NCBI GenBank assembly: GCA_017395085.1 | Contig: JAFPWF010000004.1 | Location: 1 to 54,365, forward strand | Reading direction: 5' to 3' | From: Oscillospiraceae bacterium | GTDB taxonomy: Bacteria > Bacillota > Clostridia > Oscillospirales > Oscillospiraceae | Length of the DNA: 54,365 nt | Part shown: piece by piece, positions 1 to 54,365 of the stretch | Layout of the letters: each line of letters opens with the position of its first letter | Numbering within the stretch: the first letter of the stretch is position 1 | Translations under genes and position numbers: made by a program | The notes under the pieces: model-generated | What the model was told of the DNA's origin: nothing | The model's input: the letters and a program-made list of their open reading frames with translations, nothing else | The model's database searches: none

Positions 1-18
1 AAGCTTTTTGTTCATCAT
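1..18 (-). CDS. Start of an unidentified gene running off the window
   Basis: Only the first codons are present (Met-Met-Asn-Lys-Lys-Leu). On the minus strand an AAAAGGAGTG ribosome binding site lies just ahead of two adjacent ATG codons, which makes a real start likely. It is the next gene after the small Cys-rich protein in the same direction, so it probably belongs to the same integrative-element operon. The product cannot be named. Confidence 0.5.
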
Positions 19-87
19 AACACTCCTTTTCTGTTTTTTTGGATATTGAATTGCGGTTCGTTTAATGAGGGTTTTGCTATCAGTTCT

Positions 88-300
88 TCAGACTTTTGCT
101 TGGCCAAGCAACTCCTTCATGCAGTAGCCAATGCAGGGACTGGTAACGCCGTAGGGACAGCCATCGCAGGGACTTTCCTTTTCCTTGGGCTTGACCTCGT
201 AATAACAGTGGTCACCGTAGGTGCAGCCCTTGCGCTTGTAATACCAGTAGCAGTACTTGCAGTCCTTTGGTTTGTCCGGCGAGTACTGGATATCACTCAT
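88..300 (-). CDS. Small cysteine-rich protein of an integrative element (70 aa)
   Basis: The start at 300 is chosen because GGAGGAAAGAGAAC lies immediately upstream; an upstream extension to 366 would overlap the preceding small gene and has no ribosome binding site. The 70-residue product has eight Cys in CxxC-like spacings (CKYC, CDGC) mixed with Tyr and Lys, ending in a short helix-like tail. That pattern suggests a structural zinc or disulfide-stabilised miniprotein. Similar short Cys-rich proteins accompany ParB genes in conjugative elements of Clostridia, which is why it is assigned to the element. No function is known to me. Confidence 0.6.
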   Translation of the reverse strand: MSDIQYSPDKPKDCKYCYWYYKRKGCTYGDHCYYEVKPKEKESPCDGCPYGVTSPCIGYCMKELLGQAKV

Positions 301-322
301 GTTCTCTTTCCTCCTTTCCGCT

Positions 323-433
323 CTAAAGTGATTCCTCCTCGGCTCGGTCAACCATGCCAGCGACACAGCAGCAACACCAGAGGATTACCGCATCAACCAG
401 CATGATGACCAGGCCAATCATGATTCCGACCAT
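323..433 (-). CDS. 36-residue predicted membrane miniprotein
   Basis: A short reading frame starting at ATG 433, seven bases after TAGGAGG (441-447). It encodes about 36 residues. Roughly the first 27 are hydrophobic (MVGIMIGLVIML...), with a run of four Cys after Trp, followed by an acidic tail (DRAEEES). It looks like a single-pass membrane peptide. It sits between the stem-loop at 453-506 and the Cys-rich gene at 300, on the same strand and with its own good ribosome binding site, so it is probably translated. Function unknown. Confidence 0.5.
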   Translation of the reverse strand: MVGIMIGLVIMLVDAVILWCCCCVAGMVDRAEEESL

Positions 434-452
434 TACAAAAACCTCCTAAACG

Positions 453-506
453 CAAAAAAAGAGCGTCCATCTCGATCCCCCGTGGGGGAAAGAAATGAAC
501 GCTCTT
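453..506 (-). terminator. Rho-independent terminator or attenuator hairpin
   Basis: An outer stem (460-473 with 492-505, AGAGCG plus partial pairing) encloses an inner CCCCC-GT-GGGGG stem. On the minus strand it is followed by a run of seven T. It lies 26 bases after the membrane-protein stop and just before the next gene's ribosome binding site, so it would terminate or attenuate transcription between the two genes. Confidence 0.7.
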
Positions 507-532
507 ATTTTTTCCTTATTCTGTTTGTAGGG

Positions 533-835
533 TTATCCCTTTACTGTAGCTACGATCCCGGATGCGACTTGCCAAATCAGGGCAAGGCCACCTATTAGGC
601 CTCCGACTATCACGTTGAGTGCAAATACACCAACGGTTCCTGCAAGATCGAACTTGTGCGGCACGAGCCACAGAAACATTCTATGGATTCCAAAGGGGAT
701 GCCGACACAGATCCAGAGCAGCAGATAATTAATCGTGCCATTCTCCATGTATATAGGCCGAAACAAAAGGAGGAGCAGGGCAGCCAGGGTAAGCGGAAGA
801 ATTACCTTCCTGAGAAAGATGCCTATTCTTTTCAT
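533..835 (-). CDS. DUF6050-like small membrane protein of an integrative element
   Basis: The start at 835 follows GAAAGGACGG, five bases after the parB stop, so the two genes are translationally close; an earlier in-frame Met would overlap parB heavily. The 100-residue product begins MKRIGIFLRK and has three hydrophobic segments (about residues 10-25, 34-50 and 65-95), with conserved-looking FRPIYMENG and GIPFGIHRMF. I recognise it as close to the DUF6050 proteins found beside ParB genes in conjugative elements of gut Firmicutes; this is recall, not a search. Its role in the element is unknown. Confidence 0.65.
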   Translation of the reverse strand: MKRIGIFLRKVILPLTLAALLLLLFRPIYMENGTINYLLLWICVGIPFGIHRMFLWLVPHKFDLAGTVGVFALNVIVGGLIGGLALIWQVASGIVATVKG

Positions 836-840
836 TGTGT

Positions 841-1707
841 TCACCGTCCTTTCTGATTTGTCCGATGCCGCATCCACGCTTCTAACAGTTTGATGATGGT
901 CTCTTCCATTTTCTGCGGAGTATAGGATTGCGGGAAGTATTTCGTGATCTTGTTCATGGGGAGCGTGAGATTCCAGCACTCAGGCTTTTTCTGCTCCAAC
1001 ATGATATCCAGGATTTCGTCTTCTGTAAGTTCGCCCTGCCGGGAGAGCTTTTTCATTCGCTGCGCTTGGGAAAGAGATGGAGTTGCTTGCTCACTCTCAA
1101 TCGTAAGAAGCAATAGGTCTTGTTCCTCTTTTGATAGGAAGGAGAGCTCTGCTGCCGGGGTTAGTGCGATCTTGCCATCATCGACCATTTGAAGCAATTC
1201 CGGATTTAGCTCATTCAGCCGGAGATAGCGTTGAATTTGAGAAGAGCTGTCGGGACTGTTCTCTGCAATCAGGTCGCGTGAAGTCTTGCGCTCGGACTTC
1301 TTTCCAACTTGGTCAGAAGTTAAATCGGTGCGCGCGCCCTGCCGCTTGATGGCCTCCAACTTCATTTTGTAGGCCTTTGCTCTTTCGCTGGGAAGGATCT
1401 CCTCCCGCTGAAAGTTGCTATCGACCATCATGACTGTTGCGGTGTCGCGGTCAACGTCACGTACAATCACAGGAAGGGTCGATAGTCCAGCCAGCTCGCA
1501 GGCGTGTTTGCGCCTATGACCCGCTATCAGTTCATAGGTGCCGTTCTCCAATGGACGAGCAATAGCAGGGACAAGAACTCCGACGCTGCGGATGCTCTCG
1601 GTTATCATCTGCATCTGCTCATCGTCTCGCACTTGGAACGGATGATCTTGGAAAGGGACAAGCTTCTCCAGGGCAATGTTCGCTACGGTTTCTGTTTTAG
1701 TGGTCAT
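841..1707 (-). CDS. parB: ParB/RepB/Spo0J-family partition protein of an integrative element
   Basis: The 288-residue protein has the ParB N-terminal domain: the LVPFQDHPFQVR segment, then GTYELIAGHRRKHAC, the family's CTP/DNA-binding GxRR-type box, at about residues 56-70. A helix-turn-helix region follows (SSQIQRYLRLNEL, then ALTPAAELSFL). ParB proteins bind parS-like sites and load along DNA; element-borne copies help maintain the excised circle or regulate transfer genes. ATG at 1707 is preferred over the in-frame ATG at 1713 because AAAGGAGG then has eight-base spacing. No parA is visible. Its neighbours (DUF6050-like and Cys-rich proteins) mark it as an ICE gene, not the chromosomal spo0J. 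Confidence 0.88.
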   Translation of the reverse strand: MTTKTETVANIALEKLVPFQDHPFQVRDDEQMQMITESIRSVGVLVPAIARPLENGTYELIAGHRRKHACELAGLSTLPVIVRDVDRDTATVMMVDSNFQREEILPSERAKAYKMKLEAIKRQGARTDLTSDQVGKKSERKTSRDLIAENSPDSSSQIQRYLRLNELNPELLQMVDDGKIALTPAAELSFLSKEEQDLLLLTIESEQATPSLSQAQRMKKLSRQGELTEDEILDIMLEQKKPECWNLTLPMNKITKYFPQSYTPQKMEETIIKLLEAWMRHRTNQKGR

Positions 1708-1728
1708 ATCCATATCCTCCTTTGACGC

Positions 1729-1761
1729 AAAAAGCGCCCAGCACGAACTGGTGCTGAGCGC
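1729..1761 (-). terminator. Terminator-like hairpin immediately upstream of parB
   Basis: GCGCTCAGCAC pairs with GTGCTGGGCGC around a six-base loop. On the minus strand it is followed by TTTTT and then directly by the parB ribosome binding site. Its position in the 5' leader fits an attenuator for the parB operon. The same hairpin, T-run, GCG, AGGAGG layout recurs at 441-506. Confidence 0.65.
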
Positions 1762-1881
1762 CGGTATAGGCCGATATACATTTGGTCAAAATCAGACAAA
1801 TTAGGACAAACCACTTCACTCGAAATGGGGTCTCAAGCAGTCTTTCGGACGGTGAAAATGGGCTTCGACGGGCGGGCTTCA

Positions 1882-1905
1882 AAAGTGGTCGAAATCGACT
1901 ACTTT
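1882..1905. repeat. 24-bp near-perfect dyad
   Basis: AAAGTGGTCGA and TCGACTACTTT are inverted copies (10 of 11 pairs) separated by AA. The dyad lies between the parB leader and the element end in about 250 bases without a convincing gene. It could be an operator or a partition or integrase binding site. No T-run follows, so it is not a terminator. Confidence 0.55.
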
Positions 1906-1916
1906 GGCTCCTTCAT

Positions 1917-1966
1917 TTAACCCCTAAATTAACCCATTTTTGCGAATTAACCCATTTTTAACCCAT
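1917..1966. repeat. Four TTAACCC direct repeats near the presumed element end
   Basis: TTAACCC begins at 1917, 1929, 1947 and 1958. The copies at 1927-1941 and 1945-1959 share 15 identical bases (AATTAACCCATTTTT). Direct repeats of this size just inside an integrated element are typical of arm-type binding sites for tyrosine integrases. The repeats are certain; that role is inference. Confidence 0.6.
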
Positions 1967-2013
1967 ATAAAACAGCATAAAACAGGTCAAATCGCGTCAA
2001 ACCTCGTTAAAGG

Positions 2014-2047
2014 GAAAAACCCCGAAACCATTGAGATTTCGGGGTTT
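2014..2047 (-). terminator. Terminator of the rplM-rpsI operon
   Basis: CCCCGAAA (2020-2027) pairs with TTTCGGGG (2037-2044). On the minus strand it is followed by TTTTT. It lies 11 bases beyond the rpsI stop. Confidence 0.85.
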
Positions 2048-2057
2048 TTTGGCGGTT

Positions 2058-2468
2058 TTAACGCTTGCTGAACTGAGGAGCACGTCTTGCCGCTTTGAGG
2101 CCGTACTTTTTGCGCTCTTTCATTCTCGGGTCGCGGGTCAGGAGACCGGCGGCCTTCAGAGTGGGGCGATAGTTCTCATCCAGAACGACGAGGGCGCGGG
2201 CGATGCCGTGACGGATCGCGCCGGCCTGACCGGAAACGCCGCCGCCTTTGACGGTGGCTTCCACATCGACCTTGCCGACGGTGCCGGTAGCGACCAGGGG
2301 CTGACGGACGATGAGCTTCAGGGTCTCAAGGCCGAAATAATCATCGATCTCACGGCCGTTGATAGTGATAACGCCGGTGCCGTTGGGGATCAGGTGAACA
2401 CGGGCGACGGAGGACTTCCGACGGCCGGTGCCGTACATATAGGGTCTCTTGGTTTTGTAAGTTGCCAT
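2058..2468 (-). CDS. rpsI: 30S ribosomal protein S9
   Basis: The 136-residue protein matches S9 throughout: [13 protein letters not shown] near the N-terminus, [19 protein letters not shown] in the middle, and the hallmark basic tail ending RRAPQFSKR, whose last residues reach the P-site tRNA in the ribosome. It follows rplM by 17 bases in the usual L13-S9 operon. The C-terminus is intact, so if an element inserted at this 3' end it left the coding sequence whole. Confidence 0.98.
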
Positions 2469-2485
2469 AGATCAGATCCTCCTTC

Positions 2486-2920
2486 TCAGCGATCCCAGAC
2501 TTCGGGCTTCTGGGCAGCATGGTTGTGCTCAGAACCGGCGAAGATGCGAAGGCGCTTCAGCTGCCACTGGGCGATGGTGTTCTTCTGCAGCATGCCGCGG
2601 ACGGCAAGACGCATGGCGAGCTCGGGCTTCTTCTCCATCAGGGTCTTGTACTGGGTTTCCTTCAGGCCGCCGGGATAACCGGAGTGAGTACGGTAAAACT
2701 TCTGTTCCAGTTTTTTGCCGGTGAGAACGGCGTCCCTGGCGTTGATGATGATCACGTAATCACCGCAGTCAACATGCGGGGTGTAATCGGGCTTCAGCTT
2801 GCCGCGAAGCAGGTCTGCAGCGAGGGCTGCAGTCTTGCCCATGGGCTTGCCGGCGGCGTCGATCACGTACCACTTGCGGGCAGCTGCGGCCTGCTCCTTG
2901 GTCAAAAGGGTAGTAGACAT
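2486..2920 (-). CDS. rplM: 50S ribosomal protein L13
   Basis: The 144-residue product begins [22 protein letters not shown] and carries the L13 signatures [27 protein letters not shown] and HSGYPGGLK. An in-frame upstream Met would add 11 residues, but GGAGGAAGAAC stands directly ahead of ATG 2920, so that start is used. It is an early-assembly large-subunit protein, co-transcribed with rpsI from the promoter at 2998-3026. The roughly 70-base leader contains a CGGGG-CA-CCCCG hairpin that could be part of a ribosomal-protein leader, but I cannot confirm one. Confidence 0.98.
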
Positions 2921-2997
2921 GTTCTTCCTCCGAAATATTATAAATATAAACAAACTTCAGGCGGTCGGAGAACGGGGTGCCCCGAGCGCGCTTCATC

Positions 2998-3026
2998 TTT
3001 ATAACACAGGGCTCCCGGCTTGTCAA
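2998..3026 (-). promoter_or_regulatory. Strong vegetative promoter for rplM-rpsI
   Basis: TTGACA (3021-3026) and TATAAA (2998-3003) on the minus strand, 17 bases apart, with transcription expected to start near 2991. Confidence 0.85.
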
Positions 3027-3108
3027 CGGAAATTTTATATAACAAAAGGAAAACTCTCGAATTCTCAAAAATACTCCTAAATACTCCGAAATTCTGAAAA
3101 CGAATTTT

Positions 3109-3137
3109 AAAAAGATCGGCGGATTAACCGCCGATCT
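3109..3137 (-). terminator. moaA terminator overlapping its stop codon
   Basis: AGATCGGCGG pairs with CCGCCGATCT (3113-3122 with 3128-3137) and is followed by TTTTT on the minus strand. The stem includes the codons for the final Gly-Gly and the stop. Confidence 0.85.
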
Positions 3138-4077
3138 GATTCATGTTTCGGTTCGCGCGGCTTCGCTCGCGGTAGGAGAGCTCTCCGTGCCAGTGCGGTT
3201 TTGCCAGAATGGCGGAACGCATGGTTTCCAGCATGCCGTCAAAATCCAGCCCCTTCAGGGAGATTTCATCCGAGGAGTGCAGGCAGGGCTTCAGCTTCCC
3301 GTCTGCCGTCAGACGGATCCGGTTGCACTCCGTGCAGAAGTGAGCGCTCACCGGGCTGATCAGGCCGACGTTCCCCTGTGCGCCGGGAAGGCGGTACAGC
3401 TTGGCGACACCGCCGTCGGCCGGAACCGGAGATAGTTCGGGGAGACGTTCCGTCACCGCCGTGTAAGGGATGAAGGCTTCGGGGCCGAAGTCCCCGCTGT
3501 CGTACATGGGCATCAGCTCAATAAAACGGACGTCCACCGGATACCGCCGGGTCAGCTCAGCAAGGGCGGGGATTTCGTCGTCATTGAAGCCGCCGATCAG
3601 GACCGTATTGATTTTGATCTTTTCATACCCGCAGGAGAGCGCGGCCTCCAGCCCTTTCATAGCCTCTTCCAGTTCGCCGAGCCGGGTAATGTAACGGTAT
3701 TTTTCGGCGTCCAGCGTGTCCAGGCTGATGTTCAGGCGGTTCACGCCGGCTTCGCGAAGGGGCGCTGCCAGCTTCGGGAGCAGGGTTGCGTTGGTCGTCA
3801 GGCAGACTTCTTGGATGCCTTCCACGGCGGCGGCTTCCCGGCAGAGATCCACAATCCCCGCCTTGACCAGGGGCTCTCCCCCGGTGATGCGGAGCTTCCG
3901 GATGCCGAGGGCTGCTGCTGCCCGGACAGCCATGATCATTTCTTCCCGGGTCAGCATCTCGTCATGGCGCTTTTTGCATACTCCGTCTTCTGGCATGCAG
4001 TAGCGGCACCGGAGATTGCAGAGTTCCGTGACGGAAAGACGGAGATAGGTGATCTCGCGTCCGTATTTGTCATGCAT
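3124..4077 (-). CDS. moaA: GTP 3',8-cyclase, molybdenum cofactor biosynthesis
   Basis: A radical-SAM enzyme that converts GTP to 3',8-cyclo-GTP, the first step of molybdopterin synthesis. The N-terminal [4Fe-4S] motif is CNLRCRYC, followed by ITGGEPL and the NISLDTLD strand. The C-terminal second cluster ligands are in FCTECNRIRL and KPCL. The protein ends in Gly-Gly, the family's catalytically important C-terminal tail. Length is about 317 residues, normal for MoaA. ATG 4077 is preferred over 4083 because AAGGTG then has suitable spacing. It is monocistronic here, with its own promoter and terminator; no other moa or mod genes lie nearby. Confidence 0.95.
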   Translation of the reverse strand: MHDKYGREITYLRLSVTELCNLRCRYCMPEDGVCKKRHDEMLTREEMIMAVRAAAALGIRKLRITGGEPLVKAGIVDLCREAAAVEGIQEVCLTTNATLLPKLAAPLREAGVNRLNISLDTLDAEKYRYITRLGELEEAMKGLEAALSCGYEKIKINTVLIGGFNDDEIPALAELTRRYPVDVRFIELMPMYDSGDFGPEAFIPYTAVTERLPELSPVPADGGVAKLYRLPGAQGNVGLISPVSAHFCTECNRIRLTADGKLKPCLHSSDEISLKGLDFDGMLETMRSAILAKPHWHGELSYRERSRANRNMNQIGG

Positions 4078-4130
4078 AATCATCCCACCTTGCAGGAACG
4101 GCTGCGCCTGCGCGCAGTGAACTAGGAAGG

Positions 4131-4159
4131 ATTATTCCACAAGAGGGGGATTCTGTCAA
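4131..4159 (-). promoter_or_regulatory. moaA promoter
   Basis: TTGACA (4154-4159) and AATAAT (4131-4136), 17 bases apart on the minus strand, about 50 bases upstream of moaA. Confidence 0.7.
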
Positions 4160-4227
4160 GTGGAGCGGTTTTCGCAGAGCTTACCGGCTGTGTAACCTTC
4201 CTTCCAACAGAAGATCACATATCAAAG

Positions 4228-4265
4228 AACGAGAGAAGGCGCAGCCGCGGGCTGCACCTTCTCTC
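4228..4265 (-). terminator. Terminator after the hflKC transcript and pseudogene
   Basis: A stem of about 16 pairs (4231-4246 with 4250-4265, GAGAGAAGG...CCTTCTCTC) with a three-base loop, followed on the minus strand by a modest T-rich tail. Confidence 0.7.
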
Positions 4266-4267
4266 AA

Positions 4268-4507
4268 TCACGGGATGGATTCTGCTTTCATGGTAGGGCC
4301 GGCAAGAAGGTTTTTACCCTCTTCCCCATAGGGCAGTTCATGGTCTGTGCCGGGTTCGGACCCGTTCAGATAGAACTCGGTTTCCTTTTCGGCCGAGAGG
4401 GGGTGGATCATATTGGCGATGGCGCCGACCAGGTTGACTGCATAGAACATGTAGATGGCCTGCGGGCGGTGCGGCAATGCGTTAGAATGGTTTTCCGGAG
4501 ATATTGA
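4268..4507 (-). pseudogene. Remnant of an AMP-binding acyl-CoA synthetase with an internal deletion
   Basis: The translated segment IYMFYAVNLVGAIANMIHPL resembles the early N-terminal region of long-chain acyl-CoA synthetases (ANL superfamily). Only about 15 residues later, ELPYGEEGKNLLAGPTM resembles the family's late motif (LPYGEEGEIxxxGPT), which normally lies some 300 residues downstream. The reading frame then stops. The fragment therefore looks like two ends of one gene joined by a deletion, about 80 residues instead of 500-550. It follows hflC directly, with no start codon at the right place. The family call is from recall of motifs. Confidence 0.7.
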
Positions 4508-4510
4508 TGT

Positions 4511-5389
4511 TCAGTTGCCGAAATTTCCGTAGAGAATGCGGGCAAGCTCGGAATCCTTGTCCAGCATAATCGTCTTTTCCCCTCCTGCAAGAGAGGTTTT
4601 CAGCGCATCCAGGGAACGCGTAAAGTTGTAGAACTCGGCTTTATTCCCGGTGTTGTAAGCCTCCTGCAGAATCCGCATATACTCGCTCTCGCCTTCTGCC
4701 AGGATGGTTGCCGCTTCCTTCTCCGCTTCGGCGGTCATCACGGTGACCTTGCGGTCGGTCTCATTGCGGATTTTCTGCGCTTCGGCGGCGCCTTCGGCGG
4801 TATAACCGGCAGCGATGTTTTCGCGTTCAGAGATCATGCGGGTAAAGACGGCGGCCTTGTTGTCCTCGGGTAGGTCCAGCGCCTTAATCTGCGACTGAAT
4901 GATCTCAATGCCGTAAACGGTGATGTCGGCGTTGGCGTCCTCAGTGATCAGCTGGGTCAGGCGCTCGCCGCGGGCGGCGATGATCTCATCCTGAGTCATG
5001 TTGGAGATGATCTTTTTCAGACTGTTGTAAACGGCGGCCTCGATGCGCTCGGCAGCGCGGGCATCAACGGCGTTCAGCGTCTGGATGTACAACGTGGGGT
5101 TCGTCACACGCCAGAGCACATAATTGTCCGAGATCATGGACTTTTTATCCTTGGTGATGACGTCGGATGCGGGAATGTCATAGAGGATCGTGGCAGCCGA
5201 AATGCGCTGAATAGTCTGGACAAAAGGAATCTTGGCCCGCAGACCCGGCGTATCCACGACATTTACAATGCGGCCAAACTGACGGACGGCGACGTATTCC
5301 TTCGGCTGGACCGTATAGAGGGAATTATAAAGAACCACAATCAGCAGTAGCGCAAGGATCAGCGCCAGCACTTTTCCGGTTTTTTTCAT
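4511..5389 (-). CDS. hflC: HflC-like SPFH-domain membrane protease modulator
   Basis: A 292-residue band-7/SPFH protein. One N-terminal membrane segment (about 7-25) is followed by TVQPKEYVAVRQFGRIVNV and the SPFH domain, then a charged helical region rich in Glu and Ala (TAEGAAEAQKIRNETDRK). In model bacteria HflC pairs with HflK to form a membrane cage around the FtsH protease and limit its access to substrates. The start follows GAAAGGGGGAG. It lies 16 bases after hflK in the same operon. FtsH itself is not in the window. Confidence 0.9.
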   Translation of the reverse strand: MKKTGKVLALILALLLIVVLYNSLYTVQPKEYVAVRQFGRIVNVVDTPGLRAKIPFVQTIQRISAATILYDIPASDVITKDKKSMISDNYVLWRVTNPTLYIQTLNAVDARAAERIEAAVYNSLKKIISNMTQDEIIAARGERLTQLITEDANADITVYGIEIIQSQIKALDLPEDNKAAVFTRMISERENIAAGYTAEGAAEAQKIRNETDRKVTVMTAEAEKEAATILAEGESEYMRILQEAYNTGNKAEFYNFTRSLDALKTSLAGGEKTIMLDKDSELARILYGNFGN

Positions 5390-5405
5390 GATGCTACTCC
5401 CCCTT

Positions 5406-6446
5406 TCAGCCTTCCGTTCCAGTATCCCCGACGAAGCTTTCCATCGGATACATGGTCTGTGTATTTCCGTCCGTGATGATGACCTTCAGACCCGGCAGAA
5501 GATTCTCCAGCGCCTCGTAGAACATGCGCTGGCGGGTGATCAGCGGGTTCAGCGCATACTGCTCGTACATGGCGTTAAAGCGAGCCACCTGACCCTCCGC
5601 CTCGGCAATGCGGGCGGCCTTCTGCGCTTCGGCGCTCTGTACAATGCGGTCCGCCTGGGCTTCTGCAGCGGGGATCTGTTCGTTTTCATATTTTCTGGCC
5701 TGGTTGATGCGGGTCTCGGCCGACTGTTTGGCCGTCTCCACTTCCTTGAAGGCCAGGATAATTTCCTGTGTGGGCGGTTCGGCGTCCTGAATGGTAATGT
5801 TCACGACCTGAATGCCGATGTTCTGCTCCTGCAGCTCACGGACCATCTTTTCCTTGACGTCGGCCTGAATCGCGCTCTTGCCGGTGGTCATGGCCTCGTC
5901 GACCGTGTAGTCGATGACGGTGCTGCGGATGCTGGCAAGCGCAATGTTGTTGAGGATCAGCTCGGGCTGCCTGGAGTTGAACAGATAGGCGACAGGATCG
6001 CTGACTTTGTATTCCAGGTAGAAGTCGATGTTGATGAGGTTAAAATCCTTCGTGATCATGATACCGTCGAAGGAATTCACAATGTTCTGCCCGTTTGCAC
6101 CGACGGAATAGCCGATGCCGGTGCCGTGCGTGGTGATATCCACCATGTGTACCTGCTGCAGGAACGGGATCTTGAAGTACAGCCCTGCGGTATCAGTACG
6201 GACTACCTTGCCGAACATGGTGACGACGGCGTTCTGCTGCTCGCTGACGTTATAATAAGAACCGAAAACAGCTGCCAGAATCAGCAGAACCAGAAAAACG
6301 ATCAGCAGCCGGCGGCCGAGCTTTTTCCAGTCAAGCTTTTTCCGCTGCGGGGGCACGTTGCCGCCGGACCCCGGCGCTCCGCCGCCTACGTCGCGGAATC
6401 TGCCTTCCCGGAAGCCGCGGCCTGCAAAAGTGTTGAAATCAGGCAT
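5406..6446 (-). CDS. hflK: HflK-like SPFH-domain membrane protease modulator
   Basis: A 346-residue partner of HflC. A Gly/Arg-rich cytoplasmic N-terminus (GRGFREGRFRDVGGGAPGSG) leads into a membrane segment at about 46-67 and a band-7 domain beginning YYNVSEQQNAVVTMFGKV. The helical stretch ETRINQARKYENEQIPAAEA and a C-terminal tail follow. The Gly-rich leader is characteristic of HflK and absent from HflC. It is first in the operon, with a strong ribosome binding site (AAGGAGGG) and the promoter at 6477-6505. Confidence 0.9.
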   Translation of the reverse strand: MPDFNTFAGRGFREGRFRDVGGGAPGSGGNVPPQRKKLDWKKLGRRLLIVFLVLLILAAVFGSYYNVSEQQNAVVTMFGKVVRTDTAGLYFKIPFLQQVHMVDITTHGTGIGYSVGANGQNIVNSFDGIMITKDFNLINIDFYLEYKVSDPVAYLFNSRQPELILNNIALASIRSTVIDYTVDEAMTTGKSAIQADVKEKMVRELQEQNIGIQVVNITIQDAEPPTQEIILAFKEVETAKQSAETRINQARKYENEQIPAAEAQADRIVQSAEAQKAARIAEAEGQVARFNAMYEQYALNPLITRQRMFYEALENLLPGLKVIITDGNTQTMYPMESFVGDTGTEG

Positions 6447-6476
6447 AGAAAGCCCTCCTTCCGTAAAATTGACATG

Positions 6477-6505
6477 ATTTTATCATAAAGGGTTGAGGAT
6501 GACAA
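6477..6505 (-). promoter_or_regulatory. hflK-hflC promoter
   Basis: TTGTCA (6500-6505) and TAAAAT (6477-6482), 17 bases apart on the minus strand, about 30 bases upstream of hflK. Confidence 0.7.
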
Positions 6506-6522
6506 GAGACAGCGGATAGCGC

Positions 6523-6551
6523 TTGACCGGATGGGGCCGCTGTGATATCTT
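6523..6551 (+). promoter_or_regulatory. galKT promoter
   Basis: TTGACC (6523-6528) and TATCTT (6546-6551) with 17-base spacing, divergent from the hflK promoter and 79 bases upstream of galK. Confidence 0.6.
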
Positions 6552-6629
6552 TATTCCGGAAGAACAGGGCGGAAAACGGAGTGCGCATGGTCATAAATCC
6601 TGCCCTGTGGAAACGGAGCTTAACGCTTT

Positions 6630-7811
6630 ATGTATGAGAATCTGAAGAACCGTTTTAGCGAAGTGTTCGGCGAAAAGCCGGCCTTTCTCTTTTCTGCGCC
6701 GGGGCGTACGGAACTTTGCGGAAACCATACCGACCATCAGGGCGGCGTGGTGCTGGCCGCGGCAATCAATCTTGAAACTGTTGCAGCGGTGCGCCCCCGG
6801 GAAGACGGCAAAGTCCGGCTTCTGTCGGAAGGTTACCCCATGTGCGAACTCAGCCTCGACGTCCTGGAGCCGCAGGAAGCGGAACGCGGGAGCACCAAAG
6901 GGCTGATTCGCGGTGTGGCGTCCGGCTTCTCAGCGCGCGGGGTGCCGCCGGTGGGTTTTGACGCCTGCGTCTGCTCCAACGTGCTGACGGGGAGCGGGCT
7001 TTCATCCTCGGCGGCGTTTGAGGTGCTGCTGGGCACCGTCCAGAACCATCTGACCGGCGCAGGGCTGCCCGCGCTGGAAATCGCCCGTATCGGCCAGCTC
7101 GCCGAAAACCGGTTTTTCGGCAAACCCAGCGGCCTGCTGGATCAGGCGGCCTCGGCTTCCGGCGGGGTAGTGTTCCTGGATTTTGCACCCGGGCAGGAGA
7201 CCCGGTCGGAACGCATTGCCATGAACTTTGAGGATTACGGGTACTCGCTGGTAGTCATCGACAGCGGCGCCGACCACGCCGACCTGACGGCAGACTATGC
7301 CGCCATTCCGGCGGAACTCGCCGAAGTCAGCGCGTTCTTCGGAAAGAAGGTGCTGCGCGAGGTAAATGAGGAAGACTTTTATGCGCGGCTCCCGGAAGTT
7401 CGTGCTGCTGCGGGCGACCGCGCCGTTCTGCGCGCCATGCATGTCTATGACGAAAACCGCCGCGTGCTGCTGGCAAAGGCGGCGCTGAAAACCGGCGACT
7501 TGAACGGCTTCTTCCGGCAGCTGCGCGCATCGGGACGTTCTTCTCAGCTGCTGCTGCAGAACATTATTCCGGCCGGGGCGACCAGGATGCAGGCACTTTC
7601 GTATGCGCTGGCCTGCGCGGAACGCCTGCTGGACGGGGAGGGCACCTGCCGTGTGCAGGGCGGCGGTTTTGCCGGGACGATTCTGGCGTTTGTCCCGCTT
7701 GACCGGCTGGACAGCTTCTGTGCGGAAATGAACCGCCTGCTGGATCTGCATGCCTGCCATGTGCTGACAGTGCGTGGGGAAGGCGGTGTGCTGCTGGAGG
7801 ACCAGACATGA
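6630..7811 (+). CDS. galK: Galactokinase
   Basis: A GHMP-family kinase that phosphorylates galactose at C1, the entry step of the Leloir pathway. The galactokinase signature appears near residues 25-40 as APGRTELCGNHTDHQGG, the ATP-binding motif as GSGLSSSAAFEVL, and the third GHMP motif near the C-terminus as CRVQGGGFAGTI. Length is 393 residues, normal for GalK. The start at 6630 has a weak ribosome binding site (CGGAG, spacing about 12). It overlaps galT by four bases (ATGA), so the two are translationally coupled. galE is not in the window. Confidence 0.96.
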   Translation: MYENLKNRFSEVFGEKPAFLFSAPGRTELCGNHTDHQGGVVLAAAINLETVAAVRPREDGKVRLLSEGYPMCELSLDVLEPQEAERGSTKGLIRGVASGFSARGVPPVGFDACVCSNVLTGSGLSSSAAFEVLLGTVQNHLTGAGLPALEIARIGQLAENRFFGKPSGLLDQAASASGGVVFLDFAPGQETRSERIAMNFEDYGYSLVVIDSGADHADLTADYAAIPAELAEVSAFFGKKVLREVNEEDFYARLPEVRAAAGDRAVLRAMHVYDENRRVLLAKAALKTGDLNGFFRQLRASGRSSQLLLQNIIPAGATRMQALSYALACAERLLDGEGTCRVQGGGFAGTILAFVPLDRLDSFCAEMNRLLDLHACHVLTVRGEGGVLLEDQT

Positions 7812-9328
7812 CTGACAGACTGAAACCCGATGGATTTGAAAATGCCGTCAGACCCGCCCTGCTGGGTTTGCTGGACTATGCAGAAGAAAAGGGCCTGATC
7901 GAGGCCGGTGACCGGACTTACTGTGAAAACCGGCTCCTGCAGATCCTGCAGCTGGATTCGCCGACCGGGGAAGACAAAACCCTGCGGGCGGAACTCCCGG
8001 AACTGTTGCAGGTGCTGATTGATTCCGCCGTCCGGCGCGGCGTTATAAGCGAAGGCGTTGTGGCAGCGGATCTGTTCGACAGCCTCCTGATGGATGCGGT
8101 CACGCCGTATCCGCATGAGGTGCGCCGGCGCTTTGCCGAAAAACTGCAGGAAAGCCCGCAGGCGGCAACAGACTGGTTTTATGCCTTCAGCTGTGACACC
8201 AATTACATCCGCCGCGACCGGATCGCTCGGGATCGCAAATGGATCTATCAGGGGCCGTACGGCGAGCTGGACATCACCATCAATCTTTCCAAACCGGAGA
8301 AGGACCCCCGCGCCATCGCCGCGGCAAAACTGCTGCCGCAGACGGCCTACCCCAAGTGCCAGCTCTGCGCCGAGAATGAGGGCTATGCCGGGCGGCTGAA
8401 TCACCCGGGGCGTTCCAACCACCGGCTGATCCCGCTGACGATTGCGGGAGAAAACTGGTTTTACCAGTACTCCCCGTATGTCTACTATAACGAGCACTGC
8501 ATCGTCTTCAACAGCCGTCACACCCCGATGAAGATTGACAGGGCGGCATTTGAAAAGCTCTTCAGCTTCATTGAGCAGTTTCCCCACTACTTTGTGGGCT
8601 CCAACGCGGACCTGCCGATCGTGGGCGGCTCGATTCTGAGCCACGATCATTTTCAGGGCGGGCACTACGAGTTTGCAATGGCGAGAGCGGAAGTGGAGGA
8701 GCAGTACTGCTTCCAAGACTTCCCGGAGGTTCAGGCGGGGATTGTGCACTGGCCGATGTCGGTGCTGCGGCTGCGCTCGGAGAATCCGGAAAAGGTCATA
8801 GACCTGGCGGAACGGCTGCTGAACCGCTGGCGCGGCTATACCGACGAATCCGTTTTCGTCTTTGCCGAGACCGACGGGGAACCGCACAACACGGTGACCC
8901 CGATTGCGCGCCGGCGTGGGCAGGATTATGAACTTGACCTCGTGCTGCGCAACAACATCACCACCGAGGAATACCCGCTCGGTGTTTATCATCCGCATCA
9001 GGATCTGCACCACATCAAGAAGGAGAACATCGGCCTGATCGAAGTCATGGGCCTCGCAGTTCTGCCGTCCCGGCTGTTGACGGAGCTGGCTGCCCTGAAA
9101 GAGGCCATCCTCTCCGGTGCCGACCTGAGGGCCGACGTTCTGACTGCTGCACATGCCGACTGGGCGGAGGACATTCTGCGGCGCAGAGCGGTGACTGCCG
9201 AAAACGTCGAAGCTGTGCTGCAGGAAGAAGTGGGCGCCGTCTTTCAGCGGGTACTGGAGGATGCCGGCGTCTTTCAGCGCGATTCCGTCGGCCGCGCAGC
9301 CTTCCGCTGCTTCCTGGATGCGGTGTAA
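7808..9328 (+). CDS. galT: UDP-glucose--hexose-1-phosphate uridylyltransferase, type 2
   Basis: Transfers UMP between UDP-glucose and galactose-1-P, the second Leloir step. At 506 residues it is the long Firmicutes-type GalT, not the roughly 350-residue enterobacterial form. The HIT-like core has NHPGRSNHRL, YYNEHCIVF and the nucleophile region GGSILSHDHFQGG with its conserved His residues. The C-terminal half carries PHNTVTPIAR and LGVYHPHQDLHHIK. The start overlaps galK by four bases, so the pair forms one operon. Confidence 0.95.
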   Translation: MTDRLKPDGFENAVRPALLGLLDYAEEKGLIEAGDRTYCENRLLQILQLDSPTGEDKTLRAELPELLQVLIDSAVRRGVISEGVVAADLFDSLLMDAVTPYPHEVRRRFAEKLQESPQAATDWFYAFSCDTNYIRRDRIARDRKWIYQGPYGELDITINLSKPEKDPRAIAAAKLLPQTAYPKCQLCAENEGYAGRLNHPGRSNHRLIPLTIAGENWFYQYSPYVYYNEHCIVFNSRHTPMKIDRAAFEKLFSFIEQFPHYFVGSNADLPIVGGSILSHDHFQGGHYEFAMARAEVEEQYCFQDFPEVQAGIVHWPMSVLRLRSENPEKVIDLAERLLNRWRGYTDESVFVFAETDGEPHNTVTPIARRRGQDYELDLVLRNNITTEEYPLGVYHPHQDLHHIKKENIGLIEVMGLAVLPSRLLTELAALKEAILSGADLRADVLTAAHADWAEDILRRRAVTAENVEAVLQEEVGAVFQRVLEDAGVFQRDSVGRAAFRCFLDAV

Positions 9329-9367
9329 GTAATGCAGATCACCATCCGGGACTGACTTTGTACTGAC

Positions 9368-9389
9368 GCACCGGCCTGCGGGCCGGTGC
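9368..9389. other. Stem-loop in the galT-alsT gap
   Basis: A perfect nine-base-pair stem, GCACCGGCC/GGCCGGTGC, with a TGCG loop. No T-run follows on either strand, so it is probably an mRNA-stabilising or weak pausing structure between galT and the symporter gene. Confidence 0.5.
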
Positions 9390-9432
9390 GCAAATATGCA
9401 GGAAGCAAAACAGGGAAAAGGAGAAAGAAAAC

Positions 9433-10845
9433 ATGATCAACGCCATCGACAATGTTGTCAATGCCATCAGCGGGGTGCTCTACAAACCCTATATTGTCCC
9501 GCTGCTGCTGGTTCTTGCCGGGATCATCTTCACGGTTCAGACCGGACTGATGCAGTTCCGCCTGTTCAGTGAGTCCATCCGGGTGGTAAAGGAAAAGCCG
9601 GTAAACCTCGGCGCCACGTCCTCTTTCGGGGCGCTGATGGTCTCGACGGCTTCCCGCGTGGGCACCGGAAATATCATGGGCGTTTCCACGGCACTCTGTC
9701 TGGGCGGTCCGGGCGCTATTTTCTGGATGTGGATTACCGCCATCCTCGGCGGAGCGTCGGCCTATGTGGAATCGACCCTGGCGCAGATCTATAAAAAGAA
9801 GGATTCCGACGGAACCAGCTACGGCGGACCGTCCTATTACATGCAGGATGCACTGGGGCAGCGCTGGCTGGGCGTGATCTTCGCGGTCGTCCTGATTCTC
9901 ACCTATGCGGTCGGCTACAATATGCTGGCAGCGTATAACACCCAGGATACCTTCAGCGCGTTTTCCTTCTATTCCGGCAGCACACCGGTTATTATAGGTC
10001 TGGTGCTTGCGGTCCTCTTCGGCATCTGTGTGCTGGGCGGCGGAAAGCGCCTGACCAAAGTGACCGAGGTCCTTGTGCCGGTAATGGGAATCCTGTATGT
10101 TGTGGTTTCGCTGATTGTCGTCATCATGCACATCGGGAGCCTTCCGCATGTGTTCGGCATGATCTTCAAATCCGCCTTCAACCTGAAGGCGATCTTCGGC
10201 GGCTTTACCGGTTCCTGCATCATGTGGGGCATTAAGCGCGGCCTGTACTCCAACGAAGCCGGTATGGGCTCTGCTCCCAACGCGGCGGCAGCTGCCGATG
10301 TGGCGCACCCCGCCAAACAGGGGCTGGTCCAGATGCTGTCGGTATTTATCGACACGCTGCTCATCTGCTCGGCCACGGCGTTCATGTGCCTCTTCTCCGG
10401 CGTGGAACCTTCTGCCGATGCAGCCGGCGCCGCCTACGTGCAGGCTGCAACCCGCACGGCGCTTGGGAACTTCGGCCCGATCTTTATGGCGGTGGCGGTC
10501 TCGCTCTTCGCCTTTACCACGCTGCTCGGCAACTATTACTACACCGAAGGCTGCCTGCGCTTCATTCTGAAGCGGGAGCCGGGCAAACAGTTCATGCTGG
10601 TGTTTCGCCTTGCTGCGACCTTCCTGGTCTTCCTCGGCGCGGTCATTTCGGCTGGGCTTGCCTGGGATACCGCGGACCTTCTGCAGGCGCTGATGGTGCT
10701 CATCAACGTACCGGTCATCCTGATTCTGGCAAAGCCTGCTGTCCAGGCGCTGAAGGATTACGAGAACCAGCGCAAGGCCGGAAAAGAGCCGACCTACAAC
10801 GCCGAGCAAAACGGCATCACCGGGACGGACTTCTGGCGCGGATAA
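9433..10845 (+). CDS. AGCS-family sodium:alanine/glycine symporter
   Basis: A 470-residue polytopic membrane protein with about 11 hydrophobic segments. Family hallmarks are TGLMQFRLF near the N-terminus, SSFGALMVSTASRVGTGNI (the first conserved substrate/Na+ region), GGPSYYMQ and the RGLYSNEAGMGSAPNAAAAA box near residues 270-290. AGCS carriers import alanine or glycine with sodium. The start follows AAAAGGAGAAAG. It lies about 100 bases after galT and is closed by the terminator at 10873. The exact amino acid cannot be told from sequence. Confidence 0.93.
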   Translation: MINAIDNVVNAISGVLYKPYIVPLLLVLAGIIFTVQTGLMQFRLFSESIRVVKEKPVNLGATSSFGALMVSTASRVGTGNIMGVSTALCLGGPGAIFWMWITAILGGASAYVESTLAQIYKKKDSDGTSYGGPSYYMQDALGQRWLGVIFAVVLILTYAVGYNMLAAYNTQDTFSAFSFYSGSTPVIIGLVLAVLFGICVLGGGKRLTKVTEVLVPVMGILYVVVSLIVVIMHIGSLPHVFGMIFKSAFNLKAIFGGFTGSCIMWGIKRGLYSNEAGMGSAPNAAAAADVAHPAKQGLVQMLSVFIDTLLICSATAFMCLFSGVEPSADAAGAAYVQAATRTALGNFGPIFMAVAVSLFAFTTLLGNYYYTEGCLRFILKREPGKQFMLVFRLAATFLVFLGAVISAGLAWDTADLLQALMVLINVPVILILAKPAVQALKDYENQRKAGKEPTYNAEQNGITGTDFWRG

Positions 10846-10872
10846 ATCATTCCAAACAGAACAAATCAGATA

Positions 10873-10906
10873 GGGACCCTGCCAACGGCAGGGTCCCATT
10901 TCTTTG
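10873..10906 (+). terminator. Terminator after the symporter gene
   Basis: GGGACCCTGCC (10873-10883) pairs perfectly with GGCAGGGTCCC (10887-10897), followed by ATTTCTTT. Confidence 0.85.
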
Positions 10907-10918
10907 CTGTTTTGAGTC

Positions 10919-12709
10919 TCAGATTTTGATCGTCAGCACATTCAGGCCGAGCAGGTTCTGATATTGGATGTCGTCAGCCATACGGTAAACCATCCGGATG
11001 CCGATGTTTTTCGCGGGGTCATCCGGGTCGGTGATCTTCTGCCGCTCGGCGGGGTCGAACGGAATGCAGTCATCCTTGATGCGCAGCAGCACACTGTCAT
11101 CCTTGTACACCACCCGGATGTCTACCGTATGCTTTTTCTTGTCCTTCCGGAACCCGTGGTCCACAACGTTGCCGGCCATTTCCTCCAGGGCCAGACCGGC
11201 CAGGCCGGAACGCCGCTGGTCGATGCCCTTATCCTGACAGAAGTCCTGAACTTTGTGCGCAATGGTTACGACTTCGTCCATACTCTTTACGGTCAGGTCC
11301 AGCCGGTCCGTCTCCGGCACGCCGAACTCTTTTGGGATAACCATAAGCTCTTCCATGTTTTTGGGGAAGCGCCGGTTTTTCAGATAGGCATAGAGGACGA
11401 TGACAACGGTCGTTACCACGCCGTTCAGCACGTTGGCAATGTATACGCTGTTCATCCCTAGGCGGGAAATCAGCAGCGCGGTAAATCCGGCAACGCAGAC
11501 GACGCCGTCCAGTATGGAAAGGATATGCACCAGTGCCTGCTTGTTGGACGCCTGCCCGTAACAGACAAAGTGCATGCACATGATGCTGAACGGCATGCTG
11601 AGCGGCAGGATCCGGAAGCCCCAGACCGTCATCATATAAACCGGGGCAGAGGGATCACGATAGAAAAACCGCGTCATCGGGACGGCAAAGAGAATCAGGA
11701 GAGCCGAAATCACACACATCAGGGGGATAAAACGGAAGAACATGTTGCGCATGACGTCCGTCAGAGTCTGGCGGTCTTCCTCACCGACGCTGATGCTGAT
11801 GATCATGCGGGAGACGGCCAGCATCCCTCCGGGAATCGCCCAGAAGAAGCGGAGAATCGAGTCGGAGGCGGCATAGGCCGAGAGCCCGACACTGCCGACA
11901 TAGGCTGTGATGAGGGCGTTGACGATGAGACCGCGCAGCGTCTGATAACCGTTGGATGCTGCGCCGGGAATACCGATCCGGATCAGGGCACCGCTTTCCC
12001 GCCAGGCAATCTGTTTTAAGTCAAACCGCAGTTGGGACTTCCCGGACAGAAAGTACTCCGCTTCGACCGCGAAAAAGACCCACAATGCCAGAGAAGATGC
12101 CAGTGCGAGACCGAAAGCGCCCCAGCGGAAGAGCGTCACAAACAGAACGTTTAACAGGAGATTGACGACAATCAGCGCGAGGCCGGCCGTGGTGGTCCTG
12201 CGGATTTTATTTTCCATGGACAGGAAAGCGGAAAGCTGGTTTCCCAGAATATACGGGAGCTCTCCGATGGCCTGCCCCAGCAGGTAAGCGTTAAAAACAG
12301 GACGCACTGCTTCGTCACGGGTCAGAAAACCGCTCCAGTCAAAGACCGCGATCATTGCCATCCCGAGAACGGAAACGACGGAAACGATCAGAGCAAGGGC
12401 AAGGTCCACGGAAAACAGGCCCTGAACTTTGTCGAATTGATTCCGACCCATATAGGTGCCGCACAGAATGGTCGCTCCACTGAAGAGCATGAAGCTGATG
12501 GAATAAATCAGCATGTTGATGGGGCCGAAAAGCGCAACCGCACTCATGGCGGTTTCACCGACAAAGTTGCTGGCGAAAAGGCCGGAAACAACGCCGTTCA
12601 CGGCTGAAATCGCCGCCAGCAGGATCTGGACCGGCAGCAGCCGGAAAAGCAGCTTTGTGACCATCCGGCCGTTCGAGGCTTTGGAGTCGGTATCGTGATG
12701 CAATTTCAC
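10919..12709 (-). CDS. MATE-family transporter fused to an RsbW-like histidine-kinase-type ATPase
   Basis: About 596 residues. GTG 12709 is chosen because AAAGGA lies about seven bases upstream; an earlier in-frame ATG would sit upstream of the promoter's expected start. Residues ~15-420 form a 12-span MATE (MatE/polysaccharide-exporter-like) fold. The last ~130 residues are a GHKL/HATPase domain of the RsbW/SpoIIAB anti-sigma type: N-box LALEEMAGNVVDHG near 507-518, RIKDDCIPFDP as G1-like, and NIGIRMVYRMAD as G2. In normal RsbW proteins this domain binds ATP and a sigma factor or phosphorylates an anti-anti-sigma factor. The G1 box has Cys where Gly is usual, so ATP handling may be altered. 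Substrate unknown. Confidence 0.85.
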   Translation of the reverse strand: MKLHHDTDSKASNGRMVTKLLFRLLPVQILLAAISAVNGVVSGLFASNFVGETAMSAVALFGPINMLIYSISFMLFSGATILCGTYMGRNQFDKVQGLFSVDLALALIVSVVSVLGMAMIAVFDWSGFLTRDEAVRPVFNAYLLGQAIGELPYILGNQLSAFLSMENKIRRTTTAGLALIVVNLLLNVLFVTLFRWGAFGLALASSLALWVFFAVEAEYFLSGKSQLRFDLKQIAWRESGALIRIGIPGAASNGYQTLRGLIVNALITAYVGSVGLSAYAASDSILRFFWAIPGGMLAVSRMIISISVGEEDRQTLTDVMRNMFFRFIPLMCVISALLILFAVPMTRFFYRDPSAPVYMMTVWGFRILPLSMPFSIMCMHFVCYGQASNKQALVHILSILDGVVCVAGFTALLISRLGMNSVYIANVLNGVVTTVVIVLYAYLKNRRFPKNMEELMVIPKEFGVPETDRLDLTVKSMDEVVTIAHKVQDFCQDKGIDQRRSGLAGLALEEMAGNVVDHGFRKDKKKHTVDIRVVYKDDSVLLRIKDDCIPFDPAERQKITDPDDPAKNIGIRMVYRMADDIQYQNLLGLNVLTIKI

Positions 12710-12776
12710 TTGGCATCCTTTCCTTTCCGGATCATAACTGTAAAAGCAGCCGGGAAGATTCGCTGCAGTCCATGCC

Positions 12777-12805
12777 ATTATATCACCGCTGCCTTCCTGC
12801 GGCAA
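12777..12805 (-). promoter_or_regulatory. Promoter of the MATE-ATPase gene
   Basis: TTGCCG (12800-12805) and a perfect TATAAT (12777-12782), 17 bases apart on the minus strand. Confidence 0.65.
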
Positions 12806-12821
12806 GCCGCAGTAAAGGCAG
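12789..12821. repeat. Nested inverted repeat between divergent promoters
   Basis: The outer arms CTGCCTT/AAGGCAG enclose the inner arms CTGCGGC/GCCGCAG around an AA loop. It overlaps the -35 region of the MATE promoter and sits just upstream of the nagB promoter, so it could be an operator for either. It has no T-run. Confidence 0.5.
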
Positions 12822-12838
12822 ACGCTTCAAATTTTTCA

Positions 12839-12867
12839 TTGACCGGAAACAGCACAGAGATTATAAT
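12839..12867 (+). promoter_or_regulatory. nagB-glmM promoter
   Basis: TTGACC (12839-12844) and TATAAT (12862-12867) with 17-base spacing. Transcription would start near 12874, giving a leader of about 218 bases that contains the ribozyme. Confidence 0.8.
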
Positions 12868-12926
12868 ACCAACGATATAAAAACTGCCCGCAGCCGAAGG
12901 GAGGGCGGAAACCGGCGGGGTATGTT

Positions 12927-13050
12927 AGCGCCAGGACCGGAAACGGTTGACGAGGGTTGGCAGTTGTCGAAAGACTCGGCGGATGCTGTCACGGTGTGCG
13001 GTGCGCCGTCAGGGAAAATGCAAAAAGCGGAATCAAAACCGTAACAGAGG
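12927..13050 (+). ncRNA. glmS ribozyme in the leader of nagB-glmM
   Basis: The leader carries the conserved elements of the glucosamine-6-phosphate-activated glmS ribozyme in order: A-GCGCC at 12927-12932 (cleavage expected between A12927 and G12928), GTTGACGAGG at about 12946, TTGTCGAAAGACTCGGCGGATG-type core at 12964-12985 and the A-rich ...GGAATCAAAACCG tail. TGGCAG before the core can pair with CTGTCA after it, as in helix P2. In known cases glucosamine-6-P triggers self-cleavage and mRNA decay, lowering expression of the enzyme that makes it. Here the next gene is nagB, not glmS. Recognition is by eye; a covariance-model search would settle it. Confidence 0.92.
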
Positions 13051-13092
13051 TTTTCCCGGCACCGAAAATGACCGCAGTAAGGAGTATGAACC

Positions 13093-13884
13093 ATGAGAGT
13101 TGTTATACAGGAAAATTACGAAAAAATGTGCAAATGGGCGGCGGATTATATCGCCGCAAAGATTCGCAATCATAAAGAAGACAGGCCTTTCGTGCTCGGC
13201 CTGCCGACAGGCTCCAGCCCCATCGGCGTCTATAAGGAACTTGCCCGGCAGAACCAGGCCGGAGAGCTTTCTTTTGCCAATGTCGTGACGTTCAACATGG
13301 ACGAATATCTCGGCCTGCCCCATGAACACGACCAGAGCTACTGGTACTTCATGCACGACAATTTCTTTGATCACCTGGTTGACATGAAGCCGGAGAACAT
13401 CAACATTCTCAACGGCATGACCGACGATCCCGAGGGCGAGTGCAGACGCTATGAAGAGAAGATCGCAAGCTATGGCGGCATCGACCTCTTTATGGGCGGC
13501 ATCGGCGTGGACGGACACATCGCCTTCAATGAGCCGTTTACCTCCCTCTCCTCCCGCACCGGCGTTCGGAATCTGACCACCGATACGAGAATCGTGAATT
13601 CCCGCTTCTTCGGCAATGATCCGGAAGCGGTTCCTTCCCAGGCGCTGTCGGTCGGCGTCGGCACCGTGACGGATTCCAAAGAAGTCCTCATTCTCATTAA
13701 CGGCCACAACAAGGCGCGTGCGCTTGCGGCAACCGTGGAGGGCAATGTCAGCCACAAGTGGACCTGCTCCGCGCTGCAGATGCATAACGGCGCAATCATT
13801 GCCTGCGATGAAGCTGCCTGCGGAGAACTCACCGTGGACACCTACAAGTATTTCCTGGACATTGAGAAGAAAGAGAGACTGTAA
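13093..13884 (+). CDS. nagB: Glucosamine-6-phosphate deaminase/isomerase
   Basis: A 263-residue enzyme interconverting glucosamine-6-P with fructose-6-P and ammonia. Motifs are LGLPTGSSP (phosphate loop), [10 protein letters not shown] with the catalytic Asp, and [14 protein letters not shown] with the Asp, His and Glu of the active site. It is much shorter than the roughly 600-residue GlmS and has no glutaminase domain, so it is not GlmS. AAGGAG lies eight bases before ATG. NagB is normally catabolic and reversible; the upstream glmS ribozyme and the directly following glmM suggest it may supply glucosamine-6-P for the cell wall here. That direction is inference. Confidence 0.96.
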
Positions 13885-13886
13885 GC

Positions 13887-15233
13887 ATGGGCAAGTACTT
13901 CGGAACAGACGGATTTCGCGGCGAAGCCAACAAAGACCTGAACTTTGAACATGCGGTGAAGATCGGCCGCTTCCTGGGCTGGTACTACGGAGCCAGACAG
14001 GGGAAGAAGGCCAAGATCGTCATCGGCAAGGACACCAGACGGAGTTCCTACATGTTTGAGTATGCGCTGTGCACCGGCCTGATGGCGAGCGGCGCGGACG
14101 CCTACATCATGCACGTGACGACAACTCCATCGGTTGCCTACATTGCGAGAGTCGACGACTTTGACTGCGGGATCATGATCTCCGCCTCGCACAACCCGTT
14201 CTATGACAACGGCATCAAGCTCCTGAACGGCAACGGCGAAAAGATGGACGAAGAGACGATCCTTATGGTTGAAGACTATATCGACGGCAAAATGGAAGTG
14301 CCGATAGCCGAACGGGAAGCGATCGGGCGGACTGTGGACTATGTCTCAGGCCGGAACCGCTATATCGGGCACCTGATCTCAATGTCCAAGTACAGCTTCA
14401 AGGATGTGAAGGTCGGCCTGGATGTCGCAAACGGCGCGGCCTGGTCCATTGCGAAGGCGGTGTTCGACGCCTTGGGCGCAAAGACTTACGTGATGAACGA
14501 CGCACCGGACGGTTACAACATCAACACGGATTGTGGCAGCACGCACATTGAGCACCTGCAGAAATTCGTGGTGGAGAACGGCCTGGATGTCGGCTTTGCC
14601 TATGACGGAGATGCCGACCGCTGCCTCTGCGTGGATGAGAAGGGCAACGTTGTGACCGGCGACCATACCCTGTATATTTACGGCCTGTATATGAAGGAGC
14701 GCGGCAAGCTCCTGAACAACAAGGTTGTGACGACGGTTATGTCGAACTTCGGCCTGTACAAGGCGCTGGATAAGGTGGGCATCGAGTATGACAAGACCAA
14801 GGTCGGCGACAAATATGTCTACGAGAACATGGTGGAAACCGGAAACCGCCTGGGCGGCGAGCAGAGCGGCCACACCATTTTCCTGAAGTACGAGACGACG
14901 GGCGACGGCATCCTGACCAGCCTGAAGCTGATGGAAGTTATGCTGGCAAAGCAAAAGCCCATGAGCGAACTGGCGGCGCCGGTGGTGTTCTATCCGCAGG
15001 TCTTGAAGAACGTGCGCGTAAAGTCCAAGCCCGCCGCGCAGAACGACCCCGACGTACAGGCGGCCGTGAAAAAGGTCGCGGACGAGCTCGGCAACACGGG
15101 CAGAATCCTGGTCCGCGAGTCCGGCACCGAACCGGTCATCCGTGTGATGGTCGAAGCCGACACCAAAGAGCTGTGCGAAAAGTACGTGGACAGCGTCATC
15201 GAGGTCATCACGGCGAAAGGCCATCTGGCATAA
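13887..15233 (+). CDS. glmM: Phosphoglucosamine mutase (or related phosphohexomutase)
   Basis: Converts glucosamine-6-P to glucosamine-1-P for UDP-GlcNAc synthesis. At 448 residues it has the alpha-D-phosphohexomutase domains in order: GTDGFRG near the N-terminus, the phosphoserine loop MISASHNPFYDNG at about 92-104, the metal loop AYDGDADRC at about 240, GGEQSGH, and the phosphate-binding RESGTEPVIRVMVE near the C-terminus. The start is two bases after the nagB stop, so the two genes are co-translated under the same ribozyme. The GEQSGH and RESGTEP forms favour GlmM over phosphomannomutase. Confidence 0.94.
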   Translation: MGKYFGTDGFRGEANKDLNFEHAVKIGRFLGWYYGARQGKKAKIVIGKDTRRSSYMFEYALCTGLMASGADAYIMHVTTTPSVAYIARVDDFDCGIMISASHNPFYDNGIKLLNGNGEKMDEETILMVEDYIDGKMEVPIAEREAIGRTVDYVSGRNRYIGHLISMSKYSFKDVKVGLDVANGAAWSIAKAVFDALGAKTYVMNDAPDGYNINTDCGSTHIEHLQKFVVENGLDVGFAYDGDADRCLCVDEKGNVVTGDHTLYIYGLYMKERGKLLNNKVVTTVMSNFGLYKALDKVGIEYDKTKVGDKYVYENMVETGNRLGGEQSGHTIFLKYETTGDGILTSLKLMEVMLAKQKPMSELAAPVVFYPQVLKNVRVKSKPAAQNDPDVQAAVKKVADELGNTGRILVRESGTEPVIRVMVEADTKELCEKYVDSVIEVITAKGHLA

Positions 15234-15251
15234 AACAGACAAGTAGAATCA

Positions 15252-15284
15252 AAGAGGGATTGTCATGTTCTGGCAATCCCTCTT
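15252..15284. terminator. Inverted repeat after glmM
   Basis: AAGAGGGATTG (15252-15262) pairs with CAATCCCTCTT (15274-15284). The stem is perfect but the following T-run is short, so termination may be partial, with read-through into the lyxose isomerase gene. Confidence 0.55.
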
Positions 15285-15315
15285 GAACTGACAGGATCAC
15301 AACGGAGGAATCGGT

Positions 15316-16002
15316 ATGAAACGGAGTGAAATCAACGCTGCCCTGAAGGAAATGGAACAGATGATCACCGAGTACCGCATCACACTGCCGGCGTTCTGTG
15401 GCTTTACACCGGAAGAATGGAAAGGCAGGGGCCATGCCTGGGACGAGGTCCGGGACAGCATGCTGGGCTGGGACATCACCGATTACGGCCTCGGCCGGTT
15501 TGATGAGGTCGGGTTTTCCCTGATCACACTGCGAAACGGCAACCTGAAGCGAAAGAGCGAATACCCGAAACCCTATGCCGAAAAACTGCTGTACCTGAAG
15601 GAAGGGCAGTACTCGCCCATGCATTTTCACTGGTACAAAATGGAAGACATCATCAACCGGGCAGGCGGAACCGTGCTGATCCGAGTCTATAATTCCCTGC
15701 CGGACGAGGAAATAGATCGGGAAAGCCCGGTTACCGTTCATCTGGACGGCGAAACCCGGACAGTCCCGGCGGGTACACAGCTGCGCCTGACGCCGGGACA
15801 GAGCATTACGATCTTCCCGTATCTGTACCACGACTTCGAGGTGGAACCGGGCACAGGCCCGGTGCTTCTGGGCGAAGTAAGCCAGTGCAACGACGACAAT
15901 ACCGACAACCGCTTCAACCCGCCGGTGGGCCGCTTCCCCGCCATCGATGAGGACGAACCGCCTTACCGGCTGCTCTGCAACGAGTATCCGCCGGCGGAGT
16001 AA
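15316..16002 (+). CDS. D-lyxose/D-mannose ketol-isomerase (cupin type)
   Basis: A 228-residue cupin-fold isomerase of the D-lyxose isomerase family, which interconverts D-lyxose and D-xylulose and often D-mannose and D-fructose. Metal ligands are visible in PMHFHWYKMEDIINRAGG (two His and a Glu) and in YLYHDFEVE (His). GRGHAWDEVRDSMLGWDITDYG is a strongly conserved N-terminal block. The family's size is about 225-230, so it is complete. It lies after glmM with a likely terminator following, and a ROK-type kinase convergent to it. In this setting mannose or fructose interconversion is plausible. Confidence 0.88.
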   Translation: MKRSEINAALKEMEQMITEYRITLPAFCGFTPEEWKGRGHAWDEVRDSMLGWDITDYGLGRFDEVGFSLITLRNGNLKRKSEYPKPYAEKLLYLKEGQYSPMHFHWYKMEDIINRAGGTVLIRVYNSLPDEEIDRESPVTVHLDGETRTVPAGTQLRLTPGQSITIFPYLYHDFEVEPGTGPVLLGEVSQCNDDNTDNRFNPPVGRFPAIDEDEPPYRLLCNEYPPAE

Positions 16003-16020
16003 TCCGGTCTTCACCATACA

Positions 16021-16072
16021 AAAACGCTGTCTGATCAACGACGGGATTGCGTCGCTGCAGACAGCGTTTTTT
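16021..16072. terminator. Bidirectional terminator between convergent genes
   Basis: AAAACGCTGTCTG (16021-16033) pairs with CAGACAGCGTTTT (16058-16070), with A and T runs on both flanks. It can end transcription of both the isomerase and the minus-strand ROK gene. Confidence 0.85.
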
Positions 16073-16093
16073 GTTGCGTGATCGGGCAGAACG

Positions 16094-17740
16094 CTAAGCG
16101 GAGAGGCCGAAGTACAGTGCACCGACAGCCTGGCCGAACTGCGCCACGGATACACCCGGCCTTTCTGCCAGCTGACGCATCAGCGGCGTCCAGGCAAGCG
16201 ATTCATCCGCGGCGATCAGCCTCATCTGCGGCAGCCTGGAGGAAAAACCCTCGCACAGCAGACGGAAACAGGCAGGCAGCTTGATGAAGCGTCCGTACAG
16301 ATAGCGCACCTGCGTTCCGGTTGGGAGCAGATACTCAAACTCGCTGGTCAGCACGGCAAGATGCGTGCCAATCCGCCGAAAGACTTCTGAGGCAGCCGGG
16401 TGCCCGGAAGCCGCTTCCTGCATCAGATGTTCCAGGCAGGGCTTTCGGAGATCCTCGGGCCTGGTGCGAATCTGAAGGCGGCCTCCTTTTTCCACAGTGA
16501 ATTCCTGAAGCAGAGCCGGATACAGTTCCTGTGCCAGACGGAATGCGGCAGACTGGCCAAGATAACGGCGCGCGCCGGGAAGACAGGAGTTTTCATTGCG
16601 AATGCTCCGCAGATCTTCCGGCGGGACAGAGGAAGCGGGTAAATTCCCGACATCCAGAATCAGGTCGTATAGCTCCAGCGGGAAGGGCGGAATGCTCCCG
16701 TCGCACTGCAGCCAGCCCGTTCCGAGGTCTGTGCCCAGTGTGTGGGCGATGAGCCCACCCTGAAGGGCGACGGGCTTTTCTTCCGCAGAAAGCTCCATGG
16801 CGGCGGTAAATGCGGCCATATGCCCGTCATTGATGATGTGTACGGTAGCGCCGGGGCGGCACTGCTGAAGCAGCAGAGCTTTCAGGCCGCTGAGTTTCCG
16901 GAATTCCTGCTCATAGTCCAGGGCGGTGTTGCGGCGCAGCCCGTCCGTTTTCGGGGTTTCGCCGCCGAGAATCCGGTCTCCCAGCACAATGTCGGGAAAG
17001 CTGACCCCGACGGCGTCCAGCAGGGGCGGTTCGGAAAGACCGAGGGTTTGCGCCGCTTTTGCGCGCAAAAGGGAGACCTGCTCGGCGATGGGAAGAAGAA
17101 TGCCGTCGGCAGTTGTACTGGCGGCGGGGTTCCAGTCATACTCTCCGGTACAGATCAGTCTGCCGTTGACGGACAGACAGAGCTTAATGTCGGTCCCGCC
17201 GATGTCAATGCCGCAGAGCACCGGGCTTTCGGCCGCGCAGCACAGATGCTGAAGCCGTATTGCAAGAGAACCATCCGTTGCTTCGTCTGGTTTATGTCGG
17301 GCCGGACCGTAATCTTGCAGTGCTGCGACCGAAAGCCGGAAGGGCGCATAGCCTTCCGCGGAGCACAGCCGGTCGGCAATGTTGATCACTTTCCCGTAAC
17401 CGCGCCGGTTGGGCCGGTGAATCTGAAACACGTCCTCAAGCGTCTGTACCAGAGACATCAATGCGTTGTCTTCCGGATCAAAATACAGACAGAGTTCCCG
17501 CCCGCTGCACACGGAAAGCAGGTTGTAAATGTTGGCATAGAGAAACTCGGCGACAAAACGCTGCTCCTCAGAAGTGCTCCAGCGCGGAAGACGGAGCGGG
17601 TAATCCCGGACCTCGCCGTGAATCAGGCGGAGCCCCAGAATCAGTTTGGCGGTATCGGGGTCTGACGCGAACGCCGCACGCAGATCAGGTACCCATAGAG
17701 CTTCACCCTGCGCTGCCGCACGAATCAGGTCGGAAAGCAT
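16094..17740 (-). CDS. Large ROK-family-like sugar kinase of unknown substrate
   Basis: 548 residues, well above the 290-330 usual for ROK kinases. A roughly 170-residue N-terminal extension with no recognised motif precedes the phosphate loop GIDIGGTDIKLCLS at about 177-190. Later GVSFPDIV, IINDGHMAAF and TLGTDLGTGWL match the ROK/actin-fold catalytic core; the last includes the second phosphate-binding loop. The usual ROK zinc cluster (CGxxGCxE) is not visible. The start has GGAGGG upstream. It is divergent from pgmB and convergent with the lyxose isomerase, which suggests a sugar-metabolic role. The substrate cannot be inferred. Confidence 0.75.
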   Translation of the reverse strand: MLSDLIRAAAQGEALWVPDLRAAFASDPDTAKLILGLRLIHGEVRDYPLRLPRWSTSEEQRFVAEFLYANIYNLLSVCSGRELCLYFDPEDNALMSLVQTLEDVFQIHRPNRRGYGKVINIADRLCSAEGYAPFRLSVAALQDYGPARHKPDEATDGSLAIRLQHLCCAAESPVLCGIDIGGTDIKLCLSVNGRLICTGEYDWNPAASTTADGILLPIAEQVSLLRAKAAQTLGLSEPPLLDAVGVSFPDIVLGDRILGGETPKTDGLRRNTALDYEQEFRKLSGLKALLLQQCRPGATVHIINDGHMAAFTAAMELSAEEKPVALQGGLIAHTLGTDLGTGWLQCDGSIPPFPLELYDLILDVGNLPASSVPPEDLRSIRNENSCLPGARRYLGQSAAFRLAQELYPALLQEFTVEKGGRLQIRTRPEDLRKPCLEHLMQEAASGHPAASEVFRRIGTHLAVLTSEFEYLLPTGTQVRYLYGRFIKLPACFRLLCEGFSSRLPQMRLIAADESLAWTPLMRQLAERPGVSVAQFGQAVGALYFGLSA

Positions 17741-17782
17741 TGAAATCCCTCCGATGATAAAGGTTGTTTGACATTTGAATCA

Positions 17783-17812
17783 GTATACCACAGGAATCAC
17801 TCGGCAGGCAAT
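17783..17812 (-). promoter_or_regulatory. Promoter of the ROK-like kinase gene
   Basis: TTGCCT (17807-17812) and TATACT (17783-17788), 18 bases apart on the minus strand. Confidence 0.6.
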
Positions 17813-17854
17813 CGTCTCTCCTCTGTTTCACGTGGAAGGATGTCAGAAATTGTT

Positions 17855-17883
17855 TTGACTTTCCGACGCTTCTGAGATAAGAT
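17855..17883 (+). promoter_or_regulatory. pgmB-GH65 promoter
   Basis: TTGACT (17855-17860) and TAAGAT (17878-17883) with 17-base spacing, about 75 bases upstream of pgmB. Confidence 0.65.
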
Positions 17884-17958
17884 GATGACCAGAAACAGGC
17901 AGAAATCTGAACTGTTGAACCCATGTGTATACACCATCAGACGAAGGAGAAACAGAGG

Positions 17959-18597
17959 ATGAAATATCAGGGAATCATCTTTGATCTGGACGGGGTAATC
18001 TGCTCCACGGATCACTACCACTACCTCGCATGGAAGGCTTTGGCCGATCGCCTGGGCATTTACTTCGATGAAACCATCAACAACCGCCTTCGCGGCGTAT
18101 CGCGGATGGCGAGTCTGGAAATCGTGCTGGAACGCAGCACCGTTGTCTATACGGAAGAGGAAAAAGCCGCCTTTGCCGAAGAGAAAAACAACCTCTACCG
18201 CGAACTCCTGAAGAATATGTCCCCGGCAGATCTGGCGCCGGAAGTGAAGGAGACTCTGGACGCCCTGCGGGCAGAAGGACTCAAGCTTGGGATCGGTTCT
18301 TCCAGCAAAAACACAAAGTTTATCCTCTCACAGATCGGCCTTGGAGATTTCTTTGATAAAATCTCTGACGGGACGAATATTACGCGCTCCAAGCCGGATC
18401 CCGAGGTGTTTCTGAAGGGCGCGGAGTATCTGGAACTCGCTCCGGCGGCCTGCCTGGTGGTAGAGGACGCGAAAGCCGGCATCGAGGCAGCCACTGCGGC
18501 AGGGATGGACTCTGCAGCCATCGGCGACGCTGTGAAGTGCGGGCTCGCGACCTATAACCTGACACGTTTTGCAGACCTGCTGAACTGTGTGGACTGA
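17959..18597 (+). CDS. pgmB: Beta-phosphoglucomutase
   Basis: A HAD-superfamily enzyme converting beta-glucose-1-P to glucose-6-P. The 212-residue sequence has the nucleophile motif IIFDLDGVICSTDHYHY with catalytic Asp residues at 9 and 11 and the beta-PGM His pair, the cap-domain RLRGVSRMASLE, GIGSSSKN as HAD motif II, KPDPEVFLKGA as motif III and VVEDAKAGIEAA as motif IV. ATG 17959 (after AAGGAGAAACAGAGG) is used instead of an earlier Met that lacks a ribosome binding site. It is paired with a GH65 inverting phosphorylase, the usual source of its substrate. Confidence 0.95.
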   Translation: MKYQGIIFDLDGVICSTDHYHYLAWKALADRLGIYFDETINNRLRGVSRMASLEIVLERSTVVYTEEEKAAFAEEKNNLYRELLKNMSPADLAPEVKETLDALRAEGLKLGIGSSSKNTKFILSQIGLGDFFDKISDGTNITRSKPDPEVFLKGAEYLELAPAACLVVEDAKAGIEAATAAGMDSAAIGDAVKCGLATYNLTRFADLLNCVD

Positions 18598-18651
18598 AGC
18601 AGGCAGTGTAACGACAGAGAAAAAAGAAAAAACGAAAAGGCGGAACAGAGC

Positions 18652-20913
18652 ATGAGCAAGTTTCCCTATGAACCCTGGACTGTAACGGAAAAGGGTTTTC
18701 AGCATGATGCGCTGCGCGAGAATGAATCGGTGTTTGCGCTGGGCAACGGCTTTATCGGCATGCGCGGCAACCTGGAAGAATTGACGGCGGCCGGATCGGA
18801 AACCATTCAGGGCAGTTTTCTGAACGGCGTTTTTGATTCCGAGCCCATCGTTTACGGCGAGGGTGCGTACGGCTATGCCAAAAACCACGAAACTATCTGC
18901 AATGTCATGGATGCCAAGAGCGTGACCCTCATCGCCGACGGTGAAAGGCTTGACCTTGGGCGGAGCCGTGTGGAAGAGCATGTCCGTCAGCTCGACCTGC
19001 GTGCGGGTCTGCTGAAGCGTCATTTCATCTGGCATACACAGGGCGGGAACGTACTGGAAGTGGAAACCGAGCGCCTGGTCAGTCTGACCCGGCAGGAGCT
19101 TGCCGAGACCGGGCTGCGTCTGCGCTGTCTGAAGGGAACCTGCAATGTCACCCTGCAGAGCGGCATTGCGCCCACTGTCATTGCCGAAGGCGATCCAAAC
19201 GATCCGCGCAACGCGGCGGGCAAAGACCGCAGACTGCTGACGGGAGAGCGCGGCGCGGAAGGACAGCTTCTCTCCATGCAGCAGAAAACGAAGAATTCCG
19301 GCTTCTGCATCGCCTGTGCCGTGGAGCACCGGACACAGCTTCCGTATGAGACAAGAATCCGGGACGATTCGGTAATCTGGAAGACAGAAACCGTGCTCAG
19401 TGCGGGGGATGAAATTACCCTGGAAAAAAGCATCTGCTATCTTGCGGAGAGAACAGAAGATAATATTCTTGAAAAAGCGGCAAAGCTGGCGCATGAAGCT
19501 CCGGCTCTGCAGGAACTGAAAGCGGAGCAGCGGGCATATCTGGACGCCTTCTGGGAAAGCGCCGGGATTGAAATCGAGGGAGACGATGCCCTCCTGCAGG
19601 GACTGCGCTTTAATCTTTTCCATCTGGTGCAGTCGGTAGGCCGCGACGGGAAGCGCAATATCGCTGCCAAGGGCCTGACGGGCGAGGGCTATGAAGGACA
19701 CATCTTCTGGGATACAGAAGCCTATGTGCTGCCGATGTTCCTGTGCATCGATCCGCTGCTTGCCCGGAAGCTTCTGGAATCCCGCCATCGGATGCTCCCG
19801 AATGCGCGGGCACGGGCCCGTGTAATGGGTCACCCGAAGGGGGCCCTTTTCCCCTGGCGCACCATTGACGGCGAGGAATGCAGCGCGTATTTTCCCGGAG
19901 GAACGGCACAGTACCACATTGACGGCGACATCGCCCACGCCGTGCTGGAATACTGGCGTTTTACGCAGGATCTGGATTTCATGGCAGCCATCGGTGCCGA
20001 AATCCTGGTGGAAACTGCGCGGCTGTACCGCGATCTGGGCTTCTTCAGCACGGAAAAGAACGGAAAGTTTGTCATCAACTGCGTGACCGGCCCGGACGAA
20101 TACAACGTCATGGTCAACAACAATACGTATACCAACGCGGTGGCAGCGGAAACGATGCGCGGCGCAGCGGAAGCGATGGCGCTCCTGCAGGAGCAGCGGC
20201 AGGAGGATTATGCCCGCCTGTGCAGCAGCCTGGACTATACCGGGGAAGAGGCGCAGAGCTGGCTGGATGCAGCGGAGAACATGTATTATCCGCCGGCAAA
20301 GGACGGTATCTACCCGCAGGATGACGGCTTTCTGGAGCGCCAGCCCTGGCCGCTGGACAGCATCCCGAAGGAGAACCATCCCCTGCTGATGTATTATCAC
20401 GGGCTGGTGATCTATCGGCACATGGTCTGCAAGCAGGCGGACCTGATCCTCGCCATGACGCAGTACGGCGAGCGGTACACGCTGGAGGAAAAGAAGAAAA
20501 ACTTCGCCTTCTATGACAGCGTAACCACGCACGATTCCAGCCTCTCCATGGCGACGTTTTCCATCCTCGCAAACGAGATCGGGGAAATTCAGAAGGCCTA
20601 CGATTACTTCATGTCTTCCGCGCGTCTGGATCTGGACGATATGCACCACAACACCAAAGACGGTCTGCATATGGCCAACATGGCGGGAACCGTCAACGGA
20701 ATCATCCGCGGCTTTGGCGGAATGCGTGTCCGGGACGGAGAGCTTTGTTTTGCACCGGTCTGTCCCCCGCAGTGGAACGGATATGCCTTCTGTGTACAAT
20801 TCCGCGGCAGAAGCATCCGGGTTTGTGTCGGCAAAGATCACGCGGAGTACAGTCTGCTGCATGGAGATCCGATTACCATCCGGACAGGCGGACGGGAGCG
20901 GACACTGCACTGA
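18652..20913 (+). CDS. GH65 inverting disaccharide phosphorylase (maltose phosphorylase-like)
   Basis: 753 residues, the normal GH65 size: an N-terminal beta-sandwich, then an (alpha/alpha)6 catalytic barrel and a C-terminal jelly roll. FWDTEAY is at 352-358, the general-acid Glu is E483 in GPDEY, KQAD lies at 594-597, and the phosphate-binding HDSSLS at 627-632. GH65 enzymes phosphorolyse maltose, trehalose, kojibiose or nigerose to beta-glucose-1-P plus glucose. PgmB directly upstream consumes that product. Nearby alpha-glucan genes make maltose the best guess, but the linkage preference is not readable by eye. The ribosome binding site is modest (AAAGGCGG). Confidence 0.9.
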   Translation: MSKFPYEPWTVTEKGFQHDALRENESVFALGNGFIGMRGNLEELTAAGSETIQGSFLNGVFDSEPIVYGEGAYGYAKNHETICNVMDAKSVTLIADGERLDLGRSRVEEHVRQLDLRAGLLKRHFIWHTQGGNVLEVETERLVSLTRQELAETGLRLRCLKGTCNVTLQSGIAPTVIAEGDPNDPRNAAGKDRRLLTGERGAEGQLLSMQQKTKNSGFCIACAVEHRTQLPYETRIRDDSVIWKTETVLSAGDEITLEKSICYLAERTEDNILEKAAKLAHEAPALQELKAEQRAYLDAFWESAGIEIEGDDALLQGLRFNLFHLVQSVGRDGKRNIAAKGLTGEGYEGHIFWDTEAYVLPMFLCIDPLLARKLLESRHRMLPNARARARVMGHPKGALFPWRTIDGEECSAYFPGGTAQYHIDGDIAHAVLEYWRFTQDLDFMAAIGAEILVETARLYRDLGFFSTEKNGKFVINCVTGPDEYNVMVNNNTYTNAVAAETMRGAAEAMALLQEQRQEDYARLCSSLDYTGEEAQSWLDAAENMYYPPAKDGIYPQDDGFLERQPWPLDSIPKENHPLLMYYHGLVIYRHMVCKQADLILAMTQYGERYTLEEKKKNFAFYDSVTTHDSSLSMATFSILANEIGEIQKAYDYFMSSARLDLDDMHHNTKDGLHMANMAGTVNGIIRGFGGMRVRDGELCFAPVCPPQWNGYAFCVQFRGRSIRVCVGKDHAEYSLLHGDPITIRTGGRERTLH

Positions 20914-20948
20914 GACAGTCTTCACAAAAAACAGAATCGAAAATGAAC

Positions 20949-20992
20949 TAAAAAAGTGCTGCCGGGAAATCTTTTCCCGGCAGCACTTTTCT
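20949..20992. terminator. Bidirectional terminator after the GH65 gene
   Basis: AAAAGTGCTGCCGGGAAA pairs with TTTCCCGGCAGCACTTTT, an almost perfect 18-pair stem with A and T ends, placed between the convergent GH65 and AraC genes. Confidence 0.88.
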
Positions 20993-21013
20993 CTCATACA
21001 GTACCAAACGGTT

Positions 21014-21889
21014 TTACAGCACATAAAGGTCTTCGTCATGGGGGCGGTCGGTTTCTGAGGAATGCCGCCTCGCATACTCCGCAGGGTTCATGCCGACAGC
21101 TGCGCGGAAAACCCGTGCAAAGTAATTTGCGTTGGTAAAACCGCAGGCTTCCGAAACAAACTGTATGCTGTGCCCGCCTTGCCGCAGAAGCAGGCGAGCG
21201 TTTTCAATGCGCACCCGGTTGAGATACTTCCCGGGGGTCATGCCAATGAATCGGCAGAAGCAGCGTGTCAGGTATTCCTGGCTGACCTCCAGGCGTTCCG
21301 CCAGCTCTCCGATGCCGTCCAGAAAGGCATAATCTCTGCGGATGATTCCCAAAGCTGCCTCAACCACCAGGGGCAGGCGTTTTCCCGCTCCCGGTTCTGC
21401 ACTCTGAGAACCGTAAAAAGACATCAGCAGACCGTAAGCAGCCTCCGAAGCCTCGGCGGCCTTGCCTGCGGCAGATCCGCCGGAAGAAAGGAGCGAAAAG
21501 ACATGTTCGACTGCAACTCCGCCGTTCTCAAAAAACAGGCCGCCTTCTCTTCGACAGGCGGAAAACACCAGGTCAGCAGCCATGCCCTGCAGGACAAGTA
21601 CCAGCAGCGAGCAGTCCTCGCCTGCCAGCAGCGACAATTCTTCGCCGCCGGGGAAAACGGCTGCCTGAGGGGCGGAGAGCGTCCAGGCGCGGTCGCCCCA
21701 GGCAACGCTGACGGAACCGGAAGCCGGGGAAAGGATGCGCCAGAACCCGGATGCGGAGGAAAGCGAAAGAACATTCCCTGCCTCCGGGTGCAGGGCAGAT
21801 GCTTCACAAACGCCTAAAAGCTCCGAGAGAAGGACTCCCGGAGCTTCCAGATTGATGCTGTTTTCGTTTGATTGCCGGATTGTGGCCAT
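21014..21889 (-). CDS. AraC-family transcriptional regulator
   Basis: 291 residues. The N-terminal ~160 residues resemble a sugar-sensing cupin-type domain (ILSPASGSVSVAWGDRAWTL and FPGGEELSLLAG). The C-terminal ~100 form two helix-turn-helix motifs: IGELAERLEVSQEYLTRCFC with GMTPGKYLNRVRIENARLLL, and SIQFVSEACGFTNANYFARVFR with GMNPAEYAR, the AraC/XylS signature. Its ATG shares one base with the msmK stop (TAATG), so it is translated with the importer ATPase and probably regulates the alpha-glucoside genes on either side. The inducer is unknown. Confidence 0.93.
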   Translation of the reverse strand: MATIRQSNENSINLEAPGVLLSELLGVCEASALHPEAGNVLSLSSASGFWRILSPASGSVSVAWGDRAWTLSAPQAAVFPGGEELSLLAGEDCSLLVLVLQGMAADLVFSACRREGGLFFENGGVAVEHVFSLLSSGGSAAGKAAEASEAAYGLLMSFYGSQSAEPGAGKRLPLVVEAALGIIRRDYAFLDGIGELAERLEVSQEYLTRCFCRFIGMTPGKYLNRVRIENARLLLRQGGHSIQFVSEACGFTNANYFARVFRAAVGMNPAEYARRHSSETDRPHDEDLYVL

Positions 21890-22989
21890 TAGTGGCAGAT
21901 AGCCTGCTCGGTTTCCTTGTCAAAGAAGTGCATGCGGTCCGCCTTGACGGCAACCCGGATATACTCCTCGACAGGATGCTCTTCATAGGACGGCATCTTG
22001 ACGATGACCTTCTTGTCCTGCACAAAGAGATACATGTTGGTCTCAGCACCAAGCAGCTCACAGAAGTCAACCTTGGCATAGAGGCAGTTGGTATCAGTCC
22101 GATACTCGACGGGGAGAAAGTCCTCCGGACGGATACCCAGGATGACCTCCTTGCCAATGTAGGGCTTGAGAGCTTCGCACTTAAAGTCGGGGATCTCCAG
22201 CTTGGTGTCTCTCAGAACGGCGAAGAGCTTGCCGTCTTCGGCGGCAATGGTGGCTTCCAGGAAATTCATCTGGGGGGAGCCGATGAAGCCGGCAACGAAG
22301 AGGTTGCACGGAGTATCGTACAGCACTTTCGGAGTATCGTACTGCTGAATCAAACCGTCCTTCATGACGACGATCCGGTCGCCCATGGTCATGGCTTCGG
22401 TCTGGTCGTGGGTAACGTAAACGAAGGTGGTATCCAGACGGCGGTGCAGACGGGCAATCTCACTGCGCATCGAGGTACGGAGCTTGGCGTCGAGGTTGGA
22501 CAGGGGTTCATCCAGCAGGAAGACGGCCGGGTTACGGACCATTGCACGGCCCAGTGCAACACGCTGGCGCTGGCCGCCGGAAAGCGCCTTGGGCTTGCGC
22601 TCCAGCAGATGCTCCAAGTCAAGAATCTTCGCCGCTTCGTGGACGCGCTTGTCGATTTCATCTTTGGGAACATTGCGCAGTGTCAGACCGAAGGCGATGT
22701 TCTTATACACGGACATATGCGGATACAGAGCATAGTTCTGGAAGACCATGGCGATGTCGCGATCTTTCGGCGGAACATTGTTGACGAGGCGGTCTCCGAT
22801 ATAGAGCTCACCGCTGGAGATGCTCTCGAGACCGGCGATCATACGCAGGGTGGTGGACTTGCCGCACCCGGAAGGCCCGACCAGGATGATGAATTCCTTG
22901 TCCGCAATTTCAAGGTTCAGGTTGGGGACGACGGGTTTGTCAGCACCGTCATAGATTTTGGTAACGTTTCTGAAGCTGATGGATGCCAT
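21889..22989 (-). CDS. msmK: Sugar ABC importer ATPase, MsmK/UgpC/MalK type
   Basis: 366 residues. ATG 22989 is used because AGGAGG lies about seven bases upstream. Walker A is GPSGCGKSTTL, the signature is LSGGQRQRVALGRAM, Walker B is AVFLLDEPLSNLDAKLR, and the switch His is in YVTHDQTEAMTMGD. The C-terminal ~120 residues form the TOBE/OB-fold regulatory region found in MalK-type ATPases (ILGIRPEDFLPVEY). Such ATPases often energise several sugar importers in one cell. This gene is in a separate transcript from the permeases at 24099-26038 and may serve them and others. Confidence 0.94.
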   Translation of the reverse strand: MASISFRNVTKIYDGADKPVVPNLNLEIADKEFIILVGPSGCGKSTTLRMIAGLESISSGELYIGDRLVNNVPPKDRDIAMVFQNYALYPHMSVYKNIAFGLTLRNVPKDEIDKRVHEAAKILDLEHLLERKPKALSGGQRQRVALGRAMVRNPAVFLLDEPLSNLDAKLRTSMRSEIARLHRRLDTTFVYVTHDQTEAMTMGDRIVVMKDGLIQQYDTPKVLYDTPCNLFVAGFIGSPQMNFLEATIAAEDGKLFAVLRDTKLEIPDFKCEALKPYIGKEVILGIRPEDFLPVEYRTDTNCLYAKVDFCELLGAETNMYLFVQDKKVIVKMPSYEEHPVEEYIRVAVKADRMHFFDKETEQAICH

Positions 22990-23059
22990 GAACAATTCCT
23001 CCTGTTGTGGCTGTTTTTGAATCATCTCGCAGAATCATCTGCGCATTTTGACTGTTTCT

Positions 23060-23088
23060 AACATATCATGCTTTGGGGAATTCCGCAA
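23060..23088 (-). promoter_or_regulatory. msmK-araC promoter
   Basis: TTGCGG (23083-23088) and TATGTT (23060-23065), 17 bases apart on the minus strand, about 70 bases before msmK. Confidence 0.55.
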
Positions 23089-23200
23089 GACAGATTTTTT
23101 GATAAAAGGATAAAATTTTGATCTATCATACGGCAATTAACAGAACAAATCCGAATAAAAGGAGAATTTTTTATACATCGTGCGGCGAGATAACAGTTTG

Positions 23201-24025
23201 TCAGCGCCGGCGTCCGCGCCCGGCGCCGGCACGGGACTTGCCGGTTTTCTTTTCCGAAGGGAACAGGTCGTCACGCCGGTTCCAGTCAGGATTGGAAAAA
23301 CTGGATTCCTGCGGGGTCATCAGATCCTCAGTCCGATGCTCTTCATCGGTAAAGATGGCGCCTTCTGCCACTTGACTGTTCTGTGAGAGCTGTTCAGGGC
23401 TGAGTGTCCGGAAGGCGCGGCGGAACAGAAAACCCTGCAGATAAGCAATGAGTCCGAATCCGCAGACCGCCCACAGATAGGCAAAGATTTCCACTGCCCC
23501 CGGGTTCATGATGAAGCTGACGTATACCGCAGCGATAAGCAGAACCAGATTCAGAAGAGTCCAGGGCAGTGCGGCGACGCTCATCAGCCAGGCGTTGCGC
23601 AGCGTGTTCCGAATGCTGTTTTCATAGCGCGCCTGAAGCGGAAAGATGTAGAGAAACCCGAAAAAAAACAACAGTACCAGCACAAAAAATGTCACCTGGT
23701 AGACCCGGCCGAAAGATGCGGCAAGGCTGTGTACGGTCCAGTAGTATGCATAAAGAAAGGCGATTCCACACAGGCAGATCAACCAGAGAAGAGTTGCCTG
23801 TTTGAAGTTGTCTCGAAACGCGTACCAGAATGTGCGGAAGATAAGGCCGTCATCCCGGTCCTCATCTTCGACCAGACGCAGCATGCAGGTATAAAGCGCT
23901 GTCAGTGAGGAGCCGAACGTAATGATCGGCAGGGAGAACAGCACAAACATAATGTTGCAGATGACAATATCTGCCAGTTTCGAGAGCGCCGTCATCAACG
24001 GGCCTTCGGGGTCAAACAGCCGCAT
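23201..24025 (-). CDS. DUF624 (YesL-like) membrane protein
   Basis: 274 residues with about five membrane segments. The start at 24025 follows AGAGGTGATCC; the N-terminus MRLFDPEGPLMTALSKLAD and the block DIVICNIMFVLFSLPIITFGSS are typical of DUF624/YesL proteins, which often follow carbohydrate ABC permease genes in Firmicutes and whose role is unknown. A long charged cytoplasmic tail (from about 205) ends in an Arg-rich GAGRGRRR. It is last in the binding-protein and permease transcript, separated from the permease by a strong terminator, so its expression is probably low or read-through dependent. Confidence 0.85.
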   Translation of the reverse strand: MRLFDPEGPLMTALSKLADIVICNIMFVLFSLPIITFGSSLTALYTCMLRLVEDEDRDDGLIFRTFWYAFRDNFKQATLLWLICLCGIAFLYAYYWTVHSLAASFGRVYQVTFFVLVLLFFFGFLYIFPLQARYENSIRNTLRNAWLMSVAALPWTLLNLVLLIAAVYVSFIMNPGAVEIFAYLWAVCGFGLIAYLQGFLFRRAFRTLSPEQLSQNSQVAEGAIFTDEEHRTEDLMTPQESSFSNPDWNRRDDLFPSEKKTGKSRAGAGRGRRR

Positions 24026-24043
24026 GTGGATCACCTCTTTCAC

Positions 24044-24074
24044 AAAAACGGGGCGCCGGTTATACGGCGCCCCG
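24044..24074 (-). terminator. Intra-operon terminator after the MalG-type permease
   Basis: On the minus strand GGGGCGCCG pairs with CGGCGCCCC and is followed by GTTTTTG. It separates the permease from the DUF624 gene. Confidence 0.8.
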
Positions 24075-24098
24075 GAGAATGAATGCTGTGGGGGATGT

Positions 24099-24959
24099 TT
24101 ACTTGATTGCGCCCTGCACCATGCCGTCCATGATGTGTTTCTGCGCAAGAATGAAGATCACAATCATGGGGATCATGGCAAGCAGCGCCGCTGTCAAAAT
24201 CAGATCCCAGGACTTCACAAAGGAGCCGACAAAAGACTGAACAGCGACTGGAAGCGTCTTGTTCGGGTTATTCTGCCCGAGCAGAATGGAGGGCAGCAGA
24301 TAGTCGTTCCAGATCCACATGCCGTTCAGGATCGTAACCGTCACGATGGTGGGCTTCAGCAGCGGGAAGATGATCCGGAAAAAGGTGCCTTCCGGAGAGC
24401 AGCCGTCGATTGCGGCAGCTTCTTCCAGTTCATACGGAATACCCTTGATAAAGCCGGTTAAAATGAACACTGTCATGGCACCACCGAATCCGAGATATGC
24501 AAAAATCAGGCCAGGCAGAGTTCCATTCATACCGAGGCCGACAAACTTGCCGACTTCGCGGAATGTGGCGATCAGCGGAAGCATAACGACTTGGAAAGGA
24601 ATAATCATCGAAGAGATGAACACCATGTAGATTACAGTGGACCATCTGGTCTTATTGCGGCAGATGACCCATGCGGCCATTCCGCCGAACACTGCAAGCA
24701 GAACCAAAGAGATCACGGTAACCAAAGTTGAACTCCCGAAAGCATGCCAGAATACAAAGGCCTTATTATTCACCACCGAATTCAAGTTTTGCAGGAACTG
24801 TTGAACACTCGCACCAGCGGTAGAAATTGGGTTCGAGACAATAGCGCTCTGGGCTTTAAATGAATTAAGTACTACCAGTGCAAAGGGGAAGAGAATATAA
24901 GCGGCCAATAGGACGGCAACTACTGTCAGGATAATGACGCGGGATGTCTTCATTTTCAT
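24099..24959 (-). CDS. Carbohydrate ABC transporter permease, MalG type
   Basis: 286 residues with six membrane segments. The EAA loop that docks the ATPase reads ELEEAAAIDGCSPEGTFFRI, and the C-terminus ends HIMDGMVQGAIK, as in MalG-family permeases. It shares one base with the stop of the MalF-type gene (TAATG), so the two are translationally coupled. With the MalF-like gene and the binding protein upstream it forms a CUT1-family importer for oligosaccharides. The ATPase is probably the MsmK encoded at 21889-22989. Alpha-glucosides are suggested by the GH13 and GH65 neighbours. Confidence 0.92.
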   Translation of the reverse strand: MKMKTSRVIILTVVAVLLAAYILFPFALVVLNSFKAQSAIVSNPISTAGASVQQFLQNLNSVVNNKAFVFWHAFGSSTLVTVISLVLLAVFGGMAAWVICRNKTRWSTVIYMVFISSMIIPFQVVMLPLIATFREVGKFVGLGMNGTLPGLIFAYLGFGGAMTVFILTGFIKGIPYELEEAAAIDGCSPEGTFFRIIFPLLKPTIVTVTILNGMWIWNDYLLPSILLGQNNPNKTLPVAVQSFVGSFVKSWDLILTAALLAMIPMIVIFILAQKHIMDGMVQGAIK

Positions 24960-26038
24960 TACATTTCGACCTCCCTCTTATTGGAGATACGAACCTGGGC
25001 CAGGGACACGCAGGCCAGAATAATAAAGAACAGAATAGCCTTCGCCTGGGCATAACCATACTGGTCACGCGCAAATGCGGTGTTATAGATGTTCAAGGCA
25101 ATCATCTGTGTTCCATTGGATAGGCGCTGTCCCATAAAGCCTCGCACTGTGCCGACACCATTGGTCAAGGCCAGGTTGACATCGAACTGCTTGAACGCAG
25201 AAGTCAGCGTTAAGAAGGTGCAGATGGTGAACGTGGCAGCGATCATGGGGATTTTGATCTGGAACAGGGTCTTCATGGCATCGGCCCCGTCGATCTGCGC
25301 TGCTTCCAGAACATCCTTCGGAACGGTTGCAAGACCGTTAATGTAAATCAGCATGATGTAGCCGGCATATTGCCAAACGTACACGATAATAATCGCAATA
25401 AATGCTGTTTTTGTGTTAATCAGCATGGAGGTCGAGTTCATAATTGTAGTCAGAACATTTGAGAAAATGAACTGCCAGATATAACCCAGAACGATACCGC
25501 CAATCAGGTTGGGCAGGAAGTAGGCTGCCCGGAAAAACCCGACACCCTTGAGTTTGGTTGTGCAGAGCAGTGCCAGTAGAAAAGCCACCAGGTTAACTAG
25601 GATCATATTGACGACCACGAATAGTACTGTAAGTAAAAGAGACCAGACAAATGCCGGATCTTTAAACATGGCGGTATAGTTTGCTATCCCGACCATCTTT
25701 GAATATGTTACACCATTCCAATCCGTGAAGGAGTAAAAGATACCCACAAACATCGGGATGATAACGGTAACTGCAAAAGTGAAGATCAAGGGGAACAGGA
25801 AAATGAAGTTAATAATGGCGCGATGATGCATGACTGTGGGAATAAAATACATACCAGCCAGAACCATCAGAGCGCCGACAACAAGAAACATGCCGCGCAG
25901 TGCGACTTTAGCGCTTCCGACATGGATTACAATATAAGTTTTGGAAAAATCCATCCAGAGCGCAGCAATCAACAGAACGGCACCCAAGATTAGAAGCACT
26001 AGCGACAAGATTTTTTTGCCGGAGGTGTTTTCATTCAT
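24959..26038 (-). CDS. Carbohydrate ABC transporter permease, MalF type
   Basis: 359 residues. Two extra hydrophobic segments at the N-terminus (about 9-27 and 42-66) precede the usual six-span core, which begins near FIFLFPLIFTFAVTVIIPMF. The EAA loop reads VLEAAQIDGADAMKTLFQI. SFTDWNG is typical of the MalF/UgpA family. It partners the MalG-type permease directly downstream and lies about 100 bases after the binding-protein gene, past a partial terminator that probably sets the binding protein in excess. Base composition here is slightly more A/T-rich than the neighbours. Confidence 0.92.
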   Translation of the reverse strand: MNENTSGKKILSLVLLILGAVLLIAALWMDFSKTYIVIHVGSAKVALRGMFLVVGALMVLAGMYFIPTVMHHRAIINFIFLFPLIFTFAVTVIIPMFVGIFYSFTDWNGVTYSKMVGIANYTAMFKDPAFVWSLLLTVLFVVVNMILVNLVAFLLALLCTTKLKGVGFFRAAYFLPNLIGGIVLGYIWQFIFSNVLTTIMNSTSMLINTKTAFIAIIIVYVWQYAGYIMLIYINGLATVPKDVLEAAQIDGADAMKTLFQIKIPMIAATFTICTFLTLTSAFKQFDVNLALTNGVGTVRGFMGQRLSNGTQMIALNIYNTAFARDQYGYAQAKAILFFIILACVSLAQVRISNKREVEM

Positions 26039-26079
26039 ATTTCAGAACACTCCCTTTTCAGAGGCTTTTCTCTCTTAAA

Positions 26080-26113
26080 CAAGAAGGGACGACGGCAAAG
26101 CCGCCGCCCCCTC
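26080..26113 (-). terminator. Attenuating terminator between binding protein and permeases
   Basis: On the minus strand GGGGGCGGCGGC pairs with GCCGTCGTCCC (two G-T pairs) with a TTT loop, followed by TTCTTGTTT. In binding-protein operons such hairpins reduce permease expression relative to the binding protein. Confidence 0.7.
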
Positions 26114-26135
26114 AAAACGCGTAATAATGCTCAGA

Positions 26136-27455
26136 TTACTGGTTGATTGCGTTGGGAATGGTGTCGACCATATCCTGAATGAATTCTTCCGTGTTGATCG
26201 AACCAGCAGCGAAATCCTGGAAGATTGCGCCGGTAAAGTCTTCAGCCATGTTTGCAGGCTGATCCAGGAAGTGCCAGGAAGAAGTTTTGCCTGCGGCGGT
26301 GAACTCTGTGATTGTCGGAGCGAACGGGTCATTAGCAACAACAGTGCAGCTAGCAAACGGGCTGTTCAGACCGGCTTCCTGAACCATGATCTGTTGGCCA
26401 TCGGGACCAGCGAGCCACTGAAGGAATGCCAGAGCATCTTCGACGTTGCCGTCTTTGAAGACTGCCCAGTGGGAAGGAGGATTGGTCAGAATGGTGTCGA
26501 TGCCTTCTTCAAAGGCATAGGGAATCATGCCGCACTCGAAGTTGCCTGCTGCGGCATACAGATCCTTGTACTGGTCCGTCAGAGATGCACCGATCCAGGA
26601 ACCCTGGGTAACAAATGCAAATTTGCCGCCTGCAAAACCGGAAACCTGGTTATCATAGTTACCGGATGCGGTATCAGCCGGAGCAAACTCATTAAACAGA
26701 GCGACCATCTGTGCGAAGTTGGTGAAACGATCAAGATCCAGCTTGCCTTCGTTCATCATCAGATCGAAGTAGGTGGAATCATTACGGGCAAGACCCGCAT
26801 CCAGATAGTTGCAGAACATGTGGTTGCCGGTGGACCAGTAAAGTTCCTTAGCAGTGGTATACCAGCCGATAACAGCAGTTAGGCCGAGTTCGTCCTTCAT
26901 GCTGTCGAGCTTCTCAAAAGCAGCGCGCATGGAAACAGGTCCTGTGATGCTTTTGGGATCAATTCCAGCTTTATCAAGGATGCTCTTGTTGTAAGCGAGG
27001 CCGATGGCTTCGGTGGTATAGGGGAAGCCGACTGTGGCACCGGTGCTGTCAATAAACTCTGCTTCGGTGTCAGCAGCCCAGGGCTGGTCAGCCATATCGA
27101 CCATCATGCCAGTCCAGTTGGAGAAGTCGGGAGTGCCTTCGCAGGTGAAGATATCGGGCATGTTGCCGGCCTGATAGTACTGCTTCAGCTGAGACTGCAG
27201 ATCAACGCCGCCACCGATGGACTCTACTTCAACATGCTTGCCGGTGGCTGCTTCATAAACTTCGGCAGCATGGTTCAGAGCATTGGCGATCTCAATTTTG
27301 CCGTTGAAGAGGCGGATTCCGCCAGAAGCAGCGGGAGCTGCAGCCTGGCTGTCACCGCTGGAAGCAGCGGGAGCAGCGGATTCCGTGCTGACGCCGCAGG
27401 CGGCGAGAGCGATGACCATGGTCAGCGCCAGCACGATGGCAAGAAACTTTTTCAT
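26136..27455 (-). CDS. Sugar ABC transporter substrate-binding lipoprotein (family 1)
   Basis: 439 residues beginning MKKFLAIVLALTMVIALAAC with a clear lipobox (LAAC), so it is anchored outside the membrane. After a Ser/Ala linker, the family-1 solute-binding fold shows PDIFTCEGTPDF, AIGLAYNKSILDKAGID and GAIFQDFAAGSINTEE-type C-terminal segments typical of maltose- and multiple-sugar-binding proteins. First gene of the importer transcript, with a good promoter. It is divergent from the GH13 alpha-glucosidase, supporting an alpha-glucoside ligand. The exact sugar is not determinable. Confidence 0.93.
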   Translation of the reverse strand: MKKFLAIVLALTMVIALAACGVSTESAAPAASSGDSQAAAPAASGGIRLFNGKIEIANALNHAAEVYEAATGKHVEVESIGGGVDLQSQLKQYYQAGNMPDIFTCEGTPDFSNWTGMMVDMADQPWAADTEAEFIDSTGATVGFPYTTEAIGLAYNKSILDKAGIDPKSITGPVSMRAAFEKLDSMKDELGLTAVIGWYTTAKELYWSTGNHMFCNYLDAGLARNDSTYFDLMMNEGKLDLDRFTNFAQMVALFNEFAPADTASGNYDNQVSGFAGGKFAFVTQGSWIGASLTDQYKDLYAAAGNFECGMIPYAFEEGIDTILTNPPSHWAVFKDGNVEDALAFLQWLAGPDGQQIMVQEAGLNSPFASCTVVANDPFAPTITEFTAAGKTSSWHFLDQPANMAEDFTGAIFQDFAAGSINTEEFIQDMVDTIPNAINQ

Positions 27456-27485
27456 ACTTTTTTCCTCACTTTGTTAGATTTTTCA

Positions 27486-27503
27486 GGCGGAGAACACTCC
27501 GCC
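27486..27503. repeat. Perfect inverted repeat in the binding-protein leader
   Basis: GGCGGAG and CTCCGCC flank AACA, just downstream of the promoter and 30 bases before the start codon. It may be an operator or an mRNA 5' stabilising hairpin. Confidence 0.5.
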
Positions 27504-27513
27504 ATCTTGTGTA

Positions 27514-27542
27514 AGTTTATCATCAGATAAGGGCAAAATCAA
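27514..27542 (-). promoter_or_regulatory. Promoter of the sugar-importer operon
   Basis: TTGATT (27537-27542) and TAAACT (27514-27519), 17 bases apart on the minus strand. The remaining ~220 bases up to the GH13 start hold no gene that I can see. Confidence 0.7.
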
Positions 27543-27761
27543 TCTTTTTTGTGCAACTGACAGGAATCTGGGCGAAATGCACGAAAAATCTTAAAAAAAT
27601 TGTTGCTTTTGACGAAACAACAGAAAAGCACTCCGAATCAATGAGCGAAACCGAAAAATCGGATTGAAACTCAACGGCGGTTCCTGTAAGATGAAGCTGA
27701 TATCAGGAACGATGATAAATGGTGTTGTGCAGAGGTGCACATCCAGAGGGAGGATCAATCG

Positions 27762-29432
27762 GTGGAAAGAAAATGGTGGCACGGAAAAACAGCGTATCAG
27801 ATTTACCCGAAAAGCTTTTATGACACAAACGGCGACGGAATCGGCGATCTGCGGGGCGTCATCGAAAAGCTGGACTACCTTCAGGAACTCGGGGTTGAAA
27901 TCGTATGGCTTTCCCCATGTTACTGCTCGCCGCTGGCAGACCAGGGCTATGATATTTCCGACTATTATAATATAGATCCGCGCTTCGGCACTATGGCAGA
28001 TATGGAGGAACTGATTGAGAAGGGACGCGCCCACGGGATTTCCATCGTGATGGACCTGGTGGTGAACCACTGTTCGGACGAGCATGAGTGGTTCCGAAAA
28101 GCCTGTGAGGATCCCGACGGACCTTTCGGACAGTTCTTTTATATTCGCGACTGGCACGAAGGCGAAAAACTCCCCTGCAACCTGCGCAGCTACTTCGGCG
28201 GACCCTGCTGGGACCTGCTGCCCGGGCATACGGACAAGATCTACTTCCACGCCTTCCATAAAAAGCAGCCGGATCTGAACTGGGAAAACCCGGCTCTCCG
28301 CAAGGTAGTTTACAAAATGATCAACTGGTGGCTGGACAAGGGCCTCGGCGGTTTCCGCATCGACGCCATCATCAACATTAAAAAACTTCTTCCCTTCCGC
28401 GATTTCCCTGCTGACCGCGATGACGGGCTCTGCCGCTTCAAGACGATGCTGGCAGAAGCCAAAGGGGTGAACGTCTTCCTGGCAGAGATGGCGAACGAGA
28501 CCTTCCATCGACATGATGCTTTTTCCGTCGGCGAAGTGTTCGATGAGAAGGAAGAGGATCTTCCCCTGATCATCGGAGACAACGGATATTTCTCGTCCAT
28601 GTTTGATTTTTCGGAAAAACTGATCGGCATGGACGCACGCGGGTGGTATGCCTGGAAGATGCCCACGGCGGAAGAGTATAAGAAAGCCGCTTTTGAGGCG
28701 CAGGCAAAGAGTGCCGGAGTCGGCTTTTACTCCAACATCATTGAAAACCACGACGAGCCCCGCGGCGTTTCGCACTATCTGCCGGAAGGCGAAAACAGTG
28801 ATGCGGCAAAAAAGATGCTGGGCGGGCTGAACTTTATGCTCCGCGGTCTTCCCTTCCTGTATCAGGGGCAGGAGATCGGCATGGAAAACACTGTCTTTAC
28901 CACTCCGGAGCAGTTTGACGACATCAACACCCTGCATGAATACCAGGTTGCTCTGAATGCGGGGCTGACGCCTGGAGAAGCGCTTGCCGCGGTGGCCCGC
29001 GTTTCCCGGGACAATGCGCGCACGCCCTTCCAGTGGAGCGCGGACGAGAATGCCGGCTTTTCCTCCGGGACTCCCTGGCTGCCGGTGAACCCCAATTACA
29101 GGGAAATCAACCTGGCTTCTCAGCGCGGCAGGCCGGACTCGGTCTATGAATTCTACCGTCAGCTCACAGCGCTGCGCAAAAGCGTGGAATGGGCCGAAAC
29201 CGTTGTTTACGGGGAAACGGTTCCCTACCTTGCAGAGCAGGAAAACCTGATGGCTTACTTCCGCAAAGGAGAGAGGACCCTGCTGGTTGCCGGAAACTTC
29301 CAGAACGAGGCGCAGAGTATGTTCCTCCCGACAACGGTGAAAGAGGTGCTCATCAACAACCTGAACTGCTTTGACGCCGACGCCGGCTCGCTCCGTCTCG
29401 GGCCGTGGCAGTTCGTGGTTCTGGCACTGTAA
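27762..29432 (+). CDS. GH13 alpha-glucosidase (oligo-1,6-glucosidase/maltase-like)
   Basis: 556 residues. GTG 27762 is preferred because GGGAGG lies nine bases upstream and the product then starts VERKWWHGKTAYQIYPKSF, the family's usual N-terminus. GH13 regions in order: DLVVNHCSDEHEWF (region I), GGFRIDAI with the nucleophile Asp (II), VGEVFDE with the general acid (III), and IENHDEPR with the transition-state Asp (IV). The size and GDLRGVIEKLDYLQELGV fit subfamilies that act on short alpha-1,4/1,6 oligosaccharides or sucrose. It is cytoplasmic (no signal peptide) and divergent from the importer, so it should hydrolyse imported sugars. Confidence 0.93.
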   Translation: MERKWWHGKTAYQIYPKSFYDTNGDGIGDLRGVIEKLDYLQELGVEIVWLSPCYCSPLADQGYDISDYYNIDPRFGTMADMEELIEKGRAHGISIVMDLVVNHCSDEHEWFRKACEDPDGPFGQFFYIRDWHEGEKLPCNLRSYFGGPCWDLLPGHTDKIYFHAFHKKQPDLNWENPALRKVVYKMINWWLDKGLGGFRIDAIINIKKLLPFRDFPADRDDGLCRFKTMLAEAKGVNVFLAEMANETFHRHDAFSVGEVFDEKEEDLPLIIGDNGYFSSMFDFSEKLIGMDARGWYAWKMPTAEEYKKAAFEAQAKSAGVGFYSNIIENHDEPRGVSHYLPEGENSDAAKKMLGGLNFMLRGLPFLYQGQEIGMENTVFTTPEQFDDINTLHEYQVALNAGLTPGEALAAVARVSRDNARTPFQWSADENAGFSSGTPWLPVNPNYREINLASQRGRPDSVYEFYRQLTALRKSVEWAETVVYGETVPYLAEQENLMAYFRKGERTLLVAGNFQNEAQSMFLPTTVKEVLINNLNCFDADAGSLRLGPWQFVVLAL

Positions 29433-29462
29433 TGGAGCGCAGGGGCAAAGTTTGTTTCATGA

Positions 29463-29491
29463 TTGACAAACAAAAACCGAGGTACTATAAT
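29463..29491 (+). promoter_or_regulatory. Consensus promoter for the FbpABC-like operon
   Basis: TTGACA (29463-29468) and TATAAT (29486-29491), a perfect consensus with 17-base spacing, about 90 bases before the binding-protein gene. Confidence 0.88.
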
Positions 29492-29578
29492 CAATTTGTT
29501 CAAAAAGCCGAAGCTTTTGAGTACCGGATTTCACGGCGGCATGCCGCGAAAATACAATTGAGGAGGAAATCAAACAAC

Positions 29579-30712
29579 ATGAAAAAACTGCTTGCATTGC
29601 TCATGGCAATGGTCATGGTTCTTGGCCTCGTTGCCTGCGGCAGCTCTCAGACTGCCGCACCCGCACAGAGTGAAGCCGCCCCGGCGGACGCTGCAGCGGA
29701 CGGCCCGCTGGCTCAGCTGATTGCCGATGCGAAAGCGGAAGGCGAACTGGTTGTCTACGGTTCCTGCGAAGAGGACTATCTTTCCGCTGCCTGCGCGAAC
29801 TTCGAGAAACTGTACGGCATCAAGACCACGTATCAGCGCCTGTCAACCGGCGAAGTGCCTGCCAAGATCGAAGAAGAGAACGGCAAACCCTCTGCCGACG
29901 TCTGGTTCGGCGGCACCAACAACCCCTATGACTCCGCCGCGGCCAAAGGCCTGCTCGACAACAGCTATGTTCCCGAAAACGCCTCTCACCTGACCAAGGA
30001 CATCTACAAGGATCCGAACGGCTACTGGTACGGCATCTACACCGGTATCCTCGGCTTTATGGTCAACACCGATGAGCTGACCCGTCTGGGCCTGGAAGCT
30101 CCGAAGTCCTGGGATGATCTGCTAAAGCCCGAGTACAAGGGCCTTGTCTGGCTGTCCAACTACAACACCGCCGGCACCCCGAAACTGGTTGCCAACCTCA
30201 TGATCCAGCTGAAGGGCCACGACGAAGGCATCAAATACCTCGCGGACCTTGACAAGAACGTTCAGGTTTACACCAAGTCCGGTTCCGGCCCGAGCAAGAA
30301 TGTCGGCACCGGTGAGTGCGTCATCGGCATCGGCTTCCTGCATGACGGCATCACTCAGATTATTGACAACGGATATGAAAACGTTGCCCTGGTAGTTCCT
30401 TCTGACGGCACTGCCTGCGAGATCGGCCCTGTCGCCATCTTCAAGGGCGCCGCACACCCGAATGCCGCGCATCTGTTCATGGAGTATGCGCTGTCTCCTG
30501 ACTGCGTGGAACTGGCTGCACAGAACGGATCCTATCAGTTCCTGGTCATCGACAACGCGCAGCAGCCCGAAGCGGCCGTTCAGTTTGGCCTGGATCCCAG
30601 CTTGGTTTGGGACGGCTATGATTTTGCCAAGGCGGCTGCCGATACCGAGCAGAATGTGGCGGATGTCATGGCTGCGCTGCACGGCGGTGACGACCGTTTC
30701 AAGACGGAGTAA
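29579..30712 (+). CDS. Extracellular solute-binding lipoprotein, FbpA/AfuA-like
   Basis: 377 residues after ATG 29579 (AGGAGG upstream). The signal peptide MKKLLALLMAMVMVLGLVAC ends in a lipobox. The mature protein begins a family-1/Fe3+-type binding fold: LIADAKAEGELVVYGSC, then SADVWFGGTNNPYDSAAAKGLL, YGIYTGILGFMVNTDEL, LAPKSWDDLLKPEYKG-like block and GIGFLHDG. This family is usually labelled ferric-iron binding, but AfuA relatives bind sugar phosphates. Co-transcription with a PfkB kinase and MalQ makes a carbohydrate-related ligand plausible. The typical iron-ligating paired Tyr residues are not evident to me. Confidence 0.88.
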   Translation: MKKLLALLMAMVMVLGLVACGSSQTAAPAQSEAAPADAAADGPLAQLIADAKAEGELVVYGSCEEDYLSAACANFEKLYGIKTTYQRLSTGEVPAKIEEENGKPSADVWFGGTNNPYDSAAAKGLLDNSYVPENASHLTKDIYKDPNGYWYGIYTGILGFMVNTDELTRLGLEAPKSWDDLLKPEYKGLVWLSNYNTAGTPKLVANLMIQLKGHDEGIKYLADLDKNVQVYTKSGSGPSKNVGTGECVIGIGFLHDGITQIIDNGYENVALVVPSDGTACEIGPVAIFKGAAHPNAAHLFMEYALSPDCVELAAQNGSYQFLVIDNAQQPEAAVQFGLDPSLVWDGYDFAKAAADTEQNVADVMAALHGGDDRFKTE

Positions 30713-30755
30713 TTACACAGGTATTGTACAAGAACTGATTCAAACGCGAATGTGC

Positions 30756-30783
30756 GGGGGATGACGGAACGCCGCCATCCCCC
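30756..30783 (+). terminator. Hairpin between binding-protein and permease genes
   Basis: GGGGGATG (30756-30763) pairs with CATCCCCC (30776-30783), with an inner CGG/CCG, followed by GTTGTTT. A partial terminator or 3' stabiliser that would raise binding-protein levels over the permease. Confidence 0.65.
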
Positions 30784-30820
30784 GTTGTTTATCCGCGTAT
30801 GAAAGGAGGATTCAACCAAC

Positions 30821-32530
30821 ATGGCAAAAACCCAAGGTGCGGCGCTGGACCGGAAGAAACTGATGGCCGACCCCATCATGGTAACCACCATCGTCCTTCT
30901 GATTACCTTTCTGACGCTGTTTATCCTCTATCCGCTGGCAATCCTGCTGGTGGACAGCTTTGTGGGCGACGGCAGCTTCGGGCTTTCCATTTTCAAGCGC
31001 ATCTTCGCCATGCCTTCGTTTACAAAGGCGATCACCAACACCCTGAAGGTCGGCTTCCTGGTCGGCATTCTGTCCTCGCTGATCGGCCTGCTGTTTGCGT
31101 ATGTGGAAGTCTATGTCCGGATGAACCGCTTTGTGGGCGGTCTGTTCAAAACTGTTTCCATGCTGCCGGTCGTCTCCCCGCCGTTTGTTCTGTCGCTGAG
31201 CATGATCATGCTGTTCGGCAAGGCGGGTATCATCACGCGCTTCCTGCTCCACATTTACGACAATAACGTGTACGGCTTCTGGGGTATCGTCATCGTGCAG
31301 ACCCTGACCTTCTTCCCGGTTTGCTACATGATGCTGAAGGGCCTGCTGAAGAACATCGACCCGTCTCTGGAAGAAGCAGCCCGCGATATGGGCGCGGGGC
31401 GCTGGAAGGTCTTTGCGGATGTGACCCTGCCGCTGATGCTTCCCGGTCTTGGCAATGCGTTTCTGGTGACCTTTATCGAGTCCATCGCCGACTTCGCAAA
31501 CCCGATGATCATCGGCGGCTCGTACGATACGCTTGCAACGACAATCTACCTGCAGATTACCGGTGCCTATGACAAGGCCGGCGCTGCCGCGATGGCTGTC
31601 GTGCTGCTGTGCATCACCCTGCTGATGTTCGCTGTCCAGAAGTATTATCTGGAAGCGAAAACCGCTGCAACCCTGACAGGCAAGGCCTCGCGTGCAAGGA
31701 TGCTGATCGAAGACAAATCCGTCAAGGTGCCGCTGACCATCTTCTGCTCGCTTGCGGCGCTGTTTGTCATCATGATGTACATCTGCGTTCCCATCGGCGC
31801 ATGCTTCCCGACCTGGGGCTACAAGTTCTTCCCGCTGACAGGCAAGTGGTTCAACCAGGTCTTCACCAAGTATCACGGCTTCAAGGCGTTTAAAGACTCC
31901 TTCGTGCTGTCGCTGATTGCAGCCCCGATTACGGCGCTTCTGAGTATGATCATTTCCTACCTGGTGGTCAAGCGGAAGTTTAAGGCAAAGGGCTTTATCG
32001 AAGCGGTTTCGATGCTCGCCATGGCGGTTCCGGGAACCGTTCTCGGCGTCGGATACATCCGCGGCTTCTCCGGCGGCCTGTTCCACACAGGCTTCCTGCA
32101 GGGCATATACGGCACGGGCCTGATCCTGATTATCGTCTTTGTGGTGCGTTCCCTGCCGACCGGTACCCGAAGCGGCATCTCTGCCCTTCGCCAGATCGAC
32201 AAGTCCATCGAGGAATCAGCCTATGATATGGGCGCCGACAGCCTGAAGGTCTTTACCACCGTGACGCTGCCGCTTATCAAAGACTCCTTCCTCAGCGGCC
32301 TGGTGACAGCCTTTGTCCGCAGCATCACGGCAATTTCCGCCATCATCCTGCTCGTGACGCCGAGTTACCTGCTGATCACCGTGCAGATCAACGAGTTTGC
32401 GGAGAAAGGCGCCTACAGCCTGGCCTGCGCCTTCGCCACCATCCTGATTATCATTACCTACAGCGCGGTGCTGCTGATGAACGCCTTCATCAAACGCTTT
32501 GGCACCAGCCGAAATATCAAGGAGGAATAA
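30821..32530 (+). CDS. Two-domain ABC permease, FbpB/AfuB type
   Basis: 569 residues carrying two fused permease halves, each with about six membrane segments and an EAA docking loop: LEEAARDMGAGRWKVFADVT in the first half and IEESAYDMGADSLKVFTTVT in the second. This internal duplication is characteristic of the ferric-iron/sugar-phosphate/thiamine permease group. AAAGGAGG precedes the ATG. It ends three bases before the ATPase gene, forming one operon with the binding protein, ATPase and kinase. Confidence 0.93.
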   Translation: MAKTQGAALDRKKLMADPIMVTTIVLLITFLTLFILYPLAILLVDSFVGDGSFGLSIFKRIFAMPSFTKAITNTLKVGFLVGILSSLIGLLFAYVEVYVRMNRFVGGLFKTVSMLPVVSPPFVLSLSMIMLFGKAGIITRFLLHIYDNNVYGFWGIVIVQTLTFFPVCYMMLKGLLKNIDPSLEEAARDMGAGRWKVFADVTLPLMLPGLGNAFLVTFIESIADFANPMIIGGSYDTLATTIYLQITGAYDKAGAAAMAVVLLCITLLMFAVQKYYLEAKTAATLTGKASRARMLIEDKSVKVPLTIFCSLAALFVIMMYICVPIGACFPTWGYKFFPLTGKWFNQVFTKYHGFKAFKDSFVLSLIAAPITALLSMIISYLVVKRKFKAKGFIEAVSMLAMAVPGTVLGVGYIRGFSGGLFHTGFLQGIYGTGLILIIVFVVRSLPTGTRSGISALRQIDKSIEESAYDMGADSLKVFTTVTLPLIKDSFLSGLVTAFVRSITAISAIILLVTPSYLLITVQINEFAEKGAYSLACAFATILIIITYSAVLLMNAFIKRFGTSRNIKEE

Positions 32531-32533
32531 GCC

Positions 32534-33610
32534 ATGGAGAAGATCAAAAAAGGTGTACGCCTGGATCATATTTCCAAGATCTACCAGGATCCGAAAACAG
32601 GCAAAGAGTTCTATGCTGTTAAGGATACCTCTCTGACCATTGAACCGGGCAGCTTTGTGACCCTGCTCGGCCCGTCCGGCTGCGGCAAAACCACCACGCT
32701 GAGGATGATTGCCGGATTTGAGAGCCCGGACGAGGGCGAAATCTATCTCGGGGACGAGCCGATCAACGAGCTGACCCCGAACAAGCGCGATACCGCCATG
32801 GTCTTCCAGAGCTACGCGCTGCTGCCGCACTACAACGTGTTTGACAACGTGGCCTACGGCCTGAAGCTGCGCAAGGTTCCGAAAGAGGAGATCAAAGAGC
32901 GAGTCATGAAGATCCTGGACCTCGTGGAACTCACCGGCATGGAAGGCCGCATGACCAACCAGCTGTCCGGTGGCCAGCAGCAGCGTGTGGCGCTGGCGAG
33001 AGCGCTGGTCATTGAACCTTCGGTGCTGCTGTTCGACGAGCCGCTTTCCAACCTGGATGCAAAGCTCCGCGTCACCATGCGGACTGAAATCCGCCGCATC
33101 CAGCAGGAAGTCGGAATCACGGCCATCTATGTCACGCACGACCAGTCCGAGGCCATGGCGCTGTCCGACAACATCATCATCATGAACAAGGGCGTTGTAG
33201 CCCAGATGGGCACTCCGCAGGAGATCTACTACCACCCGGTCAATGAGTTTGTCGCAGACTTCATCGGTGAGGCGAACTTCCTGAAGGGCAAGATGACCGG
33301 CCGCAGCGGAGACCTGGTCACGCTGGACATTGAGGGAAGCCCTCTGGAGGTGGAAGGCAACGACCGCATGGAGGCAGGCAATGAGTACACCCTGGTGCTG
33401 CGTCCGGAAGCCGCTACGCTTGCCGATAAGGGCGGGCTCCCGTGCAAGGTGGTGCTGTCCTGCTTCATGGGCTCGTACCAGAACTACCATGTGATGGTAG
33501 GCAACACCCTGGTAAAACTGGAAGAGCACAACCCGAAAAACAAGCACATCTATGCGGTGGGCGACAACTGCTCGCTGGTATTTGATCCGAAGTCCGTCCA
33601 CGTGCTTTAA
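32534..33610 (+). CDS. ABC importer ATPase, FbpC/PotA type
   Basis: 358 residues. Walker A GPSGCGKTTTLRMIAG, the Q-loop in AMVFQSYALLPHYNVFDNV, signature LSGGQQQRVALARALV, Walker B VLLFDEPLSNLDAKLR and switch VTHDQSEAMALSD are all intact. A C-terminal TOBE-like domain (YTLVLRPEAATL, CKVVLSCFMGSYQNY) follows. Start three bases after the permease stop, with AAGGAGG inside the permease's last codons, so expression is tightly coupled. It energises the importer encoded at 29579-32530. Confidence 0.94.
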   Translation: MEKIKKGVRLDHISKIYQDPKTGKEFYAVKDTSLTIEPGSFVTLLGPSGCGKTTTLRMIAGFESPDEGEIYLGDEPINELTPNKRDTAMVFQSYALLPHYNVFDNVAYGLKLRKVPKEEIKERVMKILDLVELTGMEGRMTNQLSGGQQQRVALARALVIEPSVLLFDEPLSNLDAKLRVTMRTEIRRIQQEVGITAIYVTHDQSEAMALSDNIIIMNKGVVAQMGTPQEIYYHPVNEFVADFIGEANFLKGKMTGRSGDLVTLDIEGSPLEVEGNDRMEAGNEYTLVLRPEAATLADKGGLPCKVVLSCFMGSYQNYHVMVGNTLVKLEEHNPKNKHIYAVGDNCSLVFDPKSVHVL

Positions 33611-33691
33611 AAAAGCGGATCCCTGCGGCAGAGCCTGTCACCGGGTTTTGCCGCTGGAAGAGTTTTGGCTGACAGCTGAGGAGAAGGTAAC

Positions 33692-34639
33692 ATGCCGATT
33701 GTTGTTGTAGGAAACGTGTTCGTCGATTTTAAGGGCTTTCCGGAAGGTGCGTTTATCCCGACCGGCCGCAATGCCGGGCGGGTGGAGATTGTCCACGGCG
33801 GCGTGGGCCGGAATGTGGCGGAAGATATTGCAAACGTGGAACTCCGGCCGCGGTTTGTCAGCATGGTGGATAACACCGCGCAGGGAGCCGAAGTCCTGCG
33901 CAAACTGCAGAACCACAAGGTGGACACCAAGTATATTGCCGTGGTGCCGGACGGCATGGGGATCTGGTTGGCGGTGATGGACAATACGGGTGACGTGGTT
34001 GCCTCGATTTCAAAACGCCCGCAGATGGACGCCATGCTGAAAATGATCAATGAGCATGGAGATGAAATCTTCGCCGATGCAACCAGTATTGTACTGGAAA
34101 TCGACATGGATCACGACGTCTCAAAAGCCGTGATGTACTTCGCCGAAAAGCACAAAGTTCCGGTATTTGCCCTGGTTGCGAACATGAGCATTGCTCTGCA
34201 GCGGCGTGACCTGATCCGGAATACAGCCTGCTTCATCTGCAATGTCCAGGAAGCGGGGATCTTCTTTGCAGACGACTTTTCCGGCCTGAGCATGGAAGAA
34301 ATGGCCGATGAACTCCTGGAGCGGGTGCATGCCGGCGGGCTTCAGTCAATGGTGGTGACCATGGGATCCCAGGGCGCGGTATATGCCGCATTGGACGGAA
34401 CCAAAGGAGTCTGCCCTGCAATCCCGGTCCAGGTCTGCGACACTTCCGGCGCGGGGGACGCCTTCTGCGCCGGGGTCAGCATCGGCCTGAGCTATGGGAA
34501 ACCTCTGGGAGAAGCCTGTGAAATCGGAACGCGGCTTGCCTCGGCAACCATCACGGTTCCGGAGAGCGTCTGTCCGCGCTTCCAGCCGGAGGAACTCGGT
34601 CTGCAGGTCGATGAACTCCAGCAGATCAGTCTCTTTTAA
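33692..34639 (+). CDS. PfkB-family carbohydrate/nucleoside kinase
   Basis: 315 residues. The N-terminal PfkB motif appears as GGVGRNVAEDIANV and the C-terminal ATP/anion-hole motif as CDTSGAGDAFCAGVSIGL, with the catalytic Asp in GAGD. GGVxRNVAE is a form common in pseudouridine-kinase and ribokinase-like members, so the substrate may be a pentose or nucleoside. It lies 81 bases after the importer ATPase in the same direction, consistent with phosphorylating an imported compound. GAGGAGAAGG precedes the start. The substrate is not determinable. Confidence 0.9.
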   Translation: MPIVVVGNVFVDFKGFPEGAFIPTGRNAGRVEIVHGGVGRNVAEDIANVELRPRFVSMVDNTAQGAEVLRKLQNHKVDTKYIAVVPDGMGIWLAVMDNTGDVVASISKRPQMDAMLKMINEHGDEIFADATSIVLEIDMDHDVSKAVMYFAEKHKVPVFALVANMSIALQRRDLIRNTACFICNVQEAGIFFADDFSGLSMEEMADELLERVHAGGLQSMVVTMGSQGAVYAALDGTKGVCPAIPVQVCDTSGAGDAFCAGVSIGLSYGKPLGEACEIGTRLASATITVPESVCPRFQPEELGLQVDELQQISLF

Positions 34640-34678
34640 ATGATTTTTAAATGATAAAGAAGAAAGTTGAGAAATGAC

Positions 34679-36223
34679 ATGATTGAACGGTCCAGCGGTG
34701 TTCTGATGCCGATGAGTTCCCTGCCCTCCCGCTATGGAATCGGGACCATGGGAAAAGAAGCATTCCGGTTTGTTGATTTTTTGGCGGCCGCAGCGCAAAA
34801 GTACTGGCAGCTGCTTCCCCTGGGGCCCACCGGTTACGGCGACAGCCCCTACTCCTCCTGTTCCACGTTTGCAGGGAATCCCTACCTGATCGATCTGGAA
34901 CTGCTGATCGAAGACGGCTTGCTGAAACAGAAGGAGGTTGAAGCCGTTGACTGGGGCAGCAATCCGGCAAAAACAGATTACGGTATCCTGTATCAGGAAC
35001 GGCCTCCGCTCCTGAGAAAGGCTTATGAACGCGGAAAAGAGAAGTACAGGGTGGAATTTGAAGCCTTCTGCGCGGAGAATGCCAGATGGCTGAATAACTA
35101 TACCCTCTATGTTGCTGTCAAAAAACACTTCGACATGAAAAGCTGGACCGAGTGGCCGGATGACACGATCCGCATGCACCGCCCGGAAGGCGTGCAAAAA
35201 TATTCGGTACTGCTGCGGGACGAAATCGATTTTCAGGCATTTGTGCAGTTCCTGTTTTTCCGCCAGTGGGAAGCCCTGAAGGCATATGCCGTCAAAAAGG
35301 GCATCCGGCTCATCGGAGATATTCCGATTTATGTGGCCATGGATTCCGCAGACATCTGGTCGGAACCGCAGTTCTTCCAGCTGGACACGCAGTATCGCCC
35401 GAAAGAGGTTGCCGGGGTTCCGCCCGATGCCTTTACGGATGCGGGCCAGCTCTGGGGCAATCCACTGTACGACTGGGCGCGCATGAAAGCCGACGGTTAC
35501 GGCTGGTGGATCCGGCGCATTGAAGGCGCGACAAAGCTCTTTGACGTGCTTCGCATCGACCACTTCCGCGGGATGGACAGCTACTGGGCGGTACCGAGCG
35601 GCGAAGCCACTGCCAAAAACGGACATTGGCGCGAGGGTCCCGGCATGGGGCTGGTCGGGGTGCTGACCAGCTGGTTCAATGAGACCGACTTCATTGCCGA
35701 AGACCTCGGTTACCTGACCCCGAGCGTGCGCAAGCTGGTAAAAGATTCCGGCCTTCCGGGTATGAAGGTTATGGAATTTGCCTTCAACGCCCACGGAGAC
35801 TCGGACTATCTGCCGCACTGCTGCGGAGAGAACAGCGTCTGTTATCTCGGCACCCATGACAACGATACCGTGATGGGCTGGCTGACAACAACCAGCAAAG
35901 AAGATCGGGCATTTGCCAAACGGTATATGCATATTACACAGGGCGAAGGCTGGTGCTGGGGCATGATCCGCAGCGGCATGGCGACGGCGTCCCGTCTGTT
36001 TGTCGTTCTGATGCAGGATCTGCTGGAGTTGGACGGAAGCGCGAGGATGAACACCCCCGGGAAGGAATCCGGGAACTGGTGCTGGCGGATGCTGCCCGGA
36101 GCGGCTACCGAGGAACTGGCGGAGAGACTCAAACTCTATACCCTGACCTTCCGCCGGTCAGCGGAAGAACAGGAAGAACCCGAAACGGCAGATAAAGAAG
36201 AAACAGACACGGAAAAGAAATAG
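34679..36223 (+). CDS. malQ: 4-alpha-glucanotransferase (amylomaltase)
   Basis: A GH77 enzyme that transfers glucan chains between malto-oligosaccharides. 514 residues from ATG 34679, giving the typical start MIERSSGVLMPMSSLPSRYG; a TTG twelve bases upstream is possible. Motifs: WQLLPLGPTGYGDSPYSS, GDIPIYVAMDSAD, LRIDHFRGMDSYWAVP with the nucleophile Asp, FIAEDLGY with the acid Glu, and YLGTHDNDTVMGW. A 20-residue Glu/Lys-rich tail at the C-terminus is beyond the usual end of the family. It probably acts on the alpha-glucans handled by neighbouring GH13 and GH65 enzymes. Confidence 0.95.
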   Translation: MIERSSGVLMPMSSLPSRYGIGTMGKEAFRFVDFLAAAAQKYWQLLPLGPTGYGDSPYSSCSTFAGNPYLIDLELLIEDGLLKQKEVEAVDWGSNPAKTDYGILYQERPPLLRKAYERGKEKYRVEFEAFCAENARWLNNYTLYVAVKKHFDMKSWTEWPDDTIRMHRPEGVQKYSVLLRDEIDFQAFVQFLFFRQWEALKAYAVKKGIRLIGDIPIYVAMDSADIWSEPQFFQLDTQYRPKEVAGVPPDAFTDAGQLWGNPLYDWARMKADGYGWWIRRIEGATKLFDVLRIDHFRGMDSYWAVPSGEATAKNGHWREGPGMGLVGVLTSWFNETDFIAEDLGYLTPSVRKLVKDSGLPGMKVMEFAFNAHGDSDYLPHCCGENSVCYLGTHDNDTVMGWLTTTSKEDRAFAKRYMHITQGEGWCWGMIRSGMATASRLFVVLMQDLLELDGSARMNTPGKESGNWCWRMLPGAATEELAERLKLYTLTFRRSAEEQEEPETADKEETDTEKK

Positions 36224-36237
36224 GAGACTCCGGATCG

Positions 36238-36287
36238 AAAAAGCCCCGGACTTCAGATCAGACTGAAGTCCGGGGCTTTAATCTTTA
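36238..36287. terminator. Strong bidirectional terminator
   Basis: AAAGCCCCGGACTTCAG pairs with CTGAAGTCCGGGGCTTT around a six-base loop, flanked by A and T runs, between convergent malQ and the SLH gene. Confidence 0.9.
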
Positions 36288-36304
36288 GTTGAAATGGAAT
36301 CGAG

Positions 36305-38104
36305 TCAGGGAGAAGCGGACTCACTGGCCGGTTTCGGTTTGGAATATCCGAACTGCTGCCAGATGGTTCCGTTTCGCTTGAACATCTTGTTGCCGCCGTA
36401 GCTGCGGAATTCATACTCCGTATCGAACAGGTAGTTTTCGCCGTCTATCTCGATTTCAACCCAGGCGTGCGGCGTGCTGTTCTCACCGGCATACACGATG
36501 TTTCCTTCATAATCGCGGAAGTCGTACTGCTGTCCGGACACGCGCCCGCTGTAGATTTGGGCGTCATAGCCCAGAAAACGTGCCAGCTCATAAAAAAGCG
36601 CCGCGTAGCAGTAGCAATTTCCCCCATGGTCAGCGAGCATGCGCTTGGTTTCTTTGATCGCCCAGCCTTCGGCCCCGAAGGCGTACATGCGGCCGTAGAT
36701 ATAGGTGTAGTTGGCAATGACGTGGTCGTATGCCGCACGGAGCATCTCTTCCCGGGTCATGGTGCCGGGGTCAACGGTCTTTTCCAGAATTTCCCAGAGC
36801 TGCCTGTCAAGCTCCATGTCGCCGGTGGTGATTTCACCATTTGCATTGAACATCAGTCCGCCCAGGGCGGTATTCACCACAGGATTTCCGTCCTCCGCAA
36901 TGCAGTGGAGCCGGACCCCGGAAAAGAAAAAACCGGGTTCGTGGATCGGCAGCGGCTTGCTGTCAGTCCAGATCTCCTCCCCGTCTTCCATGCGGTAGCT
37001 GTGCGGGATGGCGGCCTCGATCATGTCGTCATAGTATTCCCCGCCGGGGATCACATCCAGCACGGTTCCGGTCTGCCTGTTGGTGAGATGGCGTTCTCCG
37101 TTGCGGTGGAGAACGCGGTTCATGACACGGGCAAAACTGCCGCGGGTAACGGTTTCATCGGCGTTGGCATGTACCAGCGAGCCGCTTGCGATCCAGCCGT
37201 TGGCGGCAGCGGTGCAGAAGAATGGATACAGCGGGCTGCCGGTATCCAGATCCTGAAAAACAAAGGTTTCTTCCGCCTGCGGGTAAAACGCGCAGAGAGT
37301 TTTCAGCATTTCCCCACGGGTGAGCCAGTCGTCCGGATGCAGACGTTTGCCGCTCAGAATTCCGAGATCCTTGAGATACGCTGCGGCATCATAGCACGCG
37401 TCGTCCTCCGGAACGTCCAAAAATGTCCCCCTGCCGGTCTCATCGGTGTTCAGGAGCTTGTAGAGAGCCAGAACAAAATCCCTGATCGTGATGCTTCCGC
37501 CGGGATTCAGAAGTCCGTTTTCTCCGGTGTCCAGGTACGCAATATGCTCTTTCAGGTCAAAGGCCGGCAGATACCGAGCAGTCAGCGTGCGGTTGGAATA
37601 AACAGGGAAGACGTCACGCTTTTCCGCCACGCCTCTGGCGTCTTCCCAACAGAGGAAGGTTTTTCCTTCTGCGGGAACAGGTTCGTGCAGCTTTGCGGAT
37701 TCCCCATACAGGTATGTTTCTGTAAGATCGGAGCTTCCGGGAACCACATAGCTTACGGTATAGCTTGCATTTTTCCTGCCGAGATAAAGCAGAAGTCCGA
37801 GGACCGCCAACAGAGCCAGGACGCCTGCCTGCACCAGCCAGAAACGCGTTCCGCGCTTTCGCTCCGCAATCCGTGCTGCCGCCGGGGAATCGGTTTCCGG
37901 GAGAGAGTAGCTCTCCTCTGCTGCGGCTGTTTCCACACGTGCAGCGGGTAAAGATTCATCCGGCGGCGCCGGCTGTTCAGAGTCCGCGAAGGACGGGGAA
38001 AGCCTTGCCGGTATTTTTTTACGCGGCTTGCGCCGGTTCCGCAGAGCTTTTCCTCTGGTGCTGCGGCGCGTTTCCGGATCAGGCTTCGCCTTCGAGAACT
38101 GCAT
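36305..38104 (-). CDS. SLH-domain surface protein with an intact transglutaminase-like domain
   Basis: 599 residues. A basic, Pro-rich cytoplasmic N-terminus (1-85) leads to one membrane span (88-109). Outside, an InlB-repeat-like beta domain (YTVSYVVPGSSDLTETYLYG, to ~180) precedes three S-layer-homology modules (~186-335; DAAAYLKDLGILSGKRLHPD). The C-terminal transglutaminase-like fold (~430-570) has a complete triad: C497 in HGGNCYCYAA, H546 in PHAWVE and D561 in LFDTEYEF. SLH modules usually bind cell-wall polysaccharide; the enzyme part could crosslink or cut proteins. It is last in the surface operon, and its start overlaps the upstream lipoprotein gene by 26 bases. Confidence 0.88.
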   Translation of the reverse strand: MQFSKAKPDPETRRSTRGKALRNRRKPRKKIPARLSPSFADSEQPAPPDESLPAARVETAAAEESYSLPETDSPAAARIAERKRGTRFWLVQAGVLALLAVLGLLLYLGRKNASYTVSYVVPGSSDLTETYLYGESAKLHEPVPAEGKTFLCWEDARGVAEKRDVFPVYSNRTLTARYLPAFDLKEHIAYLDTGENGLLNPGGSITIRDFVLALYKLLNTDETGRGTFLDVPEDDACYDAAAYLKDLGILSGKRLHPDDWLTRGEMLKTLCAFYPQAEETFVFQDLDTGSPLYPFFCTAAANGWIASGSLVHANADETVTRGSFARVMNRVLHRNGERHLTNRQTGTVLDVIPGGEYYDDMIEAAIPHSYRMEDGEEIWTDSKPLPIHEPGFFFSGVRLHCIAEDGNPVVNTALGGLMFNANGEITTGDMELDRQLWEILEKTVDPGTMTREEMLRAAYDHVIANYTYIYGRMYAFGAEGWAIKETKRMLADHGGNCYCYAALFYELARFLGYDAQIYSGRVSGQQYDFRDYEGNIVYAGENSTPHAWVEIEIDGENYLFDTEYEFRSYGGNKMFKRNGTIWQQFGYSKPKPASESASP

Positions 38105-38456
38105 TTACCGTCTCCAGATCTCCATCTTTTATAGTTGAAACCCAAAAACTGTCAAATTGTAATATACCGTCTTGCCCACCCTGTATTAAGCAACTGGGAA
38201 CATACTCAGAGGAGAGGGGCTCCCCTATAACATCGATCAGTTCATCCAGAGGACGATCGATGTATTTCTGTGCAATTTCAAACGGCGTGGGCTCACCGAC
38301 AGGTTCCAGATTTGCATCCGGGAGCGCAGCGGAAGGAGCAGCCGTTTCGGCCGGCTGAGAGGGGGCCGGGACATCTGCAGGCGAGGCGTTCCCGCAGCCG
38401 ATGAGCAGCAGCGCGCAGATCAGGCACAGGACAGACAGAATCAGATTTCGTTTCAT
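38079..38456 (-). CDS. Small lipoprotein of unknown function
   Basis: 125 residues from ATG 38456 (a Met four codons earlier is possible; neither has a strong ribosome binding site). MKRNLILSVLCLICALLLIGC is a lipoprotein signal peptide with lipobox LIGC. A Pro/Ala linker is followed by a ~60-residue globular part containing PLDELIDVIGEPLSSEY and a Cys in PSCLIQGGQDG. Similar small lipoproteins occur in Clostridia but have no assigned role that I know. It lies between the two SLH-transglutaminase genes and overlaps the downstream one, suggesting a shared function. Confidence 0.8.
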   Translation of the reverse strand: MKRNLILSVLCLICALLLIGCGNASPADVPAPSQPAETAAPSAALPDANLEPVGEPTPFEIAQKYIDRPLDELIDVIGEPLSSEYVPSCLIQGGQDGILQFDSFWVSTIKDGDLETVNAVLEGEA

Positions 38457-38540
38457 GGTTTGAGTCATGGCTTAGTGTTCACTTCCAATTGATTGTTGTT
38501 GTGTGAGTAAAAGAATTGTTCAGGGATGCTTCTCCTGAAA

Positions 38541-40316
38541 CTAGGAGATATTTTTCCGGTATCCTTTCTGAAAGCGGACGGGATCGTAGAATCTGTAGAA
38601 GGACCGCAGGCCGTTATACTTGGCTTCCATCTCGGCGTCATAGAGATAGGAGAGACCCTGTCCCCTGATCTCCACCCAGGCGTGGGGCATGTACCCGCCC
38701 GGCACCCTGACCTCAGTTCCGTCTGCGGCTTCAAACTGCGTCTGCTGTCCGTAAACGACGCCGCTGACCAGTTCCGGGTCATATCCGATAAAGGAGGCAA
38801 GTTCGTAGAACAGAGCTGCATAGCCGTGGGAACTGCCCTTGCCGTCTTTCAGCATCTGCAGGGCAGCCTCATTGGCCCACCCTTCAGCGCCGACGGGATA
38901 AAACATATCGGAATCGCGGGAGAAGCTTCCGGCAACATAGTCGTAAACCGCGCGGAGCATTTCTTCCCCGGACATGGATTCGGGATCGACAGTCGACTCC
39001 AGGATCTCCCAAAGCCTGCGGTCAAGTTCGTTGTTCCCACTGGTCATTTCCCCGCATTCGTTATACCTGCGGCCGTCCACGGTCGTGTTGACTGCAACTG
39101 TTCCGTCTTCGCCGATGTAGTGCAGACGCACGCCCACAAAGAACAGGCCCGGTTCATGCGCCGGAAGCGGAGCGCTTTCCAGCCAGCGTTCAAACCCTTC
39201 CTCTTTTGTGTAGGTATGGGGTATCACGGCTTCGGCAATGTCGGCGTAGTATGGATGCGTCGGCGGGACGTCCAGAATCATGCCGACAGCAGAATCCGGC
39301 TGAAAATACGTTTGAGTTCTGCCGAGCACCCGGTTCATGATTTGTGCAAGCTCTCCGCGGGTGATATCTTCTGCCGGATTGGCGGTGTCCCCGTCGAGCC
39401 AACCCCGCTCGGCCGCGAGGCAGAAGGCCGGCCAGGACTCCTCATCCGGTTCCAGATCGGCAAAGCTGACAGCAGCTGTCGGCGCGGGATAAAAGCGGCT
39501 CAGGAGTTCCAAAAATTCCGCCCTGGACACACGGTCGTCCGGATAGAGCCAGTCTCCCTGCAGGATACCCAGATCCTTCAGCGTTGCGGCTGCCTTATAA
39601 CAGCTGTCATCTTTTTCCACATCCAGAAACTCACCATTTCCTGTGCGGTCCAGATTCAGCAGGTCGTACAGGATGCTGACCAGTTCCCGCATCGTGACAG
39701 GGTCGTTCACTCCCACAACGCCGTCCTCATCAACGGAAAGATAGGGGATGTGTTTTTCAGTCGGGAAAGCCAGAGCGTATCTCGCGGTATAGACGGTATC
39801 CTGGGCAGGCGTCACTTCCGCTTCGGTTTCCGGTGTACCGTCCGGACGCTCCCAGTACAGGAAGGTATATCCTTCCAGTTCAACAGGCTCGTGCAGGGCT
39901 GCACTGCCCCCGGCGGGTACCGCCTCAACAAGATCAGCCTCGTTCGGGATCAGGTATCGCAGTTCAAATGTGACCGGCTTGGTCTGCCGGTGCAGCTGCA
40001 GCAGCCCGTACGCGGCGGCGCCCAGCAGCAGGAGTTCTACTGTCAGCAGCAGGGTCTTTACCAGGATGTTGGATCTTCTCCTGCGTGCGGCCGCCCTCTG
40101 CGCAATCCTTGCCGCGGCCGCGCTGGACGCGGGAGAGGAAGTGCGAAGGGATTCATCCGGCAAAGCGCCCGGAACGAGCTGTGCAGATGCATCCTTGCTT
40201 TCTGCATCCCCCGCAGCACTCTGCGGGCCGGCATCCCGAACCGTTCGCCTCGGCTGACGGAAGCGCCTTGCGCGCTCCTGCCGTTCCCGGTGAAGGTGAA
40301 GGTCAGAATTGCTCAT
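38541..40316 (-). CDS. SLH-domain surface protein with a catalytically substituted transglutaminase-like domain
   Basis: 591 residues, a full-length paralogue of the protein at 36305-38104 with the same order: basic N-terminus, membrane span (84-107), InlB-like domain (~115-181), three SLH modules (~187-333) and a transglutaminase-like fold. At the nucleophile position the sequence reads GKGSSHGYAA, so the Cys is replaced by Ser (S496), while H545 (PHAWVE) and D560 (YLYDAE) remain. It is therefore likely inactive as a cysteine enzyme, or a Ser variant. Its ATG overlaps the upstream AlgX-like gene by four bases. Confidence 0.88.
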   Translation of the reverse strand: MSNSDLHLHRERQERARRFRQPRRTVRDAGPQSAAGDAESKDASAQLVPGALPDESLRTSSPASSAAAARIAQRAAARRRRSNILVKTLLLTVELLLLGAAAYGLLQLHRQTKPVTFELRYLIPNEADLVEAVPAGGSAALHEPVELEGYTFLYWERPDGTPETEAEVTPAQDTVYTARYALAFPTEKHIPYLSVDEDGVVGVNDPVTMRELVSILYDLLNLDRTGNGEFLDVEKDDSCYKAAATLKDLGILQGDWLYPDDRVSRAEFLELLSRFYPAPTAAVSFADLEPDEESWPAFCLAAERGWLDGDTANPAEDITRGELAQIMNRVLGRTQTYFQPDSAVGMILDVPPTHPYYADIAEAVIPHTYTKEEGFERWLESAPLPAHEPGLFFVGVRLHYIGEDGTVAVNTTVDGRRYNECGEMTSGNNELDRRLWEILESTVDPESMSGEEMLRAVYDYVAGSFSRDSDMFYPVGAEGWANEAALQMLKDGKGSSHGYAALFYELASFIGYDPELVSGVVYGQQTQFEAADGTEVRVPGGYMPHAWVEIRGQGLSYLYDAEMEAKYNGLRSFYRFYDPVRFQKGYRKNIS

Positions 40317-41377
40317 GCGGCGGACTCTCCTCCCGGCAGCAGCTGTGCGATGTTGCGCTCGACGATTTCAAGGATCACCGTGTCGGCGTCCACCTGCTCG
40401 AAAGCGGCAAGGGAATAATCCGCCGAGCGGGAAAATTCCGCCGATGCAAAGGCTTCTGCCAGATACGGATACAGCGCGATACCGAAAGAATCACGCAGGC
40501 AGTAAAGGCTGCCGGTTCCGGTTTCAGACGTGGTCCGGATCGTGATGGCGTTCCCGCCGCGCGGATCCGATGCGGTTTCATACGTAAATCCCGAAACGTA
40601 GACAAGCTCGGCTTCCCTGCCGCTTCCGGTGGGATAAAGCATCTGGTACAGATCGCCGACATGCCGGCCGTCTTCTGCAAACGGACCGGAGGAAAAAACC
40701 GGATCACGGCCCAGGGCAGAGAGCAGGGTATCGGCCGCGAGGGCAGCGCCCTCCGCGGTCCAGTGCGAGTCGGTCCGGTAATACAGATCCTGTCTCCCCG
40801 CAAGCAGCGAATGCAGGTCCACGCTCTGTACGCCGGCTTTCTGCAGTAAAGGAAGCAGCCGGCTGGCGTTGGAGCCGGTGAGATTCTCCGGAAACCGCCC
40901 GGGCATGGCGCCGGGGATCAGGGAGTTCTTGTTCGGCGCCACGGCAAATACAAAGCGAATGCCCCGCGCTTCCAGCGAATCCTGAATCTCCTTCAGGTGA
41001 GAGGCAATCTGCCGGAGCTCGGCGTCCGAAAGCCCGATGCCGGAATAGTCGTCCAGGGTGGAGGCATAGAAGAGTTCCCCCTCTTTGCCGAGTACGACCT
41101 GCGGCTCAGCGGAACTGCGCAGGAGCTTTTCATACAGAAACGATCTTGCCGAGACCAGCTGCGACCGGAAAGCGAAGCGGGTTTCCGCGTAGTTTGAGGC
41201 ATCGGAAAGGACGTCGCCGTTCAGCGTCCCGTCCCGGCTGAACAGCGCCGGTGTGCGGGGTGCGCTCTCATTTGCCAGCAAAGGCGAAGGGCCGAAAACC
41301 GCCATGCCCAGTGCCGGAAGCAGGCACAGGACGAAGAACAGGGCGATATACACAATGAATGGTCCGGATTTCTTCAT
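40313..41377 (-). CDS. DHHW/AlgX-like SGNH-type membrane-anchored protein
   Basis: 354 residues with one N-terminal membrane segment (7-28) and an extracytoplasmic domain. DSHW (203-206, in YYRTDSHWTAEG) is the family's catalytic Asp-His pair, and the nucleophile Ser is S297 in CLRDSFGIAL. AlgX/AlgJ and DltD-like proteins of this group receive acyl groups from an MBOAT partner and place them on polysaccharides outside the cell. The MBOAT gene lies four bases upstream, forming the usual pair. It is translationally coupled with the following SLH protein, so the acylated polymer may be the SLH anchor; that link is inference. Confidence 0.9.
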   Translation of the reverse strand: MKKSGPFIVYIALFFVLCLLPALGMAVFGPSPLLANESAPRTPALFSRDGTLNGDVLSDASNYAETRFAFRSQLVSARSFLYEKLLRSSAEPQVVLGKEGELFYASTLDDYSGIGLSDAELRQIASHLKEIQDSLEARGIRFVFAVAPNKNSLIPGAMPGRFPENLTGSNASRLLPLLQKAGVQSVDLHSLLAGRQDLYYRTDSHWTAEGAALAADTLLSALGRDPVFSSGPFAEDGRHVGDLYQMLYPTGSGREAELVYVSGFTYETASDPRGGNAITIRTTSETGTGSLYCLRDSFGIALYPYLAEAFASAEFSRSADYSLAAFEQVDADTVILEIVERNIAQLLPGGESAA

Positions 41378-41381
41378 GGCG

Positions 41382-42785
41382 TCAAAACTGAAAATAGATG
41401 AAAGGATGAAAGCCGCTTTGCGCCAGAGACATCACACTGAGCAGCAGAAGCAGCAGGCAGCACAGAGCCGGCAGTGCCGGGCGGCTGCTCTCTTCGGTCA
41501 GATACGCGTGTACACGGATGCCAGGTTTCCCCGCAAGAAGCAGGGCAAGGAGCACCGTCAGCACACTGGCGGGTTCCAGATGACGGGCCAGCATTGCGGA
41601 TGCCCCGGGTACGGAACGGAAGGAGAACATGGCACCGATCATCCGCAGGCCTTCCCCGACGGTGTCGGCCCGGAACATCACGAACAGCAGGCATACCGCG
41701 AGCAGCGTATACACCCTGCAGAGCAGGCGTCCGACGCCGCTCTTCTGCAGAAGCTGCACAGGGATCACTCCGCTGCCCTCAAGGCTTGAAAGCAGGCCGT
41801 GCCCCAACCCCCACAAGACAAAGGTCCAGTTCGCACCGTGCCACAGGCCGGTGCAGAAGAACACGAGCAGCCGGTTCACAGCTGCGCGCGCGCGCCCCCT
41901 TCGGCTGCCGCCCAGGGGGAAGTAAAGATACTCCCGGAACCACGTGGACAGCGAAATGTGCCATTTGCGCCAGAATTCACGAATGGAAGACGCGGTATAA
42001 GGGAACAGGAAGTTTTCGCGGATCGAGAATCCGAACATCTTTCCCATACCGATGGCCATGTCGCTGTAGCCGGAGAAATCGAAATAGATCTGCAGCGTGT
42101 AGCAGATCCCGCCCAGCCAGGCAGCGCGGAAGTCTCCCGTGCCGGAAGAGAACACCGCGTCGGCCACGACGGCTGCGGCATCGGCCAGCAGAAGCTTCTT
42201 GCTGAGGCCGACGATAAAGCGCCGGATCCCCGCCCAGGTCTTTTCGGGAGTGCAGCTGCGCTCGCGGATCTGCGCGGAAATATCGCCCCAGCGGACGATG
42301 GGCCCGGCAATCAACTGCGGGAAGAAGGAGATGTAAAGCAGCACGTCGAGGAAGCTGCGGCTGCAGCTTTTGGGGTCGCGATACCCGTCGATGACGTAGC
42401 TCATCCCCTGAAAGGTGAAGAATGAGATGCCAATAGGCAGGACCAGGCCGACCGGCTTCAGCGAAACGCCGGGCAGCAGGCTGAGATTCTGCAGCAGGAA
42501 GTCCGTGTACTTGAACACACAGAGGATGCCCAGATTCAGCAGCACGCTGACCGTCAGCACTGCGCGGCTGCGGTGGAAGCGCCCGCCGAGCAGCAGCCCC
42601 GTCACATAGTTCAGCAGGACCGAGGCGAGAAACAGCGGGACATACTGCAGGTTTCCGAAGGCGTAGAATACCAGGCTGGCAGCGGCCAACAGCAGGTTCT
42701 GCCAACGTTTTCCGAGAGGAAGGCGTGAAAGAAGAAAGACCGGGGGCAGGAAGAAGAACAGAAAGATCGCAGAACTGAATACCAA
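41382..42785 (-). CDS. MBOAT-family O-acyltransferase (AlgI/DltB-like)
   Basis: 467 residues, ~11 membrane segments. The start is TTG 42785: AAGGAGG lies seven bases upstream, no ATG fits, and the resulting N-terminus (V-F-S-S after the initiator) is typical of the family. Signatures: FFTFQGMSYVIDGYR, FDFSGYSDMAIGMG, IREFWRKWHISLSTWFREYLYFPLGG and the catalytic His H316 in GLWHGANW. Such proteins move acetyl or other acyl groups across the membrane for O-acylation of exopolysaccharide, teichoic or secondary wall polymers. First gene of a five-gene surface operon. Confidence 0.93.
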   Translation of the reverse strand: MVFSSAIFLFFFLPPVFLLSRLPLGKRWQNLLLAAASLVFYAFGNLQYVPLFLASVLLNYVTGLLLGGRFHRSRAVLTVSVLLNLGILCVFKYTDFLLQNLSLLPGVSLKPVGLVLPIGISFFTFQGMSYVIDGYRDPKSCSRSFLDVLLYISFFPQLIAGPIVRWGDISAQIRERSCTPEKTWAGIRRFIVGLSKKLLLADAAAVVADAVFSSGTGDFRAAWLGGICYTLQIYFDFSGYSDMAIGMGKMFGFSIRENFLFPYTASSIREFWRKWHISLSTWFREYLYFPLGGSRRGRARAAVNRLLVFFCTGLWHGANWTFVLWGLGHGLLSSLEGSGVIPVQLLQKSGVGRLLCRVYTLLAVCLLFVMFRADTVGEGLRMIGAMFSFRSVPGASAMLARHLEPASVLTVLLALLLAGKPGIRVHAYLTEESSRPALPALCCLLLLLLSVMSLAQSGFHPFIYFQF

Positions 42786-42838
42786 GATCCTTCCTCCTTC
42801 CGCCGCAGTCTTTCGTCATGCTTCAAAAACAGCAAAAT

Positions 42839-42867
42839 ATTATAGCATTAACCGGCGGGTTTGACAA
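42839..42867 (-). promoter_or_regulatory. Promoter of the surface-modification operon
   Basis: TTGTCA (42862-42867) and a perfect TATAAT (42839-42844), 17 bases apart on the minus strand, about 45 bases before the MBOAT TTG start. Confidence 0.8.
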
Positions 42868-42907
42868 TAGCGGAAACGCAGGGGAACCGGGATGATGCGG
42901 TATTGGC

Positions 42908-44077
42908 TTATGACTCCGGATCTGCCGGTTTGGCAGCTGTTTTCGGCATTGCAGAGCGGTTGCCGATTTCGATGATTCCATCCGGAGAGACTGCGCTTGC
43001 TGGCCTTGCTTCGGCGTCAGATTCCGCTTCCGGTTCGTCGGACTCCGGTTTCCCTTCCTCCCCGAAGTACCGCAGCACCATCATGGTGATGTCGTCCGCC
43101 TGCGGCGCGTCGCCGACAAAAGCGCCGACGGCTCCGCGCACGTTGTCCACCAGCTTCGCAACCGGCACATCCAGTTCCAGATTCAGCGCATCGACCATGC
43201 GCTCCAGACCGAACTCCTCATTTTCCGCATTCATGGCTTCAGTCACGCCGTCGGTATAGAGGAATACCGTATCTCCCGGTACCAGCTGAATTTCGTAACT
43301 GCGGTACTCGGTCTTGTCCATGGCGCCGAGCACCAGTCCGTGCGGATCCTTCAGCAGGATGAAATCTCTGTTTTTGTGCATCAGGCAGGGGTATTCGTGC
43401 CCGGCGTTTGCAGCCGAAAGCAGGCCGGTGGAGATTTCAAGAATCCCGAGCCACAGCGTTACGAACATGTCGGAATGATTGTTGGCGCCGATCTGCTTGT
43501 TGACGGCCTTCAGGATTTTTGCAGGGTCATGGTTCCGGTTTTTGGCCATGTTGTGGATGATGATTTTGGAAGCCATCATGAACATGGCCGCGGGGATGCC
43601 CTTTCCGGCTACGTCGGCAATAATCAGCGCCAGATGGTCCCTGTCGATCATCTGGAAATCAAAGAAGTCGCCCCCGAGCTCCTTGGCAGGTTCCGTCCGG
43701 GCGTAGACGTCGAACTCCTTCCGCTCCGGGAAGACGGGATACGTGTTGGGCAGCATATTGCTCTGGATGGTTTTGGCCAGTTCCAGTTCCATGCTCAGAC
43801 GCTCGGTTTTTTGTGCTTCGGCTTCCTGCTCCACGATGACGGAGCGGTCGCGTTTGACGCTTGCCGAGAAAACGGCAGCGGCGGCGAGCAGCAGAAAGAA
43901 TACCGGGATGAGAACGGCAGACATGGTTCCGCGCGAAACCGGAAACACATTCAGCAGCGTAAGCAGCAGGAGAAGCAGATCCAGCACCGCTGCCGCAAAC
44001 ATCACTCTCGCGGCAATCAGGCTGGTGCGGATTTCACTGTTCAGGTCATTGCTGGGCTTCTGTTGAGGCTCTGACAT
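42908..44077 (-). CDS. RsbU/SpoIIE-type PP2C serine phosphatase with two membrane spans
   Basis: 389 residues from ATG 44077 (AGGAG upstream). Two N-terminal membrane segments (about 20-44 and 52-74) are followed by a short helical linker and the PP2C/SpoIIE catalytic domain: GGDFFDF (D137), IADVAGKG (D155), LYTDGVTEAMN and ADDITMMVL supply the metal-binding Asp residues. Enzymes of this type remove phosphate from anti-anti-sigma factors in partner-switching pathways. A Glu/Pro-rich tail extends beyond the domain. No anti-anti-sigma gene is adjacent; the MATE-RsbW fusion at 10919-12709 is a possible pathway partner, and the gene is divergent from the TIR-RyR operon. Confidence 0.92.
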   Translation of the reverse strand: MSEPQQKPSNDLNSEIRTSLIAARVMFAAAVLDLLLLLLTLLNVFPVSRGTMSAVLIPVFFLLLAAAAVFSASVKRDRSVIVEQEAEAQKTERLSMELELAKTIQSNMLPNTYPVFPERKEFDVYARTEPAKELGGDFFDFQMIDRDHLALIIADVAGKGIPAAMFMMASKIIIHNMAKNRNHDPAKILKAVNKQIGANNHSDMFVTLWLGILEISTGLLSAANAGHEYPCLMHKNRDFILLKDPHGLVLGAMDKTEYRSYEIQLVPGDTVFLYTDGVTEAMNAENEEFGLERMVDALNLELDVPVAKLVDNVRGAVGAFVGDAPQADDITMMVLRYFGEEGKPESDEPEAESDAEARPASAVSPDGIIEIGNRSAMPKTAAKPADPES

Positions 44078-44122
44078 GGTCGGCGACACTCCTCTCAGTT
44101 CGGCATGGAAGATGCTGCCTGT

Positions 44123-44151
44123 ATTATACCCGATCCCTCCCGGCAGTGCAA
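44123..44151 (-). promoter_or_regulatory. Promoter of the PP2C phosphatase gene
   Basis: TTGCAC (44146-44151) and a perfect TATAAT (44123-44128) with a GG extension, 17 bases apart on the minus strand. Confidence 0.75.
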
Positions 44152-44226
44152 GAGTTCCGAACCGGAGAGCGCCCGGTTCGCCGGAAGCCCCCACTGATGG
44201 TCGGCTGCGGCCCGGCACATCCCGTA

Positions 44227-44255
44227 TTGCGCAGAGAACACGGAACGTGTATAAT
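44227..44255 (+). promoter_or_regulatory. Promoter of the HD-RyR/TIR/LRR operon
   Basis: TTGCGC (44227-44232) and a perfect TATAAT (44250-44255), 17 bases apart, 40 bases before the HD-RyR start. Confidence 0.75.
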
Positions 44256-44294
44256 TATTCTGTATTCCCACTTGATAACCGGAGGGACTGTCAG

Positions 44295-46313
44295 ATGGCT
44301 TACACGGCGATAGAATCCATGCGAAAAACGAACGAGCAGCGTTTCGGGAGAGACCTGGGACCGATGCAGCCGCCGCTATACGGGAATCCGAAGCAGCCGA
44401 ATGACCTGAAGTCTTCCGCGCTGCGCTTTCTGCACGAGCGCTGCGAAGGCCTCCTGTTTGACCCGGCGGTCGAGGCGGAGGAAAAACGCACGGGAATCTA
44501 CCAGGGAAAAAGCATTTCCGCGCATCAGATCCCGTTTAATATGGAGAGGGATATCGACCGCCTTTGCCTGGAAAAATCCCTGGAAGCCTTCATTGATTCC
44601 GGCACGGCCGAGGACGCCTACACCGTTTATTACTGCTACCTGGAGATGTTCCTGCGCCGATACGGCAATTCCAAGCGGATGGTGGAGCTCCTTTCGGAGT
44701 ACGAGTCCAACGGCAGCTCCCTGCTGATGACGCACCGAGACCACTATTCCCACTCCGTCTACGTGTTCGCCCTCGGCCTTGCCATCTACGAAACCAACGA
44801 GAGCTTCCGCACCGAGTACAAAGACTATTATGACCTGAGCGGGGCGGAAGAATCCGCTGCGGCAAACCATTTTCTGGAATACTGGGGCCTGACAGCCCTG
44901 TTCCACGACATCGGCTATCCCTTTGAGCTTCCATTCGAGCAGGTGCTCAGCTATTTCGAGGTGGAAAACCAGGAACGCGGCAAGGGCAGCCTGTATCTGG
45001 CCTACCGCAACGTAGAGTCGCTGACGGAGCTCGATGAAAAGGCAGTGGACTGGTTCGAGTTCCTGTACGGGAAGCGCTTCCGGACAACGAACGAGCTATT
45101 TGCCCACAACATCACCGAGAAGCTCGGCGCGGCGTACGGATTCTCCGAGGAATACCTGCTGGACATTCTCAACACCAAACCCACGGAACCCGGCCGCTTT
45201 GAGTATCATATGGACCACGCATTTTTCAGTGCGGCGCGGTTATACCGGGAGCTTGCCGGGCAGCTGGGAGTCAGACAGCTGACACAGGCGCACGTGGATG
45301 CGCTTTCCGCCATCCTGATGCACAACAGCCTGTTCAAATTCTCCATTGCGTTCTACAAGGACAAGGAGAAGCACCGTGCCCCGATGAGGATGCGGCAGCA
45401 TCCGCTGGGCTGGCTGCTGGCCCTCTGCGACGAGCTTCAGTGCTGGGACCGCACCGCATACGGGCGGAACACACGCACGGAACTCTACCCCATGGCGGTG
45501 GACTTTGATTTCGGGAACAACGCCGTTTCGGCGGTCTATTACTACGACCAGGAAGAAGAGAAGAAGATCCACGCCTACAACGAACAGTACCGGGCCTGGG
45601 AGGCAGGCGGCAGACAGGGAAACCCGCCCCGGCTGAAGACCTACAGCGATATGGCGGGGGAGGACCGGCGCTTTGCCACGAACATTGAGAAGCTTGTTGA
45701 CACCTCCGAAATCCCCCTGACGGTCCGGCCGAGCGTCCGACCGGCGGATCACCGCAGTAAGCACATTTATCTCTCGGGCAGCAACTTCCTGCACCTGTAC
45801 GATTTTGCCGTGGCGCTCCATGCGCGGAACATGCCTTCGGATACTCCCCCACAAGCGATGGAGGCGAAGTTTAACGCAATGTCGCTGGAGTACCAGCTTT
45901 CCGGCATCAACCGCGCCAAAAGCTTCGGCCGCTATCTGAATGCGCTCGGCTGCTTCTATACGGACAGGCCTGTGGACTACGCCATGGTGACTTCCTTTAC
46001 CCCGGAACAGGCGGAGAGCATTGCTCCCCTGGAGCACGAGCGCTGGGTCCGGATCCACCGCGACATGGGCTGGCGTTACGGAACGGAGTATGAAACGCTT
46101 TCTTTGGGTGAAGAAGAGAAGGAAGCGCGTCTGACCCTGCGGGAACAGCTGCGCCGCCACCGCAGCACCATGGACGGGAACCCGACTTCGGAAGAGATTT
46201 ATGCACACTATGACACCCTGCCGGAGACAGAACAGGACAAGGACTGGAAACCTCTGAACAGCATGCTGGAGCTGCTGAAAAAATTTGACGGGCTCCGGAT
46301 TTATCACCTGTAA
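44295..46313 (+). CDS. HD-domain phosphohydrolase with a C-terminal ryanodine-receptor (RyR) domain
   Basis: 672 residues from ATG 44295 (GGAGG nine bases upstream). There is no signal or membrane segment. The N-terminal half looks like an HD metal-dependent hydrolase: H153 in HYSHSVYVF, H204-D205 in ALFHDIGYPF, H308 in MDHAFFSA and D379 in LALCDELQ. The last ~100 residues match the RyR domain: LEHERWVRIHRDMGWRYG (579-596), then TEQDKDWKPLNSML and a hydrophobic C-terminus. Bacterial RyR domains are found in nucleotide-signalling conflict systems and are thought to sense small nucleotides. It is first of four co-directional genes followed by two TIR proteins. Both domain calls are by motif; the ~200 residues between them are unassigned. 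Confidence 0.8.
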   Translation: MAYTAIESMRKTNEQRFGRDLGPMQPPLYGNPKQPNDLKSSALRFLHERCEGLLFDPAVEAEEKRTGIYQGKSISAHQIPFNMERDIDRLCLEKSLEAFIDSGTAEDAYTVYYCYLEMFLRRYGNSKRMVELLSEYESNGSSLLMTHRDHYSHSVYVFALGLAIYETNESFRTEYKDYYDLSGAEESAAANHFLEYWGLTALFHDIGYPFELPFEQVLSYFEVENQERGKGSLYLAYRNVESLTELDEKAVDWFEFLYGKRFRTTNELFAHNITEKLGAAYGFSEEYLLDILNTKPTEPGRFEYHMDHAFFSAARLYRELAGQLGVRQLTQAHVDALSAILMHNSLFKFSIAFYKDKEKHRAPMRMRQHPLGWLLALCDELQCWDRTAYGRNTRTELYPMAVDFDFGNNAVSAVYYYDQEEEKKIHAYNEQYRAWEAGGRQGNPPRLKTYSDMAGEDRRFATNIEKLVDTSEIPLTVRPSVRPADHRSKHIYLSGSNFLHLYDFAVALHARNMPSDTPPQAMEAKFNAMSLEYQLSGINRAKSFGRYLNALGCFYTDRPVDYAMVTSFTPEQAESIAPLEHERWVRIHRDMGWRYGTEYETLSLGEEEKEARLTLREQLRRHRSTMDGNPTSEEIYAHYDTLPETEQDKDWKPLNSMLELLKKFDGLRIYHL

Positions 46314-46327
46314 GCGGAGAGAAAAGC

Positions 46328-47152
46328 ATGAAAAACTGGCAGAAACGCTACCCCCCCTATGAGGGCAGCGAGCCTTATCTGTACTTTGCCTTTGCCGAAG
46401 CCGACAGCGCGAAAGCCTGGCAGATTATGCGCATCCTGCTGGAGCGAGGCTGCCGCGTCTGGTACGGCAGCGGTCCTTCCGGCAATGCGGATGAACTGCT
46501 GCGCCGGCAGGAGCGCGCCGAGGATGCCAACCTGACCCTCCTGTACCTGACAGACGCCGCCTGCGCGGACAAGGACACAAAAAGCAACATCCTCGTCAAC
46601 CAGAAGAACGGGAAGCACATTCTCTGTCTTGACCCGGACGGCGCAGACCGGCGGCTTTCCATGGGGCTGTATGAAACCGTGCCGCACCTTCCGCTGTACA
46701 GGCTCAAAAGCAGGAAAGAGATCGAGAACGCCGTGATCCGTGCGGAGGGATTCTCGCAGGAGATCCTCGGCGAGCCCGTCAGAGTCGAGGGCAGCGGTTC
46801 TCTCGGAAAACTGACCGCGCTCTTCTGTGTGCTTGCGGTTCTTCTCGCGCTTGCTTCCTTCATCGGGGGCCGGTATCTCCGCTGGTTTCAGCCGGAAGTT
46901 CCCGATGAGGTTCCGTTTACCGACCCCGTCATCCTTTCCGCCGTAAGGAACGCCGCACGGGGTGGTGCAATCACCGAGGACCTGGTGTCGGAGATCACGG
47001 TCCTTCGCCTGTCCGGCATGCCGGAGAGCTGGGAAGAACTGGAGAAACTCCCCGCACTCACGACCGTGACGCTGCCGCAGCAGGCCCTGCTGGAGGAAGG
47101 CACGCTTCCCGACGGTGACATCACCGTCGAACTGACGGGAGGCGGCGCATGA
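46328..47152 (+). CDS. Membrane-anchored TIR-like protein lacking the catalytic glutamate
   Basis: 274 residues. The N-terminal ~145 residues align with the TIR domain of the next gene: PPYEGSEPYLYFAFAEAD matches RPYEGTRPFLFISYAHKQ, and CRVWYGSG matches YRLWYDEG. Where the neighbour has the catalytic Glu in SEIRTA, this protein has Asn (N87, in SNILVNQ), and the WYDE acid is also lost. It is probably an inactive TIR used as a scaffold or regulator. One membrane span (160-181) leads to a short external part with one LRR-like unit (ITVLRLSGMPESWEELEKL). It starts 14 bases after the HD-RyR stop and overlaps the next gene by four bases. Confidence 0.78.
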   Translation: MKNWQKRYPPYEGSEPYLYFAFAEADSAKAWQIMRILLERGCRVWYGSGPSGNADELLRRQERAEDANLTLLYLTDAACADKDTKSNILVNQKNGKHILCLDPDGADRRLSMGLYETVPHLPLYRLKSRKEIENAVIRAEGFSQEILGEPVRVEGSGSLGKLTALFCVLAVLLALASFIGGRYLRWFQPEVPDEVPFTDPVILSAVRNAARGGAITEDLVSEITVLRLSGMPESWEELEKLPALTTVTLPQQALLEEGTLPDGDITVELTGGGA

Positions 47153-48312
47153 GCATCTTCTTCAGGCCCTATGAAGGGACCCGCCCCTTCCTCTTTATCA
47201 GCTACGCCCACAAGCAGTCCGAAGCGGTTGTCGACACCATCCGCATCCTGCATGAGAAGGGCTACCGCCTGTGGTATGACGAGGGCATCCCCGCCGGCAG
47301 CGACTGGCCCGCCAACATCGCGCAGCACATGCAGGGCTGTGAGAAGGTTGTTTTCTTCCTGTCCGAGCGGGCAATGGAGTCGCCAAACTGCTTCAGCGAG
47401 ATCCGCACGGCCTTCCGGGCGGGAAAGCCGATCCTGGTGGCCCGGCTGGAAAACGTCGAAGTAACGAACCCCGACTGGCAGGAGCTTCTGGCCGGAAAGC
47501 AGGTGATCCCTCTCCTGGAAAGCCCGGAGGAGCGCGCCGCCGCCATCCTGAATACGGGCTTTGTGCCGCGGCGCTTCCGCCGTTCCCGGCTGGAGGGCGT
47601 ATCCTGGCGGGTGTTCGGGCTCGCGGCTTCGCTGCTTTTCTTCCTGGCGGCTGCCGGCACATTGGGAATGCTGGCCAGCGGGCGCTGGAGCCCGGTTCAG
47701 GTGCCGGAGATCCTTGCGGAAAACCCAGTGCCGACGCCTGCCCCAACCGCACCGCCCGTCGTAGAGATCGGCGAAGCGGAACGCTACTTTGCAGTCAGTT
47801 TTCCCGATAAACAGCAGGAACGGGCGATCCGCCGCGCGCTGGGCACGCAGACCGAGGAGATCTACCGCTGGCAGCTGGCGGAAATCCCGGAGCTGTACTT
47901 CTGCGGAAACATGGTGACGGACAGCCTGGAGGCGGTCCGCTTTGACGCGGACGGCACCTGCCGCGTGAATGGCGCGCCGGTCGTGACAGGGCAGGTCTCG
48001 GACCTGAGCCTGATCGGGTATGCGGTTAAGCTGGAAAAACTCGCACTCATCTGTCAGCCGGAGATGAGGCTTTCCGACCTGAACGGCCATCTGCTTCTGC
48101 GGGAACTGAGCCTTGCGGGGAGTCCCGTATCCGACCTGAGCGCACTGAAGGAACTGCCAAGTCTGAAAACCCTGCATCTGGAACACACATCCGTGTCGGA
48201 TCTGACGCCGCTGGAAGCGTTCCCAAATCTGAAAACCGTGACGGTCAGCCGAGGGATGCTTCCGCTGCGCTGGAACGAGCGGGCCGGGTTTGCCGTTGTA
48301 TTAGTCGGATAA
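47149..48312 (+). CDS. TIR-domain single-pass membrane protein with short LRR ectodomain
   Basis: 387 residues. A canonical TIR domain (12-135): FLFISYAHKQ, GYRLWYDEGIPAGSDW, VVFFLSERAMESPNC and E84 in FSEIRTAF, the position of the NAD+-cleaving Glu in enzymatic TIRs. RRFRRSR just before the membrane span (153-176) favours the N-terminus inside the cell. A Pro/Thr linker and ~180 external residues follow, ending in leucine-rich repeats (LRELSLAGSPVSDLSALKEL, LKTLHLEHTSVSDLTPLEAF). ATGA overlap with the preceding TIR-like gene couples their translation. Whether it hydrolyses NAD+ or only signals by assembly is not known. Confidence 0.85.
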   Translation: MSIFFRPYEGTRPFLFISYAHKQSEAVVDTIRILHEKGYRLWYDEGIPAGSDWPANIAQHMQGCEKVVFFLSERAMESPNCFSEIRTAFRAGKPILVARLENVEVTNPDWQELLAGKQVIPLLESPEERAAAILNTGFVPRRFRRSRLEGVSWRVFGLAASLLFFLAAAGTLGMLASGRWSPVQVPEILAENPVPTPAPTAPPVVEIGEAERYFAVSFPDKQQERAIRRALGTQTEEIYRWQLAEIPELYFCGNMVTDSLEAVRFDADGTCRVNGAPVVTGQVSDLSLIGYAVKLEKLALICQPEMRLSDLNGHLLLRELSLAGSPVSDLSALKELPSLKTLHLEHTSVSDLTPLEAFPNLKTVTVSRGMLPLRWNERAGFAVVLVG

Positions 48313-48343
48313 ACAGAATAATACTCATCGGGAGGGTAACACC

Positions 48344-51300
48344 ATGAGCAAAACTGTAAAAGTCCTGTTCACGGAAAAAGACCGCGAGGCGCTGCAACCC
48401 GTACTGGAAGCGCTGCGCACAAAAGGCCTGCGGGTTTCCGAAGCCGCGGGAGAACTGCGGAAAGACGATACCGTGCTCGCCGCGCTCTCCGAAGCATTCT
48501 ATGCCGACCAGGCAGCGGAAGAGCGGCTGCTGGGCCTGATCGGCGCAGGCGCAGAGAACGTGATGCCGCTGCAGATGGACGCGGCGCCGATGCCGGAGGG
48601 CCTGAAAAACGCGATCTATTCCCGCAACATCATTCCCGGCACCGCACGCAGCCCCGAGCAGATTGCGGAGCGTGTTGTTGCCGCACTGCCGCAGAAGAAG
48701 AGCAGCCTGCCGAAGGTGCTTCTCATCGCCGGAATTGCGCTGATCGCCATAGTCGGCCTCCTGATCTGGCGCGCCGCACAGAACAAAACCGCAGTTCCGG
48801 AAGCCCCGGCGGATGAGATCACCATCCCGGTGGCTCTGGGCCTGACTGAAGAGGAACTTGCAGAGGTCCGCTGTGTAGCCATCATCGGGGAACACTTCAG
48901 TTATTTCAAAGCCGGGGACAAACAGCGCAGAGACGACCAGTCCTCCCAGTGGCGTGATATGCTGTTTGATCTGGGAAACGCGCAGTACCGCGAGGACACC
49001 GGCGAGTTTAACTGGTACTGGAACGAAGACGGAACGCAGGCTTCCATGACAACTTATGATCTGCGCTTCCTGTCGCTGATGCCGAACCTCGAGGAACTGC
49101 ACATGGCGAAGATTGACGTGGAGCAGGCGCCGGACCTGAGCGGGCTGCAGAAGATGAGCGTGATCTGGGCGTATGACTGCCGGATGGACGACCTGACATG
49201 GATTGCACGGTCCAACGCGTCCAAGCTGCAGATCCGCTGCCATGCGGACTATGCGCCACTCAGCGGGAGCGAGGCGCTCAAAGTGGCGATTCTGGACAGC
49301 TTTGGCGATACGCCGACGGACTTTTCTTCCTTCTCCCCGAAGCATCTGCAGGAATTCCATCTGAGCGGCTGGAATCTGGACAGCATCGATCTGTCCGGGC
49401 TCAAAGCCTGCGGCGAACTGCGGCAGCTCAGGCTCCACTCCGTGCCCGTGCGGGATCTGTCGTTCCTTCAGGGGAATACAAAACTGACGGAACTGCAGAT
49501 GGATGAGCTGAACGAGCTGCGTGACATCTCCGCCCTTCGCGGGTTGAGCGGACTCAGGGAACTGAACATCTCCCCTGCCGAGCGGATTGCCGATCTCTCT
49601 CCGATTGCGGGCTGCACATCTCTGAAAGGCATCCTGCTGGATACCCATGAGGGGAGAGTTCGGGATGTCTCCTTCCTCAAAGATCTGAAGAATCTTGAGC
49701 GGATCGATCTGTACGGCGTGGATCTGCAGGACCTGAACTTCCTGGAAGAACTCGGGCAGCAGCACAGATCAATTCGCCTGGCTGTAGAAGGCAACTGCAG
49801 CGACTGGTCCGGTCTCAGTGCAATTGATCTCTACAGCACCCTTCAGCTCACACCCTGGGAGTATGAAAGCCTTGACGACATCCTGCCGCATCTTGAAAAT
49901 GCAACAATCCGGGAGTTTGTTCTGCGGCGGTTCTCCGGAGTTGATCTCTCCAGACTGCCCAGGATCACGGACCGTCTGGAACTGGACAGCTGTGACCTGG
50001 AAGACCTTTCCACCATGCCGGAAAACTGGAGTGTGACGTCGCTGAATCTTAACAAGTGCTCCAGGCTGCGCTCTTTGGACGGTCTGCAGAACCAGAATCA
50101 GATCGGCAGCGGATACGGCCGCCTGGAGATCTTCCAGTGCCCGCGCCTGACGGACTGGAGCGCACTTGATGGGATGAAGCTTACCTCCCTGTTCATCACA
50201 GGCGGTTTTACGCTGCCTTCCTTCGAAAACCTCCGGGTCAGCGAACTGCGCCTGGACAGCGTGGCGGATGTGGCTGATCTGGAATTTCTGAATGCGATGG
50301 ATGCCGGGCAGAACTGCAATTTTGCACTGGTCGGACTTGATGAATTGAAGAATCTTTCACCGCTCAGCCGCTTCCACGGTCAGTTCCTGGCAGTGTCCCC
50401 GCAGCTTCAGGAGCAGGCGGAAGATCTGGTCAAGGCCGGTAATTTCTGGGAGTTCCGCATCGAATACCCCGAAGGCGGATGGGAAATGGACGACATGGAC
50501 TTCTCCCTGCTGAGCCTGGACGAGCTGGAAACCCTGCCTCCCGCCCTGCTGCGCCGGATCGACCGTGTCTGCATTGCGGGCGATCAGGTCGTCGATCCGG
50601 ACGTTTACGAGGTATGGGATGACTGGGAGCATTGTGATGCTCACGACAAACCGGGCGCCGTGCTCCACAACCGGCAGACGGACGAGGAAACGCGGTTGAA
50701 ACAGGGGAGCATCACGGACCTGAGCATGTTCTCGGAGCTGACCGGATTGCGGGATCTGAGACTGTATGCACAGCCCATCACCAGTCTGGACGGAATTCAG
50801 AACCTCAGCAATCTTCAGCAGGTCACCGTGGCCTACTGCAGCAACCTGAAGGACGCTTCCCCGATTTTTGCCCTGCAGGATCTCTGGGAAGTCAACCTGC
50901 GCGCCACATCGGTGGAGAGCATTCAGGGCGTGCAGAACCTGCAGCAGCTGCGGCGGCTGGATCTTTACCGTTCGGATGTGACGGATCTCTCGCCCCTTGC
51001 AGGCTGTGATTTCCATGCGGCTGCCGAGCAGAACGGATTCTCCCTGAATCTGGAAGGTTCAGACCGTGTCCACTTTGAAGATCTCAGCGCACTGGCAAGC
51101 ATCCCGCGTTTTGACTGGCTTTGTCTGAACAACATCGATGCTTTGCAATGGCTCCCGTACGTGGAAGGGGCTGACATCTGCTCACTCGGCGCGTGCAACG
51201 CGCTTGATGACGACAGCTTATCCGCCTTTATTCAGACGCATCCGGGTATCGAAGAACTGCATATTCAGTGGAATGAAGACATTCATGACCTGTCCGGACT

Positions 51301-51409
51301 TCTGGACCTGCCGAATCTGAGAACGGTCAGGGTTTCACGAACCATGGAGGATGCCATCCGGAGCCTGGAGGGGACCGATTATCACTTTGAGCTTTTTGTG
51401 GAGGGATAA
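48344..51409 (+). CDS. Giant leucine-rich-repeat membrane protein with N-terminal TIR-like domain
   Basis: 1021 residues. Residues 1-118 look like a reduced TIR fold (VKVLFTEKDREALQPVLEAL, LAALSEAFYADQAAEERLL), without the usual WYDE or catalytic Glu pattern. A membrane span (122-143) is preceded by Lys-rich LPQKKSS, so the ~870-residue C-terminal region is predicted outside the cell. That region contains many SDS22/internalin-like LRR units (LTELQMDELNELRDISALRG, LRDLRLYAQPITSLDGIQNL, LRRLDLYRSDVTDLSPLAGC). It has no sortase or SLH anchor. It is last in the HD-RyR/TIR operon, 31 bases after the TIR gene, with GGGAGGG upstream of ATG. Ligand unknown. Confidence 0.85.
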   Translation: MSKTVKVLFTEKDREALQPVLEALRTKGLRVSEAAGELRKDDTVLAALSEAFYADQAAEERLLGLIGAGAENVMPLQMDAAPMPEGLKNAIYSRNIIPGTARSPEQIAERVVAALPQKKSSLPKVLLIAGIALIAIVGLLIWRAAQNKTAVPEAPADEITIPVALGLTEEELAEVRCVAIIGEHFSYFKAGDKQRRDDQSSQWRDMLFDLGNAQYREDTGEFNWYWNEDGTQASMTTYDLRFLSLMPNLEELHMAKIDVEQAPDLSGLQKMSVIWAYDCRMDDLTWIARSNASKLQIRCHADYAPLSGSEALKVAILDSFGDTPTDFSSFSPKHLQEFHLSGWNLDSIDLSGLKACGELRQLRLHSVPVRDLSFLQGNTKLTELQMDELNELRDISALRGLSGLRELNISPAERIADLSPIAGCTSLKGILLDTHEGRVRDVSFLKDLKNLERIDLYGVDLQDLNFLEELGQQHRSIRLAVEGNCSDWSGLSAIDLYSTLQLTPWEYESLDDILPHLENATIREFVLRRFSGVDLSRLPRITDRLELDSCDLEDLSTMPENWSVTSLNLNKCSRLRSLDGLQNQNQIGSGYGRLEIFQCPRLTDWSALDGMKLTSLFITGGFTLPSFENLRVSELRLDSVADVADLEFLNAMDAGQNCNFALVGLDELKNLSPLSRFHGQFLAVSPQLQEQAEDLVKAGNFWEFRIEYPEGGWEMDDMDFSLLSLDELETLPPALLRRIDRVCIAGDQVVDPDVYEVWDDWEHCDAHDKPGAVLHNRQTDEETRLKQGSITDLSMFSELTGLRDLRLYAQPITSLDGIQNLSNLQQVTVAYCSNLKDASPIFALQDLWEVNLRATSVESIQGVQNLQQLRRLDLYRSDVTDLSPLAGCDFHAAAEQNGFSLNLEGSDRVHFEDLSALASIPRFDWLCLNNIDALQWLPYVEGADICSLGACNALDDDSLSAFIQTHPGIEELHIQWNEDIHDLSGLLDLPNLRTVRVSRTMEDAIRSLEGTDYHFELFVEG

Positions 51410-51496
51410 GCGGAATCCGTAAATACGGAGCAGGTCGTTCCGGCTGACAGCGAGACGATAAGCCGGACATGAACTTCTGACCCCGCTATACACAAG

Positions 51497-51537
51497 CCAA
51501 CCGGAAAGCGGTTTTTCTTGACACGCTTTCCGGTTGG
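51497..51537. terminator. Perfect 14-bp inverted repeat overlapping the tRNA promoter
   Basis: CCAACCGGAAAGCG (51497-51510) pairs with CGCTTTCCGGTTGG (51524-51537) across a 13-base loop that contains a T-run and TTGACA. A shorter alternative hairpin, AACCG-GAAAG-CGGTT followed by TTT, would act as a terminator for the LRR operon. The 3' arm is the spacer of the tRNA promoter. Confidence 0.7.
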
Positions 51538-51546
51538 TGTTACATT
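51518..51546 (+). promoter_or_regulatory. Promoter of tRNA-Leu
   Basis: TTGACA (51518-51523) and TACATT (51541-51546), 17 bases apart, about 14 bases before the tRNA. The spacer is the 3' arm of the inverted repeat. Confidence 0.7.
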
Positions 51547-51560
51547 GAACAGGCTAAAAT

Positions 51561-51646
51561 GCCGGCGTGGTGGAATGGTAGACACCAGGGACTTAAAATC
51601 CCTTGCAGGAAACTGCGTACCCGTTCGAGTCGGGCCGCCGGCACCA
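51561..51646 (+). tRNA. tRNA-Leu (anticodon TAA)
   Basis: 86 bases with an encoded CCA. Acceptor stem GCCGGCG/CGCCGGC with discriminator A; anticodon stem AGGGA/TCCCT with loop CTTAAAA, so anticodon TAA (51594-51596), reading UUA; a long variable arm (TTGCAGGAAACTGCG region) as in class II tRNAs; T arm around GTTCGAGTC. Confidence 0.96.
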
Positions 51647-51651
51647 GATCA

Positions 51652-51697
51652 GGAACAGGAGATTGATACAAGGTATCGACCTCCTGTTTCGTTTATT
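51652..51697 (+). terminator. tRNA-Leu terminator
   Basis: GAACAGGAGATTGATAC pairs with GTATCGACCTCCTGTTTC (a few G-T and one mismatch), followed by GTTTATTT. Confidence 0.75.
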
Positions 51698-51935
51698 TAT
51701 GCCCCGAAAGGCCGATACGACAGGAATTTTGAAACGCGAGCGATTCATTTGAATGAACGAAAGCACAATATATGGCTTAAGGATTCGCTGCATTGCAGCC
51801 GAACTACCATATACTACTGGTTTGTATAAGAACGCGACCCGCGCGGGTAAAGGGTCAGTTTTCTGTTGTGATCAGGTCGATTCCTGCAGAAGAAAGCGTT
51901 TTCGGGTATCAAAGTGCTGTTCCTTTGCCAGATAT

Positions 51936-51972
51936 GCAGCAGCTATCTATTTTGGATAGCCGCTGCCTTTTT
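51936..51972 (+). terminator. Terminator-like hairpin in the long leader before the amino-acid transporter
   Basis: GCAGC-A-GCTATC pairs with GATAGC-C-GCTGC around TATTTTG, followed by CTTTTTC. The 51698-52289 region has no gene larger than a miniprotein. The hairpin stands about 320 bases ahead of the transporter, so it could end an unseen short RNA or act as an attenuator. I see no T-box, SAM or lysine riboswitch consensus. Confidence 0.65.
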
Positions 51973-52134
51973 CGGAGAACAGGAATACCAGGGGCAGACC
52001 GTGGATCCGTCGGCTTTTCTTTGCCTTTCAAAGTGCTGGATTTTCAGTTTTTTCCATGCTATGATACGGGAGGTTTTCCACCGTTTTTCGTATACTCTGT
52101 CACGCGCCAGTTTTGATAATATGAGGGGTACAAT

Positions 52135-52197
52135 ATGAGACCATTGATTTTAAAAGCCGCGCACATGCTGACCGACTGCATGGACGCCAAGTTTTGA
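52135..52197 (+). CDS. Possible 20-residue leader peptide
   Basis: ATG 52135 follows GAGGGG by seven bases and encodes 20 residues (begins MRPLILKAAHM, ends MDAKF) before TGA. It lies 92 bases before the transporter gene and downstream of the 51936 hairpin, so it could be a regulatory leader peptide. It contains one Cys and three Met but no run of a single amino acid. A chance frame is possible. Confidence 0.3.
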   Translation: MRPLILKAAHMLTDCMDAKF

Positions 52198-52289
52198 ATA
52201 GGGGAAAGCAGGCAGGGAAACTGGTTGTCAAACGCCTGCCGAACATAAGAAATGATCGCGCGGACTAAATCACATTGCAATGGAGACAA

Positions 52290-53834
52290 ATGGAAAAGCT
52301 GTTTAAAAAACTGACATTCTGCGTTATGCTGCTCCTCACCCTGTGTGCGTTGGCAGGGTGCGGCAAGTCGGACGCCGGCGCGGGGCAGGGCATGTATACT
52401 TCGCTCGAGGAGCTCGCCGGAAAACGCATCGGCGTGCAGATGGGCACGATTTTCGACCGGTTGACGCAGGAGCGCCTGCCCGACGCGAAGATCGTGTACT
52501 TCAGCAGCTTCCCGGATACCGTCGTAGCGCTGAAGTCCAATAAGATCGATGCCTTCCCCAGCACCAGGACGGTGCTCAGCCAGTACATGAACGCGGACGA
52601 TTCCATCACCCTGCTGGGGGAGGAGATCGGCAGCGTGCCGGCGGCGTACCTGTTCCCGAAGAACGGGCACGGGGAAGCGCTGCGCGACCAGATGAATGAG
52701 TTTCTTGCCGGGCTTCGTGAGAGCGGGGAGCTCGCCCAAATCGAGGACATATGGTGCGGCAAGGACGAATCGGCCAAAACCATACTCGATTACACCGCGC
52801 TGCCCGATGAAAACGGGCGTCTTACCTTCCTGACGGAGGGGACTTTCCCGCCGTACAGCTATCTGCGGGATGACCTTGTCGTCGGGTACGACGTGGATAT
52901 CGCCGCCCGCTTCTGCCGGGAGTACGGCTACGGCCTGGATGTGGTGGCAATGAGCTTTGAGGCGCTGATGCCGGCCGTCCATGCCGGCAAATGCGACTTT
53001 GCCGCCTCAGGCATCGCCATCACCGAGGAGCGTGCGGAGAGCGTCTACTTTTCCGATCCCAACATCTATGACAGAATCTTCTTCGCGGTGCTGAAAAAGG
53101 ACGCCGGGTCCGGGACTTTTGCGCAGTCGGTGGCGGACGGTTTCCGCAAGACTTTCGTGACGGAGAACCGGTACAGGCTGTTTGCAAAGGGTATTGCAGT
53201 GACACTTACCATCACAGTCCTCTCAGTCCTTTTCGGTACACTGCTCGGCTTCGCGCTGTATCTCGCATGCCGCAGGGGGAACCGCTTTGCCAATCGGTTG
53301 ACCGGCGCTTTCGTCTGGCTGATCCGCGGCCTGCCGGGCGTCGTGCTGCTGATGCTGCTGTATTACGTGATCTTCGGCAGGATTTCCATCAGCGGTCTGG
53401 CTGTCGCGGTGATCGCCTTCTCGCTCACCTTCGGCACCGCCATGTACGGCATGCTGAAATCCGGCGTCGCCGCGGTCGACCCCGGCCAGACAAAAGCCGC
53501 CTTTGCGCTCGGGTTTGACGACCGCAGCACTTTCTTCCGGCTGATCCTGCCGCAGGCGGCGCAGCACTTCCTCCCAGCCTACAAGGGCGAGATTGTCGCC
53601 CTTATCAAGGCGACCGCCATCGTCGGCTATATCACCGTCGAGGACCTGACGCGAATGGGCGACCTCATCCGTGCCCGCACGTACGAGCCGTTCTTCCCCA
53701 TCATTTCGGTCGCCGTGTGCTACTTTATCCTCGCCGGCGTCCTGACAGCGATTGTGAACCGCCTGCTGCGCGGCGTCGACCCGAAAACGCGCACGGAGGA
53801 ACAGATACTCAAGGGGATCGAAGCACATGATTGA
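52290..53834 (+). CDS. Amino-acid ABC transporter binding protein/permease fusion
   Basis: 514 residues. ATG 52290 gives MEKLFKKLTFCVMLLL and a lipobox LAGC, so the binding part is tethered outside. The binding fold is permuted: the second-lobe segment LAGKRIGVQMGTIFDRLTQE comes first and the first-lobe segment TEGTFPPYSYLRDDLVVGYD follows about 110 residues later. The C-terminal ~220 residues form a polar-amino-acid permease: a ~5-span region with FVWLIRGLPGVVLLMLLYY and an EAA-like loop ALGFDDRSTFFRLILPQAAQH. The downstream GlnQ-type ATPase overlaps its end by eight bases. The amino acid is not determinable. Confidence 0.92.
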   Translation: MEKLFKKLTFCVMLLLTLCALAGCGKSDAGAGQGMYTSLEELAGKRIGVQMGTIFDRLTQERLPDAKIVYFSSFPDTVVALKSNKIDAFPSTRTVLSQYMNADDSITLLGEEIGSVPAAYLFPKNGHGEALRDQMNEFLAGLRESGELAQIEDIWCGKDESAKTILDYTALPDENGRLTFLTEGTFPPYSYLRDDLVVGYDVDIAARFCREYGYGLDVVAMSFEALMPAVHAGKCDFAASGIAITEERAESVYFSDPNIYDRIFFAVLKKDAGSGTFAQSVADGFRKTFVTENRYRLFAKGIAVTLTITVLSVLFGTLLGFALYLACRRGNRFANRLTGAFVWLIRGLPGVVLLMLLYYVIFGRISISGLAVAVIAFSLTFGTAMYGMLKSGVAAVDPGQTKAAFALGFDDRSTFFRLILPQAAQHFLPAYKGEIVALIKATAIVGYITVEDLTRMGDLIRARTYEPFFPIISVAVCYFILAGVLTAIVNRLLRGVDPKTRTEEQILKGIEAHD

Positions 53835-54260
53835 GATCAGGCATCTGCGAAAAGAATACGGGGACTCCGTTCCCCTCCGAGATATTAACGCTGTCATCAA
53901 CGATGGGGATGTCATCGCCGTCATCGGCCCGTCCGGCACAGGAAAATCCACCCTGCTCAACTGCATGAACCTGCTGGAGCGCCCGACTTCGGGGCAGATC
54001 CTCCTGAACGGCGAGGATATCACGGGGGAGGGCTGCGACATCTCCCTCGTGCGACGGAAAATGGGCATGGTCTTCCAGTCGTACCACCTGTTCGGCCACA
54101 TGACCGCCGTTGAGAACGTGATGTTCGCACCGGTAAAGCTGCTGCATCTGGGCCGGCAGGAGGCATACGACCGGGCGGTGGAACTGCTGCGGATGGTCGG
54201 CCTGGCAGAAAAGCAGATGAACTACCCCGACCAGATGTCCGGCGGACAGCAGCAGCGCGC
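53827..54260 (+). CDS. Amino-acid ABC transporter ATPase (GlnQ type), interrupted at the contig edge
   Basis: Starts ATG 53827, overlapping the permease fusion by eight bases. MIEIRHLRKEYGDSVPL, Walker A GPSGTGKSTLL, Q-loop VFQSYHLFGHMTAVENV and signature MSGGQQQR are intact. Right after the signature the expected VAIARAL...LLFDEPTSALD is missing; the frame instead reads AHHGVGARIPASG, which is not ATPase sequence. Homology therefore stops at about 54255-54262, where an unrelated gene on the other strand begins. About 145 of the usual ~240 residues are present. Confidence 0.85.
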
Positions 54261-54365
54261 GCACCACGGAGTCGGAGCCAGGATCCCAGCCAGCGGCGAT
54301 GACGCTCACCGCACGATGTTCTTTTGCGACGGGCAGCAGGCGCGCGCGCAGGTCGAAGATCTGCC
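54254..54365 (-). CDS. ddh: Fragment of meso-diaminopimelate dehydrogenase
   Basis: On the minus strand from the window edge the sequence reads QIFDLRARLLPVAKEHRAVS, then VIAAGWDPGSDSVVRAL, which matches the GWDPG segment characteristic of diaminopimelate dehydrogenase, an enzyme making meso-DAP for the cell wall and lysine. Both gene ends are missing: one lies beyond the window and the other is cut at the junction with the GlnQ gene. The family call rests on about 35 residues. Confidence 0.7.

Follow-up and report, generated by a model that had tools for sequence, protein, structure and literature searches.

What does an operon do in which the gene for an HD-type protein with a putative RyR domain is followed by three genes for membrane proteins that carry TIR domains, two of them with leucine-rich repeats (LRRs)? 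The operon lies at 44295..51409 of the window, the whole stretch of 54,365 nucleotides that was analyzed. It consists of four open reading frames on the plus strand, each with an ATG start, in the order HD-RyR, p2, p3, p4 and with intergenic spacing of 14, -4 and 31 bases. These are the coordinates and spacing given by a first-pass annotation of this DNA, and the ORF calls bear them out. That annotation also gave the operon its own promoter, a claim that holds in part. Sequence inspection finds GGAGG 5' of 44295 and a candidate -10 box, TATAAT, at 44250..44255 (+), but the only -35 element on offer is TTGCGC (44227-44232), 17 bases before it, and the pair is absent from the output of a promoter consensus scan because TTGCGC matches the -35 consensus at just 3/6 positions. 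At the other end, a hairpin with arms of ~14 bp (51497..51537, +; the scan gives an overlapping stem at 51499-51513) is the probable end of the operon and is directly followed by a gene for tRNA-Leu (taa) at 51561..51646 (+). The 5' neighbor is a divergent gene for a SpoIIE-type phosphatase, as identified with Pfam.

TIR domains of the three membrane proteins

A single, strongly hydrophobic segment is found in each of p2, p3 and p4, at about residue 170, 159 and 132, respectively. In p3 (47149..48312, +; 387 aa) a TIR domain (Pfam TIR_2, 66.2 bits) precedes this segment, and a Pro/Thr-rich linker and a short LRR region (LRR_4, 39.7 bits) follow it. A glutamate of the catalytic type, Glu84, is present in 19/19 aligned p3 proteins, the alignment having taken in 19 of 20 sequences. 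Judged by its residues, p3 is a TIR protein of the catalytic type, for which NAD+ cleavage is predicted. It matches ThsB_TIR with 21.2 bits, exactly the cut-off, the PADLOC ThsB model with E 6e-4 and NCBIfam ThcB4 with E 0.085. Its top match in PADLOC-DB is a SAVED-TIR model (E 3.5e-6), which it resembles at the level of the TIR part only; HD-RyR, p2 and p4 have no match there at E<=1.

The other two TIR domains are recognizable by profile. For p2 (46328..47152, +; 274 aa), Pfam gives no match at E<=1, and profile-profile comparison with p3 identifies the protein as a TIR with a probability of 98.8. Two further alignments comprised 13/20 p3 plus two other TIRs, and 12/21 p2. The catalytic glutamate is missing in 21/21 p2 proteins, all available sequences being in the alignment, and the ~75 residues C-terminal of the membrane segment form a short domain of no recognized LRR family. 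Most of p4 (48344..51409, +; 1021 aa) is a large internalin-like LRR domain (LRR_4, 75.1 bits). Its N-terminus is a TIR by profile comparison (probability 92.5), and a Foldseek search with the AlphaFold model returned TIR-containing chains as all of its 38 best PDB matches (best E 1.9e-5). At the aligned catalytic position a glutamate occurs in only 2/26 sequences, made up of 24 of 25 p4 proteins and two from locus L119. By these residues, the TIRs of p2 and p4 are degenerate. The first-pass annotation had described three membrane proteins that each join a TIR or TIR-like N-terminus to LRRs. TIR domains and membrane segments are present in all three and LRRs in p3 and p4, but p2 has no recognized LRR, and the signaling scheme, whose TIR, RyR and LRR parts are real, has to accommodate two degenerate TIRs out of three.

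A putative phosphohydrolase with a probable RyR module

The first gene of the operon (44295..46313, +) encodes a protein of 672 aa whose HD-type ligand residues are H153, H204-D205, D307-H308, H343-N344 and D379. This set (H..HD..H..H..D) is identical in 11/11 aligned HD-RyR proteins, five of them from a distant subfamily, and in an alignment of 33 sequences, the window protein plus 32 of the 120 relatives listed among 2062 matches, every ligand residue is invariant except D379, which is nearly invariant. The RyR match lies at residues 559-601, where the window protein scores 14.8 bits against PF02026 (E 0.034), under the cut-off of 27.4. Among the 33 relatives, RyR is detected at E<=0.1 in 11 (best E 0.0037); one homologue, from locus L177, scores 22.0 bits, and a distant homologue of 576 aa, encoded in the same type of operon, attains 43.3 bits. 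This distant protein also matches an RyR1 chimera (6uhi, E 9e-21), a putative ryanodine receptor (3nrt, E 6e-10) and RyR2 (E 1e-9), and its subfamily shares operons with p3, p4 and the SLOG-SLATT protein described below at two loci, L119 and L120.

With the full-length HD-RyR structure, Foldseek gave no match below E 0.001; ryanodine receptor entries rank second and 23rd in its list (E 0.35 and 1.6), and VIA suggests PDE and PPX/GppA HD folds. Pfam, profile comparison and Foldseek between them found both the TIR and the RyR folds that the first-pass annotation had proposed, and the HD-RyR protein itself stands on the score of its distant homologue, the window copy being sub-threshold, and on the HD-type ligands that are kept. 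Our best reading of these motifs is that HD-RyR would be a soluble metal phosphohydrolase carrying an RyR module. A likeness to alcohol dehydrogenase was set aside as a single, chance-level match of the profile against PDB sequences.

Conserved neighborhoods and a fifth component

Neighborhoods were compared at 80 loci, the best 80 of 353 HD-RyR relatives in genome_contigs, so the sample leans to close relatives; judged by their titles, they are Firmicutes, often sampled from the ruminant gut. Domains were counted by position in the 49 loci that extend at least 5 kb before HD-RyR and at least 7 kb beyond it. Within 10 kb of HD-RyR, 34 of these loci have a TIR, 22 have SLOG-SLATT, 39 have either and 17 have both, while SLOG-SLATT occurs without a TIR in five and neither is found in 10. 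The set of p3 and p4 is present in 18/49 loci, 13 of which also have SLOG-SLATT. Across all 80 loci, with a threshold of 35 bits and TIR profiles derived from the loci's own ORFs, 71 TIR domains were counted within 7 kb of HD-RyR (914,241 bases), against five in the background beyond 7 kb (314,102 bases), all five belonging to the same operons. Where p2 and p3 are listed as adjacent, their 4-base overlap recurs in 17/19 operons, and two arrangements are seen, with HD-RyR first or HD-RyR after p4; the gene-order list behind both observations misses SLOG-SLATT where an over-long ORF overlaps p4, as at L011. The joint conservation of the four genes, checked by this survey, is kept among relatives.

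The four-component model of the first-pass annotation was nevertheless incomplete, as relatives of the operon add a fifth component that it did not mention, a membrane protein of 530 aa with SLOG and SLATT parts. In an alignment that took in 19 of 20 sequences, Pfam DUF4231, which we take to be a SLATT member, is matched in 17/19 (best E 1.6e-5) and the YAcAr SLOG in 11/19 (best E 7e-6), both below their cut-offs in the one copy with individual scores. SLOG-SLATT is likely the effector of the system, as the SLATT is predicted, in a part of PMC9503650, to be a membrane effector regulated by ADPr derivatives. No copy was detected in the genome of the window, whose completeness is 84.5%. A likeness of SLOG-SLATT to KtrA was discarded as a single weak match of the profile against PDB sequences.

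At nine of the 80 loci, SLOG-SLATT has no TIR within 10 kb. Four of these (L025, L036, L044 and L073) are on short contigs; L073 contains a p2-like fragment, and L060 and L062 show weak TIR-like matches of 20-22 bits under the threshold of 35. At L025, L036 and L044, a SLATT protein without SLOG is encoded directly 3' of HD-RyR, with a DUF4231 match in both copies tested (L025 and L044), on contigs that hold 0.4-2.4 kb upstream, so a TIR further upstream is possible. In 5/49 loci HD-RyR sits beside SLOG-SLATT and no TIR lies within 10 kb, which suggests that HD-RyR may be more than an accessory of the TIR proteins. Alternative partners of HD-RyR include a TIR-TIR-Sel1-TPR protein (18/80 loci) and single TIR proteins. 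A DUF4062-NACHT gene adjoins HD-RyR at L017 and L032.

Co-occurrence and patchy spread

Within the genus, 101 genomes were searched, and HD-RyR (E<=1e-20) was found in 29, p3 (E<=1e-60) in 24 and SLOG-SLATT (E<=1e-60) in 23. HD-RyR is present in 23/24 p3 genomes (Fisher p 3e-16) and in 23/23 SLOG-SLATT genomes (p 1.5e-17), and p3 and SLOG-SLATT occur together in 20. The 29 HD-RyR genomes comprise 20 with a full-length copy, three with a fragmented copy and six with the distant subfamily. Where HD-RyR is full length, p3 is found in 17/20 genomes compared with 7/81 others (Fisher p 4e-11), and SLOG-SLATT likewise in 17/20; the genomes are related, so these Fisher values overstate independence. 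In G078, the sole p3 genome that lacks HD-RyR, the p3 gene is on a contig of 5.65 kb that breaks off within p2. Four genomes have p3 without SLOG-SLATT (the window's own, G005, G030 and G078), three have SLOG-SLATT without p3 (G046, G051 and G087), and three have HD-RyR with neither (G065 and, as fragments, G044 and G050). In G026, every component is present but HD-RyR is unlinked, alone on a 67-kb contig, with p2-p3-p4-p4 and p4-SLOG-SLATT on other contigs.

The components differ in their conservation. Mean pairwise identity over 17 complete operons is 0.66 for HD-RyR, 0.56 for p3, 0.48 for p2 and 0.41 for p4, and that of SLOG-SLATT is 0.56 (n=10). A conserved enzyme with a variable LRR protein, p4, is the pattern expected of fixed chemistry combined with a varying sensor. 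For the same 17 operons, the distance matrices of HD-RyR, p2, p3 and p4 are correlated in all six pairs (Mantel r 0.62-0.93, with 0/2000 permutations as high).

The system is patchy and probably spread horizontally. At the order level, HD-RyR is found in 4/295 genomes, the window's own included. One related copy (60% identity) lies on an IMG/VR contig together with a large serine recombinase (67 bits in Pfam) and a MobA/MobL relaxase (291 bits), which argues that the gene travels on a mobilizable element. A search of plasmids gave no match, and a search of phages gave a single match of 39% identity, to an unannotated record of 8.3 kb.

A proposed signaling pathway and its alternatives

We put at roughly 0.45 the probability that the operon supplies the receptors and the enzyme, one half, of a conserved nucleotide-signaling system that has spread horizontally, with HD-RyR as the processing enzyme and SLOG-SLATT as the effector. 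Under this model, p2, p3 and p4 would form one membrane receptor complex with the TIRs inside and the LRRs outside, in which p3 would be the sole catalytic subunit, scaffolded by the degenerate TIRs of p2 and p4. Binding of a cue to the LRRs would bring the TIRs together, and clustered p3 would then split NAD+ into an ADP-ribose-type messenger. HD-RyR would bind and process the nucleotide, setting the level or duration of the signal, and the messenger or its processed form would be read by the SLOG domain of SLOG-SLATT, whose SLATT part would make the membrane leaky and lead to growth arrest or cell death. The step from TIR to SLOG follows the precedent of Thoeris, as given in part of PMC11204291, and for the membrane step we rely on the function predicted for SLATT in PMC9503650. 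The first-pass annotation had proposed a chain from LRR through TIR to HD-RyR, for which the domains, the HD ligands and the co-conservation speak, but it left out the SLOG-SLATT effector. The presence of HD-RyR in every SLOG-SLATT genome of the genus, and beside SLOG-SLATT at loci without a TIR nearby, leads us to place it between messenger and effector. We hold with moderate confidence that HD-RyR converts or removes a signaling nucleotide upstream of the effector.

HD-RyR could instead be a toxic effector itself, its RyR module sensing the TIR product and its HD domain draining a nucleotide pool, with SLOG-SLATT as a second effector. The HD-type ligands kept even in the distant subfamily, the slowest evolution of all components and the precedent of a nucleotide-controlled HD dGTPase in Clover (in part of PMC12265719) are consistent with such a role, which would also account for operons without SLOG-SLATT, such as that of the window. 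We nonetheless regard it as rather doubtful, since HD-RyR accompanies SLOG-SLATT in all 23 genomes that have the latter and adjoins a SLATT protein without SLOG at three loci, albeit on short contigs, which suggests that HD-RyR serves the SLATT and does not replace it.

The operon might also use TIR chemistry to sense surface cues for ordinary physiology, from the envelope, neighbors, diet or host, and not for phage defense, the purpose that we infer for it. Defense islands gave no strong sign around the operons among 105 proteins encoded in the flanks of 15 class-A loci (from 136 proteins of 21 loci, the 31 proteins of the remaining six loci being left out), searched against PADLOC and Pfam, with the first 25 of 135 Pfam families in view. 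Matches at E<=1e-8 fall to 13 PADLOC families, with one or two members each: mad1, mad2, mad3, mad8, GlgB, pVip (two models), DndA, SspA, DpdF, RT-Protease XI (two models) and AriA. Several of these are, in our judgment, metabolic look-alikes, and the mad matches may mark one MADS-like system. Outward-facing LRRs, should the proposed topology hold, would suit a physiological role as well, as would a kinase-membrane-LRR family encoded beside the operon at 10/80 loci, whose LRRs are related to those of p3 and p4. Patchy occurrence in the genus and order, the related copy that shares an element with a recombinase and a relaxase, and the predicted membrane effector function of SLATT (in part of PMC9503650) all speak against it, and we think this explanation quite improbable.

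The first-pass annotation had the LRRs read a signal from outside the cell. From the sequences, a topology with TIR inside and LRR outside is the one we propose for all three membrane proteins; it agrees with a charge bias of the N-side over the C-side of the membrane segment, seen in 18/20 p3 and 21/25 p4 proteins. That the hydrophobic segments merely anchor the proteins at the inner face, with unexposed LRRs binding an intracellular cue, is highly improbable: the bias of p2 is weak (11/21) and the p4 LRR domain, at 19.6 Cys per 1000 residues, is rather Cys-rich for an exported domain, but secreted-like proteins at the same loci are nearly as rich (15.7, n=10, versus 18.6, n=65), leaving Cys content indecisive, and both the bias seen in p3 and p4 and the single membrane pass that separates TIR from LRR point the other way.

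Relation to known systems

The closest logic we find is that of Thoeris, in which, according to part of PMC11204291, a TIR enzyme makes an NAD+-derived product that a second protein, a SLOG or membrane effector, detects, the SLOG of ThsA binding 3'cADPR made by the TIR protein. ThsA is of the SIR2-SLOG or TM-macro kind, whereas relatives of the window operon use SLOG-SLATT instead, and SIR2, macro and PADLOC ThsA have no match at E<=1 in the four window proteins. Unlike those of Thoeris, the TIRs here are membrane-bound with LRRs and come three to a system, two of them degenerate, and HD-RyR is present. Thoeris-like logic in a new architecture is our best reading.

Burroughs et al. reportedly outlined in 2015 a nucleotide-centered conflict network of TIR, SLOG and SLATT, the parts that the present system shares with it. 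In that network, as covered in part of PMC9503650, SLATT is predicted to control membrane permeability; membrane LRR receptors and the constant partner HD-RyR are what set our system apart. Clover, in the portion of PMC12265719 drawn on here, likewise couples an HD phosphohydrolase, a dGTPase, to signaling nucleotides that control it, but its signal maker is an NTase and not a TIR, and RyR, LRR and SLATT are not seen in that portion. The Swarozyc and DUF4062 TIR-like NADases share the NADase logic (in part of PMC13174449), but DUF4062 is not part of the window operon. At E<=1, none of the four window proteins matched a CBASS CD-NTase in Pfam, PADLOC or NCBIfam. In the open literature, we found no text joining SLATT and ryanodine and, among the matches listed, no description of this gene set, an earlier mention being possible.

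The arrangement also recalls animal Toll-like receptors, in which LRR and TIR lie on opposite sides of a single membrane pass. Here the order is reversed, with the TIR first, there are three co-operonic subunits, and the TIR of p3 is of the catalytic type; the resemblance is one of plan, and we do not claim descent. To our knowledge, the bacterial TIR alarms described so far all read intracellular cues. A true transmembrane TIR receptor pathway on an inverted Toll-like plan, leading from an LRR-bound cue through a TIR messenger and HD-RyR to SLOG-SLATT, is a tentative proposal that we consider somewhat unlikely. If true, it would be a case of TIR signaling triggered from outside the cell, bacteria would share the Toll-like receptor plan with an enzymatic TIR, and the origin of that plan would become testable. 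Bacterial RyR and SLATT domains would also gain a pathway with a defined set of partners. The gene set lies outside the coverage of PADLOC-DB and recurs in uncultured Firmicutes of the rumen and gut.

A second class of HD-RyR partner

Among the best 80 of 353 HD-RyR relatives, 18 loci encode a second class of partner, a TIR-like protein downstream of HD-RyR (loci L018-L020, L023, L024, L026, L028-L030, L032, L034, L037, L039, L040, L055, L056, L066 and L068). These partners are mostly ~745 amino acids long and carry two TIR-like stretches, in one case three, and both of the two proteins scanned contain Sel1 and TPR repeats. At one such locus, the TIR-TPR gene, itself after HD-RyR, is followed by a 163-aa ORF and a kinase-TPR protein (L026:14363-18040). 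The small ORF has no Pfam match and, by reading, may encode a small phosphatase.

At three other loci, SLATT proteins without the SLOG half lie immediately 3' of HD-RyR (L025:4452-5396, L036:2459-3574 and L044:2530-3513), possibly a minimal two-gene form.

Neighboring genes and mobile elements

Two genes precede the operon in L006:7641-9864, first one for an HTH protein and then one for a Ser/Thr kinase-TM-LRR protein of 568-582 aa, and the pair recurs in L010, L011, L014, L015, L017 and L032. The LRR part of the kinase protein matches the p3 and p4 profiles, and the protein is a receptor-kinase-like neighbor of the operon. A DUF4062-NACHT gene and a 361-aa partner adjoin HD-RyR in L017:12732-16601 and L032; DUF4062 was recently described as a TIR-like NADase (PMC13174449).

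An HTH of the same family as that 5' of the kinase gene is found in L177, an IMG/VR contig, together with a recombinase, an actin-like protein, a MobA/MobL relaxase (Pfam) and HD-RyR (L177:393-10046). Though classed as viral in IMG/VR, this contig is, judged from its gene content, a mobilizable element. A further HD-RyR homolog (39% identity; MT836912.1:3916-6195) occurs in an unannotated 8.3-kb record labeled Bacteriophage sp.

Within the window, a SpoIIE-type phosphatase with two hydrophobic segments is encoded divergently from the operon (42908-44218, minus strand). Elsewhere in the same genome are two further TIR-bearing ORFs, G000:C19:119144-119443 and G000:C53:17008-17298, with 38% and 32% identity, respectively, to the p3 TIR.
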